A stretch of DNA of 64,000 bases, taken from the NCBI RefSeq assembly GCF_903166585.1, contig NZ_CAESCM010000005.1, positions 186,001 to 250,000 of the forward strand. The letters are read 5' to 3'. Every line of letters begins with the position of its first letter. The stretch's first letter is position 1. The stretch is from Pedobacter ghigonis (GTDB lineage: Bacteria; Bacteroidota; Bacteroidia; Sphingobacteriales; Sphingobacteriaceae). The notes under the pieces were generated by a model. That model did not search any database and was not told the origin of the DNA. It was given only the letters and a program-made list of their open reading frames with translations. Below, piece by piece: positions 1 through 64,000 of the stretch. A program made the translations under genes and the position numbers.

Positions 1-2168
1 TCCTGCATGCCTTCGAGAATCAGGCCCAACTTATCTGCCACAAATGGTGAGTGGAAACCCGATTGAAAAGGCAGGATCTGATGGAAAATCTGTTTCGCTT
101 TTAATATCGGCACCAGCTCATCGAGCGCATTTTTACTGCCACAGAGAATTACCTGTTGCGGACAGTTATCGTTCGATAGGTACAAATCAGCGATACTTTC
201 TATAATGGGTTGGAGGTTAGCTAAACCTGCACCAACGGCAATAAACCGCGAATCTTTAAGCTCAAAAGTTTCGGGGTTAAGTACATTCAATAAATTCATT
301 ACCGAACTTTCTTCGGCAAGTTCCGAAGATCTTGCTGCAAGCCATTCGCCAAGACTGTGGCCTGCGTTCATATCCGATTTAACACCCAATTGTTTTAAGG
401 CCTGGTCTAAAACGCTGCTTTTGTTCAGGATATTGAGCGCCTCGCTTAAAAGTCCATCCTGTTTGTCGTTCTCATCGATATTGATGTTGAAATAATCGGC
501 TACCGATTTAATTTCGCCACCGGCAAGCCCGTCTAAACCTGGGAAAACGAAGGCTATTTTGCCATCGTTGGCCAATAAAGGCGAATTGGTGTACCAGATA
601 TCTTGTTTATTCCTCCAGGGAGCATTTTTAGCTACAATTTTCAGGGCTTTTTTAATCCTTTCTTCACTCGGATTAAACAGTACCAAACGGAAATTACCCT
701 GCCCGATGCTGTAATCACCATTTTCGAGTGATTGAATCAAGCCTTCATGACTAGGCCGAGCAAGCACCAAAACTTCGTCTTTTTTAGGACGATCGTAAGC
801 GCTTAGTACCACGTGGGCATTGATTCCCCCGAAACCAAAGGCATTTACAGCAGCAAGTTTTGGTAAACCCGACTGGTTCCAGTCGGCAGCTTGCTGTACG
901 GCTGAGAAACGGGTTTCTGCCAGTTGCGCAATGGGTTCATCGCAATGCAAAGTAGGAGGAATGATGCCATGATACAGTGCCAAACTCGATTTAATCAAGC
1001 CGGCAATCCCGGCTGCGGGCATGGCATGGCCGATATTTGATTTAACCGAACCGATACCCGCTTTTGGCAGATCTGCATCCTGACCAAAAAACTGTTTCAG
1101 GGTTTCTACCTCGGTTTTATCGCCAAGTGGTGTGCCGGTACCGTGGGCTTCTAAATAACCAATATTTTTACTTTCCAATCCGGCATTTTTCCATGCTTCG
1201 GTAATGGCTTTTAACTGGCCTTTAACCGATGGGCTCATTACACTGGTTCCGCTGCCATCGCTGCTGATGCCCACACCTTTAATTACCGAATAAATTTTAT
1301 CCTGGTCGCGGATGGCATCTTTGAGTCGTTTAAGCACCACAAAACCGCATCCTTCGCCAATAATCAGGCCGTCAGCATTTTGATCGAAAGGTTTAATTTT
1401 TTCCTGTTTGGATAAAGCGCCCAGTTGTGAAAAAATACTCCAGAAAGCTGCATTCTGACCCAAATGTACACCGCCGGCAATAATCATATCGCAACGGCCG
1501 CTATTCAGTTCCTGCACACCATGATCAACTGCAATGAGCGAACTGGCACAGGCTGCATCCAGCGTAAAGGCCAAGCCGCCTAAATTAAGCCGGTTTGCCA
1601 CTAACGAGGCCACTAAATTAGGGATCAGTCCCATGGCCGTATCGGCGCTGAAACGGCCTTTACGCAATTGAAACTCATGCTTTACCTTTTCAATTTCGGC
1701 CTCGCTCAATTGTGGCATCAAATCTTTCATTATGCTCGAAATCTGTTCTCCTGTACGTACAATTTCGATGGCACGGGTTGCCCCGGGACCTATATAATTA
1801 CCTTTACCAATAATGATCCCGGTTTTATCGAGGGAATAATTTTTTTCGAATACCGCTGCATCTTCGAGTGCCTGATGAACCAGATCGAGGGTTAACAAAT
1901 GATCAGGTTCAGTGCCTTCAACCGCTAATGGTAAAATACCAAAACGCTGCGGATCGAACTGGTGATCAGGGATAAAACCACCCCGGTTGCAGTAAAAACG
2001 ATCAACACCGCCCAGGTTTTTGTTGAAATGTACCGGATCAATCCGATCGGCCGGAACCTGTTGTGTGGCATCTACCCTGTTGATGATATTCTCCCAAAAG
2101 GTCTGCATATCCTTCGCACCTGGAAAAATGCATGACATTCCAATAATTGCTATGTCGCTTTTCTTCAT
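1..2168 (-). CDS. PUFA-synthase-like/type I PKS subunit, KS-AT... (3' end beyond window)
   Basis: Iterative fatty-acid/polyketide synthase subunit, 722 codons visible; the reading frame is still open at the left edge. Translation from the ATG at 2168-2166 starts MKKSDIAIIGMSCIFPGAKD, a classic ketosynthase N-terminus. The KS is complete with all three catalytic residues: Cys207 in DAACASS, His342 in HGTGT and His381 in NIGHAMP. It is followed from about residue 540 by an acyltransferase with FPGLDGL in place of FPGQGSQ, the nucleophile Ser605 in GHSLGEW, and an FHSP motif just before the edge. The start lies 22 nt after the stop of the upstream synthase, so the two are surely co-transcribed and probably form one complex. 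KS-AT order recalls PfaB, but PfaB-type KS domains are usually degenerate and this one looks active. The product (lipid or polyketide) cannot be told from the window. Confidence 0.88.
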   Translation of the reverse strand, partial: MKKSDIAIIGMSCIFPGAKDMQTFWENIINRVDATQQVPADRIDPVHFNKNLGGVDRFYCNRGGFIPDHQFDPQRFGILPLAVEGTEPDHLLTLDLVHQALEDAAVFEKNYSLDKTGIIIGKGNYIGPGATRAIEIVRTGEQISSIMKDLMPQLSEAEIEKVKHEFQLRKGRFSADTAMGLIPNLVASLVANRLNLGGLAFTLDAACASSLIAVDHGVQELNSGRCDMIIAGGVHLGQNAAFWSIFSQLGALSKQEKIKPFDQNADGLIIGEGCGFVVLKRLKDAIRDQDKIYSVIKGVGISSDGSGTSVMSPSVKGQLKAITEAWKNAGLESKNIGYLEAHGTGTPLGDKTEVETLKQFFGQDADLPKAGIGSVKSNIGHAMPAAGIAGLIKSSLALYHGIIPPTLHCDEPIAQLAETRFSAVQQAADWNQSGLPKLAAVNAFGFGGINAHVVLSAYDRPKKDEVLVLARPSHEGLIQSLENGDYSIGQGNFRLVLFNPSEERIKKALKIVAKNAPWRNKQDIWYTNSPLLANDGKIAFVFPGLDGLAGGEIKSVADYFNINIDENDKQDGLLSEALNILNKSSVLDQALKQLGVKSDMNAGHSLGEWLAARSSELAEESSVMNLLNVLNPETFELKDSRFIAVGAGLANLQPIIESIADLYLSNDNCPQQVILCGSKNALDELVPILKAKQIFHQILPFQSGFHSPFVADKLGLILEGMQ

Positions 2169-2190
2169 CTTTTTCGCTTAGGGGATCTTT

Positions 2191-5100
2191 CTATGTCCAG
2201 GTGTTTCCAGCCATGATCAATACCTGGCTTTCTTTACCATATTTTAGTTCGTTAAGGAAAGTTTCCATTCCATCCTGTAGCGGGATCAATGCAATTCCCC
2301 TGCGCTGGTATTCTTTCTCCAAAGTTGGCGAAACCATACCTGCACCTTTCCAGGGGCCCCAGTTAATCGCCATTACCTTACCCTGTATTTTCTGTTTCAG
2401 GGCCCAGGCATATTTATCCATTACACTGTTTGCAGCTGCATAATCGGTTTGTCCACGGTTTCCATAAACAGAAGCAATGCTCGAGAAAAGGATTACAAAC
2501 TGGGTTTCAGGTCGTAATTGCTCTGCAAGCACCCTTAATGGGGTCACTTTGGTATCGAAAACGCGACCAAATGATTCGGATGTTTTGCTGTGGAAGAGCT
2601 TATCTTCCAGTAAACCTGCACCGTGTACCACACCATCAATACGCCCGTGTTCTTCGTAAACCTGGTTAATCAGGCGGGTTAAAGCTTCTTCATCTTTAAG
2701 ATCTAGCGATTCGTAAACCACGGTAGAACCACCTTCTTCTAAAGTGGCAATGCAACGTAAAATCTGGTTGTTTTTATAAATCCTATTGGTTTCCTGTTCA
2801 ATTTCTGCAGGTTTTTTAATTTCTCCCTGTTTAATCAGGTATTGCCTGATCTCATCTTTGGTTTTTAATGCAGCACTGGGCTCGTTTGCAGAGGAAATCG
2901 GATTTGCCGAACGGCCCACCAGGATATATTTACAAGGATAATCTTTGGCAAAATGGATCGTTAATTCAGCTGTGATACCTTGTGCGCCGCCCAATACCAA
3001 TACCACGGAATCTTTATCTAAATGGATATGTGCATCGGTTTCGGTGCTTAGCTGGGTTGGGATCAGCTCCATAATGTGACGCTTATGGTCGTTGTAGATA
3101 ACCTCAGAAGGTTTATCCGGGTTTAAAATTTCGTTCAGCGCCATGTTGGCAATTTCATCGGCCGACATTTTGGTTTCCAGACTGATGAAGCGGCATTTGG
3201 TGTGCTCATATTCGCGATCCAGGCTTTTAAAGAAACCCGAATAACCCTGGTAATTCCTTAAGAAAGAAATATCAGACTGATCGTTAAAATACCGCTTGGT
3301 ATCAGCTATCAGGTACACCCATTTAACGGTGTCGAAATTGAGTTTTTTAATGGTTGCAAAATGATCCAGGATGCCCGATTTCTTTTGTGCTTCGAACATG
3401 TTCATGATGATGAGTCCCTGATAGCCATCCAAAGGATCTTCGAAATTGACTACATCGGCAATGGCACCATGTTTTTCTAAAAGCTTTTTGATTTTGACGG
3501 CTTGTCCGCCACCATCATCAGTTAAGGCAAAACGTTGTCCTTTTAAAATGGCGGCTTCGGTAACGGTTAAGGCCGCAGGAGTAAGCTCAAATCTCAAACG
3601 CGATAATTTTTCTTTAACGGTCTGATCGTCGATGCTCTCCTCAATAAGCTTTTTTGCTTCGATAAGCACCTCCGAGCTTTCGGCTTCTACATCTGCAATC
3701 CAGTTTACCAGGCTGCTTAAGGTTTTAATCGCGGCCAGTTTTTCTGTTAAATCATCAGTCTGTTCGCTTGCACTGCCAAAATCAATTTTTTCTTTCAGGG
3801 AGGCAATAATTTCCATTCTTTTTATCGAATCGATACTCAAATCGGCTTCAAGATCTAAATCCATGCCCAGCATTTCTTTAGGGTAACCGGTTTTTTCGCT
3901 CACCACATCTAAAATAACGGAGGTTAAGTCGTTTAAGGAAAGTTTAGCCGGTTCGGTTTGACTAACTGTCTGGGCAGCTTGTGGAGCGGCTGTTGCAGTG
4001 GTTTTGGATTGCGAATTTTCAGTAATCCAATTTACCAGGCTGTTTAAGGTTTTTAGTCCGGCCAGTTGCTCCATTATTTTATCTTCAGGCAAATTGAGCT
4101 GGGCAAAACCACCCAGTTCGGCGCGAAGTGCACCGATAATTTCTACCCGTTTAATCGAATCGATACTTAAATCGGCTTCGAGGTCCATTTCCATACCGAG
4201 CATTTCCTGCGGGTAACCGGTTTTATCGCTCACAATTTGCAGTAACACGAGTTTTAGGTCTTTTTGTTCCGTAACCGCGGCAACCGCCTGGATAACCGGA
4301 GCAGGTTGTGCGATTTGTTGTGTTACAGGGATGGTTTCAATATGGATGGGTTGAGGGGCCTGATACGTATTTAAAGGCTGTTGGTAATGCGCTGGCAGGG
4401 CAGGTACCTGACCTAAAAAAGAAAGCATTACATCGCGTTGCGCTTGAATCATTGCTTTCATGCTTTGCAGGTATTCCTGCATCATCAGGTCCTTGGCAGA
4501 ACCAAAAGCCTGTTGATTTTCTGTTGGGGTAATGGTGTTATTCATAAGCGTGATAGGTTTAGTAATAGGAGATGCACCGTAAGCGGGGAGCTTGCCGGTT
4601 GATGGAACAGCATGCTGGCCGTTAACCTGCCAAATGGCCGGACTTTTTTTGTATAATGCAGGCTCATCGATTTTAATCAGTTTAGCCTCGCGGCCTTCAA
4701 AAAGTTTTTCGATCAATATTTCGCGACCTGTAGCCATGTAGCCGGCCAGTGTGCCGAGCAGATGGCTTAATTTGTTCTGTCCCTGATCTTCGGTATGTAA
4801 AATTACCTCATCCTGGCCGATGCAGGCTTTAGTGAGGCCACTTAATACCTTGCCCGGGCCAACCTCAATAAAAATGCGCGCACCTGCTGCGTACATGCCC
4901 TTTAATTCATCTACGAAAAGAACAGGCTGGATTAAATGATCGGTTAACCGTTCTTTAATGGCTGCTGCTTTGGTTGGATAAATTTTGGCTGTGGTGTTAG
5001 ACCATACCGGAATTTTAAGATCGTTAAAGTTTACATCTGAAAGCACCTGTTGGTAAAGCACTTTCGATTTGCCAACCAATGGGCTATGGAATGCGCAGGC

Positions 5101-8100
5101 TACTTCGAGCGGACGGAAAGATATTTTAGCCGCTTTTAAAACCGCCGACAGTTGGGCAATGCCCTGAGTACTGCCTGCAATTACACATTGTGTTGGGGCA
5201 TTAAAGTTTACGGCATAAACTCCCTCAATATCGTTTAAGTATTGTGCAAGGTTTTCTTGTTTCGTACTTACGGCAAGCATGGTACCCGGATCGCCGTTTT
5301 CTACAGCGTTTAAGATCGCCAGTGCTCTTTCGGCACTTAAATGCACCAAGTCCTTTTCGTCGAAAGCACCAGCAAAACAAAGTGCAGGCAGTTCGCCATA
5401 ACTATGGCCGGCAACCATATCGGGTACAATGCCCAGCGATTTCAGGAAGCTGGCAATAGCAAGGTCGACAATGCCAAGCAGGGGCTGCGCCATGCGGGTA
5501 TCTTTTATGCGTTCTTTCTGTGCTTTTGCTTCGGCTTCGGTAAAAACAGTATTGGGGAAGAGTATTTTCTCATACTCCGGGTAATCTTTTAACAATTTTC
5601 TCATCTGCGGAAAAACCACAAATAGGTCTCTGGCCATGTTTACACGCTGACTGCCTTGTCCGGGAAACATGAAGGCCACTTTACCATCCTGTTTTTTAGT
5701 GAGGTAGGTATCTTTGCTTTCAACGCCGGATAAAACAAGATCGATTTTCATCACCAGATCTTCGGCATGGTTGGCTACAATGCTCAATTGAACAGGTTTT
5801 GCATCTGCTGTTGCCAGGCTGTAGGCAATATCTTTCAGTTCGATCTGATCATTCAGTTCCAAAAGGTTTTTTACTGAAACGAGACGGTTTTTAGCTTCCT
5901 CGTAGCTGTCGCCCCTGAAAACAAATAGTTCTGATGGCCACGATTTTAAGATCGGATTTTGATCTGCTGTATTTTTTGCACTTTCTAAAACGGCATGGAA
6001 ATTAGTTCCGCCAAAACCGAAGGCGCTAACACCTGCGTAACGTTTTTCTTCCATCCATAAACCGGCCTCGGTATGGAAAGCGAAAGGACTGGTTTGTGCA
6101 TTGTAAAAGCTATTGGGTGTTTTTAAGTTAATGGTTGGAGGTTTTATCCCATGGTAAACCGATAATGAGGTTTTGATTAAACCCGCAATACCAGCGGCAC
6201 ATTTGGTATGGCCAATCTGCGTTTTTACAGAGCCTAAATGCGTTTGTCCTGCTGTTGCACCCGATTGGTTGAGCATATCGGTTAGTGCGCTGATTTCAGT
6301 TTTATCGCCAACTACGGTACCTGTACCATGTGCTTCTACCAAACCGATTAAAGATGGGGTAATTCCGGCCTGACTGTAAGCTCTTTCGAGCGCATTTACC
6401 TGTCCGTTTTTACGTGGAGCGGTTAAACCCAGGCTTTTTCCATCGCTCGAACCACCTACGCCTTTAATAACAGAGAAAATGGTGTCGCCATCTTTTAGTG
6501 CGTCTTCGTATCTTTTCAGCACCACCATTGCAACACCTTCGCCGAGGGCAATTCCATCAGCTTCGGCATCAAAAGTGGCACAGCGGCCTTTTTTAGAAAG
6601 GGCATGCGTGCTCGAAAACATCAGGTAATCGTTAATGCCATTGTGGAGGTCTGCTCCGCCCGCCAAAACCATATCTGATTTTTCTAAAAATAACTCCTGG
6701 CAAGCGAGGTCTATTGCCGCAAGCGAAGACGCACAAGCTGCATCAACGGTATAGTTTCTACCGCCAAGGTTCAATCTGTTGGTAATCCTGCCGGAAATTA
6801 CGTTGGCTAAAATGCCCGGAAAAGAATCTTCGGTGGTTTTAGGCAAAGCAGCGTCAACTTCGGCAGGCATTTCGCCAAAAACCTGCTTGTAATAGCCCCT
6901 AAAGCTATAGCTGTTGGCCAGATCGTTTCCACCTTCTGCACCAATAATAACCGAAACATTTTCGTTATCCATGCCTCCATCGGCATAACCTGCGTGTTGT
7001 AATGCCTGTTTGGCCACCAGTAAACTGAGGAGTTGTGTAGGCTCTATTGCCGCTAACGATTGCGGTGGAATACCAAATTCGAGTGGATCGAAATCGATGG
7101 TTGGAATAAAGCCTCCCCATTTGGAGTGCGACATATCACCGGCTGTTGAATCGGGGTTATAATAAAGTGCTTTGTTCCATCTTTCGTCGGGTACTTCGGT
7201 TACCGAATCTTTACCTAAGATAATGTTGCGCCAGTATTCTTCGAGATTTTTTGCGCCAGGGAAAATACAGGCCATGCCTACAATGGCTACATCTAATGCC
7301 TGCGCCTTATTTTCGGGAGGAGCAGGAAGTTTTGCCTCTAAAATATGCTTATAGTTTTGATCGGCTACATCCTGGTGAAGATCCAGTAATGATATTATTT
7401 CTTTTTGCATCGGAGCCACCTGACCGATCATATACATGCCCAGGTCGGTTTGCCCGGCCTGATCAATTTTAACCAGTTCGTTGCCACGTCTTTCAATTCC
7501 TTTAGCAGCAATACGCAAACGTCCAACGTTTAGGGTTTCGAGTTTCGACCAGATTTCTTTTTTATCCAGTCCAGCGGCTTGCATTTTTTGTTTTTCTTCA
7601 TTGAAAAAAGTTGCGAAAGGAGAGTTTAAACACCGGGTTTCGTGCCCTGGAGCAGTTTCAAGCAATACGGTTTCGCTGGCATTCAGGGCTTCCTGTTGAA
7701 ATTGATCCAAGATGGCACCCGAGCTTACGGCTTCTTTGGTGTATAAATAGGCTGTACCCATCAAAACACCGATTTTCATTCCTTTAGCCGCTAAAGGAGC
7801 AGCCATTACCGAGATGAAAGCAGTAGAAAAAGCATCGTGGATTCCACCTGCAAAGAAAACGCTGATGCTTTCTGGGTTTTCTTCCTTTAGCAAACGTTCT
7901 ATTTGTTTTTCCCACAATACCATGCTGGATAAAGGCCCAACATGACCACCGCATTCGCGGCCTTCAAATACAAAACGTTTGGCTCCTTCTTTCAAAAACA
8001 TATCGAGCAGCGAGGCTGAAGGCACATGTAAAAAAGTTTTGATGCCTGCCTTTTCGAAAGGTTTGGCCTGCGAAGGCCGGCCGCCTGCAATTAATAAAAC

Positions 8101-9279
8101 AGGAGGTTTGGCCTTTAAAATATATTCCTGCTGTTCATCCCTGAGTTCCTGTGGAGCAAAACCTAAAATACCAACACCCCAGGTTTTTTCGCCTGCAAAC
8201 TTTTTGGTTTCTTCGATCAGGTTTTTGGCCGATTCGCCTTTTAATAAGGATAGTGCGATGAACGATAATGCACCAGCTTCCGAAACAGCATTTGCAAATG
8301 GTGCTACGTCGCTCACCCGGGTCATAGGTCCTTGAGCAATAGGGTAGGTGATGTTTAAATCCTGGGCAAGCGAATTGTGCGGCTTAATTACATTGATGGC
8401 CTTTGCTTGTTTAATGTGCCCGTAAATAGCTTCCTGAAGGCCAAAAATCAGTTTGTTTAGCTTTTTATATTTGTTTACAAGATCTGCTGATAGGGCAATA
8501 TCCTGACCCATTGGCAGGTAATGCTTTTCTAAATCGTAACCTTTGAAGTAATGCTGTAGGGTGAGGTAGTCCGTATCATCAGCCAGGGCTGGCGAATTTG
8601 GCCGAACAAGCACACGGCAGCCATCAATTAATTTGGTTTCGGTGCCACTTAATTTTCCGAAGATGTTTTTTAAAGCTGCAGGTGCCGAACATTCGGAAAA
8701 CATAGCCAGTTGACTATCGAGAATAATACCGGCAGCTCCCTGCGCCATTAACGATGCCGCTGTATGGATGCCTACACCACCCTGAATCCAAACCGGAAGG
8801 GTGACTGCTTTAATAACCCGTTGAAAAAGTATGAAGGAAGACTCGTAAGCAACACAGCCAGCGCCTTCATTTCCTTTTACAATAATGCCATAAGCGCCAT
8901 TTTTTTCTGCTGCGAGGGCTGATTCAAGATCGAAAACTTGATAAATTATTTTTGCGTTCTTTGGTGAAGGAACCGACAAACCAAAAGGAGCAATAATGAG
9001 GCTTACCTGCTGTGGTAAACGGATATCTGCTAATGCCTGCGAATGAATGCAGACCCCAAAATCAGACAATTCGGATTGTATGGTTGATTGAAGGGCTAAT
9101 TCAGCTTCTTCAAGACAATGTCCAAGGCTTAATACTGGAAAGCTACCTGCTTTTTGTAAATCGGAAACCAATCTACTATCGGGGATTTCGAAAGGCGTTA
9201 CTCCAATGATGGCGTGTTTGTTCATGGCTTTAGATTTGAATCTTCTACTTTGTTTGGTGGATGACTTTATGTGCGGCAT
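2191..9279 (-). CDS. PUFA-synthase-like megasynthase: NMO-NMO-KS-AT-ACP-ACP-KR
   Basis: A 2362-aa iterative synthase. Visible domains in order: a first nitronate-monooxygenase-like barrel (about 20-290); a second one (about 305-640) with IAQGPMTRVSD and GRECGGHVGP, the FMN enoyl-reductase type known from PfaD/FabK-like enzymes; ketosynthase (about 663-1110; Cys849 in DAACASS, His984 in HGTGT, His1024 in GHTKCAAG); acyltransferase (about 1180-1480; GQGSQ, Ser1293 in GHSYGEL); a Pro/Gln-rich linker; two acyl carrier domains with Ser1708 and Ser1818, both in DLEADLSIDSIKR; and a C-terminal NAD(P)-dependent ketoreductase (GGAQGI near 2097). No dehydratase motif was seen, so that activity may sit in the neighbour or outside the window. 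In marine PUFA systems the PfaD-like reductase is a separate protein; here it is fused at the N-terminus and doubled. The start could be Met1 or Met19 (ATG at 9225); Met19 sits directly before the first recognisable domain. It heads the operon with the KS-AT gene 22 nt downstream. Confidence 0.92.
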   Translation of the reverse strand: MPHIKSSTKQSRRFKSKAMNKHAIIGVTPFEIPDSRLVSDLQKAGSFPVLSLGHCLEEAELALQSTIQSELSDFGVCIHSQALADIRLPQQVSLIIAPFGLSVPSPKNAKIIYQVFDLESALAAEKNGAYGIIVKGNEGAGCVAYESSFILFQRVIKAVTLPVWIQGGVGIHTAASLMAQGAAGIILDSQLAMFSECSAPAALKNIFGKLSGTETKLIDGCRVLVRPNSPALADDTDYLTLQHYFKGYDLEKHYLPMGQDIALSADLVNKYKKLNKLIFGLQEAIYGHIKQAKAINVIKPHNSLAQDLNITYPIAQGPMTRVSDVAPFANAVSEAGALSFIALSLLKGESAKNLIEETKKFAGEKTWGVGILGFAPQELRDEQQEYILKAKPPVLLIAGGRPSQAKPFEKAGIKTFLHVPSASLLDMFLKEGAKRFVFEGRECGGHVGPLSSMVLWEKQIERLLKEENPESISVFFAGGIHDAFSTAFISVMAAPLAAKGMKIGVLMGTAYLYTKEAVSSGAILDQFQQEALNASETVLLETAPGHETRCLNSPFATFFNEEKQKMQAAGLDKKEIWSKLETLNVGRLRIAAKGIERRGNELVKIDQAGQTDLGMYMIGQVAPMQKEIISLLDLHQDVADQNYKHILEAKLPAPPENKAQALDVAIVGMACIFPGAKNLEEYWRNIILGKDSVTEVPDERWNKALYYNPDSTAGDMSHSKWGGFIPTIDFDPLEFGIPPQSLAAIEPTQLLSLLVAKQALQHAGYADGGMDNENVSVIIGAEGGNDLANSYSFRGYYKQVFGEMPAEVDAALPKTTEDSFPGILANVISGRITNRLNLGGRNYTVDAACASSLAAIDLACQELFLEKSDMVLAGGADLHNGINDYLMFSSTHALSKKGRCATFDAEADGIALGEGVAMVVLKRYEDALKDGDTIFSVIKGVGGSSDGKSLGLTAPRKNGQVNALERAYSQAGITPSLIGLVEAHGTGTVVGDKTEISALTDMLNQSGATAGQTHLGSVKTQIGHTKCAAGIAGLIKTSLSVYHGIKPPTINLKTPNSFYNAQTSPFAFHTEAGLWMEEKRYAGVSAFGFGGTNFHAVLESAKNTADQNPILKSWPSELFVFRGDSYEEAKNRLVSVKNLLELNDQIELKDIAYSLATADAKPVQLSIVANHAEDLVMKIDLVLSGVESKDTYLTKKQDGKVAFMFPGQGSQRVNMARDLFVVFPQMRKLLKDYPEYEKILFPNTVFTEAEAKAQKERIKDTRMAQPLLGIVDLAIASFLKSLGIVPDMVAGHSYGELPALCFAGAFDEKDLVHLSAERALAILNAVENGDPGTMLAVSTKQENLAQYLNDIEGVYAVNFNAPTQCVIAGSTQGIAQLSAVLKAAKISFRPLEVACAFHSPLVGKSKVLYQQVLSDVNFNDLKIPVWSNTTAKIYPTKAAAIKERLTDHLIQPVLFVDELKGMYAAGARIFIEVGPGKVLSGLTKACIGQDEVILHTEDQGQNKLSHLLGTLAGYMATGREILIEKLFEGREAKLIKIDEPALYKKSPAIWQVNGQHAVPSTGKLPAYGASPITKPITLMNNTITPTENQQAFGSAKDLMMQEYLQSMKAMIQAQRDVMLSFLGQVPALPAHYQQPLNTYQAPQPIHIETIPVTQQIAQPAPVIQAVAAVTEQKDLKLVLLQIVSDKTGYPQEMLGMEMDLEADLSIDSIKRVEIIGALRAELGGFAQLNLPEDKIMEQLAGLKTLNSLVNWITENSQSKTTATAAPQAAQTVSQTEPAKLSLNDLTSVILDVVSEKTGYPKEMLGMDLDLEADLSIDSIKRMEIIASLKEKIDFGSASEQTDDLTEKLAAIKTLSSLVNWIADVEAESSEVLIEAKKLIEESIDDQTVKEKLSRLRFELTPAALTVTEAAILKGQRFALTDDGGGQAVKIKKLLEKHGAIADVVNFEDPLDGYQGLIIMNMFEAQKKSGILDHFATIKKLNFDTVKWVYLIADTKRYFNDQSDISFLRNYQGYSGFFKSLDREYEHTKCRFISLETKMSADEIANMALNEILNPDKPSEVIYNDHKRHIMELIPTQLSTETDAHIHLDKDSVVLVLGGAQGITAELTIHFAKDYPCKYILVGRSANPISSANEPSAALKTKDEIRQYLIKQGEIKKPAEIEQETNRIYKNNQILRCIATLEEGGSTVVYESLDLKDEEALTRLINQVYEEHGRIDGVVHGAGLLEDKLFHSKTSESFGRVFDTKVTPLRVLAEQLRPETQFVILFSSIASVYGNRGQTDYAAANSVMDKYAWALKQKIQGKVMAINWGPWKGAGMVSPTLEKEYQRRGIALIPLQDGMETFLNELKYGKESQVLIMAGNTWT

Positions 9280-9296
9280 AATGGTTCTTTATGCCG
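9274..9296. repeat. 7-bp inverted repeat overlapping the first possible start of the PKS gene
   Basis: CGGCATA (9274-9280) and TATGCCG (9290-9296) are perfect complements with a 9-nt loop. The first possible ATG (9279-9277) lies inside one arm, so an mRNA hairpin would hide it. This favours the downstream start at 9225 or points to translational or operator control. It could be chance. Confidence 0.35.
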
Positions 9297-10009
9297 ACTT
9301 TAATACACAGCAATACAGCTTTTTAGCGCTTGAAATAGTGTGTATGATTAATTAGACTAAGGTACAAATTGGTAGGGTCAGATTTTCAGAAATGGAGCTG
9401 AATGAATGAAGTGAATGACTGGAAAAGACTAAAGTTTTCGTTTTAGGCTAAAATGAATTTTCTGAACAGGAAGACTATTGTTTATATGAAATTGATGTGT
9501 TTTTAAGGTTTTTCGGGATTTGGAAGCTAAAAATTAAGCGGTTATTGATTTAATATTATCAATTGATTAATTCGTATGGTTTATTTGTTAACTGATTGCT
9601 TTATTACTGCTTAAGCTTGTGTTTTTCTAAGTTGTTGATTAGTGATTGTCCTCATTTTTGCAGATTTACCTGTGTTGATTATGTTTTCTTTGTCATTTTT
9701 TAGGCTTCATGTCTCATCTGAAATTTTTACCTGAAAATTCCATAAAAACACTAAGTAGGTTTAATCATACAAATATTTAGTTTTAATTCTGGCTTATTAA
9801 GGCTGCTTTGCTGGCTTTTTCTCAGATAAGTGGCATCTATAAATATTAAAAACATCATTAATTAAAAGATCTCCGTATTAATGGTTTAATTGGGAATTGT
9901 TTTTATATATTCGTTTTATAATCGTCAATAAGACGTTTAATTTAACCAGATTCAAATCAGGATGTTATACGCCTTGGGTTACCATGGCAGGCCTGTATCA
10001 ATTTAGATT
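9280..10009. other. 730-bp AT-rich divergent intergenic region
   Basis: Separates the minus-strand PKS operon from the plus-strand CE12 gene. It is AT-rich with no convincing ORF and no tRNA-like fold that I could see. It should hold both divergent promoters. One plus-strand promoter candidate is listed separately. A lone CAGGATG at 9958-9964 lacks the partner repeat and the spaced -7 box of the regulon element. Confidence 0.6.
9657..9687 (+). promoter_or_regulatory. Candidate Bacteroidota-type promoter upstream of the CE12 gene
   Basis: TTTG at 9657-9660 is followed after 19 nt by TATGTTTT (9680-9687), one base off the TAnnTTTG -7 consensus. It would leave a leader of about 320 nt before the ATG at 10010, which is long, so a nearer promoter may exist. 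Confidence 0.25.
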
Positions 10010-11338
10010 ATGAGCATTCAGCATTTTATAAAACCATTTGTTGTTTTAGGGCTATTGGCTAACCTCTCGCAGGCCCAGCAGAAAACCAGTTACAAATTCG
10101 ATTTTGGCCCAGGCAAGGTTGCCCAGGGTTATACCCAGATTTTACCTGGCGATGCCTACAGCAGGGAAAAGGGATATGGATTTGATTTTGACTCGAAAGT
10201 AAGTGCTGAAAACAATGGCGGTAAAAATCTTTTAACCAGCGATCTGGTTAAAAGTGATAAACCTTTTTATTTTTCGGTGGCTTTACCCGAAGGGAATTAT
10301 AAAGTGATCGTAACACTTGGCGACCCTAAAAATGCAGCACTGAGTACTGTAAAAGCCGAGTCGCGCAGGCTTATGCTCGAAAATATCAAAACTGCCGCCG
10401 GCCAATCGATCAACAAAACCTTTGTGGTTAATATTAAAGATAAAAATATTGCAGGTGGACAGGTTGTTGGACTAAAACCACGCGAACTGACCAAGCTGGA
10501 TTGGGACGATAAACTGACTTTGGAATTTGATCACCAAACGGCCCTGCAGGCCATCGAAATTACCAAAGCAGAAGATCAGATAACGGTTTTTCTGGCTGGA
10601 AATTCGACGGTTGTGAACCAGGACGATGAGCCCTGGGCCTCTTGGGGGCAAATGATTCCCCGCTTTTTTAAACCCGGTGTGGCTATTGCTAACCATGCAG
10701 AATCGGGTTTAACATTAGGCTCTTTTGCAGGGAGCAGGCGTTTAGCTAAGATCTTAAGCATCATGAAACCTGGCGATTACCTGTTTGTCGAATTTGGTCA
10801 TAACGACCAGAAAGAAAAAGGACCAAACGATGGTGCCTATAAATCGTACACCGAAAGGTTAAAGACCTTTATTAGCGAGGCAAAGAAAAAGGGTGGTATT
10901 CCGGTTGTGGTAACTTCTACCAGCCGACGGTCTTTTGGCCTGGAAGGGAAAATTGTAAATTCTCTGGGCGATTTCCCCGATGCGGCACGTAAGGTAGCTG
11001 CCGAAGAAAAAGTTGCCTTGATTGATCTTAATGCCATGACAACAACTTTATTTAATGCCCTGGGCGAAGAACCTTCTAAAAAAGCATTTGTACATTACCC
11101 GGCCAATAGTTACCCTGGGCAGGATAAAGCACTGGCCGATAATACCCATTTTAACCCTTATGGAGCTTACGAAATTGCACAATGCATTATTTTAGGCATT
11201 AAGGAGCAGAAACTGGGCATTGCGAAATACCTGATTAGTGATCTGCCGAAATTCGATCCGGCGAAACCAGACGACGTAAACAGCTGGCACTGGCCCGAAA
11301 GTCCGAAAAGTAGCGTGGTCAAACCTGATGGCAATTAA
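10010..11338 (+). CDS. Rhamnogalacturonan acetylesterase, CE12 (SGNH/GDSL hydrolase) with N-terminal beta-sandwich
   Basis: Secreted esterase (442 aa) expected to remove acetyl groups from galacturonate in rhamnogalacturonan-I so that lyases can act. A signal peptide ends around residue 22 (LSQAQ). Residues 28-185 form a beta-sandwich opening with YKFDFGPG, as in two-domain CE12 proteins of the YesT kind. The SGNH core starts near 193: Ser199 in GNSTV, Asn265 in FGHND, Asp377 and His380 in DNTHFN. Block I reads GNST rather than the usual GDST; the catalytic Asp is the one in the DxxH block, so activity is probably kept. It is the first gene of a pair, with 3 nt to the GH127 gene. Two shorter CE12 paralogues sit at 28.1 and 29.0 kb. 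Confidence 0.88.
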   Translation: MSIQHFIKPFVVLGLLANLSQAQQKTSYKFDFGPGKVAQGYTQILPGDAYSREKGYGFDFDSKVSAENNGGKNLLTSDLVKSDKPFYFSVALPEGNYKVIVTLGDPKNAALSTVKAESRRLMLENIKTAAGQSINKTFVVNIKDKNIAGGQVVGLKPRELTKLDWDDKLTLEFDHQTALQAIEITKAEDQITVFLAGNSTVVNQDDEPWASWGQMIPRFFKPGVAIANHAESGLTLGSFAGSRRLAKILSIMKPGDYLFVEFGHNDQKEKGPNDGAYKSYTERLKTFISEAKKKGGIPVVVTSTSRRSFGLEGKIVNSLGDFPDAARKVAAEEKVALIDLNAMTTTLFNALGEEPSKKAFVHYPANSYPGQDKALADNTHFNPYGAYEIAQCIILGIKEQKLGIAKYLISDLPKFDPAKPDDVNSWHWPESPKSSVVKPDGN

Positions 11339-11341
11339 CAA

Positions 11342-13693
11342 ATGGAGAAGATGAGAACAATATTGATCTTGCTGCTTTTTTCTTCGGCGGTTACCGTTTT
11401 TGGGCAAAACGCATTACAGCCATTTGCCTTAAGCGAAGTTAAATTATTGGAAGGCCCCTTTAAACGGGCGCAGGAAACCGATTTAAAATATATGCTGTCG
11501 CTCGATGCCGACCGGCTGCTTGCTCCATATTTACGGGAAGCCGGGTTAACACCTAAAGCGCAGTCGTATGGCAATTGGGAAAATACGGGTTTGGATGGTC
11601 ATATCGGCGGCCATTATTTATCGGCCATTTCGTTAATGTATGCCGCTACCGGCGATATACGTTTAAAGGAAAGATTGAATTATATGGTTGCGGAACTGGC
11701 CAAATGCCAGAATCGAAATGGCGATGGTTATCTGGCGGGTATTCCGGGAGGAAAGGAAATCTGGAAAGAAATTAAAGCTGGTAACATTAAGTCATCTAGT
11801 TTCTCGCTTAACGGTAAATGGGTGCCTTTGTACAATATCCATAAAATTTATGCAGGTTTATACGATGCTTATGCAGTTGCCGGCAATGTACAGGCCAAAG
11901 AGATGCTGATTAAATTAACCGACTGGTGTGTGGATCTGGTGGCCAATTTATCCGATCAGCAGGTGCAGGAGCTTCTTAAGAGCGAGCACGGTGGTTTAAA
12001 CGAAACTTTCGCACATGTGTATGCCCTAACCGGCGATCAAAAGTATCTTAAATTGGCAAGACGATTTTCAGATCAGTCTATCCTTAAACCGCTTTTAAAA
12101 AATACGGATGCGCTAAATGGTTTACATGCCAATACGCAGATCCCGAAAGTGATTGGTTTTGAGCAGATTGCTTTGCTGGATAAAGATACTGCCTGGGCCA
12201 ATGCAGCCAGTTTTTTCTGGAAAACGGTGGTACAACATCGTACCGTAGCCATTGGGGGGAACAGTGTAAGGGAGCATTTTCATCCCGCGAACGATTTTTC
12301 ATCGATGACTGAATCGCGCGAAGGGCCCGAAACCTGCAATTCCTATAACATGCTAAAGCTAACCAAACAGTTATTTTTGGCTGCTCCTGCTAACACTTAC
12401 CTCGATTATTACGAACGTACACTCTATAACCATATTCTCAGTTCGCAAAGGCCAGCAGGTGGTTTTGTGTATTTTACACCAATGCGTCCAGGGCATTACC
12501 GTACCTATTCGAGTCCGCAGGAGAGTTTTTGGTGTTGTGTAGGCTCTGGTCTGGAGAACCATGGAAAATACGGCGAGCTGATTTACGCCCATAATGCGAA
12601 TGATGTATATGTAAACCTTTTTATTCCCTCAACCCTAAACTGGAAGGAGAAAGGCCTTCAGCTTACACAGCAAACACTTTTTCCTGAGGCTGAAAATACT
12701 ACGCTCCAATTTAAGCTGACAAACAAACAGCGTTTTGCTTTGCATTTCCGTAAACCCGCCTGGTTAGGACAAGAAAAAATGACGGTTTTGGTGAATGGGA
12801 AAAAGGTAGCGGTAAAAAACGATGTTAACGGTTATTGCAGTATCGACCGTGTTTGGGCTAGTGGTGATGTGGTTAATATTGCCTTACCAATGCATACCAC
12901 AACTGAGTTTATGCCGGATGGTTCGGATTGGGTAGCTTTTCTTCGCGGTCCGATTGTATTGGCTGCAGCACTCGATACCTTAGGTGAACCCAATTTAACA
13001 GCCGATGATAGCAGGATGGGGCACATTGCCTCAGGCGCTTTATTTCCAATTAGCGATGCACCATTGGTTACAGGGAGAAAAAATACTTTAGCAAAAGAAA
13101 TTACACTAACAGATCGGAGCACTTTAACTTTCAGTGCGCAAAATGCGATTTATCAACCTAAATATAAATCGTTAAAACTGGTGCCATTTTATACTTTGGC
13201 CGAAAAACGTTACGTGGTTTACTTTCCATATAGCAGTGCAGCGGCATTGCCCGAACGTGCGAAGGCGATTAAACTGGCCGAAGAGGAAAAGATGATATTG
13301 GAGCAGAAAACGGTCGATTTGGTTAATACCGGCGAACAACAACCAGAGTCGGATCATCATTTTAAAGGTGAGCAAACCGATAACGGTACTTTTAAAGAAA
13401 GACATTTTAGAAATGGAAAAGGATGGTTTAGCTACTCGCTTAAAAATAAGGATTTACTGGCTACGAAGCTGAGTTTAACTTATTACGGAAAGGAAAAGAA
13501 CAGAAACTTTTCGATCTGGATTAATGGTGTTGTTATTGAAAACGTAAAGCTTGATGGGAGCAGAGGGGAGGCTTTTTATACCCACGAGTACGAAATTCCA
13601 AAGGCATTGCTAAAAGCAGATTTAGAGCTGAAGTTTGTCGCGGATAGTGGTTCAGCGATAGCGAATGTGTATGAAGTGAGGTTGGTGAAGTAG
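11342..13693 (+). CDS. GH127/GH146-type beta-L-arabinofuranosidase (DUF1680 family)
   Basis: Secreted enzyme (783 aa, signal peptide through about residue 21) that should release beta-L-arabinofuranose from pectic side chains. The (alpha/alpha)6-barrel part starts at LSEVKLLEGPF. It carries the signature metal/nucleophile cluster of the family: Glu330 and Cys332 in ETCN, Cys398 and Cys399 in FWCCVGSG, matching the Glu-Cys-Cys-Cys set known for GH127 HypBA1, where the last cysteine is the nucleophile. A beta-sandwich follows, then a C-terminal domain from about 655 like that of DUF1680 proteins of Bacteroides (GH146 type). I cannot separate GH127 from GH146 by eye. A start at the ATG at 11351 (MRTILILL) is also possible. 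It ends the plus-strand pair; a repeat-rich convergent spacer follows. Confidence 0.88.
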   Translation: MEKMRTILILLLFSSAVTVFGQNALQPFALSEVKLLEGPFKRAQETDLKYMLSLDADRLLAPYLREAGLTPKAQSYGNWENTGLDGHIGGHYLSAISLMYAATGDIRLKERLNYMVAELAKCQNRNGDGYLAGIPGGKEIWKEIKAGNIKSSSFSLNGKWVPLYNIHKIYAGLYDAYAVAGNVQAKEMLIKLTDWCVDLVANLSDQQVQELLKSEHGGLNETFAHVYALTGDQKYLKLARRFSDQSILKPLLKNTDALNGLHANTQIPKVIGFEQIALLDKDTAWANAASFFWKTVVQHRTVAIGGNSVREHFHPANDFSSMTESREGPETCNSYNMLKLTKQLFLAAPANTYLDYYERTLYNHILSSQRPAGGFVYFTPMRPGHYRTYSSPQESFWCCVGSGLENHGKYGELIYAHNANDVYVNLFIPSTLNWKEKGLQLTQQTLFPEAENTTLQFKLTNKQRFALHFRKPAWLGQEKMTVLVNGKKVAVKNDVNGYCSIDRVWASGDVVNIALPMHTTTEFMPDGSDWVAFLRGPIVLAAALDTLGEPNLTADDSRMGHIASGALFPISDAPLVTGRKNTLAKEITLTDRSTLTFSAQNAIYQPKYKSLKLVPFYTLAEKRYVVYFPYSSAAALPERAKAIKLAEEEKMILEQKTVDLVNTGEQQPESDHHFKGEQTDNGTFKERHFRNGKGWFSYSLKNKDLLATKLSLTYYGKEKNRNFSIWINGVVIENVKLDGSRGEAFYTHEYEIPKALLKADLELKFVADSGSAIANVYEVRLVK

Positions 13694-13721
13694 GTTTGTA
13701 TAATCAAATACGATCGTCTTC

Positions 13722-13790
13722 CTGAACTTGTTTCAGGACCTCAATTTAATGGTTTTATTCGAGGAAGAAGAGATGCTGAAACAAGTTCAG
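13722..13790. repeat. 15-bp inverted repeat in a convergent spacer (terminator-like)
   Basis: CTGAACTTGTTTCAG (13722-13736) pairs perfectly with CTGAAACAAGTTCAG (13776-13790) across a 39-nt loop. It lies between the 3' ends of the GH127 gene and the minus-strand GH43 operon. It has no T-tract like a classic terminator and looks like a dispersed intergenic repeat, possibly serving as a bidirectional 3' end. Confidence 0.6.
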
Positions 13791-13877
13791 CATGACGTAC
13801 TGGAATGATTTATTTCCTGCCCGTAGAGCCCTTCGGAACGCTACGGACAGATTGATTTAGATTGCTCCTCTTATGGT

Positions 13878-13983
13878 ATCGTCATTTCGAGCGGAGAGTA
13901 ACGAAGTCGAGAAATCTTTATAGATAGATTTCTCCGTTTCGCCAACTTGCAAAAAACCGGTTGGCTCCAGTCGAAATGACGAT
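13878..13983. repeat. Nested cloverleaf-like intergenic repeat, 106 bp
   Basis: The outer arms ATCGTCATTTCGA (13878-13890) and TCGAAATGACGAT (13971-13983) are perfect 13-bp complements. Inside are two further hairpins: GAGAAATCT (13909-13917) with AGATTTCTC (13926-13934), and GCCAAC (13941-13946) with GTTGGC (13960-13965). Shorter relatives containing AGATTTCTCC...GTCGAAATGACGATC occur at 28922-28962 and 42433-42467. It ends 7 nt from the stop side of the minus-strand GH43 gene. Confidence 0.7.
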
Positions 13984-13990
13984 CCTATCA

Positions 13991-14965
13991 CTACTTAGCT
14001 TTCTTAACCCCTTCGCTGGTCATTACTACACGTTTCATCGTTCCGTCGTTGTTATAATTCAGGTAGTCGATGCATACCGAGCGCCTGTAGCTACCTCCAT
14101 CGGTATTGATAGCACCATTGTGGTAAATGAAGTACGATTTGCCTTTAAAATCAATAATAGCTTGATGATTGGTATTCGAATTTCCGGCAATTTCGTTCAA
14201 AATGCCTTTATATTCCCAGGGGCCATTAATGTTTTTACTCATCGCATACACAATTTTTTCAGGGAATTGAGAAGCATAAGACAGATAATACCATCCTTTT
14301 CTTTTGTGTACCCATGGTGCTTCGGTAAACTCAGGTACATCTACTTTCTGGATTGGCCCATCCAGTTCGATCATGTTTTTTTTCAGTTTGGCGTAATAAC
14401 ATTTTTGGTTGCCCCAAAATAAATAAGCCTGGCCATCATCATCAATAATTACCGTTGGGTCGATATCATCCCAGCTAATCTTCACATCAGTGGTCATATC
14501 ATTGGTGATTAAAGCTTTCCCAATGGCATCTTTAAAAGGACCTCTCGGGTTATCGGCAACTGCTACACCGATAGATTTGCCATGAATGGTACCATGGGTA
14601 ATGGCCACATACCAATAAAATTTACCATCCCTTTCAATTACCTGCGAAGCCCAGGCATCGTCTTTCGCCCATGCAAAATCTTTTACATTGAGCGGCGATT
14701 TATGTTCTTTCCAGGTAACCATATCGGCAGACGAATAGCACAGCCATTCGTGCATCTCGTAAGTGTTTTTAGGCTTTGGGGGTACATCGTGCCCGGTGTA
14801 TAGGTAAACCGAATCGCCATATACAAAAGCAGCCGGATCGGCAGTATATTTATCGGTAATGATTGGGTTGCCTTTGGCTACAATGACCTGCTCTTGCGCT
14901 TTAACTGTAAAGTAGGTAGATGCGAGCATTAAAATCAATCCGCATCTTTTAAAATTCTTTACCAT
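13991..14965 (-). CDS. Glycoside hydrolase family 43 (arabinosidase/xylosidase type)
   Basis: Secreted five-bladed beta-propeller glycosidase (324 aa) with a signal peptide to about residue 24 (FTVKAQ). The three GH43 catalytic acids are visible: base Asp43 in YTADPAAF, pKa-tuning Asp169 in WDDIDPTV and general acid Glu215 in EFTEAPW. Length fits a one-domain GH43. Family members act mostly on alpha-L-arabinofuranosides, galactans or beta-xylosides; the neighbouring GH51 genes favour arabinan or arabinogalactan side chains, but the subfamily was not determined. It is the last gene of the five-gene minus-strand operon, 2 nt after the GH43-like gene upstream. Confidence 0.85.
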   Translation of the reverse strand: MVKNFKRCGLILMLASTYFTVKAQEQVIVAKGNPIITDKYTADPAAFVYGDSVYLYTGHDVPPKPKNTYEMHEWLCYSSADMVTWKEHKSPLNVKDFAWAKDDAWASQVIERDGKFYWYVAITHGTIHGKSIGVAVADNPRGPFKDAIGKALITNDMTTDVKISWDDIDPTVIIDDDGQAYLFWGNQKCYYAKLKKNMIELDGPIQKVDVPEFTEAPWVHKRKGWYYLSYASQFPEKIVYAMSKNINGPWEYKGILNEIAGNSNTNHQAIIDFKGKSYFIYHNGAINTDGGSYRRSVCIDYLNYNNDGTMKRVVMTSEGVKKAK

Positions 14966-14967
14966 AC

Positions 14968-15903
14968 TTATTGTTTTAATAATTCTTTAAGTTCTTTTTC
15001 TTTAATGCTAAGGATGGTCCCATGCCTTAAACCTTTTGGTAGGCTGATTTTATCCGAAACATCGCTCCAATTTTTTAGATCATCAGATTGTATTGCACCA
15101 TATTTATGATCGCGGTATTTATCAAAATACACCATCCAGTTGTTACCGGTTTTAAGGGTAGTTGGTCCTTCTGCCCAGTAATTTCCGGTAATCGGGTTTC
15201 CAGCTTTGCTGTAAGGACCAATTAGTTGATCGGAATAAGCAATTTTGATGTTTTTTTGTGCAGGCTGGCGGGTTTCATCCTTTAAAAACATGATAAACCT
15301 TTTGCCCTCTTGCACAATAGTTGCATCAATTACATTAAAGCCCGGATCGTAAAGCAGTTTGGTTTCCGAAAAGGTTTTGAAATCTTTAGTGGTAACATAA
15401 TACATGCGGTGGTTATAGCCGCTCTCCTCTGTCGAAGCTGTTTCGTTAAATTTACCGGTTATGGTAGTTGCCCAATAAATCATGTAGGTTTTCGTCTGGC
15501 TATCGTAGGTAATTTCGGGTGCCCAGGTATTGCGTGCGCCCGCTTCTTTTGCCATAACGGGTATAAATTGTTGTTCGCTCCAGTTGATGAGATCTTTAGA
15601 GCTGGCATAACCAATTCCTTTATCTTTCCAGCTAACTGTCCATACCATGTGAAACAAACCATCTGCCCCACGGATGATACAAGGATCGCGCATCAACTTG
15701 TCGTTACTCACAGTAGGGCTAAGGAAAGACTGATCATTTTTCAATGCTGTCCACTTATAAGCATCGGTGCTGTAGGCCAGGTGAAGCCCATCTTCGCCAT
15801 TGCCCTTAAAGTAGGCGAAAAGATAAATTTCCTTTTTAGCCTGTGCCTGCACATTTAGAACAGCCGAAATAAGCAGTAAAGCGATATAGAATAGTTTCTT
15901 CAT
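14968..15903 (-). CDS. GH43-like beta-propeller arabinosidase
   Basis: Secreted 311-aa propeller protein with a signal peptide ending near residue 21. GH43-type acids line up as Asp73 in MRDPCII, Asp193 in VIDATIV and Glu245 in WAEGPTT, with TWAPEI near 127-131. It is more divergent than its downstream neighbour: spacing between blocks differs and KGLRHGTIL near the C-terminus resembles a distinct group of GH43 proteins from Bacteroidota. Likely an exo-acting alpha-L-arabinofuranosidase or similar; the substrate is inferred from the operon only. Gaps are 2 nt to the downstream gene and 4 nt to the GH97 gene upstream, so one transcript is expected. Confidence 0.78.
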   Translation of the reverse strand: MKKLFYIALLLISAVLNVQAQAKKEIYLFAYFKGNGEDGLHLAYSTDAYKWTALKNDQSFLSPTVSNDKLMRDPCIIRGADGLFHMVWTVSWKDKGIGYASSKDLINWSEQQFIPVMAKEAGARNTWAPEITYDSQTKTYMIYWATTITGKFNETASTEESGYNHRMYYVTTKDFKTFSETKLLYDPGFNVIDATIVQEGKRFIMFLKDETRQPAQKNIKIAYSDQLIGPYSKAGNPITGNYWAEGPTTLKTGNNWMVYFDKYRDHKYGAIQSDDLKNWSDVSDKISLPKGLRHGTILSIKEKELKELLKQ

Positions 15904-15907
15904 GATT

Positions 15908-17845
15908 TTATTTTTGCGTTACAACAATTACAAAACCACCAAATGGTTTCATCTTGATGGGAGGAGGAGATTTAATGTCGATGCTTCCGGTTATAAAATC
16001 AGCACCTTGCTCGGCATCTGTAATGATTTCAGCCTCTTTTGCGTTGAATTTTGAAAGATCAAGATAGACTAGTTTATCCGAATTTTCGCCATTTATACCC
16101 GCGATATACCATTTCGAGCCTGCTTTACGTGCCATTACAACAAATTTACCAGGGTAACCATCCATAAATTTAGTGTCTTGCCAGCTTGCCGGAAAAGTTT
16201 GCAAAAATGATTTTACGTAAGCCGGTACAGTAGCCATTCCTTCCGGAGATTCGGCCAGGTGCTGCACGCCCGATTGAAAAATTACGGGTAAAGCCAACTC
16301 GAATGCACTGCTGGTTTTACGGTTAATGTTTGCAATTTTATACAAAGTCATAGGCGTAAAATCCATCGGATCGAAAACATTGCGGGTAAAAGGAATGGTG
16401 GTGGCATGCATCGGCTCTTCGTTGGCATTGTTCTGTTCGAAGGTGATAAATTCCATACCCTTAATCGATTCCATGGTCATTAAATTAGGGTAGGTTCTTT
16501 GCCAGCCTCTCGGTAATGTTGCGCCATGACAGTTTACGCTGAGGTTGTATTTCGCTGCATCTTCAAATATTTCGAGGTAATAGCGAATCATCGATTGGCC
16601 ATCGCCACCAAAGAAATCTATTTTAACACCCTTAATACCCATTTCCTGTAAGCGTGCGAATTCTTTTAGCCTTTCTGCGCGGTTGTTGAGCTTATTTTTT
16701 GGGGTATATTTCACCGTATTCCAGTCGCCGGCCGAGTTGTACCATAACAGCAGGCCCACCTTTTTTTGTTTGGCATAATCGGCCAGTTCCTTCATTTTCT
16801 CGTAGCCGATATTGCGGTCCCAGTTAACATCAATTAAGCAATATTCCCAATGCATATCGGCTGCAAAATCGATGTATTTCTTTTGGATATCGTAGGTGAT
16901 GGAATTGTCTTTTAACATAATCCAGCTCCACGAAGCTTTACCCAGCTGAAAATTGGCCGGATTGATGTTCGTTTTTGCCGGATAGGCCAGATCGGTACCC
17001 AGACTGGATTCGGTAACCGTTTTTAAGCTGCCTATGGCAATAATACGCCATGGAGTGTACCAGGGTAAATTAGATTGGGGATTTACATTTTGACCGGTAT
17101 AAGCTTCTCTCTTATCAGGCAAACCAATCTGGTAATTGCCTTTTGCCGAGTTTTGCTGCAAGCGGGTAGCACAGTAATTACTATCCAAACCGGTTTCAGA
17201 AACCAGTAGCCACGTATTTTTATAATTGAATAGTGCTGGATAAACCCAGCCTGCGGCAGTTGGTGCTGCTGTACCTACGGCTATATCTTTCTGGTAATAC
17301 TCTTCGTAAGATGGATTGGTAGCTTCCCATCCTGTTTTAGCCACCGACATGGGCTGCATCCAGGCTTTCGAACTTCCGAAAAAGTGAAAGCTGGTTTTTT
17401 CTTCGGTAATTTGTTTGGTTTGCGTATCGCGGTCAGGGAAATAATAACGGAAAGCTACGCCATCGTTCGATACCTGAAAAATAACATCTATTTTTTTTGA
17501 AGCGGCATTTTGCAGGTGAAAAACCCTTTTTTGCGCCAGATACTGATGGTTTAAGCGTTTACTGTTCTGCAAAATATAGCTGTCTTTTACCTGCTCATTT
17601 TTAGATACTGAAAACAGCGAGAGGTTTTTACTGAAATCCTCATCAGCTCTTACCAGGCCCAGCGCAGACTGATCCAGCACTTTTTCTGAATTTTTGCTGA
17701 TGGAGTAAAACAAGGCTTTGTTTTTGATAAATACAGAAACCGAAAGGGATTTATCGGGACTGTTTACCTGATATTGCATTTGTGCACTGGCCATTTGTGT
17801 TAAAGCCAGCATTAAAAAAACGGTCTTAAATAATATATTTTTCAT
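15908..17845 (-). CDS. GH97 glycosidase, retaining type (alpha-galactosidase/beta-L-arabinopyranosidase-like)
   Basis: Secreted 645-aa enzyme with a signal peptide to about residue 21. The N-terminal beta-super-sandwich (about 22-290) is followed by a TIM barrel beginning at GKASWSW and a C-terminal beta domain ending in KPFGGFVIVV, the GH97 architecture. Asp410 in KIDFFGGDGQ matches the nucleophile of the retaining GH97 branch (GH97b-like, alpha-galactosidase, with beta-L-arabinopyranosidase activity in some members) rather than the inverting SusB branch that uses a pair of glutamates. The arabinose-rich operon makes arabinopyranose or galactose caps of arabinan/arabinogalactan the likely target; that is inference. 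It lies 6 nt from the GH51 gene upstream. Confidence 0.87.
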   Translation of the reverse strand: MKNILFKTVFLMLALTQMASAQMQYQVNSPDKSLSVSVFIKNKALFYSISKNSEKVLDQSALGLVRADEDFSKNLSLFSVSKNEQVKDSYILQNSKRLNHQYLAQKRVFHLQNAASKKIDVIFQVSNDGVAFRYYFPDRDTQTKQITEEKTSFHFFGSSKAWMQPMSVAKTGWEATNPSYEEYYQKDIAVGTAAPTAAGWVYPALFNYKNTWLLVSETGLDSNYCATRLQQNSAKGNYQIGLPDKREAYTGQNVNPQSNLPWYTPWRIIAIGSLKTVTESSLGTDLAYPAKTNINPANFQLGKASWSWIMLKDNSITYDIQKKYIDFAADMHWEYCLIDVNWDRNIGYEKMKELADYAKQKKVGLLLWYNSAGDWNTVKYTPKNKLNNRAERLKEFARLQEMGIKGVKIDFFGGDGQSMIRYYLEIFEDAAKYNLSVNCHGATLPRGWQRTYPNLMTMESIKGMEFITFEQNNANEEPMHATTIPFTRNVFDPMDFTPMTLYKIANINRKTSSAFELALPVIFQSGVQHLAESPEGMATVPAYVKSFLQTFPASWQDTKFMDGYPGKFVVMARKAGSKWYIAGINGENSDKLVYLDLSKFNAKEAEIITDAEQGADFITGSIDIKSPPPIKMKPFGGFVIVVTQK

Positions 17846-17851
17846 TTTTGA

Positions 17852-19396
17852 TTATTTTAATTCAAGAACCACAACCGATTGAGCGGGTAATTCTACCTTT
17901 AAAGTGTTCCCTGATTTTTTTGCGCCGTTAAATTTGGCATTGTGCACTTTATCGGCATTTGCAAAACTATTTACATCGGTTAGTTTGGCCGAAGTTAAGA
18001 TCTGCCCGCTAACTGTGCTCCATTTCAAACCATCTAAAGCTGTGCTTAAAGCAATTTTCCTGTTTGGATCGAGGTTAACCAACGAAATATGAATCGCACC
18101 GCTTGCATCCTGCGAAGCAGAAACGTTTAAGGCTGGAATTTTTTGGTCGCCTACGGTATAATCAGGACTGGTAAAGGCAATTGGTAAGTATTTAGCATCC
18201 TGGTGCACCTTATACAAATCAAAAACATGGTAAGTAGGGGTGAGGATCATTTTATCCTTTTCTGTTAAAATTAAGGCCTGCAATACGTTTACAGTTTGTG
18301 CCAGATTGGCCATTTTTACACGGTCAGAATGGTTGTTAAAGATATTTAAAGTAGTGCCTGCAATAAGTGCATCGCGTAAGCTGTTTTGCTGATACAAGAA
18401 GCCTGGATTGGTGCCGGGCTCTACATCCGTCCAGATTCCCCATTCGTCTACCACTAAGGCCACTTTCTTTTTCGGATCGTATTTGTCCATAATGGCCGAG
18501 TGTTTGGTTACCAGTTCTTCCATTTTTAAACAGTTTTTCATGGTCGAAAAATACTGGGCTTCATCAAATTTGGTAGCCGATCCTTTTACTCCCCAATTAC
18601 CTGTTGGGATGGTATAATAATGCAAAGTTAGGCCCCACATCTGGTTGCCAATATTTTTCATGCAGGTTTCGGTCCAGTTATAATCGCCCGAGTTTGCACC
18701 GCTGGCAATTCTTTTTAACGGTGCACCCGGATAGTTGCGGGCATAGGTTGCATACCTGCGGTATAAATCAGAATAGTAAGCTGGAGTCATATTGCCGCCG
18801 CATCCCCAGCTTTCGTTTCCTACACCCCAAAATGTTACTTTCCATGGTTTTTCTCTTCCATTTTGGCTGCGGATGGCGGTCATTGGGCTCACCCCATCAA
18901 AATTCAGGTATTCTACCCATTTGGCCATTTCTTCAACGGTTCCGCTGCCCACGTTGCCCGCAATGTAAGGTTCGCAATCAATCATCTGGCAGAGATCTAA
19001 AAACTCGTGTGTTCCAAAGCTATTGTCTTCAGTTACGCCGCCCCAGTTGGTGTTCACCATTTTTGGGCGCTGGTTTCTTGGTCCAATACCATCTCTCCAA
19101 TGGTATTCATCGGCAAAGCAACCGCCTGGCCAGCGCAGGTTAGGTACTTTAATTTTCTTTAAGGCATCTACAATATCGAGTCTGATCCGCCCTTTATTTG
19201 GAATGGTTGAGTTTTCATCTACCCAAAAACCATCGTAAATACAACGGCCAAGGTGCTCAGAAAAATGTCCGTAAATGTGTTTGCTTACCACCTGGTCGCC
19301 TCCGGCTTTGATGGTGAGCTGTGTTTCATTTTGTGCCTGCGCCAGGATAGAAGTGCCCAGCAAGGCTATACCGGCGAATAATTTTTTGATCATCAT
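17852..19396 (-). CDS. Alpha-L-arabinofuranosidase, GH51
   Basis: Secreted 514-aa GH51 enzyme with a signal peptide to about residue 22 (LAQAQ). Hallmarks: [35 protein letters not shown], acid/base Glu195 in GVGNESWG and nucleophile Glu318 in VVDEWG, then a C-terminal beta-sandwich ending in [12 protein letters not shown]. Size matches single-module GH51 enzymes that release terminal alpha-L-arabinofuranose from arabinan, arabinogalactan or arabinoxylan. Its paralogue, 14 nt upstream in the same operon, is larger and differs in its N-terminal part, so the pair probably splits linkages or substrate sizes. Confidence 0.92.
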
Positions 19397-19410
19397 TTTG
19401 TAGCGTATAT

Positions 19411-21411
19411 TTAATTGAATGGGATTTTTATTACGTTAAAAGAGTAAGGCTTTAAAGTCATGTTCAGGTTTTTGCCTTTTAAGCTTACTGCGCTGGTTTG
19501 CGGACTTACAGCAAGCGGATTTTCGAAAGAATTAATCTGCTTTAAATTCGTATTGGCCAGTTCTTCACTGGTGCCCTTGCTTTTCAATTTAAGTTTCCCA
19601 TCCAGGTTAAAATCAATAGCCTGAGCCTGATCTGAGTTATTGGCGATTTTAATAATCAGCTCTTTTCTGCCTTTATCCGTTACCGCAGAAGCGTATAATC
19701 CATCCTGGCCGGTAATGTTTTTATCGCCTAAAGTAATGGCTACCACATCTGTGCCTTTATTGGTCGAAAAAAGTTTTTGTACATAATAATCAGGCGTGCC
19801 ATACGATTTCAGGTTATCCACCCAAATCATATCAGGAGCCCACTGCCAAGCATCGATATGCGCAAAAAGCGGGGCATAAGAAGCCATTTGTACCACATCG
19901 GCATTGCGCTCCAAGCCCGTCATTAAAGAGGCAGATGCCAGCGCACTTTGCCAGTTGTTTTTATTATTACCGGTAATATTGCCACTGGCATGTACAGCAT
20001 ATTCGCCTACAAAAACCTTTGAGCCGTTACGTGGATAATTGTCGTACCTGCCGGCATTTTTTAAAAACCAATCGGCCGGGCGATAATAATGTTCATCGAT
20101 GAAATCGGCATTGTTGCTTCTTAAAGTGTTGTTTAACAGGTTAAAGCGATCGCCTTCAGGGTCGGTTCCCGAACTGTTGATGAGTTTAAAATCAGGGTAT
20201 TTGGCTTTGATGGCTTTGGTAAAAATCGCTACCCTTTCTAAATATTGAGGTCCCCAGTTTTCGTTACCCACGCCCATCATTTTTAGATTGAAAGGTTTCG
20301 GGTGACCTAAATCGGCGCGCATTTTGCCCCATTTGGTGGTGATATCGCCATTGGCAAATTCAATCAGGTCTAAAGCATCCTGTACATAAGGATCAAGTTC
20401 ATCAAGTGAAGCCACTTCGGCCGAGTTAAACTGGCAGGCCATACCACAGTTTAAGATTGGTAAAGCATCCGAGCCAATATCTTCGGCCAGTTGAAAATAT
20501 TCGAAAAAGCCCAAACCGAAGCTTTGGTAATAATCGGGTGCTGGGCGGTGTGCAAACTCGGCATTCCAGCGGTTCATAATCAATTGCCTGTTTTCAATCG
20601 GGCCAATAGTTTTCTTCCATTGGTAACGGTTGGCCAGATCGGTTCCTTCTACAATACAGCCCCCAGGGAAGCGGATAAAGCCGGGTTTCATATCGGCCAG
20701 TAACTGTACCATATCTGCCCTTAAACCTTGCGGACGGTTTTTCCAGGTATCGCCGGGAAACAAGGAGATCATATCCAGATCGATATTTCCATTGCCCTGA
20801 AATAAAATAGAGAATTTGGCTTTAGGGTCGGTTTCGGTAGCCGTAAAGCTAGCCGATTGCTTTTTCCAGTCGTTCCCCGTTTGATCAGGAGTTAAGCTTC
20901 CTTGTCCAATTACCTTGTTGTTGGCATCTTTTAACAGGAGTACGAGTTTAACCCCAGGCTGGGCTTGACGGTACATGACTGAAAAATCGTAACGCAGGCC
21001 TTTTTTTACACCAATTCCTTTAAAGCCCTCATTAACAAGTTCAAAATCGTCGGTTTGTTTTTTTACCTGTAAATACCGGGGATTAGCGGTATTCACCTCC
21101 TTACGGTTTACCACCAATATCTCGCCTTCCTGCGGTCTTTTTCTTTGAATACTCCAGCCCATTAAAGGTTTGGCAAACTCGAACGAACGGTTTTTGATGA
21201 GCTCGGCATAAATACCACCATCTGCACCAAAATTAATGTCTTCGAAAAATACACCCCACATATTGGGCTGTACTTTGGCCACAGATTGATCGATGCTTAC
21301 TTTAATGGTTTTGGGTGCCTGTGCAAATGCGTTGGGCGCTAAGCCAAAGCCGGTTAGGCCATACATCGCGCACGCACATATTGCACCCTTTAAAGGAGAA
21401 TTTAATTTCAT
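19411..21411 (-). CDS. Alpha-L-arabinofuranosidase, GH51 with carbohydrate-binding insertion
   Basis: First gene of the minus-strand arabinan-type operon, 666 aa. The hydrophobic N-terminus to about residue 30 is a signal peptide. The catalytic domain opens with [26 protein letters not shown]4-like beta-sandwich (about 90-220) is inserted before [13 protein letters not shown]. Acid/base Glu384 is in GVGNENWG and the nucleophile Glu470 in VFVGEYAV. The layout resembles eukaryotic and Bacteroidota GH51 enzymes of about 650 aa. Its upstream region is shared with the divergent macroglobulin-like gene but contains no minus-strand copy of the CAGGAT repeat, so this operon seems to be controlled separately. 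Confidence 0.9.
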
Positions 21412-21877
21412 ACGGTTTAATATTTGGAAGATTCTAATCGTAAAAGTAAAATATTTAGAATAATAAACGTTAATTTAACATTTATTTTTTTGTTGCTTGT
21501 CAATTTTGTTCATAAATTCTAGCATATTAGCATTCACAATAATTATATGACGGGCGAAAATTAGCCAGGGAGTAGTAAAAGGGTTTAGTAAAGTAACTTT
21601 TTACTTGATGTTTTTAATTTGTTTTAAAGAAACCTTTAAAATCTTTCTTATAACATATTGTCATGCTAAAAAAGCAGGATACTACAGGATGCACGTTAAA
21701 AATATACTAGTTACATTCGGCTTGAATCAATTAACCGTTGTTACCACGCTTCTGTTAACATTCGCTAACCAATTGCACACGATGAGCCTTCTTTACGCCA
21801 ATATTTCTGGTATTGATGATGTTTTTTGCAGGACTGTTTGTGCCCGGAAAGCAATTTCATTCCATCTAAAAATTAAT
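21412..21877. other. Divergent intergenic region between the GH51 operon and the macroglobulin-like gene
   Basis: A very AT-rich 466-bp stretch. It holds the plus-strand CAGGAT-repeat promoter (21674-21719). The plus reading frame extends upstream of 21878, but that extension runs through the promoter element and encodes no signal peptide, so it is taken as leader. No confident minus-strand promoter was identified for the GH51 operon. Confidence 0.6.
21674..21719 (+). promoter_or_regulatory. CAGGAT-repeat promoter, copy 1
   Basis: GCAGGATACTACAGGATG (21674-21691) is a direct repeat of CAGGAT with 10-bp period. After exactly 20 nt comes TACATTCG (21712-21719), a -7-like box. It points to the gene starting at 21878, with a leader of about 150 nt. 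Confidence 0.8.
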
Positions 21878-24298
21878 ATGGATTTCAAAAAATATCTTTT
21901 GCTTACGCTGCTAAATGTATTTGCATTTTATGGTTTCGCACAGCAAAAAAGCGTATCTGCCAACACCGATCCGAAAACACTAAAGCTCTTTTTTGAAAAG
22001 GCCTACCTGCAAACCGATCGGGCCTATTACAGCACCGGCGAAACGGTTTGGTTTAGCGCCTATCTGGTTAACGGAAAAAGTACAAGTTTAACTGCTACCA
22101 GCAATAACCTGTATGTAGAGCTGGTTTCTTCAAAATCGCTTGTGCTCGATAGTAAAATTATCAGAATTGATGGCGGTTTGGGCAAAGGCGATTTCGAATT
22201 GAAAGATTCCATTCCTTCAGGCTGGTACAATATCAGGGCATACACCAGCTGGATGCGGAATTTTGGTAATGATTTTGTGTTTCAGAAAAGAATATACGTA
22301 AGCAATAATATTGTAGAAAACGCATCTTATTTTACCCGTAACGCGGCGAAAAAGAACGATGAGGCAGCAACAGCCAAATCAAAATCGATTGCATTTTTCC
22401 CCGAAGGTGGCTCGCTGGTTGAGGGCTTAACGAGCGTGGTCGCTTTTAAAACCAACGATGAACTGGGAAACGGGCTAAAAGCAACCGGAAGTATAATCTC
22501 ATCCAAGGGCGATACCGTTGCCACATTTAACAGTACCGAAGCCGGAATGGGCATTTTTGCCTTAACACCTCAACCAGGCGAAAAGTACCGCGTTGCCGGC
22601 TATTATGGCCAGGAAAAATTTTCGGCTACGTTGCCGGCTATATTGGGTAAAGGCCTATCGCTGCACATTACTACCGATTCGGCCAATATTAAAGCAATAA
22701 TTAGTGCCAATTCTCCCGTTTTCGCCGAATTAAAAGATAAAAGTATATCCATTCTGGTTAAACATGCCAGTGATGTAATTTACTCAGGTGCTATCAAACT
22801 CAGCAAGCCTACGGTTTCGGTGAGCATCCCAACCAAAGGTTTTCCAAAGGGAATTTCGGCACTTACACTCCTTGATGACCAGGGCAGGCCTAATTGCGAA
22901 AGGCTCGTATTTATCCAGGGTGATGAAAATATCCAGATGGCCATAACGGCAGATAAGGCCACCTACAAACCCCGCGAGAAGGTGACTTTAAAGCTTAAAA
23001 CGAGCAATACGCTTGGTCAGCCAGTTAAAACTACCCTCTCTCTGGCGGCTGTTGATGAAATGATTCCGGATGACGGGCAAAATATCATGGCTTATCTGTT
23101 GCTGCAATCGGAGGTTAGGGGAGAGGTTAAAAATGCTGCGCAATATTTTGATCCAGGCAATCCATCACGGTTAAAACAGCTCGATTTACTATTACTTACC
23201 CAGGGTTGGAGAGATTATTTATGGAAAAAGCTGGCCGATTCGAGTATTAAAATCAGCTACATGCCCGAACCAGGTATTACCATTAAAGGTTCGGTAAGAG
23301 AAAAACTGGCCAATAAACCACTGGCCAACATGAACATCACTTTATTTGGCTCTAATTTTACAGGCGATAAGCTTTTTACTACCAAAACCGATCAGGCAGG
23401 AAATTATTTTCTCGACGGCTTAAAATGGTTCGGCAACCAGGCCATTAAAATTTCATCAAAAGACGATAAAGGCAAAAAAGGAGGCTGGCTGAAGATCGAT
23501 ACCTTAATTAAGCCCTTAAACCTGGCTTCGCTAAAAATGCCACAAACGGGTATTCCAAATCCTTTAAATGTAGAGTTGGGTAAACGCATGGATTATAACC
23601 GTACCTATAAATTTGGCGATTCCATTACCCTGAGCGAAGTGGAAATTAAAGCAGCAAAGAGCAGGCAGGTGAATCTTTTTGAAGAAACTTTAACCACATT
23701 CGGTTATCCCGAGCAGGTTTTTAACATTACTGCTGCCGATTATTCGTATAAAGGACTGGAACATTTTCTGTTAACCAAGGCCAATGGCGCTATGCCGGCA
23801 GATGAGGGCGATAGTATCAGTAACGAAGGGATAACTTTTATCGCCAACGGGAAAAGAATAAGGCCCAGGATTAAGGTAAACAACAGGGAAGAACTGGTAG
23901 CTGAGCGACTGGATTACTACAGTTTAACCATGGATCAGATTAACCAGGTGAAAATTCAGCACTTAATTGGAAGTACCGGTAACGATGTGTACCTCATAAG
24001 CCTGAATTTAAAAGACGAGGCGCTGCTTGGCTCAAATTTAAACCTGTTAAATGTTAATTTGAACGGATACTACAATGCCCGTACTTTTTATTCGCCCAAT
24101 TATGCCAATCCTGCTACGCAAAGTAAAGATTTAAGAACCACTATATTCTGGAACCCCAGTATAAAAACAAACGAAAACGGAGAGGCAACAATCAGTTTTT
24201 ACAATGGTGATAACAAGAGCAATGTGCGCGTTAAAGCCGATGGAATTACAGATAAGGGCGTTGCTGTGGCGACCAAAATCGGATATAAAGTTCAATAA
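21878..24298 (+). CDS. Secreted macroglobulin-like (MG2-type) protein of unknown function
   Basis: 806-aa exported protein; the signal peptide MDFKKYLLLTLLNVFAFYGF ends near AQQ and fixes the start. The N-terminal part resembles the MG domains of large Bacteroidota proteins (KAYLQTDRAYYSTGETVWFSAYL, about 30-50). It is followed by further beta-sandwich segments, a carboxypeptidase-regulatory-like domain (about 470-540, IKGSVREKLANKPLANMNI), and a C-terminal segment with ATISFYNGDNKSNVRV typical of the same group, some members of which carry plug-like regions. No catalytic motif or thioester was seen. It is first in a transcript with two rhamnogalacturonan lyases (48 nt downstream) and sits behind the CAGGAT-repeat promoter, which ties it to pectin use. 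Function unknown; a periplasmic or outer-membrane accessory role is a guess. Confidence 0.8.
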   Translation: MDFKKYLLLTLLNVFAFYGFAQQKSVSANTDPKTLKLFFEKAYLQTDRAYYSTGETVWFSAYLVNGKSTSLTATSNNLYVELVSSKSLVLDSKIIRIDGGLGKGDFELKDSIPSGWYNIRAYTSWMRNFGNDFVFQKRIYVSNNIVENASYFTRNAAKKNDEAATAKSKSIAFFPEGGSLVEGLTSVVAFKTNDELGNGLKATGSIISSKGDTVATFNSTEAGMGIFALTPQPGEKYRVAGYYGQEKFSATLPAILGKGLSLHITTDSANIKAIISANSPVFAELKDKSISILVKHASDVIYSGAIKLSKPTVSVSIPTKGFPKGISALTLLDDQGRPNCERLVFIQGDENIQMAITADKATYKPREKVTLKLKTSNTLGQPVKTTLSLAAVDEMIPDDGQNIMAYLLLQSEVRGEVKNAAQYFDPGNPSRLKQLDLLLLTQGWRDYLWKKLADSSIKISYMPEPGITIKGSVREKLANKPLANMNITLFGSNFTGDKLFTTKTDQAGNYFLDGLKWFGNQAIKISSKDDKGKKGGWLKIDTLIKPLNLASLKMPQTGIPNPLNVELGKRMDYNRTYKFGDSITLSEVEIKAAKSRQVNLFEETLTTFGYPEQVFNITAADYSYKGLEHFLLTKANGAMPADEGDSISNEGITFIANGKRIRPRIKVNNREELVAERLDYYSLTMDQINQVKIQHLIGSTGNDVYLISLNLKDEALLGSNLNLLNVNLNGYYNARTFYSPNYANPATQSKDLRTTIFWNPSIKTNENGEATISFYNGDNKSNVRVKADGITDKGVAVATKIGYKVQ

Positions 24299-24346
24299 CC
24301 AATTAACACACAGATATGTATAAACTATACTTTCAATAAAACAGTT

Positions 24347-26191
24347 ATGAATATCAAAATCTTCATTTTCTGTTTAATCGGCTTTACATTTTATTCCGGA
24401 GCCATTTTTGCCCAGCGCCAGATGGAAAAACTGGGGCGTGGGCTAATTGCCGTACGCCAGAATAACGATTCGGTTTATGTAGGCTGGCGCGTATTGGGCA
24501 CCGATCCCGATGATATTGCTTTTAACCTTTACCGTAAAACCGGAACCAGCGAAGCCATAAAGCTGAACCACGACCCAATTACCCAAAGCAGCAACTTTAT
24601 TGATGCCGGCGTTAAGTTTGGTGTGGCCAACAGTTATTTTGTTAAACCGGTTTTAAAAGGCCATGAAGCTGAAGCCAGTAAAGCTTTTACTTTGGCTGCT
24701 AACCAACCTGTTCAGCAATATTTAACTATTCCTTTAAAAACGCCTGCTGGCTACAGTCCAAACGATGTTTCGGTGGGCGATTTGGATGGCGATGGCGAAT
24801 ACGATATTATTGTGCACCAAACCGGCCGTGGCCGGGATAATTCTTCAAACGGATTGACAGACCCGCCCATTTTTCAGGCTTACAAGCTGGATGGAACTTT
24901 CTTGTGGGAAATAAACCTGGGGAAAAATATCCGTGAAGGGGCTCATTACACGCAGTTTATGGTGTACGATCTGGATGGTGATGGCATAGCCGAAATGGTT
25001 TGTAAAACTGCTGATGGCACGATAGATGGCAAAGGAAAAGTAATTGGTGATGCCACAAAAGATTATCGCAACAGCAATGGTAAGATATTGGATGGCCCCG
25101 AATTTTTAACCGTTTTTAGCGGCAGAACAGGCGAAGCCCTGGCCACTACCGATTACATTCCTGCCCGTGGCGATATTGGAGCCTGGGGTGGTAAAGGTGG
25201 TAATGGCAAAAACGACAATACCGGTAACCGCGTAGATCGGTTTAATGCTTGTGTAGCTTATTTAGATGGCATTCATCCCAGTGTGGTAATGTGCAGGGGC
25301 TATTACGGCCGGACAGTTTTAGCTGCCTGGGACTGGCGAAATGGTAAATTAAGCTCGCGCTGGGTATTTGATAGTAAAAATGGACAAAATCCCTTTTCAG
25401 GTCAGGGAAACCACAATTTAACCGTTGCCGATGTAGATGACGATGGTAAAGATGAAATTATTTATGGTTCGATGTGTGTTGATGATAATGGAAAAGGTTT
25501 GTACACCACGGGTTTAAGGCATGGCGATGCCATTCATGTTTCAGATCTTGATCCCGAACATCCGGGTTTAGAAGTTTTTGGTGTACATGAAATTGAAGAA
25601 GGTACAAAAGGTCCTGGTGCAGCAGTTTATGCTGCTAAAACCGGCGAAATATTTTGGAAAGGTTCGGATGATGAAGATGTAGGCAGAGGCGTGGCCGATA
25701 ATATCGATAATACCCGTTATGGCGCACAGATGTGGTGGTCGGGATCGAACGGGTTATATGACATTAAGGGGAACAGGATTGGCGATCAGCCGCGGTCTAC
25801 CAATTTCCTGATTTATTGGGATGGCGATTTATCGCGCGAACTTTTAGATGGCAACCACATTGATAAATACAATGGCGGGCGGCTTTTTACGGCCGATGGC
25901 TGCGTATCGAACAACGGAACGAAATCGACTCCGGCTTTAAGCGCCGATTTATTTGGCGATTGGCGCGAGGAACTGATTTTGAGAAGCTATGATAACCAGA
26001 GCTTACGCATTTATACCACCACTATCCCAACCGAACACCGCAATTATACATTGATGCACGATCCGCAATACCGTTTAAGCATTGCCTGGCAAAACGATGG
26101 CTATAATCAGCCACCACATACCGGTTTTTATTTCGGCTTCGGGATGAAGAAAGCCCCAAAACCCAATATTGTACTTGTAGAACCTAAATAA
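24347..26191 (+). CDS. Rhamnogalacturonan lyase, PL11 (first of tandem pair)
   Basis: Secreted 614-aa lyase, signal peptide to about residue 23 (AIFAQ). It cleaves the rhamnose-galacturonate backbone of rhamnogalacturonan-I by beta-elimination, leaving an unsaturated uronic acid for GH105. The mature protein starts RQMEKLGRGLIAV, followed by a fibronectin-like domain and an eight-bladed propeller studded with calcium loops: VGDLDGDGEYDI, YDLDGDGIAEMVCKTADGT, DVDDDGKDEIIYG. The conserved C-terminal block NNGTKSTPALSADLFGDWREE is intact. Length is normal for the family (YesW/YesX type). The next lyase begins after a single base, so translation is probably coupled. Endo versus exo action cannot be read by eye. 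Confidence 0.93.
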   Translation: MNIKIFIFCLIGFTFYSGAIFAQRQMEKLGRGLIAVRQNNDSVYVGWRVLGTDPDDIAFNLYRKTGTSEAIKLNHDPITQSSNFIDAGVKFGVANSYFVKPVLKGHEAEASKAFTLAANQPVQQYLTIPLKTPAGYSPNDVSVGDLDGDGEYDIIVHQTGRGRDNSSNGLTDPPIFQAYKLDGTFLWEINLGKNIREGAHYTQFMVYDLDGDGIAEMVCKTADGTIDGKGKVIGDATKDYRNSNGKILDGPEFLTVFSGRTGEALATTDYIPARGDIGAWGGKGGNGKNDNTGNRVDRFNACVAYLDGIHPSVVMCRGYYGRTVLAAWDWRNGKLSSRWVFDSKNGQNPFSGQGNHNLTVADVDDDGKDEIIYGSMCVDDNGKGLYTTGLRHGDAIHVSDLDPEHPGLEVFGVHEIEEGTKGPGAAVYAAKTGEIFWKGSDDEDVGRGVADNIDNTRYGAQMWWSGSNGLYDIKGNRIGDQPRSTNFLIYWDGDLSRELLDGNHIDKYNGGRLFTADGCVSNNGTKSTPALSADLFGDWREELILRSYDNQSLRIYTTTIPTEHRNYTLMHDPQYRLSIAWQNDGYNQPPHTGFYFGFGMKKAPKPNIVLVEPK

Positions 26192-26192
26192 C

Positions 26193-28091
26193 ATGCGTAC
26201 CATTAAACAAGCTTTAATTTTTTGCTTCGGATTGCTTTTATCGGCAGCAGCAATGGCGCAACGCCAGATGGAAACATTGGGAAGGGGCGTAGTGGCGGTA
26301 CACATGCCCGGCGACAGCGTTTTTGTAAGCTGGCGGCTGCTGGGTACCGATTCTGATGATATTGCCTTTAACCTTTACCGCAGAACGGATCATAGCCAGG
26401 TAGTAAAATTAAACCAGATACCCATAACCGGTGCCACAATTTTTACCGATAAAAAAACAGATTTTACAGTAGATAATGAATGGTTCGTAAAGCCGGTTAT
26501 CCATGGAAAAGAACAGAATGAAAGTGCTGCTTTTGCCTTACAAAAAAATACCGCTGCCAAACCGTATTTGTCTGTCCCCCTAAAAACTTTAGCTGGTTAT
26601 ACACCTAACGATGTTTCAGTTGGCGATTTGGATGGCGATGGAGAATATGAAATTGTTTTACACCAGGCAGGCATTGCGCATGATAATTCCCATCCTGGTT
26701 TCACCTCCGAGCCTTTACTGGAAGCCTATAAACTGGATGGTACCTTTTTATGGCGCATAAACTTGGGCAAAAATATTCGCGAAGGGGCACATTATACCCA
26801 GTTTATGGTGTACGATCTGGATGGCGATGGCAGGGCAGAAATAGCTTGCAAAACAGCAGATGGGACTGTGGATGGAAAAGGAAAGGTAATCGGCGATTCG
26901 ACCAAAGACTGGAGAAATAAGAGCGGATATATTTTAGCCGGCCCGGAGTTTCTGACTGTTTTTGATGGCTTAACCGGCGCTCAAATTACGACCACTAACT
27001 TTATTCCTGCCCGCTCTCCTAATCTCAATCCTTCGCCCGAAGAACTAAAAAAGACCTGGGGAGATGCTTATGGAAACAGAATGGACCGTTTTTTAGCTGC
27101 TGTAGCTTATCTCGACCGAAAACACCCCAGTTTAATTATGAGCAGGGGATATTACACCCGTACTTTTATAACGGCCTGGGATTTTAACGGAAAAAGCCTC
27201 CATAAAAAATGGACTTTCGATAGTGCTGAATCTGACAATAAGCGATATAGCGGTCAGGGAAACCATAATTTGAGTATTACCGATGTAGATGGCGATGGTA
27301 AGGATGAAATTATTTATGGCGCCATGACCATCGATGATGATGGAAAAGGATTATATACCACCGGTTTAGGCCATGGCGATGCTTTACACGTTGGCGATCT
27401 GGACCCCGACAGGCCCGGATTGGAAGTTTTCGATATTCAGGAAAGGTTTTCGGATGCCGGGGCAAACTTCAGGGATGCCAGAACCGGAGAGGTTTTGTGG
27501 AAGAAAGCTTCGGTAAGTGCTGGGGCGGATGGCGAAGGACCGGGGAGAGGACTGGCGTTAAACATCGACCCCAGATACCGGGGATCCGAGTGCTGGGTGG
27601 CCGGGGCAGGAATCACAGGTATGTTTGATGCTAAAGGCAACAAAATTTCGAATACCACCCCAAGCGTTAACTTCGGTATTTTTTGGGATGGCGACTGCCA
27701 GAGCGAACTTTTAAACAGCACTTCGATTGATAAATGGGATTATGAAAATGCTAAAACAATTCGCCTGCTGAACGCCAGGGCCTACAACTGTTTATCCAAT
27801 AATGGAACCAAATCTACCCCTGCATTATCGGCCGATATTTTGGGCGATTGGCGCGAGGAAGTGATTTACCGTACTGCCGATGCCAGCGAATTGAGGATAT
27901 TTACCACTACCATTCCAACCACGCACCGCTTTTACACTTTTATGCACGATCCGCAGTACCGCTTAAGTATTGCCTGGCAAAATGTAGGCTACAACCAGCC
28001 GCCACATACCAGTTTTTACATGGGCGATGATATGAACCAACCGCCAAAACCCAATATCAAACCAATTAAAAACCACCGCAATTTTCAATAA
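26193..28091 (+). CDS. Rhamnogalacturonan lyase, PL11 (second of tandem pair)
   Basis: 632-aa paralogue of the preceding lyase with its own signal peptide (to about residue 23, AMAQ) and the same blocks: RQMETLGRGVVAV, VGDLDGDGEYEI, YDLDGDGRAEIACKTADGT, DVDGDGKDEIIYG, NNGTKSTPALSADILGDWREE. It differs by an insertion near SPNLNPSPEELKKTWGD and in the segment between the propeller blades around 430-470, plausible places for endo/exo or chain-length differences as between Bacillus YesW and YesX. One nucleotide separates it from the first lyase and 6 nt from the CE12 gene, so it lies inside one operon. Confidence 0.93.
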   Translation: MRTIKQALIFCFGLLLSAAAMAQRQMETLGRGVVAVHMPGDSVFVSWRLLGTDSDDIAFNLYRRTDHSQVVKLNQIPITGATIFTDKKTDFTVDNEWFVKPVIHGKEQNESAAFALQKNTAAKPYLSVPLKTLAGYTPNDVSVGDLDGDGEYEIVLHQAGIAHDNSHPGFTSEPLLEAYKLDGTFLWRINLGKNIREGAHYTQFMVYDLDGDGRAEIACKTADGTVDGKGKVIGDSTKDWRNKSGYILAGPEFLTVFDGLTGAQITTTNFIPARSPNLNPSPEELKKTWGDAYGNRMDRFLAAVAYLDRKHPSLIMSRGYYTRTFITAWDFNGKSLHKKWTFDSAESDNKRYSGQGNHNLSITDVDGDGKDEIIYGAMTIDDDGKGLYTTGLGHGDALHVGDLDPDRPGLEVFDIQERFSDAGANFRDARTGEVLWKKASVSAGADGEGPGRGLALNIDPRYRGSECWVAGAGITGMFDAKGNKISNTTPSVNFGIFWDGDCQSELLNSTSIDKWDYENAKTIRLLNARAYNCLSNNGTKSTPALSADILGDWREEVIYRTADASELRIFTTTIPTTHRFYTFMHDPQYRLSIAWQNVGYNQPPHTSFYMGDDMNQPPKPNIKPIKNHRNFQ

Positions 28092-28097
28092 ATCATC

Positions 28098-28862
28098 ATG
28101 AAAAAATATAGCTACATCCTAACCGGAGTAATCATTACCCTTGCCACGCTTGCTTTTGTTGCACCACATAAACCAGCTTTGCATACCATTGGCGATTCTA
28201 CCGTTCGCAACTCCAATAAAGAAACCTGGGGTTGGGGAACGCCCATAGCCGAACTTTTCGATACCACAAAAATCCACGTCGAAAATAACGCCATGGCTGG
28301 CCGGAGTACCCGTACTTACCTTTCAGAAGGTCGCTGGGATAAGGTTTTGGAAACATTAAAGCCCGGCGATTTCGTGACCATGCAGTTTGGCCATAACGAT
28401 GGCAGCGCACCCGACACCACAAAAGCAGGGAGAAGGGGTGTTTTAAAAGGAACTGGCGAAGAAACCAAAGTTTTAACCTGGCCCGATGGGAAAGTAGAAA
28501 CCGTGCATACCTATGGCTGGTATATCCGCAAATTTGTGCGCGAAACAAAAGCAAAAGGAGCTACGCCGATTGTTGTTTCCATAATTCCGCGAAACATTTT
28601 TAAAGATGGTAAAGTAGTACGTGCCAGTAACGATTTTGGCAAATGGGCAGCAGAAGTAGCCAAACAAGAAAATGCTTATTTCGTCGACCTGAATCAAATT
28701 ACCGCTGATAAATACGACGCGCTTGGTCCGGATAAAGTGAAGTTATATTTCCCCGGCGATCATACCCATACCAATTTAGAAGGCGCAAAAGTGAATGCTC
28801 AATCGGTAGTAGAGGGAATTAAGTCGCTGAAGGATTGTGATTTGAAGAAGTATTTGCTTTGA
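28098..28862 (+). CDS. Rhamnogalacturonan acetylesterase, CE12
   Basis: Compact 254-aa SGNH esterase with an N-terminal hydrophobic signal (about 1-22). Catalytic blocks: Ser34 in GDSTV, the Gly of block II in MAGRSTRTY, Asn100 in FGHND, Asp221 and His224 in GDHTHTN. It should deacetylate rhamnogalacturonan before or during PL11 attack. It lies 6 nt after the second lyase and is probably the last gene of that transcript, since a 15-bp-stem hairpin follows at once. Close paralogue of the next gene. Confidence 0.9.
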   Translation: MKKYSYILTGVIITLATLAFVAPHKPALHTIGDSTVRNSNKETWGWGTPIAELFDTTKIHVENNAMAGRSTRTYLSEGRWDKVLETLKPGDFVTMQFGHNDGSAPDTTKAGRRGVLKGTGEETKVLTWPDGKVETVHTYGWYIRKFVRETKAKGATPIVVSIIPRNIFKDGKVVRASNDFGKWAAEVAKQENAYFVDLNQITADKYDALGPDKVKLYFPGDHTHTNLEGAKVNAQSVVEGIKSLKDCDLKKYLL

Positions 28863-28866
28863 AACA

Positions 28867-28914
28867 AAACCTCGCAGGTTTTTTAACGAACTTCAAATTA
28901 AACCTGCGAGGTTT
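28867..28914. terminator. 15-bp hairpin after the PL11-CE12 operon
   Basis: AAACCTCGCAGGTTT (28867-28881) and AAACCTGCGAGGTTT (28900-28914) are perfect complements with an 18-nt loop, starting 5 nt after the CE12 stop. The left arm runs on into extra Ts. Likely transcript end or 3'-stabilising hairpin. Confidence 0.6.
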
Positions 28915-28921
28915 ATGTAAT

Positions 28922-28962
28922 AGATTTCTCCATTCCGCTACGCTTCAGTCGAAATGACGATC
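28922..28962. repeat. Partial copy of the ATTTCTCC...GTCGAAATGACGATC intergenic repeat
   Basis: Carries AGATTTCTCC and GTCGAAATGACGATC, matching the right half of the cloverleaf element at 13878-13983, without its left arm. It sits between the hairpin and the second CE12 gene. Confidence 0.55.
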
Positions 28963-29024
28963 CCAAATATCTATGCAATCAATTAATCTGTGTAATCAAG
29001 CCCGAAGGGTGTAAACATTCAAAA

Positions 29025-29816
29025 ATGAAATCAACTAAATACCTATACCTCATTCTCTTAACCGCGTTCATTATTTTTTCTTCCTGCATTGTTTTAAAGC
29101 AGCAGGCTAAACCCACTTTATTCCTCATTGGCGATTCGACCGTAAAAAACGGAAAAGGCAAAGGCGATGGTTCTTTGTGGGGCTGGGGAAGTTTTATTGG
29201 CAACTTGTTCAATACCGATAAAATAATAGTCGAAAATGATGCCCTGGGTGGAACCAGCAGCCGTACCTTTCAAACCAACGGCCTTTGGGATGCTGTGCTG
29301 GTGAAAATTAAAAAAGGCGATTTCGTAATGATGCAGTTCGGGCATAACGACAGCAGTCCGCTAGATGATACTGCCCGTGCCCGTGGCACCATAAAAGGGA
29401 TTGGTATGGAAAGCAAAGACACCTACAATCCCATCAAGAAAAAGCAGGAAACCGTTTATACCTACGGCTGGTACATGCGCAAATTTATTAACGATATTAA
29501 AGCCAAAGGTGCAACACCGATTATCTGTTCATCAATTCCGCGTAATCCGGTTAAGGATGATCAGGTCGTTTTAGCTAACGATAGCTATGCTACCTGGGCA
29601 GAAGAAGTGGCCAAAGCCGAAAAAATCGATTTTATCCCCTTAAACAAAATCATTAAAGATAAATACGCTGCCTTAAGTGCCGCAGAGGTTAAAACCTTTT
29701 TTACCGAGAAAGATCATACCCATACCAACGAAGCAGGCGCAAAATTAAACGCCGCGGCTGTTGTAACGGGATTAAAGTCTTTACCAAATAACAAGCTTAA
29801 CCAGTACCTCAAATAA
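29025..29816 (+). CDS. Rhamnogalacturonan acetylesterase, CE12, probable lipoprotein
   Basis: 263-aa SGNH esterase, paralogue of the gene before it. N-terminal hydrophobic stretch ends in IIFSSC with Cys21, a plausible Bacteroidota lipobox, so it may be anchored in a membrane unlike its sister. Catalytic residues: Ser38 in GDSTV, Asn in FGHND (near 107), Asp230 and His233 in KDHTHTN. No promoter was recognised in the 162-nt gap, which contains a hairpin and a repeat fragment, so it is either read through or has an unrecognised promoter. The CAGGAT-repeat promoter for the next operon starts 7 nt after its stop. Confidence 0.88.
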   Translation: MKSTKYLYLILLTAFIIFSSCIVLKQQAKPTLFLIGDSTVKNGKGKGDGSLWGWGSFIGNLFNTDKIIVENDALGGTSSRTFQTNGLWDAVLVKIKKGDFVMMQFGHNDSSPLDDTARARGTIKGIGMESKDTYNPIKKKQETVYTYGWYMRKFINDIKAKGATPIICSSIPRNPVKDDQVVLANDSYATWAEEVAKAEKIDFIPLNKIIKDKYAALSAAEVKTFFTEKDHTHTNEAGAKLNAAAVVTGLKSLPNNKLNQYLK

Positions 29817-29823
29817 TACCTAA

Positions 29824-29869
29824 GCAGGATACTACAGGATGCCAACATGCGATTATTGTCTTATTTTAA
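29824..29869 (+). promoter_or_regulatory. CAGGAT-repeat promoter, copy 2
   Basis: GCAGGATACTACAGGATG (29824-29841), identical to copy 1, then 20 nt, then TATTTTAA (29862-29869). It points to the GH2 gene at 29911 with only about 35-40 nt of leader, the shortest of the five. Confidence 0.8.
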
Positions 29870-29910
29870 CAGCCTAACCAAATACCAGCGGTGCTAAAAC
29901 CGTCCTATTT

Positions 29911-32814
29911 ATGCAGATACAAGTTAACCGAATTTTAAAAGTACTCATGGGCATTGCTTTCATTATTTTGAGCATTGCGCAAAGCCATGCCCAAAGTATT
30001 TCGCTGGCAGGCAAATGGCGTTTCAAAATTGATGCGAAGGATGAAGGTTTAAAAGGGAAATGGTACTCAACCGTTCTTCCCGAAGCTATTCAGGTGCCCG
30101 GGTCAATGGCCGAAAATTTAAAAGGTGATGATATTACCCTTAAAACAAAATGGACGGGCAGTATATACGATAGTTCCTATTTTTTTCATCCACGTTTAGC
30201 CAAATATCGCAAAGCCGATAACCTTAAAATACCTTTTTGGCTCACACCGGCTAAGCATTATACTGGCGCGGCATGGTATCAGAAAGATGTAGAAATCCCA
30301 GCCAACTGGAAGGGTAAAAGGATGGTACTCTCTTTAGAATATCCCCATTCAGAAACACGGGTTTGGATAGATGATATGGAGATAGGCACCCAGTTTACTT
30401 TTGTGGTAGCCCAGAATTTTGAACTGCCCGCAAATTTAAAAGCCGGAAAACATACCATTACCTTATTAATCGATAACCGCATCAAGGCCATAAATGTGGG
30501 GCAGGATTCGCACAGCTTGACCGATCATACCCAGGGCAACTGGAATGGTGTGGTAGGCAAAATGGAACTGGTGGCAGGCTCGCCCGTTTATTTTGAAGAT
30601 ATACAGGTTTACCCCGATTTAAAAAATAAATCGGCTAAAGTTAAAATTCAGCTTAAAGCCAGTGCCAGCCAATCTGCTACCGGAAAAATTACACTTTCTG
30701 CTGCAACTTTCAATACCAAAAATGTAATGCAGGTTAAACCCGTAATAGCGCCCTATCAAATTACCAATGGCGAAGGTACATTGGAAATCAATTTGCCAAT
30801 GGGCGATAAAATAGCCACCTGGGATGAGTTCGATCCGGCACTGTATCGTTTAACAGCTGCTTTGGTTTCGAAAGATGGTAAAAAGGACGAGAAAAAAGTA
30901 CAGTTCGGGATGCGCGAGTTTAAGGCTGTAGGCAGATCTTTTGAAATAAACGGCAGACCGGTGTTTTTGCGGGGTACCGTAAATAATTGCGAATTTCCTT
31001 TAACGGGCTACCCTTCAATGGATGTTGCCGCCTGGATACGCATCTTTAAAATATCTAAAGCCCATGGCTTAAACCACATGCGTTTCCACTCCTGGTGCCC
31101 GCCCGAAGCCGCTTTTATTGCTGCAGATCAGATCGGATTTTACCTGCAACCTGAAGGACCAAGCTGGGCCAATCATGGATCATCAATCGGAGATGGTAAA
31201 CCCATTGATCAGTTTATTTACGACGAAACCAACCGCATGACTAAAAACTATGGCAACTACGCCTCTTTTTGTATGATGGCCTATGGAAATGAGCCACGCG
31301 GCAGGCAGGTAGAGTACCTCACCAAATTTAATAATTACTGGAAAGCCAAAGATTCGAGAAGGTTGTACACAGGCGCATCGGTAGGCGGTAGTTGGCCGGT
31401 TATTCCGAACAACGAATTTATGGTGCGTGCAGGTGCCAGAGGGTTGGACTGGGGCAGGAAACCTGAAAGTATTTCAACCTATGCCAAACAGATTGAGCAG
31501 TTTACGGTGCCTTTTGTAGCACACGAAATGGGACAGTATTGTGCATTCCCGAATTTCGACGAAATAAAAAAATACACCGGGGTTTATCGCGCAAAGAATT
31601 TCGAAATGTTTCAGGAAGACCTTAAAGATCACGATATGGCCGATCAGGGGCACGACTTTTTAATGGCTTCGGGTAAATTACAGGCACTTTGCTATAAAAA
31701 TGAAATCGAAAAAGCATTACGAACACCCAATTACAATGGTTATCAGCTCTTATCTTTAAATGATTATCCGGGACAGGGCACAGCACTGGTTGGTGTTTTA
31801 GATGCTTTCTGGGACGAAAAAGGATATATCACGGCTAAAGAATTCAAGCGTTTTTCTAATAGTACCGTACCTTTATTAAAAGTTTCGAAATTTGTGTTTA
31901 CCAATGCCGAAACCCTTGAGGCTGCGGTAGAAGTAGCGCATTTTGGCAAAGCACCTATTGAAAATGCAAAACTTTCCTGGACGGCAAAAGATGACAGCGG
32001 TGCTATTATTGCAAAGGGTAATTTCAGTCCTAAAACTTTAGCGGTTACCAACTGCATTGCTATCGGAGAGATTAAAATTCCTTTAAATACCATCACCAAG
32101 GCCGAAAAACTAAAACTGGAAGTTACAGTTGATGGAACTGAGTTTGCCAACGATTGGAATTTCTGGGTCTATCCGGCGCAGCTGCCAGAGGTTAAAAGCG
32201 ACGTATATTATTGTACCAGTTTAGATGATAAAGCCCAATCGGTTTTGGCCGCAGGTGGCAATGTTTTCCTCAACGCATCAGGCAAGGTGGTAAAAGGGAA
32301 GGAAGTGGTGCAAACTTTTTTACCTGTTTTTTGGAATACTTCCTGGTTTAAAATGCGCCCGCCTCATACTTTGGGCATTTTATGCGATCCAAAGCATGCG
32401 ACTTTTAACAGTTTTCCAACCGATTTTCACAGCGATATGCAATGGTGGGAAATTGTAAACAAAGCGCAGGTAATGAACCTCGAAGATTTTCCAGCTGGCT
32501 TTAGGCCCATTATACAGCCAATCGATACCTGGTTCTTAAACCGTCGCCTGGCGCTGGTTTTTGAAGCAAAGGTGGGTAAAGGAAAGCTGATTGTTTCGAG
32601 CGCGAACCTATCTCCCGATCTGAAAGAAGCTCCGGCAGCACAGCAACTTTATTTCAGCTTGCAGCAGTACATGTCGTCAAACCAGTTTAATCCAAAATAT
32701 GAAGTTGCTTTTAGCACCGTGAAAGATATCTTCGAAAGTCCGTCGAAAATTCAGTTCGATACCTTTACAAAAGATAGTCCGGATGAGTTAAAAGTTAAAC
32801 CTAAAACCAATTAA
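29911..32814 (+). CDS. GH2-type beta-glycosidase (beta-galactosidase/glucuronidase-like)
   Basis: Secreted 967-aa enzyme, signal peptide to about residue 27 (QSHAQ). GH2 order is visible: sugar-binding jelly roll (about 30-225), immunoglobulin-like domain (about 230-335), TIM barrel starting at RSFEINGRPVFLRGTVNNCEF, acid/base Glu461 in YGNEPRG, nucleophile Glu539 in AHEMGQY, then about 300 residues of C-terminal beta-rich sequence. The N-terminal domain has an unusual long stretch (about 70-105) before GAAWYQKDV. Probably removes a beta-linked galactose or uronic acid from rhamnogalacturonan side chains; the exact sugar is not determinable. First gene behind CAGGAT promoter copy 2 and head of the run GH2-GH105-GH115-GH31. 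Confidence 0.85.
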   Translation: MQIQVNRILKVLMGIAFIILSIAQSHAQSISLAGKWRFKIDAKDEGLKGKWYSTVLPEAIQVPGSMAENLKGDDITLKTKWTGSIYDSSYFFHPRLAKYRKADNLKIPFWLTPAKHYTGAAWYQKDVEIPANWKGKRMVLSLEYPHSETRVWIDDMEIGTQFTFVVAQNFELPANLKAGKHTITLLIDNRIKAINVGQDSHSLTDHTQGNWNGVVGKMELVAGSPVYFEDIQVYPDLKNKSAKVKIQLKASASQSATGKITLSAATFNTKNVMQVKPVIAPYQITNGEGTLEINLPMGDKIATWDEFDPALYRLTAALVSKDGKKDEKKVQFGMREFKAVGRSFEINGRPVFLRGTVNNCEFPLTGYPSMDVAAWIRIFKISKAHGLNHMRFHSWCPPEAAFIAADQIGFYLQPEGPSWANHGSSIGDGKPIDQFIYDETNRMTKNYGNYASFCMMAYGNEPRGRQVEYLTKFNNYWKAKDSRRLYTGASVGGSWPVIPNNEFMVRAGARGLDWGRKPESISTYAKQIEQFTVPFVAHEMGQYCAFPNFDEIKKYTGVYRAKNFEMFQEDLKDHDMADQGHDFLMASGKLQALCYKNEIEKALRTPNYNGYQLLSLNDYPGQGTALVGVLDAFWDEKGYITAKEFKRFSNSTVPLLKVSKFVFTNAETLEAAVEVAHFGKAPIENAKLSWTAKDDSGAIIAKGNFSPKTLAVTNCIAIGEIKIPLNTITKAEKLKLEVTVDGTEFANDWNFWVYPAQLPEVKSDVYYCTSLDDKAQSVLAAGGNVFLNASGKVVKGKEVVQTFLPVFWNTSWFKMRPPHTLGILCDPKHATFNSFPTDFHSDMQWWEIVNKAQVMNLEDFPAGFRPIIQPIDTWFLNRRLALVFEAKVGKGKLIVSSANLSPDLKEAPAAQQLYFSLQQYMSSNQFNPKYEVAFSTVKDIFESPSKIQFDTFTKDSPDELKVKPKTN

Positions 32815-32833
32815 TTAAGATAAGCGAAATAAC

Positions 32834-33961
32834 ATGAAGAAATTTGTATTCAGCACCGCAGTAATATGCAGCATAGCCACCCAGGTACTTTTCGCCCAGA
32901 AAATCCCGAATAAAAAAGAGGTTTTAAAGGTGTTAAAATCTACCAACGCTTATTTCATGAATAAGTGGCCTGATGCCGGCAAATCGATCATAACCAATAA
33001 GGAAAGACCAAGCAACATCTGGACAAGGGCTGTTTACTACGAAGGCCTGATGAACCTGTATAAAATTAATCCTGAGAAGGAATATTACGATTATGCTGTT
33101 CAATGGGGACAGAAACACAATTGGGGTTTAAGAAATGGCATTGCCACAAAAAATGCCGATGATCAGGCTTGTGGGCAAACTTACATTGATCTTTACCTGA
33201 TTGATAAACAACCTGAGCGCATAAAAGATATCAAGGCTTCGATAGATCTGGTGATGCAATCGGGCAAAGTTAGCGACTGGACCTGGATTGATGCAATACA
33301 AATGGGTATGCCTGTTTTTGCTAAACTGGGCAAATTATACAACGATACCAGCTATTACAATTACATGTACAAAATGTACCTGCATTCGAAAAATACCGAA
33401 GGTGGTGGCTTGTACAATGCAAAAGACGGACTCTGGTGGCGCGATAAAGATTTTGTACCACCGTACAAAGAACCAAACGGCGAAGATTGTTATTGGAGCA
33501 GGGGTAATGGATGGGTGGTTGCTGCCCTCGTACGCGTTTTGGAAATTATTCCAGCAAATGAACCACACCGCAACGAATATTTAAAAACATATCAGGAAAT
33601 GATCAAAGCACTGGTGCCTATTCAGCGTGCCGATGGTTTTTGGAATGTGAGTTTGCACGATTCCACGCATTTTGGTGGCAAAGAAACCTCCGGAACAGCA
33701 TTATTTACCTACGGCATGGCTTGGGGCGTAAACCAGGGCATTTTAGATAAGGCCACTTATTTGCCAATTATTACCAAAGCATGGAATGCCATGAGCACAG
33801 AGGCCGTTCAGAAAAATGGTTTCATCGGTTATATGCAGGGCACAGGTAAAGAACCTAAAGATGGGCAGCCGGTAAGCTATACCAGCATGCCTGATTTTGA
33901 AGATTATGGTTTGGGCTGTTTTTTATTGGCCGGAACCGAAGTATATAAGCTTAAAAAGTAG
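32834..33961 (+). CDS. Unsaturated rhamnogalacturonyl hydrolase, GH105
   Basis: Secreted 375-aa (alpha/alpha)6-barrel enzyme, signal peptide to about residue 21 (LFAQ). It hydrolyses the unsaturated galacturonyl residue that PL11 lyases leave at the non-reducing end. Family blocks: NADDQACGQTYIDLY, the catalytic Asp153 in TWIDAIQMGMPVF (equivalent to Asp143 of YteR) and YWSRGNGWVVAAL. Full length for the family. It starts 19 nt after the GH2 gene and 5 nt before the GH115 gene. Confidence 0.93.
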   Translation: MKKFVFSTAVICSIATQVLFAQKIPNKKEVLKVLKSTNAYFMNKWPDAGKSIITNKERPSNIWTRAVYYEGLMNLYKINPEKEYYDYAVQWGQKHNWGLRNGIATKNADDQACGQTYIDLYLIDKQPERIKDIKASIDLVMQSGKVSDWTWIDAIQMGMPVFAKLGKLYNDTSYYNYMYKMYLHSKNTEGGGLYNAKDGLWWRDKDFVPPYKEPNGEDCYWSRGNGWVVAALVRVLEIIPANEPHRNEYLKTYQEMIKALVPIQRADGFWNVSLHDSTHFGGKETSGTALFTYGMAWGVNQGILDKATYLPIITKAWNAMSTEAVQKNGFIGYMQGTGKEPKDGQPVSYTSMPDFEDYGLGCFLLAGTEVYKLKK

Positions 33962-33966
33962 GTAGC

Positions 33967-36468
33967 ATGAATTTCAGAAATTTAGCGGGTTTATTGGTAT
34001 TGATTTCCTTCTTTTTGCTGCCTGAACAAAGCAGGGCACAAAAAGCAGGTATCGCTGTTTCTGAAATTAACAGTGCTTTAGCTTTCCCTGTTGTTGATGG
34101 CGAAAAACCTGCAGCCATTTACATTGATGAAAAGGATGCTGAAGTGGTTCATATTGCTGCCGAAGCTTTTAAAGCTGATATTCAGTTGTTAACGGGGCAA
34201 ACCGCTCAGGTTTTGAAAAATAATACTGCTTTAAGTGTTTATCCTATTATTGTCGGTACAATGGGGCAGTCGTTTTATGTCGATCAACTGGCCAGGTCAG
34301 GGAAAATCAACAGCACCAGTTTATCTGGCAAGTGGGAAACCTTTTCTGTTTCAGTTATCGAAAATCCGGTAAAAGGAGTGAAAAGAGCTTTGGTTATTGC
34401 TGGCAGCGATAGAAGGGGCACGGCTTATGGTGTTTTTCAGCTGTCGCGGATGCTGGGTGTTTCGCCCCTTTGTTGGTGGGCAGATGTTAAACCGGCAACT
34501 AAAAAATCACTCTACGTAAAAGCCGGGCAGCCTTTGCTAGAATCGCCATCAGTTAAATATCGTGGGATTTTTATTAATGATGAAGACTGGGGTATCCAAC
34601 CCTGGGCGGCTAAAATGATGGATACAGATGTAAAAGACATTGGCCCCAAAACCTACACCAAAATATTCGAATTGCTGCTCAGGCTAAAAGCCAATTATAT
34701 CTGGCCGGGTATGCACCCTTCAACCAAAGCATTTTATTATTATGCCAATAATCCCATAATGGCCGATAAGTACGCTATTATTTTAGGCTCGAGCCATTGC
34801 GAACCCATGCTGCGCAACAATGTTTTTGAATGGGCGGAGAATTTTGAGCACGAATATGGCAAGAAACCGGGCGAGTGGCGTTACGATCTCAACAAAAATG
34901 AAATTGCAAGTTATTGGACCGACCGCGTAGAACAGGCTAAAAATTACGAATCGGTTTATACCGTTGGGATGCGTGGCATTCACGATGGGAGTATGCCCGG
35001 CCCAAAAGATAAAAATGAAAAGGTAAAATTGCTGGGCGAGGTAATTGCGGATCAACGCAGTATTTTGAGCAAAAACATCACTAAACCTATAAGTTCCATT
35101 CCACAGATTTTTTGCCCTTATAAAGAAGTACTGTCTTTATATCAGGCGGGTTTAAAACTACCTGATGATGTGACGATTGTTTGGGCGGATGATAATCACG
35201 GTTATATCCGCCAGCTTTCTAATCCCGTAGAGCAAAAACGATCGGGTGGGAGCGGTGTGTATTACCATATCTCGTACTGGGGCGCACCGCAAGATTACCT
35301 TTGGCTTTCCTCTATTTCTCCATCGCTTATGGCTTACGAGTTAACCAAAGCCTATCAGTATAATGCCGACCGCCTTTGGGTAATTAATGTGGGCGATATT
35401 AAACCTGCAGAAATGGAAACCCAGTTTGCAATGGATCTGGCCTGGAATGTAAACCAATGGAAACCCGAAAATGCCAATCGATATACTGAAAGCTGGGCTG
35501 CCGAAACCTTTGGTGCCGAATTTGCAAAACCGATTGCCGAAATAAAAGAAGTTTATTATCGCCTGGCGCAAGCCGCCAAACCCGAGCATATGGCCAGTGT
35601 TAATTTTACCGACGAAGAAGCAGACGAAAGATTAGCCGCTTACGAAAAGATTTATCATCAGGCCAAAAGTTTAGCTGATCAAATTCCGGCCAGGTTAAAA
35701 GATGCTTATTTTGAGCTGATCCTTTACCCGGTTGAAGGGGCGATGCTGATGAACCAGAAAATTTTATACGCCAAAAAAAGCTTGGTCTTGGCTGCAAACG
35801 GAGATCAATCGGCTTTAAGCTATTCGAAAAAATCGAAAGCAGCTTTTGATCAGATTCAGGTAATTACCAAAAAATACAATGAAGAAATTGCAGGCGGCAA
35901 ATGGAACGGAATGATGAGCTGGAAACCACGTGATTTGGCCGTTTTTAAAATGCCCAAAGTAGCAGATACAGTAGCGACACAGTCATCGGCCCCTAAAGCG
36001 AAAGCCGAAGATAAAATAACCGTTCGTGCAGCTGAATATCTCGCAAAATCATCGCCAAAAGAACTTTCATTACAAATCCTTAAAGGACTCGGTCTGGGTG
36101 GCAATGGCATTTCTGTGCTTCCTTTTACATTTAAACCTTTTAGCGAAAAAGACTTGCAAAATGCACCTTTTGTTAGCTATAACATTGATTTTAAAACGCA
36201 GGGTGAACACCAGGTTGAGGTGAAGTGTTTACCTACCCAGGGCGTTAATAGCGGTATAAAAGTGCGTTATGCCATTTCGGTTAATGATGATCAGCCTCAG
36301 GTAATTAATATTTCTCCGGCTTCAGAAAATAACATCTGGAAACAGAATGTATTGCAAGGTTACGCTTCGGGTATAACCAAACATCAGGTAAATAAAACAG
36401 GTAAATCAACAGTTAAAATCTATATGCTCGATCCGGGATTAGTGCTTAACCAGTTGGAAATAAAATAA
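33967..36468 (+). CDS. GH115 alpha-glucuronidase
   Basis: Secreted 833-aa enzyme, signal peptide to about residue 24. GH115 is recognised from GSDRRGTAYGVFQLSRMLGVSP, YRGIFINDEDWGIQPWA, NYIWPGMHPSTKAF and WADDNHGYIRQLS, followed by the long C-terminal helical and beta parts. Known members remove alpha-1,2-linked (4-O-methyl-)glucuronic acid from xylan, and some act on arabinogalactan-linked glucuronic acid; in a pectin locus the latter is more likely. It lies 5 nt after GH105 and 4 nt before GH31. A C-terminal segment near 665-695 rich in Ala/Lys/Ser looks like a linker before the last domain. Confidence 0.88.
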   Translation: MNFRNLAGLLVLISFFLLPEQSRAQKAGIAVSEINSALAFPVVDGEKPAAIYIDEKDAEVVHIAAEAFKADIQLLTGQTAQVLKNNTALSVYPIIVGTMGQSFYVDQLARSGKINSTSLSGKWETFSVSVIENPVKGVKRALVIAGSDRRGTAYGVFQLSRMLGVSPLCWWADVKPATKKSLYVKAGQPLLESPSVKYRGIFINDEDWGIQPWAAKMMDTDVKDIGPKTYTKIFELLLRLKANYIWPGMHPSTKAFYYYANNPIMADKYAIILGSSHCEPMLRNNVFEWAENFEHEYGKKPGEWRYDLNKNEIASYWTDRVEQAKNYESVYTVGMRGIHDGSMPGPKDKNEKVKLLGEVIADQRSILSKNITKPISSIPQIFCPYKEVLSLYQAGLKLPDDVTIVWADDNHGYIRQLSNPVEQKRSGGSGVYYHISYWGAPQDYLWLSSISPSLMAYELTKAYQYNADRLWVINVGDIKPAEMETQFAMDLAWNVNQWKPENANRYTESWAAETFGAEFAKPIAEIKEVYYRLAQAAKPEHMASVNFTDEEADERLAAYEKIYHQAKSLADQIPARLKDAYFELILYPVEGAMLMNQKILYAKKSLVLAANGDQSALSYSKKSKAAFDQIQVITKKYNEEIAGGKWNGMMSWKPRDLAVFKMPKVADTVATQSSAPKAKAEDKITVRAAEYLAKSSPKELSLQILKGLGLGGNGISVLPFTFKPFSEKDLQNAPFVSYNIDFKTQGEHQVEVKCLPTQGVNSGIKVRYAISVNDDQPQVINISPASENNIWKQNVLQGYASGITKHQVNKTGKSTVKIYMLDPGLVLNQLEIK

Positions 36469-36472
36469 TACA

Positions 36473-38923
36473 ATGAAGAAACTTATAGTCTTTGCCCTCT
36501 CCTTAATTTTTGCCCTGTCTTTTGCCCAGGCGCAAAGTATAGGCGATTATAAATCCGGTTTTAAAAAAGCAGGAAATATCATTTCATTTTCGACCACCAA
36601 AGGGGAGGTGAAATTTGAATTCTGCACACCAGAAATATTCCGCATCAGAACCAGCTGGAACGGTAAATTCGAAGCCGATGAAAACCTGATGGTAATTCAG
36701 TACAAATGGGACGATGTTAACTTTAAAGTTTCGGATAAGCAGGATCATTTTTTGCTAACTACCGCCAAACTGACTGTTAAATTGTATAAATCGCCGTTTA
36801 GACTTGATGTTTATGATACCAAAGGTAAATTGTTAAGCAGCGACGCAAACAACGCAATAACTAAAGTAGATACCAGGGTTGGCGTAACCAAAAAACTGCA
36901 GGCCGATGAGCATTTCTTTGGCTTTGGCGAGCGCATGGATTTTATGGACCGCCGTTTCAAAAAAGTAACTTTAAATGTTGGACGGGGTAAAGGTTTGCCA
37001 CATGCTATCGGCGCTTACAACATACTGGAAGCCAATTATTGCCCGGTTCCGTTTTTTATGAGCACAAAAGGATATGGCATTTTTCTGCATAATTCTTTCG
37101 CTACCGAATGGGACATGGGGGCTTCGAAAAGAGACCAGTACAGCTTTAAGGCGGCTGATGGAGAATTGGATTATTATTTCATGTATGGACCAACTTTCCC
37201 TGCTATTTTAGATTACTATACCAGCATTACAGGTAAATCGCCAATGTTGCCTCAGTTTGCCTTAGGCTTACATGCGGGTACTTATAGTGGTGGCACCTGG
37301 GGCTACGAAGCACAAACTTCCGATCATTACGTGGTTGAACTGGCAAAAAAATACAGGTCGCTGGGGATTCCCGTTGATTTGCTTTGGCTCGATTCGACCT
37401 GGCGCTTATTTGGCGAAAACGGTGGAAAAGGTGCTACTTCTTTTGAGTGGAGGGAAACTTTTAAAGATCCAAAATCGATGTTCGATAGCATTTATGCTAT
37501 GAACTATAAAATGGTAGGCTTGCACCTTCGCCCGAGGTTTGATAATGCCAAAAAATTAAACCTGTTAGATCAGGCCAGGGAAAAAGGTTATACCTATCCC
37601 GAAAATGGTAAACCGGGCGAATTTGTAAACTTTTTTGATGAAAAGGCCACACAATGGTGGTGGGATAATGGCGTAATGCGCGTTGCAAAATTAGGCGCTA
37701 AATTCCTGAAAACAGACGAAGGAAGTGCTTTTGGTGCACTCGCCAACGAAAGTGAAAAAGTAGGGCCAACAGGAAAAGATGCAGAGCGCCTGCACAACCT
37801 CTTTCCGGTGGCTTATGCCAAAGCACCGTTTCTGGAATTTGAAAAATTTAATGGCTTTAGGGGATTAAATCAAACCCGAGAAGGTTACTCAGGCATACAG
37901 CGTTACCCTTACATTTTTGCCGGCGACTGGCCCAGCGAATGGCAATATTTTGCGCCCGTTATTAAGGCAGGTTTAAATGTAGGTTTATCAGGCGTAGGCT
38001 CATGGGCACATTGTATGGGCGGTTTTGAACATCAGTCCGATCCCGAATTGTATATCCGTTGGGTTCAGTTTGGAATGTTCAGTCCCATTGCACTGGTTTT
38101 TGGAATGGATCATCCCGGCTATAAAGAACCCTGGAAATATGGTGAAGATGCCCTGCGTAATTTTAAAAAATACGATTTGTTGCGCTACCGTTTGTTCCCT
38201 TACCTCTACACCAGTATGCACCAGCAATACCAAACAGGTTTACCGATGATGAGGGCTTTAGTGCTAAACTATCAGGATGACGAAAATGTGTACGAAATTG
38301 GCGATCAATATTTATTTGGCGATAATTTAATGGTTGCGCCCGTTACAACCAAAGGTGCTATTACCCGCTCGGTTTACCTGCCCGAAGGTACCTGGTTTAA
38401 CTATTGGACAGGGGAGCAATACAATGGTAAAAGTTATCATCATGTTGTAGCGCCTTTAGATACCATTCCATTGTTTGTAAAAGCTGGCAGTATTATTCCG
38501 ATGCAGCCAGAAATGGCATACAGTGGCGAAAAACCGGTTGATATAATTACGCTGGATGTTTTTCCCTATGGTGAATCTAAATATGAACTCTATGAAGATG
38601 ATAATTTAAGCGCAGCCTATAAAAAAGAAGATTTTGCTTTAACCACCATTACCGCTTCGTTAAAATCGACAGGTTTTACACTCAACGTGAATAAGCCTGC
38701 CGGGAATTTTAAAGCAACTAGCCATAAATACATGGCTAAAATACATTGGACTGGAAAAACAGCGCCTACAACCGTTACCGAAAACGGTACGCAGTTAAAA
38801 ATAGAGAAAACACCAGGCGCATTGGATAAAACAGGAGGCTGGTTTTACGATATTAAAAACAAAATACTTTGGGTCAAATCTGTCGGAGATAACAGCGCTG
38901 ATTTGAATATTGTAGTAAATTAG
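36473..38923 (+). CDS. GH31 alpha-glycosidase
   Basis: Secreted 816-aa enzyme, signal peptide to about residue 20 (FAQA). N-terminal beta-sandwich with FFGFGERMDFMDRR, TIM barrel from LPQFALGLHAGTYSGG, nucleophile Asp415 in FLKTDEGSAFG, acid/base Asp485 in FAGDWPSEW, proximal and distal C-terminal beta domains (PLDTIPLFVKAGSIIP, then about 690-816). GH31 covers alpha-xylosidase, alpha-glucosidase and alpha-galactosidase activities; the nucleophile context KTDEG differs from the common GMDE of alpha-xylosidases, so specificity is open. Last of the four tightly packed genes; a repeat-bearing gap of 187 nt follows. Confidence 0.88.
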   Translation: MKKLIVFALSLIFALSFAQAQSIGDYKSGFKKAGNIISFSTTKGEVKFEFCTPEIFRIRTSWNGKFEADENLMVIQYKWDDVNFKVSDKQDHFLLTTAKLTVKLYKSPFRLDVYDTKGKLLSSDANNAITKVDTRVGVTKKLQADEHFFGFGERMDFMDRRFKKVTLNVGRGKGLPHAIGAYNILEANYCPVPFFMSTKGYGIFLHNSFATEWDMGASKRDQYSFKAADGELDYYFMYGPTFPAILDYYTSITGKSPMLPQFALGLHAGTYSGGTWGYEAQTSDHYVVELAKKYRSLGIPVDLLWLDSTWRLFGENGGKGATSFEWRETFKDPKSMFDSIYAMNYKMVGLHLRPRFDNAKKLNLLDQAREKGYTYPENGKPGEFVNFFDEKATQWWWDNGVMRVAKLGAKFLKTDEGSAFGALANESEKVGPTGKDAERLHNLFPVAYAKAPFLEFEKFNGFRGLNQTREGYSGIQRYPYIFAGDWPSEWQYFAPVIKAGLNVGLSGVGSWAHCMGGFEHQSDPELYIRWVQFGMFSPIALVFGMDHPGYKEPWKYGEDALRNFKKYDLLRYRLFPYLYTSMHQQYQTGLPMMRALVLNYQDDENVYEIGDQYLFGDNLMVAPVTTKGAITRSVYLPEGTWFNYWTGEQYNGKSYHHVVAPLDTIPLFVKAGSIIPMQPEMAYSGEKPVDIITLDVFPYGESKYELYEDDNLSAAYKKEDFALTTITASLKSTGFTLNVNKPAGNFKATSHKYMAKIHWTGKTAPTTVTENGTQLKIEKTPGALDKTGGWFYDIKNKILWVKSVGDNSADLNIVVN

Positions 38924-38970
38924 GCAGGTTGGTCAAGGACACTAAGCATGGCAGATGCGTCTGGCGCTTT

Positions 38971-39055
38971 CGTCATTCCCAACTTGATTGGGAATCGTAA
39001 TGCCTTGGTTGGTTTTGGAGGTAGCGTAAAGATTCCCGCCTGCGCGGGAATGACG
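38971..39055. repeat. Nested inverted repeat, CGTCATTCCC family
   Basis: Outer arms CGTCATTCCC (38971-38980) and GGGAATGACG (39046-39055) are perfect complements. Inner hairpins are TTCCCAA/TTGGGAA around CTTGA near 38976-38994 and ATTCCCGC/GCGGGAAT near 39032-39051. It lies in the gap between GH31 and rhamnose mutarotase genes. The left part has a relative at 42358-42390. Confidence 0.65.
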
Positions 39056-39110
39056 ACGACTTAAAATAAACGGGTTTTAACAAAACCACTAAAAAAATAA
39101 AATCGAAAAC

Positions 39111-39419
39111 ATGAAAATTGCATTTAAGATGAAACTTAAACCCGGTTTTGAAACAGAATACAAGAAGCGCCATGATGAAATCTGGCCTGAACTCGTAACT
39201 TTGTTAAAAGAGAATGGCATCAGCGATTATTCTATCTTTTTAGATGAAGAAACCAACACGCTCTTTGCCGTTCAGCAGCAAAATGGAAGTTCATCGCAAG
39301 ATTTGGGCAGCACCCAAATTGTGCACAAGTGGTGGGCATACATGGCCGATATTATGGAAACCAATGCAGATCATTCTCCAAAAACATTCCCATTAGAAAT
39401 GGTATTCCATTTAGATTAA
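39111..39419 (+). CDS. rhaM: L-rhamnose mutarotase
   Basis: 102-aa ferredoxin-like-fold enzyme that interconverts alpha and beta anomers of L-rhamnose. The family is recognised from MKIAFKMKLKPG, His21 in KKRHDEIWPEL (the catalytic His of the family), YSIFLDEETNTLFAV and WWAYMADIM. Length is right (about 104 aa) and there is no signal peptide, so it works in the cytoplasm. It ends 1 nt before the GH106 rhamnosidase, linking rhamnose release with its first intracellular step. No other rhamnose catabolic gene (isomerase, kinase, aldolase) is in the window. Confidence 0.93.
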   Translation: MKIAFKMKLKPGFETEYKKRHDEIWPELVTLLKENGISDYSIFLDEETNTLFAVQQQNGSSSQDLGSTQIVHKWWAYMADIMETNADHSPKTFPLEMVFHLD

Positions 39420-39420
39420 A

Positions 39421-42195
39421 ATGATGCAATTACATAAAATCTTTCCTGTCCTGCTGCTTGGTACCCTAACTTTTGGGATAGCCAAAGCACAAAAACCAGT
39501 AAAAAATACAGGTGGCTGGCCTGTTATCGAAAAGCAAATGAAACCTTGGACCCGCTGGTGGTGGATGGGCAACGCTGTCGACGAACAGAATCTGAGTGCC
39601 GTATTGCAAAAATATAAGGATGCAGGATTGGGTGGGGTAGAAATTACCCCTATTTATGGCGCTAAGGGCTATGAAAAACAATATCTTGATTTTTTATCGC
39701 CTGCCTGGATGAATAGCTTACATTTTACCGTTAACAAAGCCAATGCCCTGGGGTTAGGTGTAGACATGAATACAGGCACAGGCTGGCCATTTGGTGGTCC
39801 GCAAATTAAGCCCGAAAATGCCGCCACCAAATTAATTGTTCAGCAATATGCCCTGAAAGCCGGTGAAAAATTAACCGAAGCCATTAAAGTTAAAGAAGCC
39901 AAACAGGAATTTGCACAGTTACAAGCTGTAACCGCTTATAGCGAAAATGGCCAGGTACTCGATCTACTTTCAAAAGTTGACGGAAACGGCAACTTAAACT
40001 GGTCGTCTGGTAGTGGAAACTGGGCTATTTATGCTGCCTTTGCAGGTAAAACCAGGCAAATGGTTAAACGTGCGGCACCCGGAGGCGAGGGTTTTACTTT
40101 AGATCATCTGGATAAAAATGCTGTAAATGTTTACTTAAAAAGATTTTCAGATGCTTTTGCCGGAAAACCACAAGGCATCAGGTCGTTTTTTAACGATAGT
40201 TACGAAGTGTATGGCGCCACGTGGACACCCACTTTTTTGCAGGAATTTAAGAAAAACAGGGGTTATGATTTAGCCGGCTACCTTAAAGATTTAAGTAGTA
40301 AAGACTCTACCGGCGAAAACATAGCCCGTTTAAAATCCGATTACAGGGAGACTATGGACGAACTTTTGCTCCATAACTTTACCCAAAACTGGACCGATTG
40401 GGCACACGGCCTTCAATCGAAAACCAAAAACCAATCGCATGGTTCGCCGGGTAACCTGCTCGATTTGTATGGAGCAGTTGATATTCCCGAAACAGAAATT
40501 TTTGGTTCCAGCTATTTTCCAATTGCCGGACTCAGACGCGATGCCGGCGATGTCAGAAACGTAGATCCCGATCCGATCATGTCTAAATTTGCTTCATCAG
40601 CAGGGCATACAGGAGGCAAAAAACTCATTTCATCAGAAACTTTTACCTGGCTTACCGAGCACTTTAAAACTTCTTTTTCGCAGTGCAAACCAGAGGTAGA
40701 GCAGTTGTTTTTATCGGGTATTAACCATGTTTTTTACCACGGTACCACCAATTCGCCAGCCAATGTGCCCTGGCCGGGCTGGTTGTTTTATGCTTCGGTA
40801 GAAATGAATCCAAACAACAGTTTATGGCCGCAGGCGCAGGGATTAAACAATTATATTGCCCGCTGTCAGTCTATTCTCCAGTCGGGGCAAGCCGATAACG
40901 AAATTTTGATTTATTGGCCGGTTTACGATGTTTGGAATAAGGCCAAAGGCCTGGATATGGCGCTGAAAGTGCATGATGTAGACGAATGGCTGCATCCGAC
41001 ACCATTTTATAAACTTGCAAAACAGCTTTCAAAATCGGGTTATGCCTACGATTTCGCATCCGACAGGTTGTTGAAGAAATCGACCATAAATGGCGAACAG
41101 ATCAGCACCAGCAACGCAGCGGTTCCATACAAGGTATTGCTTATTCCGCAATGCGAAATTATGAGTGTTGAAACTCTAACCACGATTATACAGCTGGCCA
41201 ATAATGGGGCTAAAGTGATTTTTCAGGCTTTACCGCAAGATGTTCCCGGTTTAAATAACCTGAGCGCCAGACAGGGGCAGTTAAAATCTATTTTGGCCAA
41301 ACTTACTTTTACAGAAGGAAACGATGGTATTAAAACATTTAAAACCGGGAAAGGCGAAATCATACTAAGCAGTGATGTTGAAAAAAGCTTGCAATCAGTT
41401 GCAGTTAAACGCGAAGCCCTGACCGATTTAGGGTTACAGTTTATCAGGAGAAAAACCACCACAGGCAAATATTACTATCTGGTTAACCATACCGCTAAAG
41501 ATATCGATACCTTTCTGGCATTGAATGAAGCTGGTTCGGTGTTGATTATGGACCCGCAAAGTACGGCGGTAGGTTTGGCTGAAATAAATAATGGAAAAGT
41601 GCGTGTACAGATTAAATCGGGCGAAAGCCTGGTGCTGCAGGTTGGAAGCAATGTAGCCGAAAATAAACCCTGGCTTTACCTCAATAAGGCTGCTAATCCA
41701 ATAGCCATAACTAAACCCTGGAAGCTGCATTTTACCGCTGGCGGACCAGAAATTCCTGCCGATCAGCAGCTCAGTCAACTGGTATCGTGGACGGAATTAA
41801 GCGATCCTAAACTGCAGGCCTTTTCGGGAACTGGCGTGTATAGCTCTAGCTTTGATTTAAAAGAGAAAACGGCCAAAGAATATCTGCTAAACCTGAACCA
41901 GGTTGATGAAAGCGCAAGGGTATGGATTAACGGGCAAGAAGTAGGTATTTTGTGGAGCATCCCTTTCGAAACCCGTATTGGCAAATACCTGAAAGCAGGC
42001 ACCAATACCATTAAAATAGAAGTGGTTAATTTAATGGCCAACCGGATCAGGGATATGGACATTAAAAAAATACCCTGGCGCAATTACCATGAAATCAATT
42101 TTGTGAACATCAATTATAAGGATTTTGATGCCACAAACTGGAAGGTAATGCCATCCGGATTAATAGGGCCGGTAACCATTACACCTTATCATTAA
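39421..42195 (+). CDS. Alpha-L-rhamnosidase, GH106
   Basis: Secreted 924-aa enzyme, signal peptide to about residue 23 (IAKAQ). GH106 markers: PWTRWWWMGNAVDEQNL at the start of the barrel, GLGGVEITPIYGAKGYE, GVDMNTGTGWPFGGP, FFNDSYEVYGATWTPTF and SSETFTWLTEHFKTSFSQCKPEVEQLFLSGINHVFYHGT. The C-terminal 200 residues form a GH2-like jelly roll (SARVWINGQEVGILWSIPFETRIG). It removes terminal alpha-L-rhamnose from oligosaccharides derived from rhamnogalacturonan. Translationally close to rhaM (1-nt gap). A strong hairpin follows 32 nt after its stop. Confidence 0.92.
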   Translation: MMQLHKIFPVLLLGTLTFGIAKAQKPVKNTGGWPVIEKQMKPWTRWWWMGNAVDEQNLSAVLQKYKDAGLGGVEITPIYGAKGYEKQYLDFLSPAWMNSLHFTVNKANALGLGVDMNTGTGWPFGGPQIKPENAATKLIVQQYALKAGEKLTEAIKVKEAKQEFAQLQAVTAYSENGQVLDLLSKVDGNGNLNWSSGSGNWAIYAAFAGKTRQMVKRAAPGGEGFTLDHLDKNAVNVYLKRFSDAFAGKPQGIRSFFNDSYEVYGATWTPTFLQEFKKNRGYDLAGYLKDLSSKDSTGENIARLKSDYRETMDELLLHNFTQNWTDWAHGLQSKTKNQSHGSPGNLLDLYGAVDIPETEIFGSSYFPIAGLRRDAGDVRNVDPDPIMSKFASSAGHTGGKKLISSETFTWLTEHFKTSFSQCKPEVEQLFLSGINHVFYHGTTNSPANVPWPGWLFYASVEMNPNNSLWPQAQGLNNYIARCQSILQSGQADNEILIYWPVYDVWNKAKGLDMALKVHDVDEWLHPTPFYKLAKQLSKSGYAYDFASDRLLKKSTINGEQISTSNAAVPYKVLLIPQCEIMSVETLTTIIQLANNGAKVIFQALPQDVPGLNNLSARQGQLKSILAKLTFTEGNDGIKTFKTGKGEIILSSDVEKSLQSVAVKREALTDLGLQFIRRKTTTGKYYYLVNHTAKDIDTFLALNEAGSVLIMDPQSTAVGLAEINNGKVRVQIKSGESLVLQVGSNVAENKPWLYLNKAANPIAITKPWKLHFTAGGPEIPADQQLSQLVSWTELSDPKLQAFSGTGVYSSSFDLKEKTAKEYLLNLNQVDESARVWINGQEVGILWSIPFETRIGKYLKAGTNTIKIEVVNLMANRIRDMDIKKIPWRNYHEINFVNINYKDFDATNWKVMPSGLIGPVTITPYH

Positions 42196-42227
42196 AAGAA
42201 TGAAATTTAAACCTTCATTGTCATTGC

Positions 42228-42272
42228 TATAAAGGTTTAGTAGTTCGGTAATAGAATTACTAAACCTTTATA
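42228..42272 (+). terminator. 15-bp hairpin terminator after GH106
   Basis: TATAAAGGTTTAGTA (42228-42242) and TACTAAACCTTTATA (42258-42272) are perfect complements with a 15-nt loop, 32 nt after the rhamnosidase stop. It closes the rhamnogalacturonan gene run. Confidence 0.75.
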
Positions 42273-42357
42273 ATTAAGAGAAGCCTTGATGCGTAAGCTT
42301 TAAGATTTCTGCCAACACCTATGGTGTACACACGTTTTTACCCACCTTAACGCCTCC

Positions 42358-42390
42358 CGTCATTGCCAACTTGACTGGCAATCTTAATGC
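42358..42390. repeat. CGTCATTGCC copy of the CGTCATTCCC intergenic repeat
   Basis: Aligns with the left part of the element at 38971: CGTCATT-CCAACTTGA-TGG-AATC-TAATGC is shared. Here the hairpin is TTGCCA/TGGCAA instead of TTCCCA/TGGGAA, a compensatory C-G to G-C change that keeps pairing. Confidence 0.65.
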
Positions 42391-42432
42391 ACTCGTCAAT
42401 CACCAAGTGCTCAGCGCAGCAAAATGATTTCA

Positions 42433-42467
42433 AGATAGATTTCTCCACTACTGTCGAAATGACGATC
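42433..42467. repeat. Partial copy of the ATTTCTCC...GTCGAAATGACGATC repeat
   Basis: Contains AGATAGATTTCTCC followed by GTCGAAATGACGATC; the matching left arm of the cloverleaf at 13878 is missing. Confidence 0.55.
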
Positions 42468-42612
42468 TCCCCCATATTCACATTTTTTGTTAAAATCATG
42501 TATGCGTAATCAGTCGAAAAATATTTAACATTTTAATTTTCGTTAAGATTAATCGATTTAGCGATCCAAAAACTGCTGTTTTACATTCATGCTAATATTT
42601 TACAATAAAAAG

Positions 42613-42658
42613 GCAGGATAGTACAGGATGGGATTTTTATTGCACGTTTTTATATTTA
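42613..42658 (+). promoter_or_regulatory. CAGGAT-repeat promoter, copy 3 (SusCD operon)
   Basis: GCAGGATAGTACAGGATG (42613-42630), 20 nt, then TATATTTA (42651-42658). It drives the fasciclin/SusC/SusD operon starting at 42849 with a leader near 185 nt. Confidence 0.8.
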
Positions 42659-42701
42659 AGAAATAATTTTTCTAACCAGATAACCTTTTAACCAAAATTT
42701 A

Positions 42702-42717
42702 ATTAACGAACGTTAAT
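42702..42717. repeat. Palindrome ATTAACG-AA-CGTTAAT in the SusCD-operon leader
   Basis: Two 7-bp arms around AA, 44 nt downstream of the -7 box of promoter copy 3, so inside the presumed transcript leader. Could be an operator or a short leader hairpin; no second copy with both arms was found. Confidence 0.35.
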
Positions 42718-42848
42718 ACCACTCTATGCAATAAAAATCTACGCATCATTTTTAGTCAATTTTTTATCTCTGCAAACTTCTAATTGATTTAGATACCTAG
42801 CTTTTTATTGCCCAGTATTTTTAATGGCCGTTATCCAATAAAATTGCT

Positions 42849-45077
42849 ATGCGTATAATTTTACCCAGATTTTTAATCGTCTTTTTGACAGTTATCTTTT
42901 TTCTGAGCAGTTGCCGGAAAAAGGAATTTGATGAGTTTTATGGCCGTCCCGAAAATTTGGGCGATCCGATTTATCAACAGCTCCAGGCCAAAGGTACTTT
43001 CACTAAGTTTTTAGATTGTGTAGATAAGGCCGGTTACAAGGAAACTTTAAGCGCAGCAGGCTCGTGGACAGTTTTTGCACCAACTGATGAAGCTTTTGCT
43101 ACCTACCTAAAAGATAATAACCTCACAGAAGTTTCGGTTGATCTCGCTTCGAAAATTGTACGTTATTCGATGATTTACGATGGTGAAAAGATAGAAAGGC
43201 TGAGCGATTTTTTCTCTGTTAAGGGCTTTGTGAAAAACAGTGCTTTCAGAAGAAGAACGGTTTACTACGATTTTGTTTACGATGGGAAAGACAATAGCGG
43301 TAATGCCATTAAGGTAATTGCGGCCAATCGCAATGGTTCTTACCTCTCCAGCGATTTCAACAATAAAAGTATCAGTTATTTCCTGTCGCCTTACATGACC
43401 TTTAATAGCCTCTCAGCGGCCGACTATAACTTTTTCTATCCCAACAGCAGTTACAATGGCAACAATATTGGCGCAGCCAGATTAGTAGACGGGCAACAGA
43501 ATATCATCGCCGAAAATGGGGTAATCCATGTGGTAGACCGCGTGTTAACGCCTCCACAAAGTATCGATCAATACATCAATGAAAAAGCCGATTACAGTGT
43601 TTTCAAAGGCCTGTTGGATAAGTTTGTTACCTATTCCTTAAATACCGATATCTCTCACCGTTACGAAGTCCTCACAGGTAAAGCGGCTAACGTTTATGCC
43701 AAAACATACAGCATTTTACTGGCTTTTTCGCCAAACAACGAAAATTACCTGAAAGTTGATGCCAACGATGCCCAGCAGGGTTCTTACAGCATATTTGCAC
43801 CTACCAATGCCGCGGTTAATACTTACGCACAAAATGTTCTGCTTAAATACTGGAAGAAAAAAGGTGTAAATAACCTCAACGATTTATACGTGGTAGCACC
43901 AGATGTGATTAAGGATTTTGTGAATTCGCACCTGTTTACCACTACTGTTTGGCCGAGTAAGTTTAGCACTACGCCTAACTTCCTGAACGATATTACTACC
44001 CGTACTACCGCCGATGTAATTGATAAACAAGCATTAAGTAATGGCTTTTTATACGGCATTAATAAGGCGCAGAATGCAAGCGTGTTCTCTACCGTTTATG
44101 GTAACATTAATCTTGATCCTGATTACAATGTGATGAAACAGGCGCTCATTTATTTTGGTTTAACCACTGCGCTTAAAACGCCAAGCCTCCGCTATGTTGT
44201 AGTGATGATCCCCGATGTAACTTTAAGAAAAATGGGATTCAATTACGATCCTTTTTATGCATCGGCACCGATAAGGGGAGATTTGGTTGCCTTAAGACGC
44301 ATTTTGCAAACCCACATTATTCCGCTGGGGAACAGGGATATCCCAAATTTTGCAACGGGTTCAGGAGTTTTAGAAACTTCGAACGGCGAATACATTAAAT
44401 ATGCATCGGGTAAATTGCTTTCTGCAGGTACGCAAGACAGTACCCTGGTTGCCAAACAAACAATTCCGGTCGATTCTATCGGCACCACTCCGGTTAATGG
44501 TGCTGCGGTATATGGCAAAGAGGCCCTTACCTATACCGTATTGCCTATCAGCAAACACATCGAGAAATACGGTACTTTACCAGCCGATCCTTATTATAAT
44601 TTTTTCCAGTACCTGAAAGGAAGCATATTGTATACACCGGCAACAGGCGCAATAAGTGGAATTACTGATGGTGTTTTCTATACTTTTTTAATCCCTACCA
44701 ATGCGGCAATTGTGCAGGCTGTAAAAGATGGCCTATTGCCTTCAATAGGTGCGGCTTCATTAGGTGTGCCCAATTTTGCCCCTACCGATGGTTTGGATGT
44801 AACCAAAGTAAGTAAGTTTATCCAGTACCACATTGTGAATAAGAACAGTTTTGCAAGCGATGGGCAAAAAATAGGGGAGTTCGAATCCCTGCTGAAAAAT
44901 GATGGTGGTGACGCTGCTAAAATAACGGTAACCATTAACACCACTACCAGCTTAATGGTAAAAGATGTAACCAACCGTACAGTTAATGTACTGTTGGGGC
45001 CAACCGACCGGAGCAATGTGCTCTCCAACCGGGCAATAATCCATCAGATCAATAATTACTTAAAATATCAATTCTAA
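42849..45077 (+). CDS. Fasciclin (FAS1)-repeat surface lipoprotein
   Basis: 742-aa lipoprotein: hydrophobic leader and LSSC lipobox with Cys22, followed by RKKEFDEF. FAS1 blocks: WTVFAPTDEAF (about 72) with NGVIHVVDRVLTP (about 225); SYSIFAPTNAAV (about 318) with NGFLYGINKA (about 400); a degenerate third unit (RYVVVMIPDVTL, about 450); FYTFLIPTNAAIV (about 615) ending in NRAIIHQINNYLKYQF. That suggests four FAS1 units. It is the first gene of the SusCD operon, 6 nt before SusC, where Bacteroidota operons usually place surface glycan-binding proteins. FAS1 domains are adhesion or glycan-contact modules elsewhere; a glycan-binding role here is inference. Confidence 0.85.
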   Translation: MRIILPRFLIVFLTVIFFLSSCRKKEFDEFYGRPENLGDPIYQQLQAKGTFTKFLDCVDKAGYKETLSAAGSWTVFAPTDEAFATYLKDNNLTEVSVDLASKIVRYSMIYDGEKIERLSDFFSVKGFVKNSAFRRRTVYYDFVYDGKDNSGNAIKVIAANRNGSYLSSDFNNKSISYFLSPYMTFNSLSAADYNFFYPNSSYNGNNIGAARLVDGQQNIIAENGVIHVVDRVLTPPQSIDQYINEKADYSVFKGLLDKFVTYSLNTDISHRYEVLTGKAANVYAKTYSILLAFSPNNENYLKVDANDAQQGSYSIFAPTNAAVNTYAQNVLLKYWKKKGVNNLNDLYVVAPDVIKDFVNSHLFTTTVWPSKFSTTPNFLNDITTRTTADVIDKQALSNGFLYGINKAQNASVFSTVYGNINLDPDYNVMKQALIYFGLTTALKTPSLRYVVVMIPDVTLRKMGFNYDPFYASAPIRGDLVALRRILQTHIIPLGNRDIPNFATGSGVLETSNGEYIKYASGKLLSAGTQDSTLVAKQTIPVDSIGTTPVNGAAVYGKEALTYTVLPISKHIEKYGTLPADPYYNFFQYLKGSILYTPATGAISGITDGVFYTFLIPTNAAIVQAVKDGLLPSIGAASLGVPNFAPTDGLDVTKVSKFIQYHIVNKNSFASDGQKIGEFESLLKNDGGDAAKITVTINTTTSLMVKDVTNRTVNVLLGPTDRSNVLSNRAIIHQINNYLKYQF

Positions 45078-45083
45078 CCGGAT

Positions 45084-48000
45084 ATGACTAAAAAATATAC
45101 ATTAGGCTTAGGTGCTTTGCTGTGCTTTTTACTGGCATCGTTTATGGCCAATGCGCAGCAAATTAATTACGTGCGGGGGAAAATCATCGATAAAAAGGAT
45201 AAGCAGCCTATTATTGGTGCTTCGGTTGTAATTGTTGATAAAGACCGCCGGGTAATCAAAGGAGTGTCATCAGATATTGATGGAAATTACACCTTACCAG
45301 TAGCCGATAAATCTTACCGCATTTCAGTTTCCTATATCGGGTACAAATCAACCGCGCCTATTGCGATTGATAAGGCAACGATTAACTTTCAGTTAGAGTC
45401 GGCCGATAACCAGATGGATGAGGTGCAGATTGTTTCGAAAGCAAAAACCGATAACGGTAGCGGTATGAGCATCGATAAGCGCGATCAGACTTCGGCCATC
45501 GGTACCATTAATGCAAAAGAGCTCGAAGATATGCAGGCGGCCTCTATTGATCAGGCTTTACAGGGCAGGCTTGCAGGTTTGGATATTGCAGCGAGTAGCG
45601 GCGATCCGGGAGCACCAATGCAGATCCGGATCAGGGGTACATCTTCTATTAACGGCGCTGTAGATCCCTTAATTGTGGTAGATGGTATGCCTTACGATAT
45701 TTCCATCCCATCTGATTTCAACTTTGCTACATCGGATGAAAACAACTATGGCCAGCTGTTAAATATAGCGCCATCCGATATTAAGGATATCAGTGTATTA
45801 AAGGATGCTGCCGCAACGGCAATCTGGGGTTCGAGGGCTGCCAATGGGGTACTGGTAATTAACACCAAACGCGGGGCAATGGGGCCACCGGCCATATCCT
45901 ATAATTTTAAAGGTTCTTATTCGAAACAGCCAAGTGCCATACCCATGCTGAACGGTAATCAATACTCTACGTTAATTCTGGAAGAGTTTTACAATGCCGG
46001 CCGCCAGTTTTCTACTTCAGAGTTTGCTAAAGAATTTCAATACGACCCTAACGATCCTTACAACTTCTTTAATTACAGTAACAATACCGACTGGTTAAGT
46101 GCCATCACCCGGATCGGTTACCTGCAGGATCATAACCTGTCTATTTCCGGCGGTGGTGAAAAAGCCAAGTACAGGGCTTCGGTAAACTATTTCGATCAGC
46201 AGGGTACTACCCGAGGTACCAGTTTAGGACGTTTAAGTGCGCGTGTAAATCTGGATTATCAGGTGTCGAATAAAATCAGGTTCAGTGCCGATATCGTTTA
46301 TACGCACGTTGATAACCAGAATTTGTATTCCAGATATGTCAGGGATATTGCCTATCAAAAAATGCCAAATCAAGCCGTTTATGAGTATGATGAATATGGC
46401 AATTTAACTTCAAATTACTTTAGTCCGCTTGCTACTGCACAAGGCACCTATCCGGGGACCTATAATCCATTGGCAATGGCAAATGCTGCCAGTAACCACC
46501 AAATCGGAGAAAGGATTATCCCAAAATTTGCTTTGCAGTATCAGATTATTCCGGAACTTTTAAGATTAAATGCAAATTTTCAGGTTGATATTAACAACTC
46601 TAAAACCAAAACCTTCCTGCCGCAAATAGCAACAGGCAGGCTGTTTACCGATGCGGTAGTAAATTCGGCTGGTGATGTTGATGGCGACGGATTTACAATG
46701 GCCACTAATTTAACCCTGGCTTATACCCCTAAGTTGGGCGCAAAACACGATCTGATTGCTTTTGCCAGGTTTGATAGTAATGATAGCCGCAGAACAGGCC
46801 AGGGGATGTTTGCTTCCAATACTGCTTCGTCTTATCTGGATGATCCCTCTATTGATGGACGTACAAATGCCGCAGGATCTGCCTATTCATCATTTGCGCA
46901 AAGCCGTTCGGTAGGTTTGCTACTAAATGCACAATACAAATTTTTAGACCGTTATATCATTAATGCCGGTATCAGGGGAGATGGTAACTCTAAGTTTGGC
47001 CCTAATAACCGTTATGGTGTATTTCCTTCCGCATCGGTAAGGTGGAGGGTATCGGGAGAGCCTTTTATGAAACGCACCGAAAGATATATTGATGATTTGA
47101 GTTTCAGGGCCAGTTACGGTATTGTAGGTAATGCCCCACGTTACGACTATACTTACTTAAATGCCTACCAGAATTATGGTTTCAGCTATTTGGGGATGGC
47201 TGGTGTGTACTCAAGCAATCTCGAATTATCTGATTTAAGATGGGAAAAGGTAGCACAATCAAATCTTGGGGTAACACTTAATATGTTCAAAAATGCCATA
47301 AACATGGATTTTGATATCTACCGCAAGCGTACTACTGATCTTTTTTATCCGGGCATTGCCATCCCAACCTACAATGGTTACTCAGGGGTAGATATGAATG
47401 TGGGTACGATGGATAACCAGGGCTGGGAGTTTAACATCAACAGCACCTTAATCAGAAAGAAAAATTTCAGGTGGGATTTCAGCTTTAATATCTCGCACAA
47501 TGAGAATATCATCCGCGAAATTTCGCCACTATACCCGAGAGAGAACAAAGGTAAAGTAACCTCGAATAATGTTTATAAGGTTTATATTCAGGAGAATAAC
47601 CCGTTTGGCTCGTTTTACGGATTTAAATTTAAAGGGGTTTATAAAGATTTAAATTCAACAGTTGCTTTGGATGATAAAGGCAATCAGATTATTGGCCCCA
47701 ATGGTCAGAAAGTGTACATGCGTTTTGCGTACCCTTCTATTGATTATGTTTTCCAGCCGGGCGACGCCATGTACGAAGACATTAATCACGATGGTAATAT
47801 CGACTATAAGGATATTGTGTATTTAGGTAATGGTAACCCGAAACTAACTGGTGGTTTCGGAACCGGAATCACCATCAACGGAAATATCCGTTTCGGAGCC
47901 AATTTCAGTTACCGTACCGGCTACCAGATTATCAATGGTACCAAAATCACCACCACCAATATGAATGCTTTCAGTAACCAGAGTACGGCTGTATTGAGAA

Positions 48001-48335
48001 GATGGCGCGCAGAAGGTGATGTAACCGATATGCCAAGAGCAGTTTATTCAGTTGGTTACAATTACTTAGGATCAGACCGCTACATAGAAGATGGTTCCTA
48101 CCTGCGTTTGCGCAGCATTACCCTGAAATACGATTTCAGCAAAAATTTTATGAAAAGGATTGGCATGAAAAGCTTAAGTGCCAATTTGATGATGGAGAAT
48201 GTGTTAACCTTTACCAAATATACCGGTCAGGATCCTGAGGTGCCGGTAAAATTAACCGCATTTTCTACTGTAATCGATAACTCTACTACGCCACCTATTA
48301 AAACGGTGACTTTAGGTTTAACTGCAAACTTTTAA
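45084..48335 (+). CDS. SusC/RagA-type TonB-dependent outer-membrane transporter (pair 1)
   Basis: 1083-aa importer. Signal peptide to about residue 25 (MANAQ), carboxypeptidase-regulatory-like domain (about 28-110, RGKIIDKKDKQPIIGASV), plug domain (about 130-265) with IDQALQGRLAGLDI, IRIRGTSSINGAVDPLIVVDGMPY and VLKDAAATAIWGSRAANGVLVI, then the 22-strand barrel ending in TVTLGLTANF. It moves bound oligosaccharides across the outer membrane with TonB energy. The partner SusD lies 11 nt downstream. Substrate is taken as rhamnogalacturonan fragments from the shared promoter element. Confidence 0.95.
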   Translation: MTKKYTLGLGALLCFLLASFMANAQQINYVRGKIIDKKDKQPIIGASVVIVDKDRRVIKGVSSDIDGNYTLPVADKSYRISVSYIGYKSTAPIAIDKATINFQLESADNQMDEVQIVSKAKTDNGSGMSIDKRDQTSAIGTINAKELEDMQAASIDQALQGRLAGLDIAASSGDPGAPMQIRIRGTSSINGAVDPLIVVDGMPYDISIPSDFNFATSDENNYGQLLNIAPSDIKDISVLKDAAATAIWGSRAANGVLVINTKRGAMGPPAISYNFKGSYSKQPSAIPMLNGNQYSTLILEEFYNAGRQFSTSEFAKEFQYDPNDPYNFFNYSNNTDWLSAITRIGYLQDHNLSISGGGEKAKYRASVNYFDQQGTTRGTSLGRLSARVNLDYQVSNKIRFSADIVYTHVDNQNLYSRYVRDIAYQKMPNQAVYEYDEYGNLTSNYFSPLATAQGTYPGTYNPLAMANAASNHQIGERIIPKFALQYQIIPELLRLNANFQVDINNSKTKTFLPQIATGRLFTDAVVNSAGDVDGDGFTMATNLTLAYTPKLGAKHDLIAFARFDSNDSRRTGQGMFASNTASSYLDDPSIDGRTNAAGSAYSSFAQSRSVGLLLNAQYKFLDRYIINAGIRGDGNSKFGPNNRYGVFPSASVRWRVSGEPFMKRTERYIDDLSFRASYGIVGNAPRYDYTYLNAYQNYGFSYLGMAGVYSSNLELSDLRWEKVAQSNLGVTLNMFKNAINMDFDIYRKRTTDLFYPGIAIPTYNGYSGVDMNVGTMDNQGWEFNINSTLIRKKNFRWDFSFNISHNENIIREISPLYPRENKGKVTSNNVYKVYIQENNPFGSFYGFKFKGVYKDLNSTVALDDKGNQIIGPNGQKVYMRFAYPSIDYVFQPGDAMYEDINHDGNIDYKDIVYLGNGNPKLTGGFGTGITINGNIRFGANFSYRTGYQIINGTKITTTNMNAFSNQSTAVLRRWRAEGDVTDMPRAVYSVGYNYLGSDRYIEDGSYLRLRSITLKYDFSKNFMKRIGMKSLSANLMMENVLTFTKYTGQDPEVPVKLTAFSTVIDNSTTPPIKTVTLGLTANF

Positions 48336-48346
48336 TCAGCCATAAA

Positions 48347-49837
48347 ATGAAAAAGATAATATACAGCACAGGCATAATTATGATGCTGATCATGAGTAGC
48401 TCATGTAAAAAGTGGTTGGATTTACAGCCCCGGGATGGGATTACAAGGCAAGGCTTCTGGAAAACCAAAGAAGATATTCAGGCTGCAGTAGCAGGTTGTT
48501 ATGCTTCTTTACTGGCCCCGCCTCCGGGTGTTGGCGATAAAGCCCTAACCGAGTACCTGTTTATGTATGGCGAAATGCGCGCCGATATGATTTCGATAGG
48601 TCCGGGTAGTACCATCGAAGAAAAAGATATTTTCGATAACAACCTGGTATCGAGCAATACGACCATCAAGTGGGATGCCTTTTACCGCACCATCAATTAC
48701 TGCAATACGGTATTGGATTTTGCTCCCGGCGTAAAACAAAACGACCCTACGCTTACCGATGCACAATTAAATGCCTACCTCAGCGAAGCATTGGCACTGC
48801 GGAGCATGATGTATTTTTACCTGGTTAGGAATTATCGCGATGTACCGCTAAAACTTACTTCTTCATCAAAAGATACCGATTTAGAGGAATTACCTAAATC
48901 ATCCGCTGCAGATATTTTGAACCGGATTATTGCAGATTTAAAAAAGGCCGAAGCAGGTGTTGTAAGTACTTACGGCAATACAGTATCGGATAAGGGCAGG
49001 ATAACCAAATTTAGTGTAAATGCTTTACTGGCGGATGTGTATTTATGGATGGATAATTACAGTGCTTGTATTGCCGAATGTACTAAAGTAATCAGCTCGC
49101 AAAAATTTGCCATGCAAAATGCAAGCGGAAGCTGGTACAACAATGTATTTTACAATGGCAGCTCAACCGAAACTATATTCGAATTTAACAACCAGCAGGA
49201 AACAGGTGCTGTAAGCAATATTTTTTACAATTTATTAATTCAATCGAGAAGGCGTTTTGTAGCTTCTCCATTTCTGTTAACCGATCTTTTTGTACCCGAT
49301 CCGATAGATCCGGCACGTAATTACGATATCCGCGGCGATGGAACTTTTTTCAGGGGCTCCGATTCGAATATCATTAAATATGGCACAGAAAACCCTTCGT
49401 ATGTAAACTGGCAGGCCTATCGCATTACTGATGTACTGATGATGGAAGCAGAGGCCATGGCGTTAACACCAGGGAGAGAGCAGGAAGCTATTGATATTTT
49501 AAATACCATTGTTACCAAACGCAATGTAGGTACTGTAACACTTCCATCTTTAAACACAAGTGATCCCGATGGTATCTGCGATTTCATACTCGAAGAACGT
49601 GCACGCGAGTTTGCTTTCGAAGGAAAACGCTGGTACGATGTACTGAGAATGTCGAAACGAGATAATTACAGAAGGATTAGCATTTTATTGGATATGGTCT
49701 CCAGAACAGTTTCCTCGGCGGTACAGCAATCGGCCATGACCAAATTCAGAGATGTTAACAGCCACTATCTGCCAATAAACGATACCGAACTCTTTGCAGA
49801 TTCAAAATTAGTTCAAAATCCATTTTACACTAAATAA
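48347..49837 (+). CDS. SusD/RagB-type surface glycan-binding lipoprotein (pair 1)
   Basis: 496-aa lipoprotein with Cys20 in MSSSC. TPR-like helices are typical of SusD (SEALALRSMMYFYLVRNYRDVPL, about 140-165) as is the C-terminal block ILEERAREFAFEGKRWYDVLRM. It caps the SusC barrel and delivers oligosaccharides. Full length. It is followed after 7 nt by a fasciclin lipoprotein, so the operon continues. Confidence 0.95.
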   Translation: MKKIIYSTGIIMMLIMSSSCKKWLDLQPRDGITRQGFWKTKEDIQAAVAGCYASLLAPPPGVGDKALTEYLFMYGEMRADMISIGPGSTIEEKDIFDNNLVSSNTTIKWDAFYRTINYCNTVLDFAPGVKQNDPTLTDAQLNAYLSEALALRSMMYFYLVRNYRDVPLKLTSSSKDTDLEELPKSSAADILNRIIADLKKAEAGVVSTYGNTVSDKGRITKFSVNALLADVYLWMDNYSACIAECTKVISSQKFAMQNASGSWYNNVFYNGSSTETIFEFNNQQETGAVSNIFYNLLIQSRRRFVASPFLLTDLFVPDPIDPARNYDIRGDGTFFRGSDSNIIKYGTENPSYVNWQAYRITDVLMMEAEAMALTPGREQEAIDILNTIVTKRNVGTVTLPSLNTSDPDGICDFILEERAREFAFEGKRWYDVLRMSKRDNYRRISILLDMVSRTVSSAVQQSAMTKFRDVNSHYLPINDTELFADSKLVQNPFYTK

Positions 49838-49844
49838 TTAAGCC

Positions 49845-51665
49845 ATGAAAAATAATTTCAATGTTCGCAATCTTATGGTATTGGCAATTGTTTTTGCTTT
49901 CAGTATTGCGCTTATCGGTGCGTGTAAAAGAGAATCTTATACACAAACTACCAACGATGATGTAAACATTACTGGCTACCTGGATAAATTTCCGGCCAAA
50001 TTCTCCTTAATGAAACAGATTGTTGAACAATCTGGTACTGCCGGATTTTTGGGTGCTTATGGAAAATATACACTGTTTACCCCAACCAACGATGCCGTAA
50101 CGGCCTGGTTAAAAACCAAGGGTAAAAATTCGGTTTCTGATTTAAGCGTAGAGGAAGCCAAAGATATCGTTAAAATCCACTTATTGGCCGATACCGTAGC
50201 CACCAATAAATTTACCGATGGTAAATTGGCGCAGATTACGCTTTATGGTCAGTATTTACAAACCGGAATCAAAAACGAGGCCGGAGAAAGCAATTACATC
50301 GTTAATAAACTGGCCAAAATAACCCAATCAAATGTAAGGGTGGGGAATGGTATTATTCACGTTATCGATCATGTGCTAACTCCTGTTACTTTATCATCAG
50401 CAGCCATGATCGAAGCCAGCGGTCGTTATAAATATTTTACCCAGGCACTGAAAGAAACTGGTTTTTACGATTCGTTAAATGTTGCGCAAGCTGCGGTTAC
50501 CGATACTACACGGCGGTTTCAAACCGTTGTGCTCGAGTCTGATTCGGCTTTAGTTGCTGCTGGTTATGCCAATTACGCAGCATTTAAGGCCCGTTATTCA
50601 AAAACAGGCAACCCCAAAAGCCATGCCGATAGTTTGTGGTTATACATGGCTTATCACGTTTCAACCGGACCAAGTTATACACCTGATATTATTACCAGTC
50701 CGGCCATTTATACCCTGGCACCAAAAGAAATTATCACCACCAAATTTGCTGGTCAGAAAATTTTATTAAACGAAGATGAATACAATGGGGTAGTAGAACC
50801 CGGTGTAGAAATTAACAGGACTTTTAGTGATGTTACTACTGCTAACGGGGTATTACACGAAGTTAAAAAGCCTTTCACCATAAAAGTGCGCTTGCAGATT
50901 CCGGTTTATTTTGATGTATGCGATCAACCAGAATTAAGGGCGAACCCTAAATGGAGAGGAGTGGCGGCCGGAACGATACCATTAATTGCCAATGGCGCCA
51001 GTGTTTTGAGTGGGTTGATTTTTAACAACCCCTCAAAAACCACTACACCTGAGAACTACGACTATGTAATTGTGCCGGGCAGCACCCGTAAATACAATGC
51101 CAACGATATGTTTAACCTATCGATGGGAACCAATACAGCCAGGGCACAATGGATTGAATTAAAAACGCCGATGCTGGTAAAAGGTAAATACAAAGTGTGG
51201 ATTTGTTATGCCTCTAACAGCAGTGCCTGTGCTTACCAGGTTGGTGTAGATGTAGGCAGGGCAGGTGAGCAGATCTTACCGAATATCGTCGATTTCAGAC
51301 AATCACTAGGTTCATCGGGTGTTTCCAGTAGTACCGCAGGTTTGGCTTCTGCCGATCCATTAATGCTAACTAATGGTTTTAAACGATACATGGCAACTAC
51401 GGCCGAAAGTGTGGTGGTAAATGGCGCAACCATTAAAGGCGGATTGCAAATTAATACCACCGGATGGGATCTGAACGTGGGCAGGCTGGCTGGTACTGTT
51501 GATATTGGCACAACCGACAGGCATTGGATCAGGTTAACGGTAATTAGTACCGGTTTGGGTTCTAATAGTTTTACCTGGCTGGATATGATCCATTTCATTC
51601 CGGTAGATGCCGACCAAAATTATCCTCGCTTTTCAACGCAAGGCTATCAGTTCCCTAAACCATAG
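49845..51665 (+). CDS. Fasciclin-domain lipoprotein with C-terminal beta-sandwich
   Basis: 606-aa lipoprotein, Cys27 in LIGAC. One clear FAS1 unit (about 35-182: YTLFTPTNDAVTAWL, NGIIHVIDHVLTP), a second weaker one (about 190-345: ending NGVLHEVKKPF), then about 250 residues of beta-rich sequence (PVYFDVCDQPELR to SFTWLDMIHFIPV) that looks like a carbohydrate-binding jelly roll; its ending resembles that of the next gene product (LILDYLRFEPI). Position right after SusD is the usual slot of SusE/F-like surface glycan-binding proteins. Glycan binding is inference from place and fold. Confidence 0.82.
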   Translation: MKNNFNVRNLMVLAIVFAFSIALIGACKRESYTQTTNDDVNITGYLDKFPAKFSLMKQIVEQSGTAGFLGAYGKYTLFTPTNDAVTAWLKTKGKNSVSDLSVEEAKDIVKIHLLADTVATNKFTDGKLAQITLYGQYLQTGIKNEAGESNYIVNKLAKITQSNVRVGNGIIHVIDHVLTPVTLSSAAMIEASGRYKYFTQALKETGFYDSLNVAQAAVTDTTRRFQTVVLESDSALVAAGYANYAAFKARYSKTGNPKSHADSLWLYMAYHVSTGPSYTPDIITSPAIYTLAPKEIITTKFAGQKILLNEDEYNGVVEPGVEINRTFSDVTTANGVLHEVKKPFTIKVRLQIPVYFDVCDQPELRANPKWRGVAAGTIPLIANGASVLSGLIFNNPSKTTTPENYDYVIVPGSTRKYNANDMFNLSMGTNTARAQWIELKTPMLVKGKYKVWICYASNSSACAYQVGVDVGRAGEQILPNIVDFRQSLGSSGVSSSTAGLASADPLMLTNGFKRYMATTAESVVVNGATIKGGLQINTTGWDLNVGRLAGTVDIGTTDRHWIRLTVISTGLGSNSFTWLDMIHFIPVDADQNYPRFSTQGYQFPKP

Positions 51666-51728
51666 CAAAATTTTGCCAGGTGTTTAGTCCTGGCAAACTA
51701 ATTTGTTTTTAACGTTAATAACTTTTAA

Positions 51729-53153
51729 ATGAAAAAAAACATACTCCATATCCTGTTAGTGTTAGCCACAATAATTGGGTTAAACGGTTGTAAGAATGCC
51801 GTGGATGAACATAACGAAATTGTAAATGTTGATTTTAGTACCGATCTGCTGCAGAAAATTGCAGGTCAGGCTAACCTGAGCAAGTTTACCGAATATGTGA
51901 GAAGTACAGGCTACGATAAAGTACTGAGCTCATCGCAAACCTATACCGTTTGGGCACCTACCAACGATGCATTGGCTACGCTTGATGCGGCCATTGTAAG
52001 CGATCCAGTTAAACTGAAAGATTTCGTGGCCAATCACATTGGCTTAACCGCTACGCCCGCACCAAAAAGGGTAACCGATACCGTTAAAGTATTGCTGCAA
52101 AATAAAAAATATGCCACCATGGTAGGGCCAACTTTTGAAGAAGCCGCCGTGGTAGGGAATCCTGCTTTTCTAAAGAATGGTGCTTTATATATAATTGATA
52201 AAGCGGTACCTACCAAGCTAAATGTTTGGGATTTTATGCTCGGCAGTACCGATGCGCCCCTTCAAAGTAGTTTCATTGCTAATTTATCTATACAGGTTAT
52301 CGATACGGCTAATGCTTCCATCATTGGTTACAATGCTCTGGGCAACCCCATATTTGCACCCAACCCGCCAATGGTACCCCGAAACTTTTACTGGAACAGT
52401 GTAGCCGATTTAAGGGTAGAAAGTCAGCAGTATACCTTTTTTATGTTACAGGATGCTACTTACACTAGTGAGCGCAACCGTTTAGAGCCTTTTTATCCTA
52501 ACGGAAGTTCATTTGTACTGGTGCGCGATCTGGTAGCTAAAGGCTTGTACACGCCAGATAAATTGCCTGACACTTTGATTTCGACAAGAGGGGTGAAAAT
52601 TCCGGTTAAAAAATCGGCCATCGTAAAATCGTACCGGGCCAGTAACGGAATGGTGTATGTGATGAATGCCTTGCCTTTCAGAACCAGGGATAAAGTGCCC
52701 ACCTTTAAAATAGAGGGCGAATTACCCATTGGTTTCCGATCGGATAGGTCGGGTAATACCCTGTACCGGTTAAAGCTGGATGATAAAGGCATTGCCTACA
52801 AAGATATTGAGGTATATAACCATGGTGTTGCCGAATATTACATTAACTACCTGGCCTCGGTTGCGGCCGTTAAATATAAGGTTTACGCGAGGGCCATATC
52901 GGGTGCGCAGGGCGATTCGCAAGTAGCAAATTTTACACAACGCTACTTTGTTTACAACCCAACAACATTGGTTTACGATTTATTTGCCACGCAAATTGTA
53001 ACCCCTTTAAATTACGCAGAAGTGTATCTGGGCGATTATACGCCGCAACAGTTCGGAACCCTGCAACTCCGCTTAATGGCAGCCAATACCGCAACCAAAG
53101 ACCAGAATACGCTCATTTTAGATTACCTGCGCTTTGAACCTATTCTTCCTTAA
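51729..53153 (+). CDS. Fasciclin-domain lipoprotein with C-terminal beta-sandwich (second)
   Basis: 474-aa lipoprotein, Cys21 in GLNGC. First FAS1 unit about 37-165 (YTVWAPTNDALATL, NGALYIIDKAVPT), second about 170-315 (YTFFMLQDATYTSERN, NGMVYVMNALPF), C-terminal beta-sandwich about 335-474 ending in LILDYLRFEPILP. Shorter relative of the preceding protein with the same module order. It precedes the second SusC by 26 nt and follows the earlier gene by 63 nt; no promoter element of the CAGGAT type is in that gap. Confidence 0.82.
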   Translation: MKKNILHILLVLATIIGLNGCKNAVDEHNEIVNVDFSTDLLQKIAGQANLSKFTEYVRSTGYDKVLSSSQTYTVWAPTNDALATLDAAIVSDPVKLKDFVANHIGLTATPAPKRVTDTVKVLLQNKKYATMVGPTFEEAAVVGNPAFLKNGALYIIDKAVPTKLNVWDFMLGSTDAPLQSSFIANLSIQVIDTANASIIGYNALGNPIFAPNPPMVPRNFYWNSVADLRVESQQYTFFMLQDATYTSERNRLEPFYPNGSSFVLVRDLVAKGLYTPDKLPDTLISTRGVKIPVKKSAIVKSYRASNGMVYVMNALPFRTRDKVPTFKIEGELPIGFRSDRSGNTLYRLKLDDKGIAYKDIEVYNHGVAEYYINYLASVAAVKYKVYARAISGAQGDSQVANFTQRYFVYNPTTLVYDLFATQIVTPLNYAEVYLGDYTPQQFGTLQLRLMAANTATKDQNTLILDYLRFEPILP

Positions 53154-53179
53154 ACCGTAATCTGATTCAAAAAAAGACT

Positions 53180-56100
53180 ATGCATAATTTTACCATCATA
53201 AAAAAAGGAATTTCGCTTGTATTGTTTGGGCTCATGTTCTCGGCAGTGGCTTTCGCACAGCAAACCGATACCAGCAGAAAAGATTCGGCGCAGTACAGTA
53301 CTGATACAACCACTGTTAGGGTGAAACAAAAAAAACTGGTTGGCCAGAAAATAACAGGTATTGTGGTAGATGGGTACACCAATAAACCCATAACCGGGGT
53401 TAAATTAACCATTACCGATTTTTCGGGTGCCTTAACCGATAACAATGGCAAGTTTACCATTATTGTTCCCGATTATAACGCAACCTTGCTGGTTAGTTTT
53501 ACCAATTACCACACCAAGTTATTACCGGTGCACAAAGGAAAACTGGCCACCATTAAAATTTATCCCAGCAATTACAATTCGTTGTTTACCGAAGTGGCTT
53601 TGCCTGCAAGTACACAAAACCTGGCACGCTCATCAGCGGCTTTAAGCTATTTAAACCCGCAGGGTGGCTGGGCAGTTAATTCTGAAACCCCCGATAGTTA
53701 CTTACAAGGCCGTTTGGCGGGTGTTAATGCCACCAGGCGATCGGGTACACCAGGTATTGGCGCCGATGTATTTGTACGTGGCTTTACTTCATTGTATGCT
53801 ACCAACCAACCTTTGTATGTAGTAGATGGCATGCCTTATGATGCCAATTCGTATGGTACTTCGCTAACCACCGGGCATCGCAATAACCCTTTACAGTTTA
53901 TTGATGTACGCGATATCGAAAACGTTACGCTTATTAAAGATGCATCGGCCGCTGCGGTTTATGGTACCAAGGCCGCAAATGGGGTAATGCTCATTACCAC
54001 CAGCCATGCCAAAGACCTTGCTACGCTCATCGATTTTTCGGCTTACACCGGCGTTAACTTAAGACCTAAAAACATCAATGTAATGGGGGTCGACGATTTT
54101 CGTAGCTACCTTTCGGATGTGTTGAAAAGCCAGGGATTAAGTGCCGGTGCAATCGCAGCCCAGCCTTATATGAACGATGACCCTAACCCTGCCAACAACC
54201 CAAATTATCCGATGTACCACCAAAATACAAACTGGCAGGATAAGGTTTTTAAGAACAGCATCGATCAGAGCTATTTTTTAAAGGTTAGTGGAGGAGATAA
54301 CATTGCCAAATATGCACTTTCGGCAGGTTACTCGGCCGAGAAGGGTGTGATCGATTCAACGAACAACAACAAATACTCGATGCGTTTTAACAGTGATCTG
54401 AACTTAACCAAAAAACTGACCGGTAATACCAATTTATCGTTCACTTATACCGAGCAACGGTTAAAAGACCAGGGCTTAGCGCCCAATTCTAACCCCGTAT
54501 TCTTATCGCTGGTAAAAGCACCATTTTTAGCTGTTAACGAAATCAGTTCAACAGGGGCGGTTTCACCTAACCTGGCCGATGCAGATACTTTAGGGGTAAG
54601 TAATCCACGGGCGTTAATAGAAAAAGGCCTGAACCAGAAAAAAGCCTACCGCTTTTTTGGTAACATTAATTTCGATTACGCTTTTAACAAAACATTTAAA
54701 CTTTCTAACCTAACCGGGGTAACTTACGATAAAACGCAGGAAACTTTATTTATTCCACGCAAAGGCGTAACCAACGAAGTTTTGCCAACTACCATTGGCG
54801 ATAGTAAACTGGGCACGCAAGTAATTCGTTATTTCAGTGTTTTCGATGATTTGCGTTTGAGTTTCGACCGCAGGTTTGGCAATGGCCATACTTTACATGC
54901 TGCATTGGGTACGCGCTATACTTCGGCCAAAAGCGAGCAAGACTATGCCATTGGTTACAACTCGGCTACCGATGTACTAATCAGTATAGGCAACAGTAAC
55001 GCTGCTTTACGCTATTTTGGTGGCGATATTGGCAAATGGAGCAATTTAAACAGTTATTTAACGGCCGATTACAATTACAAGGACAAATATTACTTAAGTT
55101 TTAATGCTGCGGTAGATCAGTCGTCGAGGTTCGGTAGGAGGGATATTTCTTCGTCGGTACGATACATTGGCGGTTATGGTTTAGATATCCTGGGCAATAA
55201 ATCGGCTATTCTGCCAGCCATAAGCGGAGCCTGGCTAATTTCTTCCGAAAGCTTTATGCGCGATTATAAATACATCGATTTATTGAAATTCAGGTTAGGC
55301 TACGGTTTGGTTGGAAACGATGATATTGGTAATTATAACAACAGGCAGTATTACATTTCTCAGAACCTTTTGGGTTTACAAGGGGTAGTTAGGGGCAACA
55401 TTGCCAATCCGGCCATCCAATGGGAAAGTGTAGCTAAATTCAATACCGGTGTTGATGCTTCATTTTTTAACGAACGTTTAAGCTTTAGCCTCGATTATTA
55501 CATCCATACCACAGGTAAAATGCTGGCATACGTACCGGTTGCTTCTGTAGGTGGCATTAATTCATATATCGATAACCAGGCAGGTATGCGCACTTCGGGT
55601 TTAGACTTTGGTTTAAACGGCCGCATTTTAAATAAAACCTTTAAATGGGATCTTGGTATAAACCTGGGCACCTATAAAAATAAAGTGAACAGTTTACCGG
55701 GTAGTACCGATATTTTAACCAATTATGCCAATGGTACTTATTTAACCCGTGTGGGTCAAACGGCTAATTTGTTTTATGGTCAGCGCACCGATGGCGTATA
55801 TGCCAGCACGGCTGAGGCTACTGCTGCAGGCCTGTCTATCAGGAATAGCTCAGGTGTATTGGTGCCTTTTACCGGTGGCGACACTAAATTTATCGATACC
55901 AACGGTGATAAAATCATCAGTGATGCAGACCGCATGGTAATCGGTAATCCGAATCCCGATCTTTATGGCAGTATTAACAATACTTTCAGCTATAAAAACT
56001 GGAGTTTGGATGTACTTTTCTCTTTTGTTACCGGTAACGATATTTATAACTATACCCGTTCGGTACTCGAATCAGGAAACAGCTATTACAACCAAACCGA

Positions 56101-56443
56101 TATTATGCGTAACCGCTGGCGGGGCGAAGGTCAGGTAACCAATGTACCTAAAGCCAGCTATGGCGACCCAATGGGGAACGCACAATTTTCTGATCGCTGG
56201 ATTGAAGACGGCTCATACCTGCGTTTGCGCACTTTAAATTTAACCTACAACGTACCACTTAAAGCCAGGGCAATTAAATACGCAAAACTATATGCAACAG
56301 CCAATAATGTATTTACGCTAACTAACTATTTGGGCTACGATCCGGAGCTGAGCGCAACGGGCAGCATTTTTACACAAGGTGTAGATACCACTTTGGAGCC
56401 ACAGTTCAGGTCGTTCCAGTTGGGTGTTAGAATTGGTTTATAA
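53180..56443 (+). CDS. SusC/RagA-type TonB-dependent outer-membrane transporter (pair 2)
   Basis: 1087-aa importer, signal peptide to about residue 27 (AFAQQ). A short charged segment, TSRKDSAQYSTDTTTVRVKQ, precedes the carboxypeptidase-regulatory-like domain (about 55-135), then the plug with LQGRLAGVNATRRSG, VFVRGFTSLYATNQPLYVVDGMPY and LIKDASAAAVYGTKAANGVMLI, and a barrel ending in RSFQLGVRIGL. It is divergent from the first SusC, so the two probably handle different fragments. Its SusD partner starts 18 nt downstream. Confidence 0.95.
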   Translation: MHNFTIIKKGISLVLFGLMFSAVAFAQQTDTSRKDSAQYSTDTTTVRVKQKKLVGQKITGIVVDGYTNKPITGVKLTITDFSGALTDNNGKFTIIVPDYNATLLVSFTNYHTKLLPVHKGKLATIKIYPSNYNSLFTEVALPASTQNLARSSAALSYLNPQGGWAVNSETPDSYLQGRLAGVNATRRSGTPGIGADVFVRGFTSLYATNQPLYVVDGMPYDANSYGTSLTTGHRNNPLQFIDVRDIENVTLIKDASAAAVYGTKAANGVMLITTSHAKDLATLIDFSAYTGVNLRPKNINVMGVDDFRSYLSDVLKSQGLSAGAIAAQPYMNDDPNPANNPNYPMYHQNTNWQDKVFKNSIDQSYFLKVSGGDNIAKYALSAGYSAEKGVIDSTNNNKYSMRFNSDLNLTKKLTGNTNLSFTYTEQRLKDQGLAPNSNPVFLSLVKAPFLAVNEISSTGAVSPNLADADTLGVSNPRALIEKGLNQKKAYRFFGNINFDYAFNKTFKLSNLTGVTYDKTQETLFIPRKGVTNEVLPTTIGDSKLGTQVIRYFSVFDDLRLSFDRRFGNGHTLHAALGTRYTSAKSEQDYAIGYNSATDVLISIGNSNAALRYFGGDIGKWSNLNSYLTADYNYKDKYYLSFNAAVDQSSRFGRRDISSSVRYIGGYGLDILGNKSAILPAISGAWLISSESFMRDYKYIDLLKFRLGYGLVGNDDIGNYNNRQYYISQNLLGLQGVVRGNIANPAIQWESVAKFNTGVDASFFNERLSFSLDYYIHTTGKMLAYVPVASVGGINSYIDNQAGMRTSGLDFGLNGRILNKTFKWDLGINLGTYKNKVNSLPGSTDILTNYANGTYLTRVGQTANLFYGQRTDGVYASTAEATAAGLSIRNSSGVLVPFTGGDTKFIDTNGDKIISDADRMVIGNPNPDLYGSINNTFSYKNWSLDVLFSFVTGNDIYNYTRSVLESGNSYYNQTDIMRNRWRGEGQVTNVPKASYGDPMGNAQFSDRWIEDGSYLRLRTLNLTYNVPLKARAIKYAKLYATANNVFTLTNYLGYDPELSATGSIFTQGVDTTLEPQFRSFQLGVRIGL

Positions 56444-56461
56444 TTGATAAAGTATAAAAAG

Positions 56462-58216
56462 ATGAAGATGGATTTTAATAAAAAAGTTATTGCCCTTTTA
56501 GCAGTAGCCCTGCTTGCAACAGGTTCATGGTCGTGCAAAAAAATTACCGACGAGGTGCCCGAAGATAAACTCGATATTACCAATGCCTATCAGAACACGG
56601 CCGATGCTGATGCTGCGGTAATTGGTATTTATGGTCAGTTTTTAGGACTCGAAAAACTCTATATTTTACAAAACGAGGTACGTGCAGATTTGGTAGATGT
56701 AACCGGCAATGCCGATGCTTATTTAAAGCAGCTGGCTAACCATACCACTACCAAAGATAATCCTTATATCGATCCAAGGCCATATTACGCAGTGATATTA
56801 AACATCAACGATGCCTTAAAAAACTTCAATATCATGGTGGCCGATCATAAAATGAGTGTTGATGATTACAACAAGCATTACTCCGATCTGGGCGCGCTAC
56901 GTAGCTGGATTTACTTACAGCTTGGGGCACAATATGGAAGTGTTCCATACATTACCGATCCGGTTGAGAATGTAGAAGATGTTAAAAATTTAAATTTATA
57001 TCCCCGTATTTCTTTCGATGATTTGTTAACGCGACTGATCGATTTTACCGAAAAACTACCTTATAAGGAAGTATATGCTTATCCGGCAGGAAATTCGTTA
57101 ATTGTAAGTATTGATGGGCAGAACACCCAGAAAATATTCATTTGTAAACCCTTCGTGCTGGGCGATTTATATTTGTGGAAAGGTAATTATTTAAAGGCGG
57201 CAGAAAATTACGCCAAAATAATGAATATAGAGAACAACAATACCAATATCAACATTCAGTTTGATGTGTATAAAGTTGTTGGCTACCTCAGTTCGGCCTA
57301 TAACGACCTTACTGTGCGTTATACCAGAGCACAAGATGAAGGTGCTTTAATTACTGATGGTGGATGGCGCAATATGTTTATACAGCCCACCAATAATACC
57401 ACCTGGAATTCTGAGTTTTTCTGGGGTATTCCGTATAATCCCAATTATAAACCGGGCAATCCCATGGTCGAAGTTTGCTCTTCATTGTATGGTAAATATT
57501 TAATTAAACCATCGCAGGTGGCTATCGATAACTGGAATTCGCAAAGGCAATACAGCGGTATCCCTTACGATGCCCGTGGAAAATTATCTTACGAAAATTC
57601 GGTTGCCGGCCCGGTAATTACCAAACTCACCGATAATAATACTCCTTTAAACAGTTTCAATAAGGGCGGAAAATGGGGCATATATAGAGCTGGTTTGTTA
57701 CACCTGCGTTTTGCTGAAGCTGCAAACCGTGATGGACAAGGTAAATTGGGCTGGGCTTTTATGAATATCGGTATTCAGGATACTTATTATACCGGTACCT
57801 ACGTAAGTGGCGCAAAATCTCCGGTTTCTACTGCCGAGATTAATACCATGCAAACACCTTATCCAACTACTTCGCCTTATTACTTTGATGCCAGAAGCAA
57901 TTCAGATTATAAATCGCCCTGGTACCGGAATACAGGCATCAGAAACCGTGCGGGGGTAAGGGCTATTGATGTGAGTTTCCAAACCGATATGCTGGGTTTA
58001 GAAGGTAAGTTAATTGATGAAGATGCTTTGGAACTGGCTTTTGAAGGTAACCGCTGGCCAGATTTGGTGCGTGTTGCCCGCAGACAAAATAATCCGGCGT
58101 TTCTTGCAGAGCGTGTTTATCAGAAATTATTAAAAGCTGGCGATCCGAATGCAAGTGCCACCAGATCGAAACTGATGACACCAGCAAACTGGTATTTGCC
58201 GTTCGACTGGAAATAA
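56462..58216 (+). CDS. SusD/RagB-type surface glycan-binding lipoprotein (pair 2)
   Basis: 584 aa from the ATG at 56462 (56468 also possible); an upstream TTG directly after the SusC stop adds residues before the signal peptide and was not chosen. Lipoprotein with Cys25 in GSWSC. SusD signs: LDITNAYQNTADADAAVIGIYGQF, LGALRSWIYLQLGAQYGSVPYI and the C-terminal EDALELAFEGNRWPDLVRVARR. Last gene of the operon; a 21-bp hairpin with a T-run follows 21 nt after the stop. Confidence 0.93.
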   Translation: MKMDFNKKVIALLAVALLATGSWSCKKITDEVPEDKLDITNAYQNTADADAAVIGIYGQFLGLEKLYILQNEVRADLVDVTGNADAYLKQLANHTTTKDNPYIDPRPYYAVILNINDALKNFNIMVADHKMSVDDYNKHYSDLGALRSWIYLQLGAQYGSVPYITDPVENVEDVKNLNLYPRISFDDLLTRLIDFTEKLPYKEVYAYPAGNSLIVSIDGQNTQKIFICKPFVLGDLYLWKGNYLKAAENYAKIMNIENNNTNINIQFDVYKVVGYLSSAYNDLTVRYTRAQDEGALITDGGWRNMFIQPTNNTTWNSEFFWGIPYNPNYKPGNPMVEVCSSLYGKYLIKPSQVAIDNWNSQRQYSGIPYDARGKLSYENSVAGPVITKLTDNNTPLNSFNKGGKWGIYRAGLLHLRFAEAANRDGQGKLGWAFMNIGIQDTYYTGTYVSGAKSPVSTAEINTMQTPYPTTSPYYFDARSNSDYKSPWYRNTGIRNRAGVRAIDVSFQTDMLGLEGKLIDEDALELAFEGNRWPDLVRVARRQNNPAFLAERVYQKLLKAGDPNASATRSKLMTPANWYLPFDWK

Positions 58217-58237
58217 GCGTTGTAAAAAAATAGAAGT

Positions 58238-58292
58238 GTAGTCGTTTTTTATGTAGTCGTTTTTTGACTACATAAAAAACGACTACTTTTTT
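58238..58292 (+). terminator. Strong intrinsic terminator, 21-bp stem
   Basis: Positions 58238-58258 and 58266-58286 are perfect 21-bp complements (arms start GTAGTCG and end CGACTAC) with a 7-nt loop and a T6 run at 58287-58292. The left arm and loop contain GTAGTCGTTTTTT twice in tandem. A second small hairpin with TGTGAC/GTCACA follows just downstream. Confidence 0.9.
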
Positions 58293-58331
58293 GTGACAAT
58301 TTTTTGGTCACAGAGGATTTGGTCACAAAAA

Positions 58332-58361
58332 TTTGAAAGTTTAAAAAATAACCTATTTTAG
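58332..58361 (+). promoter_or_regulatory. Bacteroidota-type promoter for the DUF805 gene
   Basis: TTTG (58332-58335), 18-nt spacer, TATTTTAG (58354-58361) close to TAnnTTTG; the start codon is at 58388, giving a leader near 20 nt. Confidence 0.45.
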
Positions 58362-58387
58362 CATCCACCAAATAATCAAACGCACTC

Positions 58388-58804
58388 ATGTTTAAATCTG
58401 TTTTTTCTTTTGAAGGTCGCATCCGTCGTACCGAGTATGCCCTTTCCCGTATTTTTTGTTTAATACTAATCGTTTTTATTGTTGCTGCTGCCGAAGGTGG
58501 TTCAGAGGCTATGGGTATATTAATGTTAATTCCAGCTTACATTTTGATCGCGCAAAGTGCTAAACGTTGTCACGACAGAGGTAATTCTGGCTGGTGGATG
58601 TTAATCCCATTTTATGGTTGGGTTTTGTTTTTTGGCGATAGCGATTACGGACCTAACGAATATGGCGATAACCCTAAGGGAGAAGGTAACGATGATCCGT
58701 ATTATGGAGCTGATTTTCAAAAGCTGTTTAATGTAGCGCCTGTTACTACCAATCAGCACCCGGGAGGAGAGGATAACGGGAGCACAGTTGGTCGTGATTT
58801 GTAA
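58388..58804 (+). CDS. DUF805 family membrane protein
   Basis: 138-aa inner-membrane protein. Opens with MFKSVFSFEGRIRRTEYALS, the hallmark of DUF805, with hydrophobic segments at about 20-37 and 42-55, the conserved AKRCHDRGNSGWWMLIPFYGWVLFF stretch (about 58-82), and an acidic hydrophilic tail. The family has no established function. It has its own terminator upstream and promoter, and does not look like part of the pectin system despite sitting between its two halves. Confidence 0.88.
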   Translation: MFKSVFSFEGRIRRTEYALSRIFCLILIVFIVAAAEGGSEAMGILMLIPAYILIAQSAKRCHDRGNSGWWMLIPFYGWVLFFGDSDYGPNEYGDNPKGEGNDDPYYGADFQKLFNVAPVTTNQHPGGEDNGSTVGRDL

Positions 58805-58815
58805 TCGCGACCTGA

Positions 58816-58843
58816 CGATAGCTATCGGGTCCGCTCGAAATGA
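58816..58843. repeat. 12-bp palindrome and repeat fragment between convergent genes
   Basis: CGATAGCTATCG (58816-58827) is a perfect palindrome, followed by CCGCTCGAAATGAC, a fragment of the TCGAAATGACG repeat family. It fills the 55-nt gap between the DUF805 and GH39 stops and probably serves both 3' ends. Confidence 0.5.
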
Positions 58844-58859
58844 CCCTAGGGGTTATGAA

Positions 58860-60530
58860 TTACCAATCCAGCTTCAAAAACGAAACTCCTTGTCTGGGTA
58901 ATAAAATTCCTATCTCCTTTAAATTGCTTTGCTTTACCGGCTTCCCAACCATTTTAAGCTGACCTGCTTTTTCGAGTAGCGCAATCTGTTTTGAATCGGG
59001 ATTTTGTGGCGAGCCCATTTTTTTCCAAATTTCGTAAGCATTGCTGTTATCGCCATCTATGCGGTATTCGGTTAGGGTAACTGTTTTAAGGGGTAAGTTG
59101 TTGAGCAAAACCCTTACCGAATCCTGGGTGCCTGTTTTGTCTTCATCGTGGTAATTCCACACCAACACCGAAGCTGATTTTTCTGCTTTTGCGGCCAGTG
59201 CGCCAATATCGGTTTGTGGTTTCCTGATACTCGAATCGAGTACCGACCTGAGCGCATACATGCGGTTACTTCTGGTTTCTACACGGTTGCCTTTCATCAT
59301 CCCAAACATCCTGAAAACATTCAGCACAGGTTTATCAACTCCGTTGGTGGCTAAATCTCTAAAACCGGCAAACCAGGGCTGGTTTTCGAACTCGAACGAC
59401 CAGGTTACTGCGCCCAGCAGGTTAATTTTATACAGATCGGTAAGTGCATACAAGCGGGCAAACGAAGCAGCGGTGTAGCTCGAGTACATGGTGCCATTGC
59501 GGTAAGCATTTTCGGGGTTGGTGGCCATACCACAGGCTGCACAGCCTTCAGGGTCTGACTCGCCGATAATAACCGGGATATTTTTAAGTTGCGGGTATTT
59601 GGCAATTACGCGGTAGTTCGATTCCATATTGCGCAGCTGGGCCCTGATATCCATCACTACTGTGCCGTTTATCACGCGGGGCGATCCTTTGGCATGAAAA
59701 AGAACAGCATCTAAAGGCGAACCGATTTTTCCTGTTAAATAATTGGTATCGCTTAAGCAGTGTTTAATAAAGGCATCAAGGTATTTGGAAGCTCCGCCGG
59801 TAACATTTGCACCACCAATTCTGGCTGTGGGGAGCGCACGTTTCAAACCATCGGCGGCATAATCATAAAGTTTAAAAAACTCAGCCTGTGTACCTTTCCA
59901 ATAGGCACCATCCGGTTCGTTCCAAACTTCCCAGTACCAGCTTTCTACTTCGGCTTTGCCATAGCGGGCTACACTGTGTTTTACCCATTCGTAAACCAGG
60001 TTGCTCCATTTTTGGTAATCTTTGGGTGGGTAGGCCCATCCGGTTTCGATCACACTGTATTTTGCTCCTGGTTTCCATTGGTGCTGATAGGGAATAGGAT
60101 TGGTTGATAAAGCCTCGGGCATAAAACCAATCTGCGCCAAAGGTTTCATGCCGCGTTTAACATAAGTATCGAAAATCTGGTCAACAATTTTCCAGTTGTA
60201 TACGGGGTTGCCCTGGGCATCTTCGGTGTAGGCATTGGTTGAGCCCCATTTAAGTGCCGGTGTACCATCGCCCGAGGTGAGTAAATTATGTGCCCTTACA
60301 TAAACCGGTACCGGACTGAGTTTCGAAATCTCCGTAAGCAGTTTCTGGCCATCCTTCATATACGTATAATTCGGCTCATCGTAACCAAACCAGGCCCAAA
60401 CGGGTTTCATTGGCGCAATTGGCTGGTTAAAATTTACCTCAATACTGGTTTTGTTTTGGGCAAAGCTTGCTGAAACCATTAGGGTTTGAAGCAGCAGAAT
60501 GGATATTTTTAATGCTTTCATAATAGTCAT
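58860..60530 (-). CDS. GH39-type glycosidase (beta-xylosidase family)
   Basis: Secreted 556-aa enzyme, signal peptide to about residue 25 (SASFAQ); MTIM and the in-frame ATG three codons later are both possible starts. Clan A barrel with acid/base Glu205 in WEVWNEPDGAYW and nucleophile Glu324 in VIIGESDPEGCAACG, then AVTWSFEFENQPWFAGFRDL and a C-terminal beta-sandwich. Two cysteines (GCAACG) right after the nucleophile are unusual. GH39 covers beta-xylosidase, alpha-L-iduronidase and further activities on plant glycans, so substrate is open. It follows the GH2 gene by 8 nt. Confidence 0.83.
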   Translation of the reverse strand: MTIMKALKISILLLQTLMVSASFAQNKTSIEVNFNQPIAPMKPVWAWFGYDEPNYTYMKDGQKLLTEISKLSPVPVYVRAHNLLTSGDGTPALKWGSTNAYTEDAQGNPVYNWKIVDQIFDTYVKRGMKPLAQIGFMPEALSTNPIPYQHQWKPGAKYSVIETGWAYPPKDYQKWSNLVYEWVKHSVARYGKAEVESWYWEVWNEPDGAYWKGTQAEFFKLYDYAADGLKRALPTARIGGANVTGGASKYLDAFIKHCLSDTNYLTGKIGSPLDAVLFHAKGSPRVINGTVVMDIRAQLRNMESNYRVIAKYPQLKNIPVIIGESDPEGCAACGMATNPENAYRNGTMYSSYTAASFARLYALTDLYKINLLGAVTWSFEFENQPWFAGFRDLATNGVDKPVLNVFRMFGMMKGNRVETRSNRMYALRSVLDSSIRKPQTDIGALAAKAEKSASVLVWNYHDEDKTGTQDSVRVLLNNLPLKTVTLTEYRIDGDNSNAYEIWKKMGSPQNPDSKQIALLEKAGQLKMVGKPVKQSNLKEIGILLPRQGVSFLKLDW

Positions 60531-60538
60531 TGCTGTTT

Positions 60539-63508
60539 TTATGGGGTTTCAAAAATATCGGCTTCGATAATGCTTAAGCCACCTTTTAATTTGGTTTCTG
60601 CCCGGTTAACCCCATCATCCAGTTTTTTACCGTTAACTTCTACACCAATTGCTGCATTTTCTTTTTCTTTGCCCGAACCAAGCAATTGTATGGTTACGGT
60701 TTTTCCTTTTGTGGGTTTGCAGGTAGCGGTAAAATAACCTAAACTGGTTTTAGTTTCACCGTTAAACACTTCTTTACCATCAACACTAATGCGTAGCGGA
60801 TAGGTTTTAGAACGGAAGCCATTTAATTTTAAAGCCACCTGGCTAACCGTACGCTCTTTCTCCAGGGTGTATTTAATCCAGGCCGTATTGATTTTTCCAT
60901 CATTAACCCAATCGCTCAGTTCGTTGTCATCGTAACTCAATTGGGCTTTATCATTATTTGCGCCTGCTTCGGCGGCGATAATTTTAATCGTTTTACGCTG
61001 TACGGTAAATGAACTGCCTTTTGGCGTTTCGCCCTTGCTTAAATTCGGTTTTAACCCATCGGCCGGAAAGCTTGTTGCCAAACCGTTTTCTACCAGTACA
61101 GGAATGGTTTCTAAACCAATCGCAGCCGGTTTTAAACCATCGGCACTGGCGCTAAGGCTAATTTTACCAGCCTGCGTTAACGATCTGATTAAAACCCGGT
61201 TTACACCACCTTCTACGGGCAATACTTTCGATAAAATGAAATTATCAGGGCCTTGTGCCAATCCACCGCGCCATTCGGCAGGTCCGCTGAGCTCAAAATT
61301 AATGGTGTTTAAAGCTGTTGGGCACCTGTTTCCGTTTATATCTACCACTTCAACCTGAACCAGCGCTACATCGGCTCCATCGGCCTTAAAGCCTGCGGGG
61401 TTTTTAATGGCCGTAAGTTTTATAGCTACTGGTTTTCCGGCAGTTTTTAATTGTGTTTCGGCAAGTTTTTTGCCGGAAGCGTTGTACGACACCGCTTTTA
61501 GTGTACCCGGCTGATAAGCGATATGGTTAAAGGTAAACAAAAAGCCATCGCTCTTTTTACCAAAGCCTAAAGATTTGTTGTTCAGGATCAGTTCTACCTT
61601 ATCGCCTGCGGCCACTACGTTTATATCCTTTTTAGTGCCGTTTTGGTAATTCCAGTGACCAATGATATAAATGCCTTCCTTTTTCGCATCTACCCAGCCA
61701 TCCCACATCACTTTGTGTGCAAAAAAGCCATCTTTAGGTATGCGCATGGCATCTACCTCGCCACTGCGCCTGTAGTTTTCTTCGCCCCGGTGGTGGGTAT
61801 TCGAATCAGAAAATATAATGTTTACCCCACCCGAACTTAGGCGGGTGCCCGTGCCTGGCCGTTCCTGGTAATATTCGTTCCAGCGGATTACATCTTCAAT
61901 GGCATGGCTATTCATATTGCGGTTATAATCGCTGGCATCGGCTCCTTTATATTGCGGACCAGCACCATTTTTATGGTAAGGAGGCGAAAATTCATCCCAG
62001 TATTTGCGGAGGGCCTCATCGCGCGAGTACTCCATCGACCACAGTGGTTTGGTTGCACTTTTGTTAATGTAAAGCATCTCGCCACCATACTCGGCTTCGG
62101 GTATATCGAGCATTTCCCTCGATCCGATGGCCCGGTTGCCGTAGGGATCGTAGCTGTCGCGAATGGCTTTCATTTCTTTCATGTGTTCGGCACTGATCGA
62201 TTCGTTTCCGCACTCGTAAAACAAAATGCTGGGGTTATTTCGGTTGTAAATAATCGCATCGCGCATTACGGCTTTTCTTTGGTCCCAGCGGGTGCCGGTT
62301 ACATCTTTTTCCGAGTCGCCGGCAGGCATGGCCTGTATCAAACCTACGCGGTCGCACGATTCGATATCCTGTTTCCAGGGGGTAATGTGCATCCATCGAA
62401 CCAGATTGGCATTGCTTTCTACCATGAGCTGGTTGCTGTAATCGCTTAGCCACGCCGGTACCGATAAACCAATGGCTGGCCATTCGTTGCTGCTCCGTTG
62501 TGCATAACCTTTCATCATCAATACCCGGTCGTTTAAGTACACCATGCCATTTTTAAACTCGGCCTTTCTAAAACCGGTTTGGGTGTTCAGTTCGTCGATA
62601 ATGGTTCCGTTAACTTTTAATCGTGAGCTAACCGTATACAAATAGCCATAACCCCAGCTCCAGAAATGGAGTCCGTTAACCAATGATTCGGCCTTCAGTA
62701 TTTTGGTTTCGCCTGGGGCAAGGCTTTGTGGGGCCGTTGCAAAAGTTTTAATCGTTTTCCCTTCGGTATCTTTTAATGCTACTTCGTAAACAACCATGCT
62801 GGCCTGACCGCTTTCGTTTTTTACTTCTGACTGCGATACGATGGTGGCCGATTTTTGACTGATGTTGAAATCTTTGGCATAAATGTAATTCCCGGTAGTT
62901 TGTAAAGTGGTGTAGAGTGGAAGCGTTTGATACACTTTACCGGTAACATGCAGTTTTACATTTTTCGAAATGCCGCCATAATTGGCATTAAAGTTTTTAT
63001 CGTTCCATTGGTAGCCCGAATTGGTGGCTTTTTCCCGGTAGTTCCAGGCGTTATCTATTTTTACGGCGATTACATTTTCCTTATCTGCATTAATTAAATC
63101 GCTGATGTCGAAACCGAAAGCCATTACGCCGTTTTCGTGGCGGCCAATAAATTTGCCATTCAGGTAAAACTCGCCTGCTTGCCTGATACCTTCAAATTCC
63201 AGAAAAATTTTGTAGTTCTGGCTGTTTTGCGGCAGCTTAAAATGTTTGCGGTACCAGGCTATGCCGGTTGAGTGTTCTTCAATCGATTTTTTAAAGGCTT
63301 CATCTTCGTTCCAGGCGTGGGGCAGTGTGATGGCTTTCCAGCTTTGGTCGTTAAAATCAACCGATTCTGCACCTGGTATATCGCCTACGTATAGTTTCCA
63401 TCCCGGATTAAAATTGTAGCTTGTTCTAACTGGTGGGCTTTGTTGTGAAAAAGCTTGCAGGCAGAAGATTATGCAAACCATAAGGGCGAGTAATTTTTTT
63501 TGGCTCAT
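60539..63508 (-). CDS. GH2 beta-galactosidase/beta-glucuronidase-like enzyme
   Basis: Secreted 989-aa enzyme, signal peptide to about residue 21 (QAFSQ). Sugar-binding jelly roll (about 25-190; GIAWYRKHFKLP, FEGIRQAGEFYLNGKFIGRHENG), immunoglobulin-like domain, TIM barrel (about 305-580) with acid/base Glu436 in YECGNES and nucleophile Glu493 in LWSMEYSRDE, a DUF4982-like domain (about 600-670), an invasin-like beta domain, and a C-terminal discoidin-like module (about 845-960; DDNELSDWVNDGKINTAWIKYTLE). A different GH2 subtype from the enzyme at 29.9 kb. Head of the minus-strand GH2-GH39 transcript behind CAGGAT promoter copy 4. Confidence 0.88.
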   Translation of the reverse strand: MSQKKLLALMVCIIFCLQAFSQQSPPVRTSYNFNPGWKLYVGDIPGAESVDFNDQSWKAITLPHAWNEDEAFKKSIEEHSTGIAWYRKHFKLPQNSQNYKIFLEFEGIRQAGEFYLNGKFIGRHENGVMAFGFDISDLINADKENVIAVKIDNAWNYREKATNSGYQWNDKNFNANYGGISKNVKLHVTGKVYQTLPLYTTLQTTGNYIYAKDFNISQKSATIVSQSEVKNESGQASMVVYEVALKDTEGKTIKTFATAPQSLAPGETKILKAESLVNGLHFWSWGYGYLYTVSSRLKVNGTIIDELNTQTGFRKAEFKNGMVYLNDRVLMMKGYAQRSSNEWPAIGLSVPAWLSDYSNQLMVESNANLVRWMHITPWKQDIESCDRVGLIQAMPAGDSEKDVTGTRWDQRKAVMRDAIIYNRNNPSILFYECGNESISAEHMKEMKAIRDSYDPYGNRAIGSREMLDIPEAEYGGEMLYINKSATKPLWSMEYSRDEALRKYWDEFSPPYHKNGAGPQYKGADASDYNRNMNSHAIEDVIRWNEYYQERPGTGTRLSSGGVNIIFSDSNTHHRGEENYRRSGEVDAMRIPKDGFFAHKVMWDGWVDAKKEGIYIIGHWNYQNGTKKDINVVAAGDKVELILNNKSLGFGKKSDGFLFTFNHIAYQPGTLKAVSYNASGKKLAETQLKTAGKPVAIKLTAIKNPAGFKADGADVALVQVEVVDINGNRCPTALNTINFELSGPAEWRGGLAQGPDNFILSKVLPVEGGVNRVLIRSLTQAGKISLSASADGLKPAAIGLETIPVLVENGLATSFPADGLKPNLSKGETPKGSSFTVQRKTIKIIAAEAGANNDKAQLSYDDNELSDWVNDGKINTAWIKYTLEKERTVSQVALKLNGFRSKTYPLRISVDGKEVFNGETKTSLGYFTATCKPTKGKTVTIQLLGSGKEKENAAIGVEVNGKKLDDGVNRAETKLKGGLSIIEADIFETP

Positions 63509-63618
63509 TTTTTAATTTTGATGATGGCTAGGAGCAATACTGGAATTATAAATCTTTGTAAGCGCTGATTGCGAAAAAAAGGTTAATAATGCCAGAAATA
63601 TTTGGTTAAATGATGATA

Positions 63619-63664
63619 CGATATTAACATATAAAATCTAACGATCCATCCTGTGCTATCCTGC
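63619..63664 (-). promoter_or_regulatory. CAGGAT-repeat promoter, copy 4 (GH2-GH39)
   Basis: On the minus strand: GCAGGATAGCACAGGATG (63664-63647), 20 nt, then TAATATCG (63626-63619). Leader to the GH2 ATG at 63508 is about 105 nt. Confidence 0.78.
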
Positions 63665-63747
63665 AAAACCGGTATTAAAAACGTTACGGGTTTTGTTGTT
63701 GTAAAGCGGTAGATTGGTGGTTAAATGATCGTTTTCCGGTTTTTAAT

Positions 63748-63793
63748 GCAGGACACTACAGGATGATTTATCAAATGGAATAAGATACTTTCG
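63748..63793 (+). promoter_or_regulatory. CAGGAT-repeat promoter, copy 5 (right-edge gene)
   Basis: GCAGGACACTACAGGATG (63748-63765), 20 nt, TACTTTCG (63786-63793). It points to the gene starting at 63908 with a leader near 110 nt. Confidence 0.78.
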
Positions 63794-63907
63794 TTTAAAC
63801 CAGCGCTTTTTTAACTTGATGATGTTATCTTGCTTTTGCCCTGGGCTAACCAAATCGTTTAAAATGCATAAGCCGTAAATTTATGCCATTAATCCCCGTA
63901 AAAATTT

Positions 63908-64000
63908 ATGAGAATCTCATTAATTATCAGCGCATTTCTAGTTGTTTTTTCCTTACAGTGTTTTGCTGCTGTAGGGGAGCCGCTTAATCCGGTAGTAGCA
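63908..64000 (+). CDS. Secreted protein, N-terminus only (runs off right edge)
   Basis: Only 31 codons are visible: MRISLIISAFLVVFSLQCFA, a signal peptide, then AVGEPLNPVVA. The frame is open at the window end. Placement behind CAGGAT promoter copy 5 predicts another enzyme or binding protein of the same regulon; its family cannot be read from so few residues. The Cys in LQCFA could be a weak lipobox but FAA looks more like a signal peptidase I site. Confidence 0.6.
   Translation, partial: MRISLIISAFLVVFSLQCFAAVGEPLNPVVA

Follow-up and report, generated by a model that had tools for sequence, protein, structure and literature searches.

Why does a short tandem repeat stand at exactly the same distance from a -7 box at five places in one locus, and which protein would read it? 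The question is raised by the window, that is the whole 64-kb stretch of Pedobacter ghigonis DNA that was analysed, which is a rhamnogalacturonan/pectin PUL. We propose that these sites are probably rhamnose-regulon promoters of the class II activator-dependent type, bound and switched by a candidate regulator, RhaR. The proposal rests on the anatomy of the sites, on their distribution and on the like architecture found on the rhamnose operon that carries the RhaR gene.

Five repeats at one distance from the -7 box

The window holds five copies of the repeat, at 21675-21691 (+), 29825-29841 (+), 42614-42630 (+), 63647-63663 (-) and 63749-63765 (+), compared to an expectation of 0.06 copies from shuffles. 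An earlier note on this DNA had reported a gap of exactly 20 nt between the last G of CAGGATG and an octamer starting with TA, and this is borne out in all five copies. The heptamer CAGGATG alone occurs 23 times in the window, for the most part in coding sequence. The sites (given at the full 19-bp extent described below), their -7 octamers and their predicted targets are as follows.

21674..21692, + strand: site 1, predicted activator site with a tandem repeat, GCAGGATACTACAGGATGC; two 9-bp units with a 10-bp period
21712..21719, + strand: -7 box of site 1, TACATTCG, 19 nt past site 1; predicted operon of promoter 1: MG2-domain protein, two PL11 genes, GDSL
29824..29842, + strand: site 2, GCAGGATACTACAGGATGC
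29862..29869, + strand: -7 box of site 2, TATTTTAA; predicted operon of promoter 2: GH2, GH88, GH115, GH31, rhaM, GH106
42613..42631, + strand: site 3, GCAGGATAGTACAGGATGG
42651..42658, + strand: -7 box of site 3, TATATTTA; predicted operon: fasciclin, SusC, SusD
63646..63664, - strand: site 4, GCAGGATAGCACAGGATGG
63619..63626, - strand: -7 box of site 4, TAATATCG; predicted targets: GH2 (60539-63508), GH39 (58860-60530)
63748..63766, + strand: site 5, divergent to site 4, GCAGGACACTACAGGATGA
63786..63793, + strand: -7 box of site 5, TACTTTCG; predicted target: GH28-family gene, start near 63908

The first gene behind site 1 probably starts at the ATG at 21878. The gene of the GH28 family downstream of site 5, which runs from about 63908 into L166:1-1436, lies in two reading frames in the assembly, so that either the gene is broken or the sequence is in error. 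At 58237-58286, flanked by the SusD-like and DUF805 genes, the window also contains a perfect 21-nt inverted repeat that includes 14 nt repeated directly (TGTAGTCGTTTTTT); it may be a terminator or what is left of a small mobile element. At its left end (2191-9279, - strand), a polyketide-synthase-like protein of 2362 aa with ketoacyl synthase, acyltransferase and ketoreductase domains apparently has no relation to the PUL.

Five of five had been judged hard to explain by chance, and the calculation agrees: given a TA frequency of 0.096 in intergenic DNA, all five copies would have TA at one fixed offset with a probability of about 8e-6, which rises to 3e-4 when 40 offsets are allowed. Together with the shuffles, these offset probabilities rule out chance as the cause of the fixed spacing.

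The spacing is kept across Pedobacter

The earlier note had looked to other copies in the genome as a check on the 20-nt gap. Two further copies in the same genome (G000:C18:63400 and G000:C1:475080) both keep it, the copy on contig 1 standing before a GH28 gene and the copy on contig 18 before a TIM-barrel isomerase-like gene. CAGGATG combined with TA at +20 was also tried as a genome-wide probe; its 77 matches were uninformative, the heptamer being common in coding sequence.

For a blind test, the pattern CAGGAYNNNNCAGGATG was searched in 145 Pedobacter genomes with the downstream sequence left free. TA is found at +20 in 108 of the 121 mostly intergenic (non-coding) matches to this looser pattern, while all other offsets stay at or below 35%. 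At the sites that carry the repeat signature (n=100), position +20 is TA in 97 and GA in 3, with no other case, compared to a mean of 11% TA at other offsets; matches without the signature have TA at +20 in only 20 of 62. Exceptions to the 20-nt gap are mostly such matches. One orthologous promoter pair, L076 and L079 from two Pedobacter genomes, has its octamer 1 nt closer, with a perfect TATATTTG.

Dropping similar spacers (38 clusters, <60% identity) left 38 promoters, and TA or GA stands at +20 in all 38. The -7 bases that lay outside the selection are conserved as well: T in 28/38, T in 38/38, a free position, then G in 22 or A in 14 of the 38. Because the spacers are unrelated and the first downstream genes of the Pedobacter sites belong to at least 12 unrelated families, shared ancestry cannot explain the spacing, and the possibility that the sites are copies of one ancestral promoter is ruled out.

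Anatomy of the promoter

The conserved element is 19 bp long and consists of two 9-bp units, RCAGGAYRS-N-RCAGGATGS, followed by 19 nt and then by TAnnTTnR; the full signature from aligned Pedobacter promoters is RCAGGAYRSNRCAGGATGS, with the two 9-bp units repeated every 10 bp. The copies reported earlier were thus located correctly but drawn too short: most copies continue with an S base after the last G, and the spacing is better stated as a 19-bp site plus 19 nt. The element is a direct repeat and not the palindrome NyGTNxACNy of a typical GntR operator. The logo of the aligned promoters contains no second copy about 21 bp upstream, the arrangement of hybrid two-component system (HTCS) operators; the period is 10 bp.

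The downstream box, TAnnTTnR, resembles the sigma-A box TAnnTTTG, and its coordinates can be taken from published data that place the Flavobacterium sigma-A -7 box at -12 to -5 (PMC9723704). These coordinates place the 19-bp site between about -50 and -32 and its centre near -41, which is where class II activators classically bind. The use of weak -7 boxes only, as stated earlier, is a feature of the window and not general, as full TAnnTTTG boxes follow sites in Flavobacterium (TAAATTTG) and in Sphingobacterium and Pricia (TATATTTG).

A short motif, TTAACCAAATA, begins 1-14 nt past most octamers, where the mRNA is predicted to start. Ten or more of its 11 positions are matched in 57 of 120 promoters, compared to 0 in shuffled leaders, and the motif is also present past the rhamnose-operon promoter. 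Genome-wide, TAACCAAATA is mildly enriched (103 occurrences vs 68 for the reversed pattern). In the window the leader motif is found at three positions.

29875..29884, + strand: leader motif TAACCAAATA, at the predicted transcript 5' end of promoter 2
about 42673-42682, + strand: leader motif after promoter 3
63599..63608, - strand: leader motif TAACCAAATA, after promoter 4

A variant repeat on the rhamnose operon

In the same genome, rhaT and the isomerase, kinase and aldolase genes lie together in a rhamnose catabolic operon: rhaT, a bifunctional rhamnulose-phosphate aldolase/dehydrogenase (rhaD-ADH), a rhamnose isomerase, a kinase and, as last gene, a regulator. RhaT and RhaD-ADH score above the NCBIfam cut-offs; the isomerase and kinase assignments are best matches below cut-off. 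The operon is preceded by a variant of the architecture with the unit form GCATAACAG-T-GCATAACAG. More specifically, CCATAACAG-T-GCATAACAG stands upstream of rhaT, followed by 19 nt and TATTTTAG, and GCATAACAGTGCATAACAG-N19-TATTTTAG or close forms occur on the rhamnose operon in this and other Pedobacter genomes. Searched in Pedobacter without a spacing condition, the variant repeat is present in 64 genomes, with 0 control matches. TA is found at N19 in 32 of the 33 variant contexts examined, and in 12 of 13 once similar spacers are removed.

Some sites carry one unit of each variant, or letters that are partly mixed (L395, L259, L260). Such a mixed site, ACATGATAGTACAGGACAG, precedes rhaT in L395; another, ACAGTACAGTACAGGATAC, precedes the aldolase gene rhaD in L259, and in Pricia ACAGTACAGTACAGGATAC or ACGGTACAGTACAGGATAG is found there. 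Judged by their letters, these sites are apparent intermediates linking the rhamnose-type and PUL-type motifs.

What the -33 letters say about the mode of action

The two variants also differ at the -33 position, where TTTG is absent and the letters are GATG/ATGS in the PUL-type sites and AACA/ACAG in the rhamnose-operon variant. The earlier note had read the GATG end of the repeat as lying where the -33 TTTG is expected. The repeat does occupy the -33 region, but GATG is not a substitute -33 word, and since the variant keeps the spacing with AACA/ACAG in its place, the conserved feature is the register of the repeat units. The position of the repeat suggests that the element as a whole replaces the -33. 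Ordinary -33/-7 spacing in Pedobacter was sought in the fetched sequence, and no spacing stood out; the -33 element has been described as hard to detect in Bacteroidota (B. theta TSS paper).

As expected of a class II promoter, the site overlaps the -33 region and keeps its distance from the -7 box in 100 of 100 signature sites and in 32 of 33 variant sites. We infer from this architecture that the promoters would depend on an activator, as the earlier note had suggested. The same GntR-type protein could act as a repressor instead, with an operator that overlaps a normal promoter and contains its -33, hence the fixed spacing. The known GntR/LacI chimera AraR carries a repressor annotation, overlap of operators with -35/-33 regions is frequent, and the induction logic would be unchanged. 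However, none of the -33 letters is TTTG-like in either variant while the register stays the same, and a repressor does not need a fixed helical phase to the -7 box. We consider a repressor unlikely. A constant register despite unlike -33 letters is better explained by an activator contacting RNA polymerase in a fixed geometry than by a repressor overlapping an embedded -33; it is the activator that seems to set the spacing.

The rigid gap to the downstream box would also be expected if an alternative (ECF) sigma factor read the repeat as its -35, without any regulator. Here the box is the housekeeping TAnnTTnR and not the ECF CGT box, and a sigma factor would have no need of a two-unit tandem repeat, which makes this explanation hardly credible.

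Distribution across Bacteroidota

The signature followed by N19 and TANNTT was scanned against about 85,000 bacterial and archaeal species, with one genome per species. At least 118 stretches match, and among the matches listed all are from Bacteroidota, in the orders Sphingobacteriales, Flavobacteriales, Cytophagales and Chitinophagales; none of the matches listed is from Bacteroidales. The Pedobacter, variant and phylum-wide tests agree on the central point of the earlier note, namely that the repeat keeps its register with the -7 box and occupies the -33 region. Genes near the scanned sites include relatives of the window's GH106, GH88/105, PL11, GH28 and SusC/SusD genes as well as GH78 rhamnosidases, with rhaM also among the targets. 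The theme common to these neighbourhoods is rhamnose-containing polysaccharide.

A candidate regulator

In the phylum scan, one kind of regulator recurs near the sites in several arrangements, a protein of 349-379 aa that joins a GntR winged HTH to a LacI-type sensor domain. Its counterpart in the Pedobacter ghigonis genome is the following gene.

G000:C1:55629-56687: RhaR, candidate regulator, last gene of the genome's own rhamnose operon

The N-terminal GntR winged HTH (PF00392) is above the gathering cut-off in two homologs, with both of which the P. ghigonis protein aligns; its best NCBIfam matches are MocR-type. The C-terminal effector domain is of the LacI/GalR type (PF13377). In an AlphaFold model of RhaR (mean pLDDT 88), the N-terminal segment is helical/winged and the C-terminal domain matches LacI-family repressors and AraR 3tb6. 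The RDT segment of the recognition helix is invariant between the Sphingobacteriia and Flavobacteriia proteins, as expected if both read the same site.

Of the 117 genomes with a strong RhaR match, 41 contain full PUL-type sites, compared to 0 of the 28 without (P=3.6e-5); for variant sites the counts are 64 of 117 vs 0 of 28 (P=1e-8). Both P values ignore kinship, and the co-occurrence is confounded, as the breakdown of rhamnogalacturonan goes hand in hand with rhamnose catabolism whichever regulator is in charge. Several site-bearing genomes, such as G060, G104, G084 and G100, contain a single RhaR-family match, so that one protein would have to serve both unit variants.

Some points count against RhaR. 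Across the Pedobacter genomes compared, no regulator gene is conserved inside the PUL, and the lack of an RhaR gene there is one such point; the preference of GntR proteins for palindromes is another. By analogy, the annotation of AraR as a repressor would speak against RhaR as an activator. The presence of HTCS genes near the sites in some genomes also counts against it.

Indeed, an HTCS with its AraC-type HTH could bind the repeat, as in the rhamnogalacturonan PULs of Bacteroides, whose regulons are HTCS-run (PMC3878776), and four Sphingobacterium loci and two further genomes have HTCS genes close to the sites. Predicted HTCS motifs, though, are direct repeats with a period of about 21 bp and not 10 (PMC3878776). 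Among the matches listed, no AraC-type protein lies inside the site-bearing clusters of G060, G084 and G008, and it is the rhamnose operon, home of the GntR gene, that has the variant repeat. We regard an HTCS as decidedly improbable.

OmpR-type regulators typically bind repeats spaced 10 bp apart, on one face of the helix. The period seen here would thus fit an OmpR/PhoB-type response regulator or some other binder of 10-bp-period tandem repeats, and likewise suits DeoR-type rhamnose regulators (PMC3870299). No OmpR/PhoB-type gene was seen adjoining the sites, however, where the regulator that recurs is the GntR/LacI protein, and a factor of this sort appears very improbable.

Proposed mechanism

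In the mechanism that we favour, RhaR would be a cytoplasmic regulator that binds the two near-identical 9-bp units on one helix face, one turn apart. From about -50 to -32, it would place the housekeeping sigma-A RNA polymerase on TAnnTTnR exactly 19 nt downstream, standing in for the -33 word that the promoter itself would lack; the transcription start is predicted from the position of the octamer. Rhamnose or a rhamnose-derived ligand would switch RhaR, and the monosaccharide from rhamnogalacturonan would turn on both the catabolic operon and the polysaccharide-degrading operons.

It also seems rather likely to us that a GntR/LacI chimera serves as a class II activator in four Bacteroidota orders through a tandem direct repeat that replaces the -33, tying PULs to a cytoplasmic monosaccharide sensor; the catabolic operon and the PULs would each have their own variant of the unit, equally far from the -7 box. 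The anatomy of activator-dependent core promoters in Bacteroidota has so far been poorly defined; this promoter class offers an exact phylum-wide geometry together with a named candidate activator, and its consensus makes the rhamnose regulon readable directly from genomes. We found no description of the motif or of a GntR-type RhaR in Bacteroidota in the open-access literature.

Comparison with known systems

Bacterial promoters that depend on a class II activator have the activator at about -41 and a -35 that is poor or absent. The promoters described here are like them in their fixed gap to the -10/-7 box, in a site centre near -41 and in an upstream core element that is probably missing. 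They differ in using Bacteroidota sigma-A with a TAnnTTTG-type -7 and a tandem repeat of 10-bp period, and activation is here what the architecture points to.

GntR proteins mostly bind palindromes, whereas the MocR branch often binds direct repeats (PMC5320631, PMC4494728); MocR-type regulators such as TauR, PdxR and GabR are activators with direct-repeat operators (CTGGACYTAA for TauR, PMC5320631). RhaR shares the GntR winged HTH with them but lacks their aminotransferase domain and has a LacI-like sugar-binding domain instead. AraR of Bacillus subtilis has the same two-domain plan, matching RhaR in the HTH by sequence (4egy) and in the effector domain by fold (3tb6). AraR is a repressor by its PDB records, while the direct repeat at -41 suggests activation for RhaR, whose sugar, by context, would be L-rhamnose and sets it apart from AraR. 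The DeoR-family RhaR regulons, which respond to rhamnose, have imperfect direct repeats with a 10-11 bp period (PMC3870299); the repeat geometry is similar, but these regulators belong to a different protein family from the GntR-type RhaR and to other lineages. With the MocR and DeoR direct repeats, the geometry has precedents, though in other proteins. A 2013 survey of rhamnose regulation covers AraC, DeoR and LacI regulators and leaves GntR and Pedobacter unmentioned.

RhaR (BT3768) and HTCS_Rgu of Bacteroides thetaiotaomicron likewise control rhamnose catabolism and rhamnogalacturonan PULs. They differ in being AraC-type, in having sites with a period of about 21 bp and in dividing the monosaccharide and the PULs between separate regulators. 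If the reading proposed here is true, rhamnogalacturonan PULs outside Bacteroidales would obey the same monosaccharide sensor as the catabolic operon, in contrast to the HTCS wiring of gut Bacteroides.
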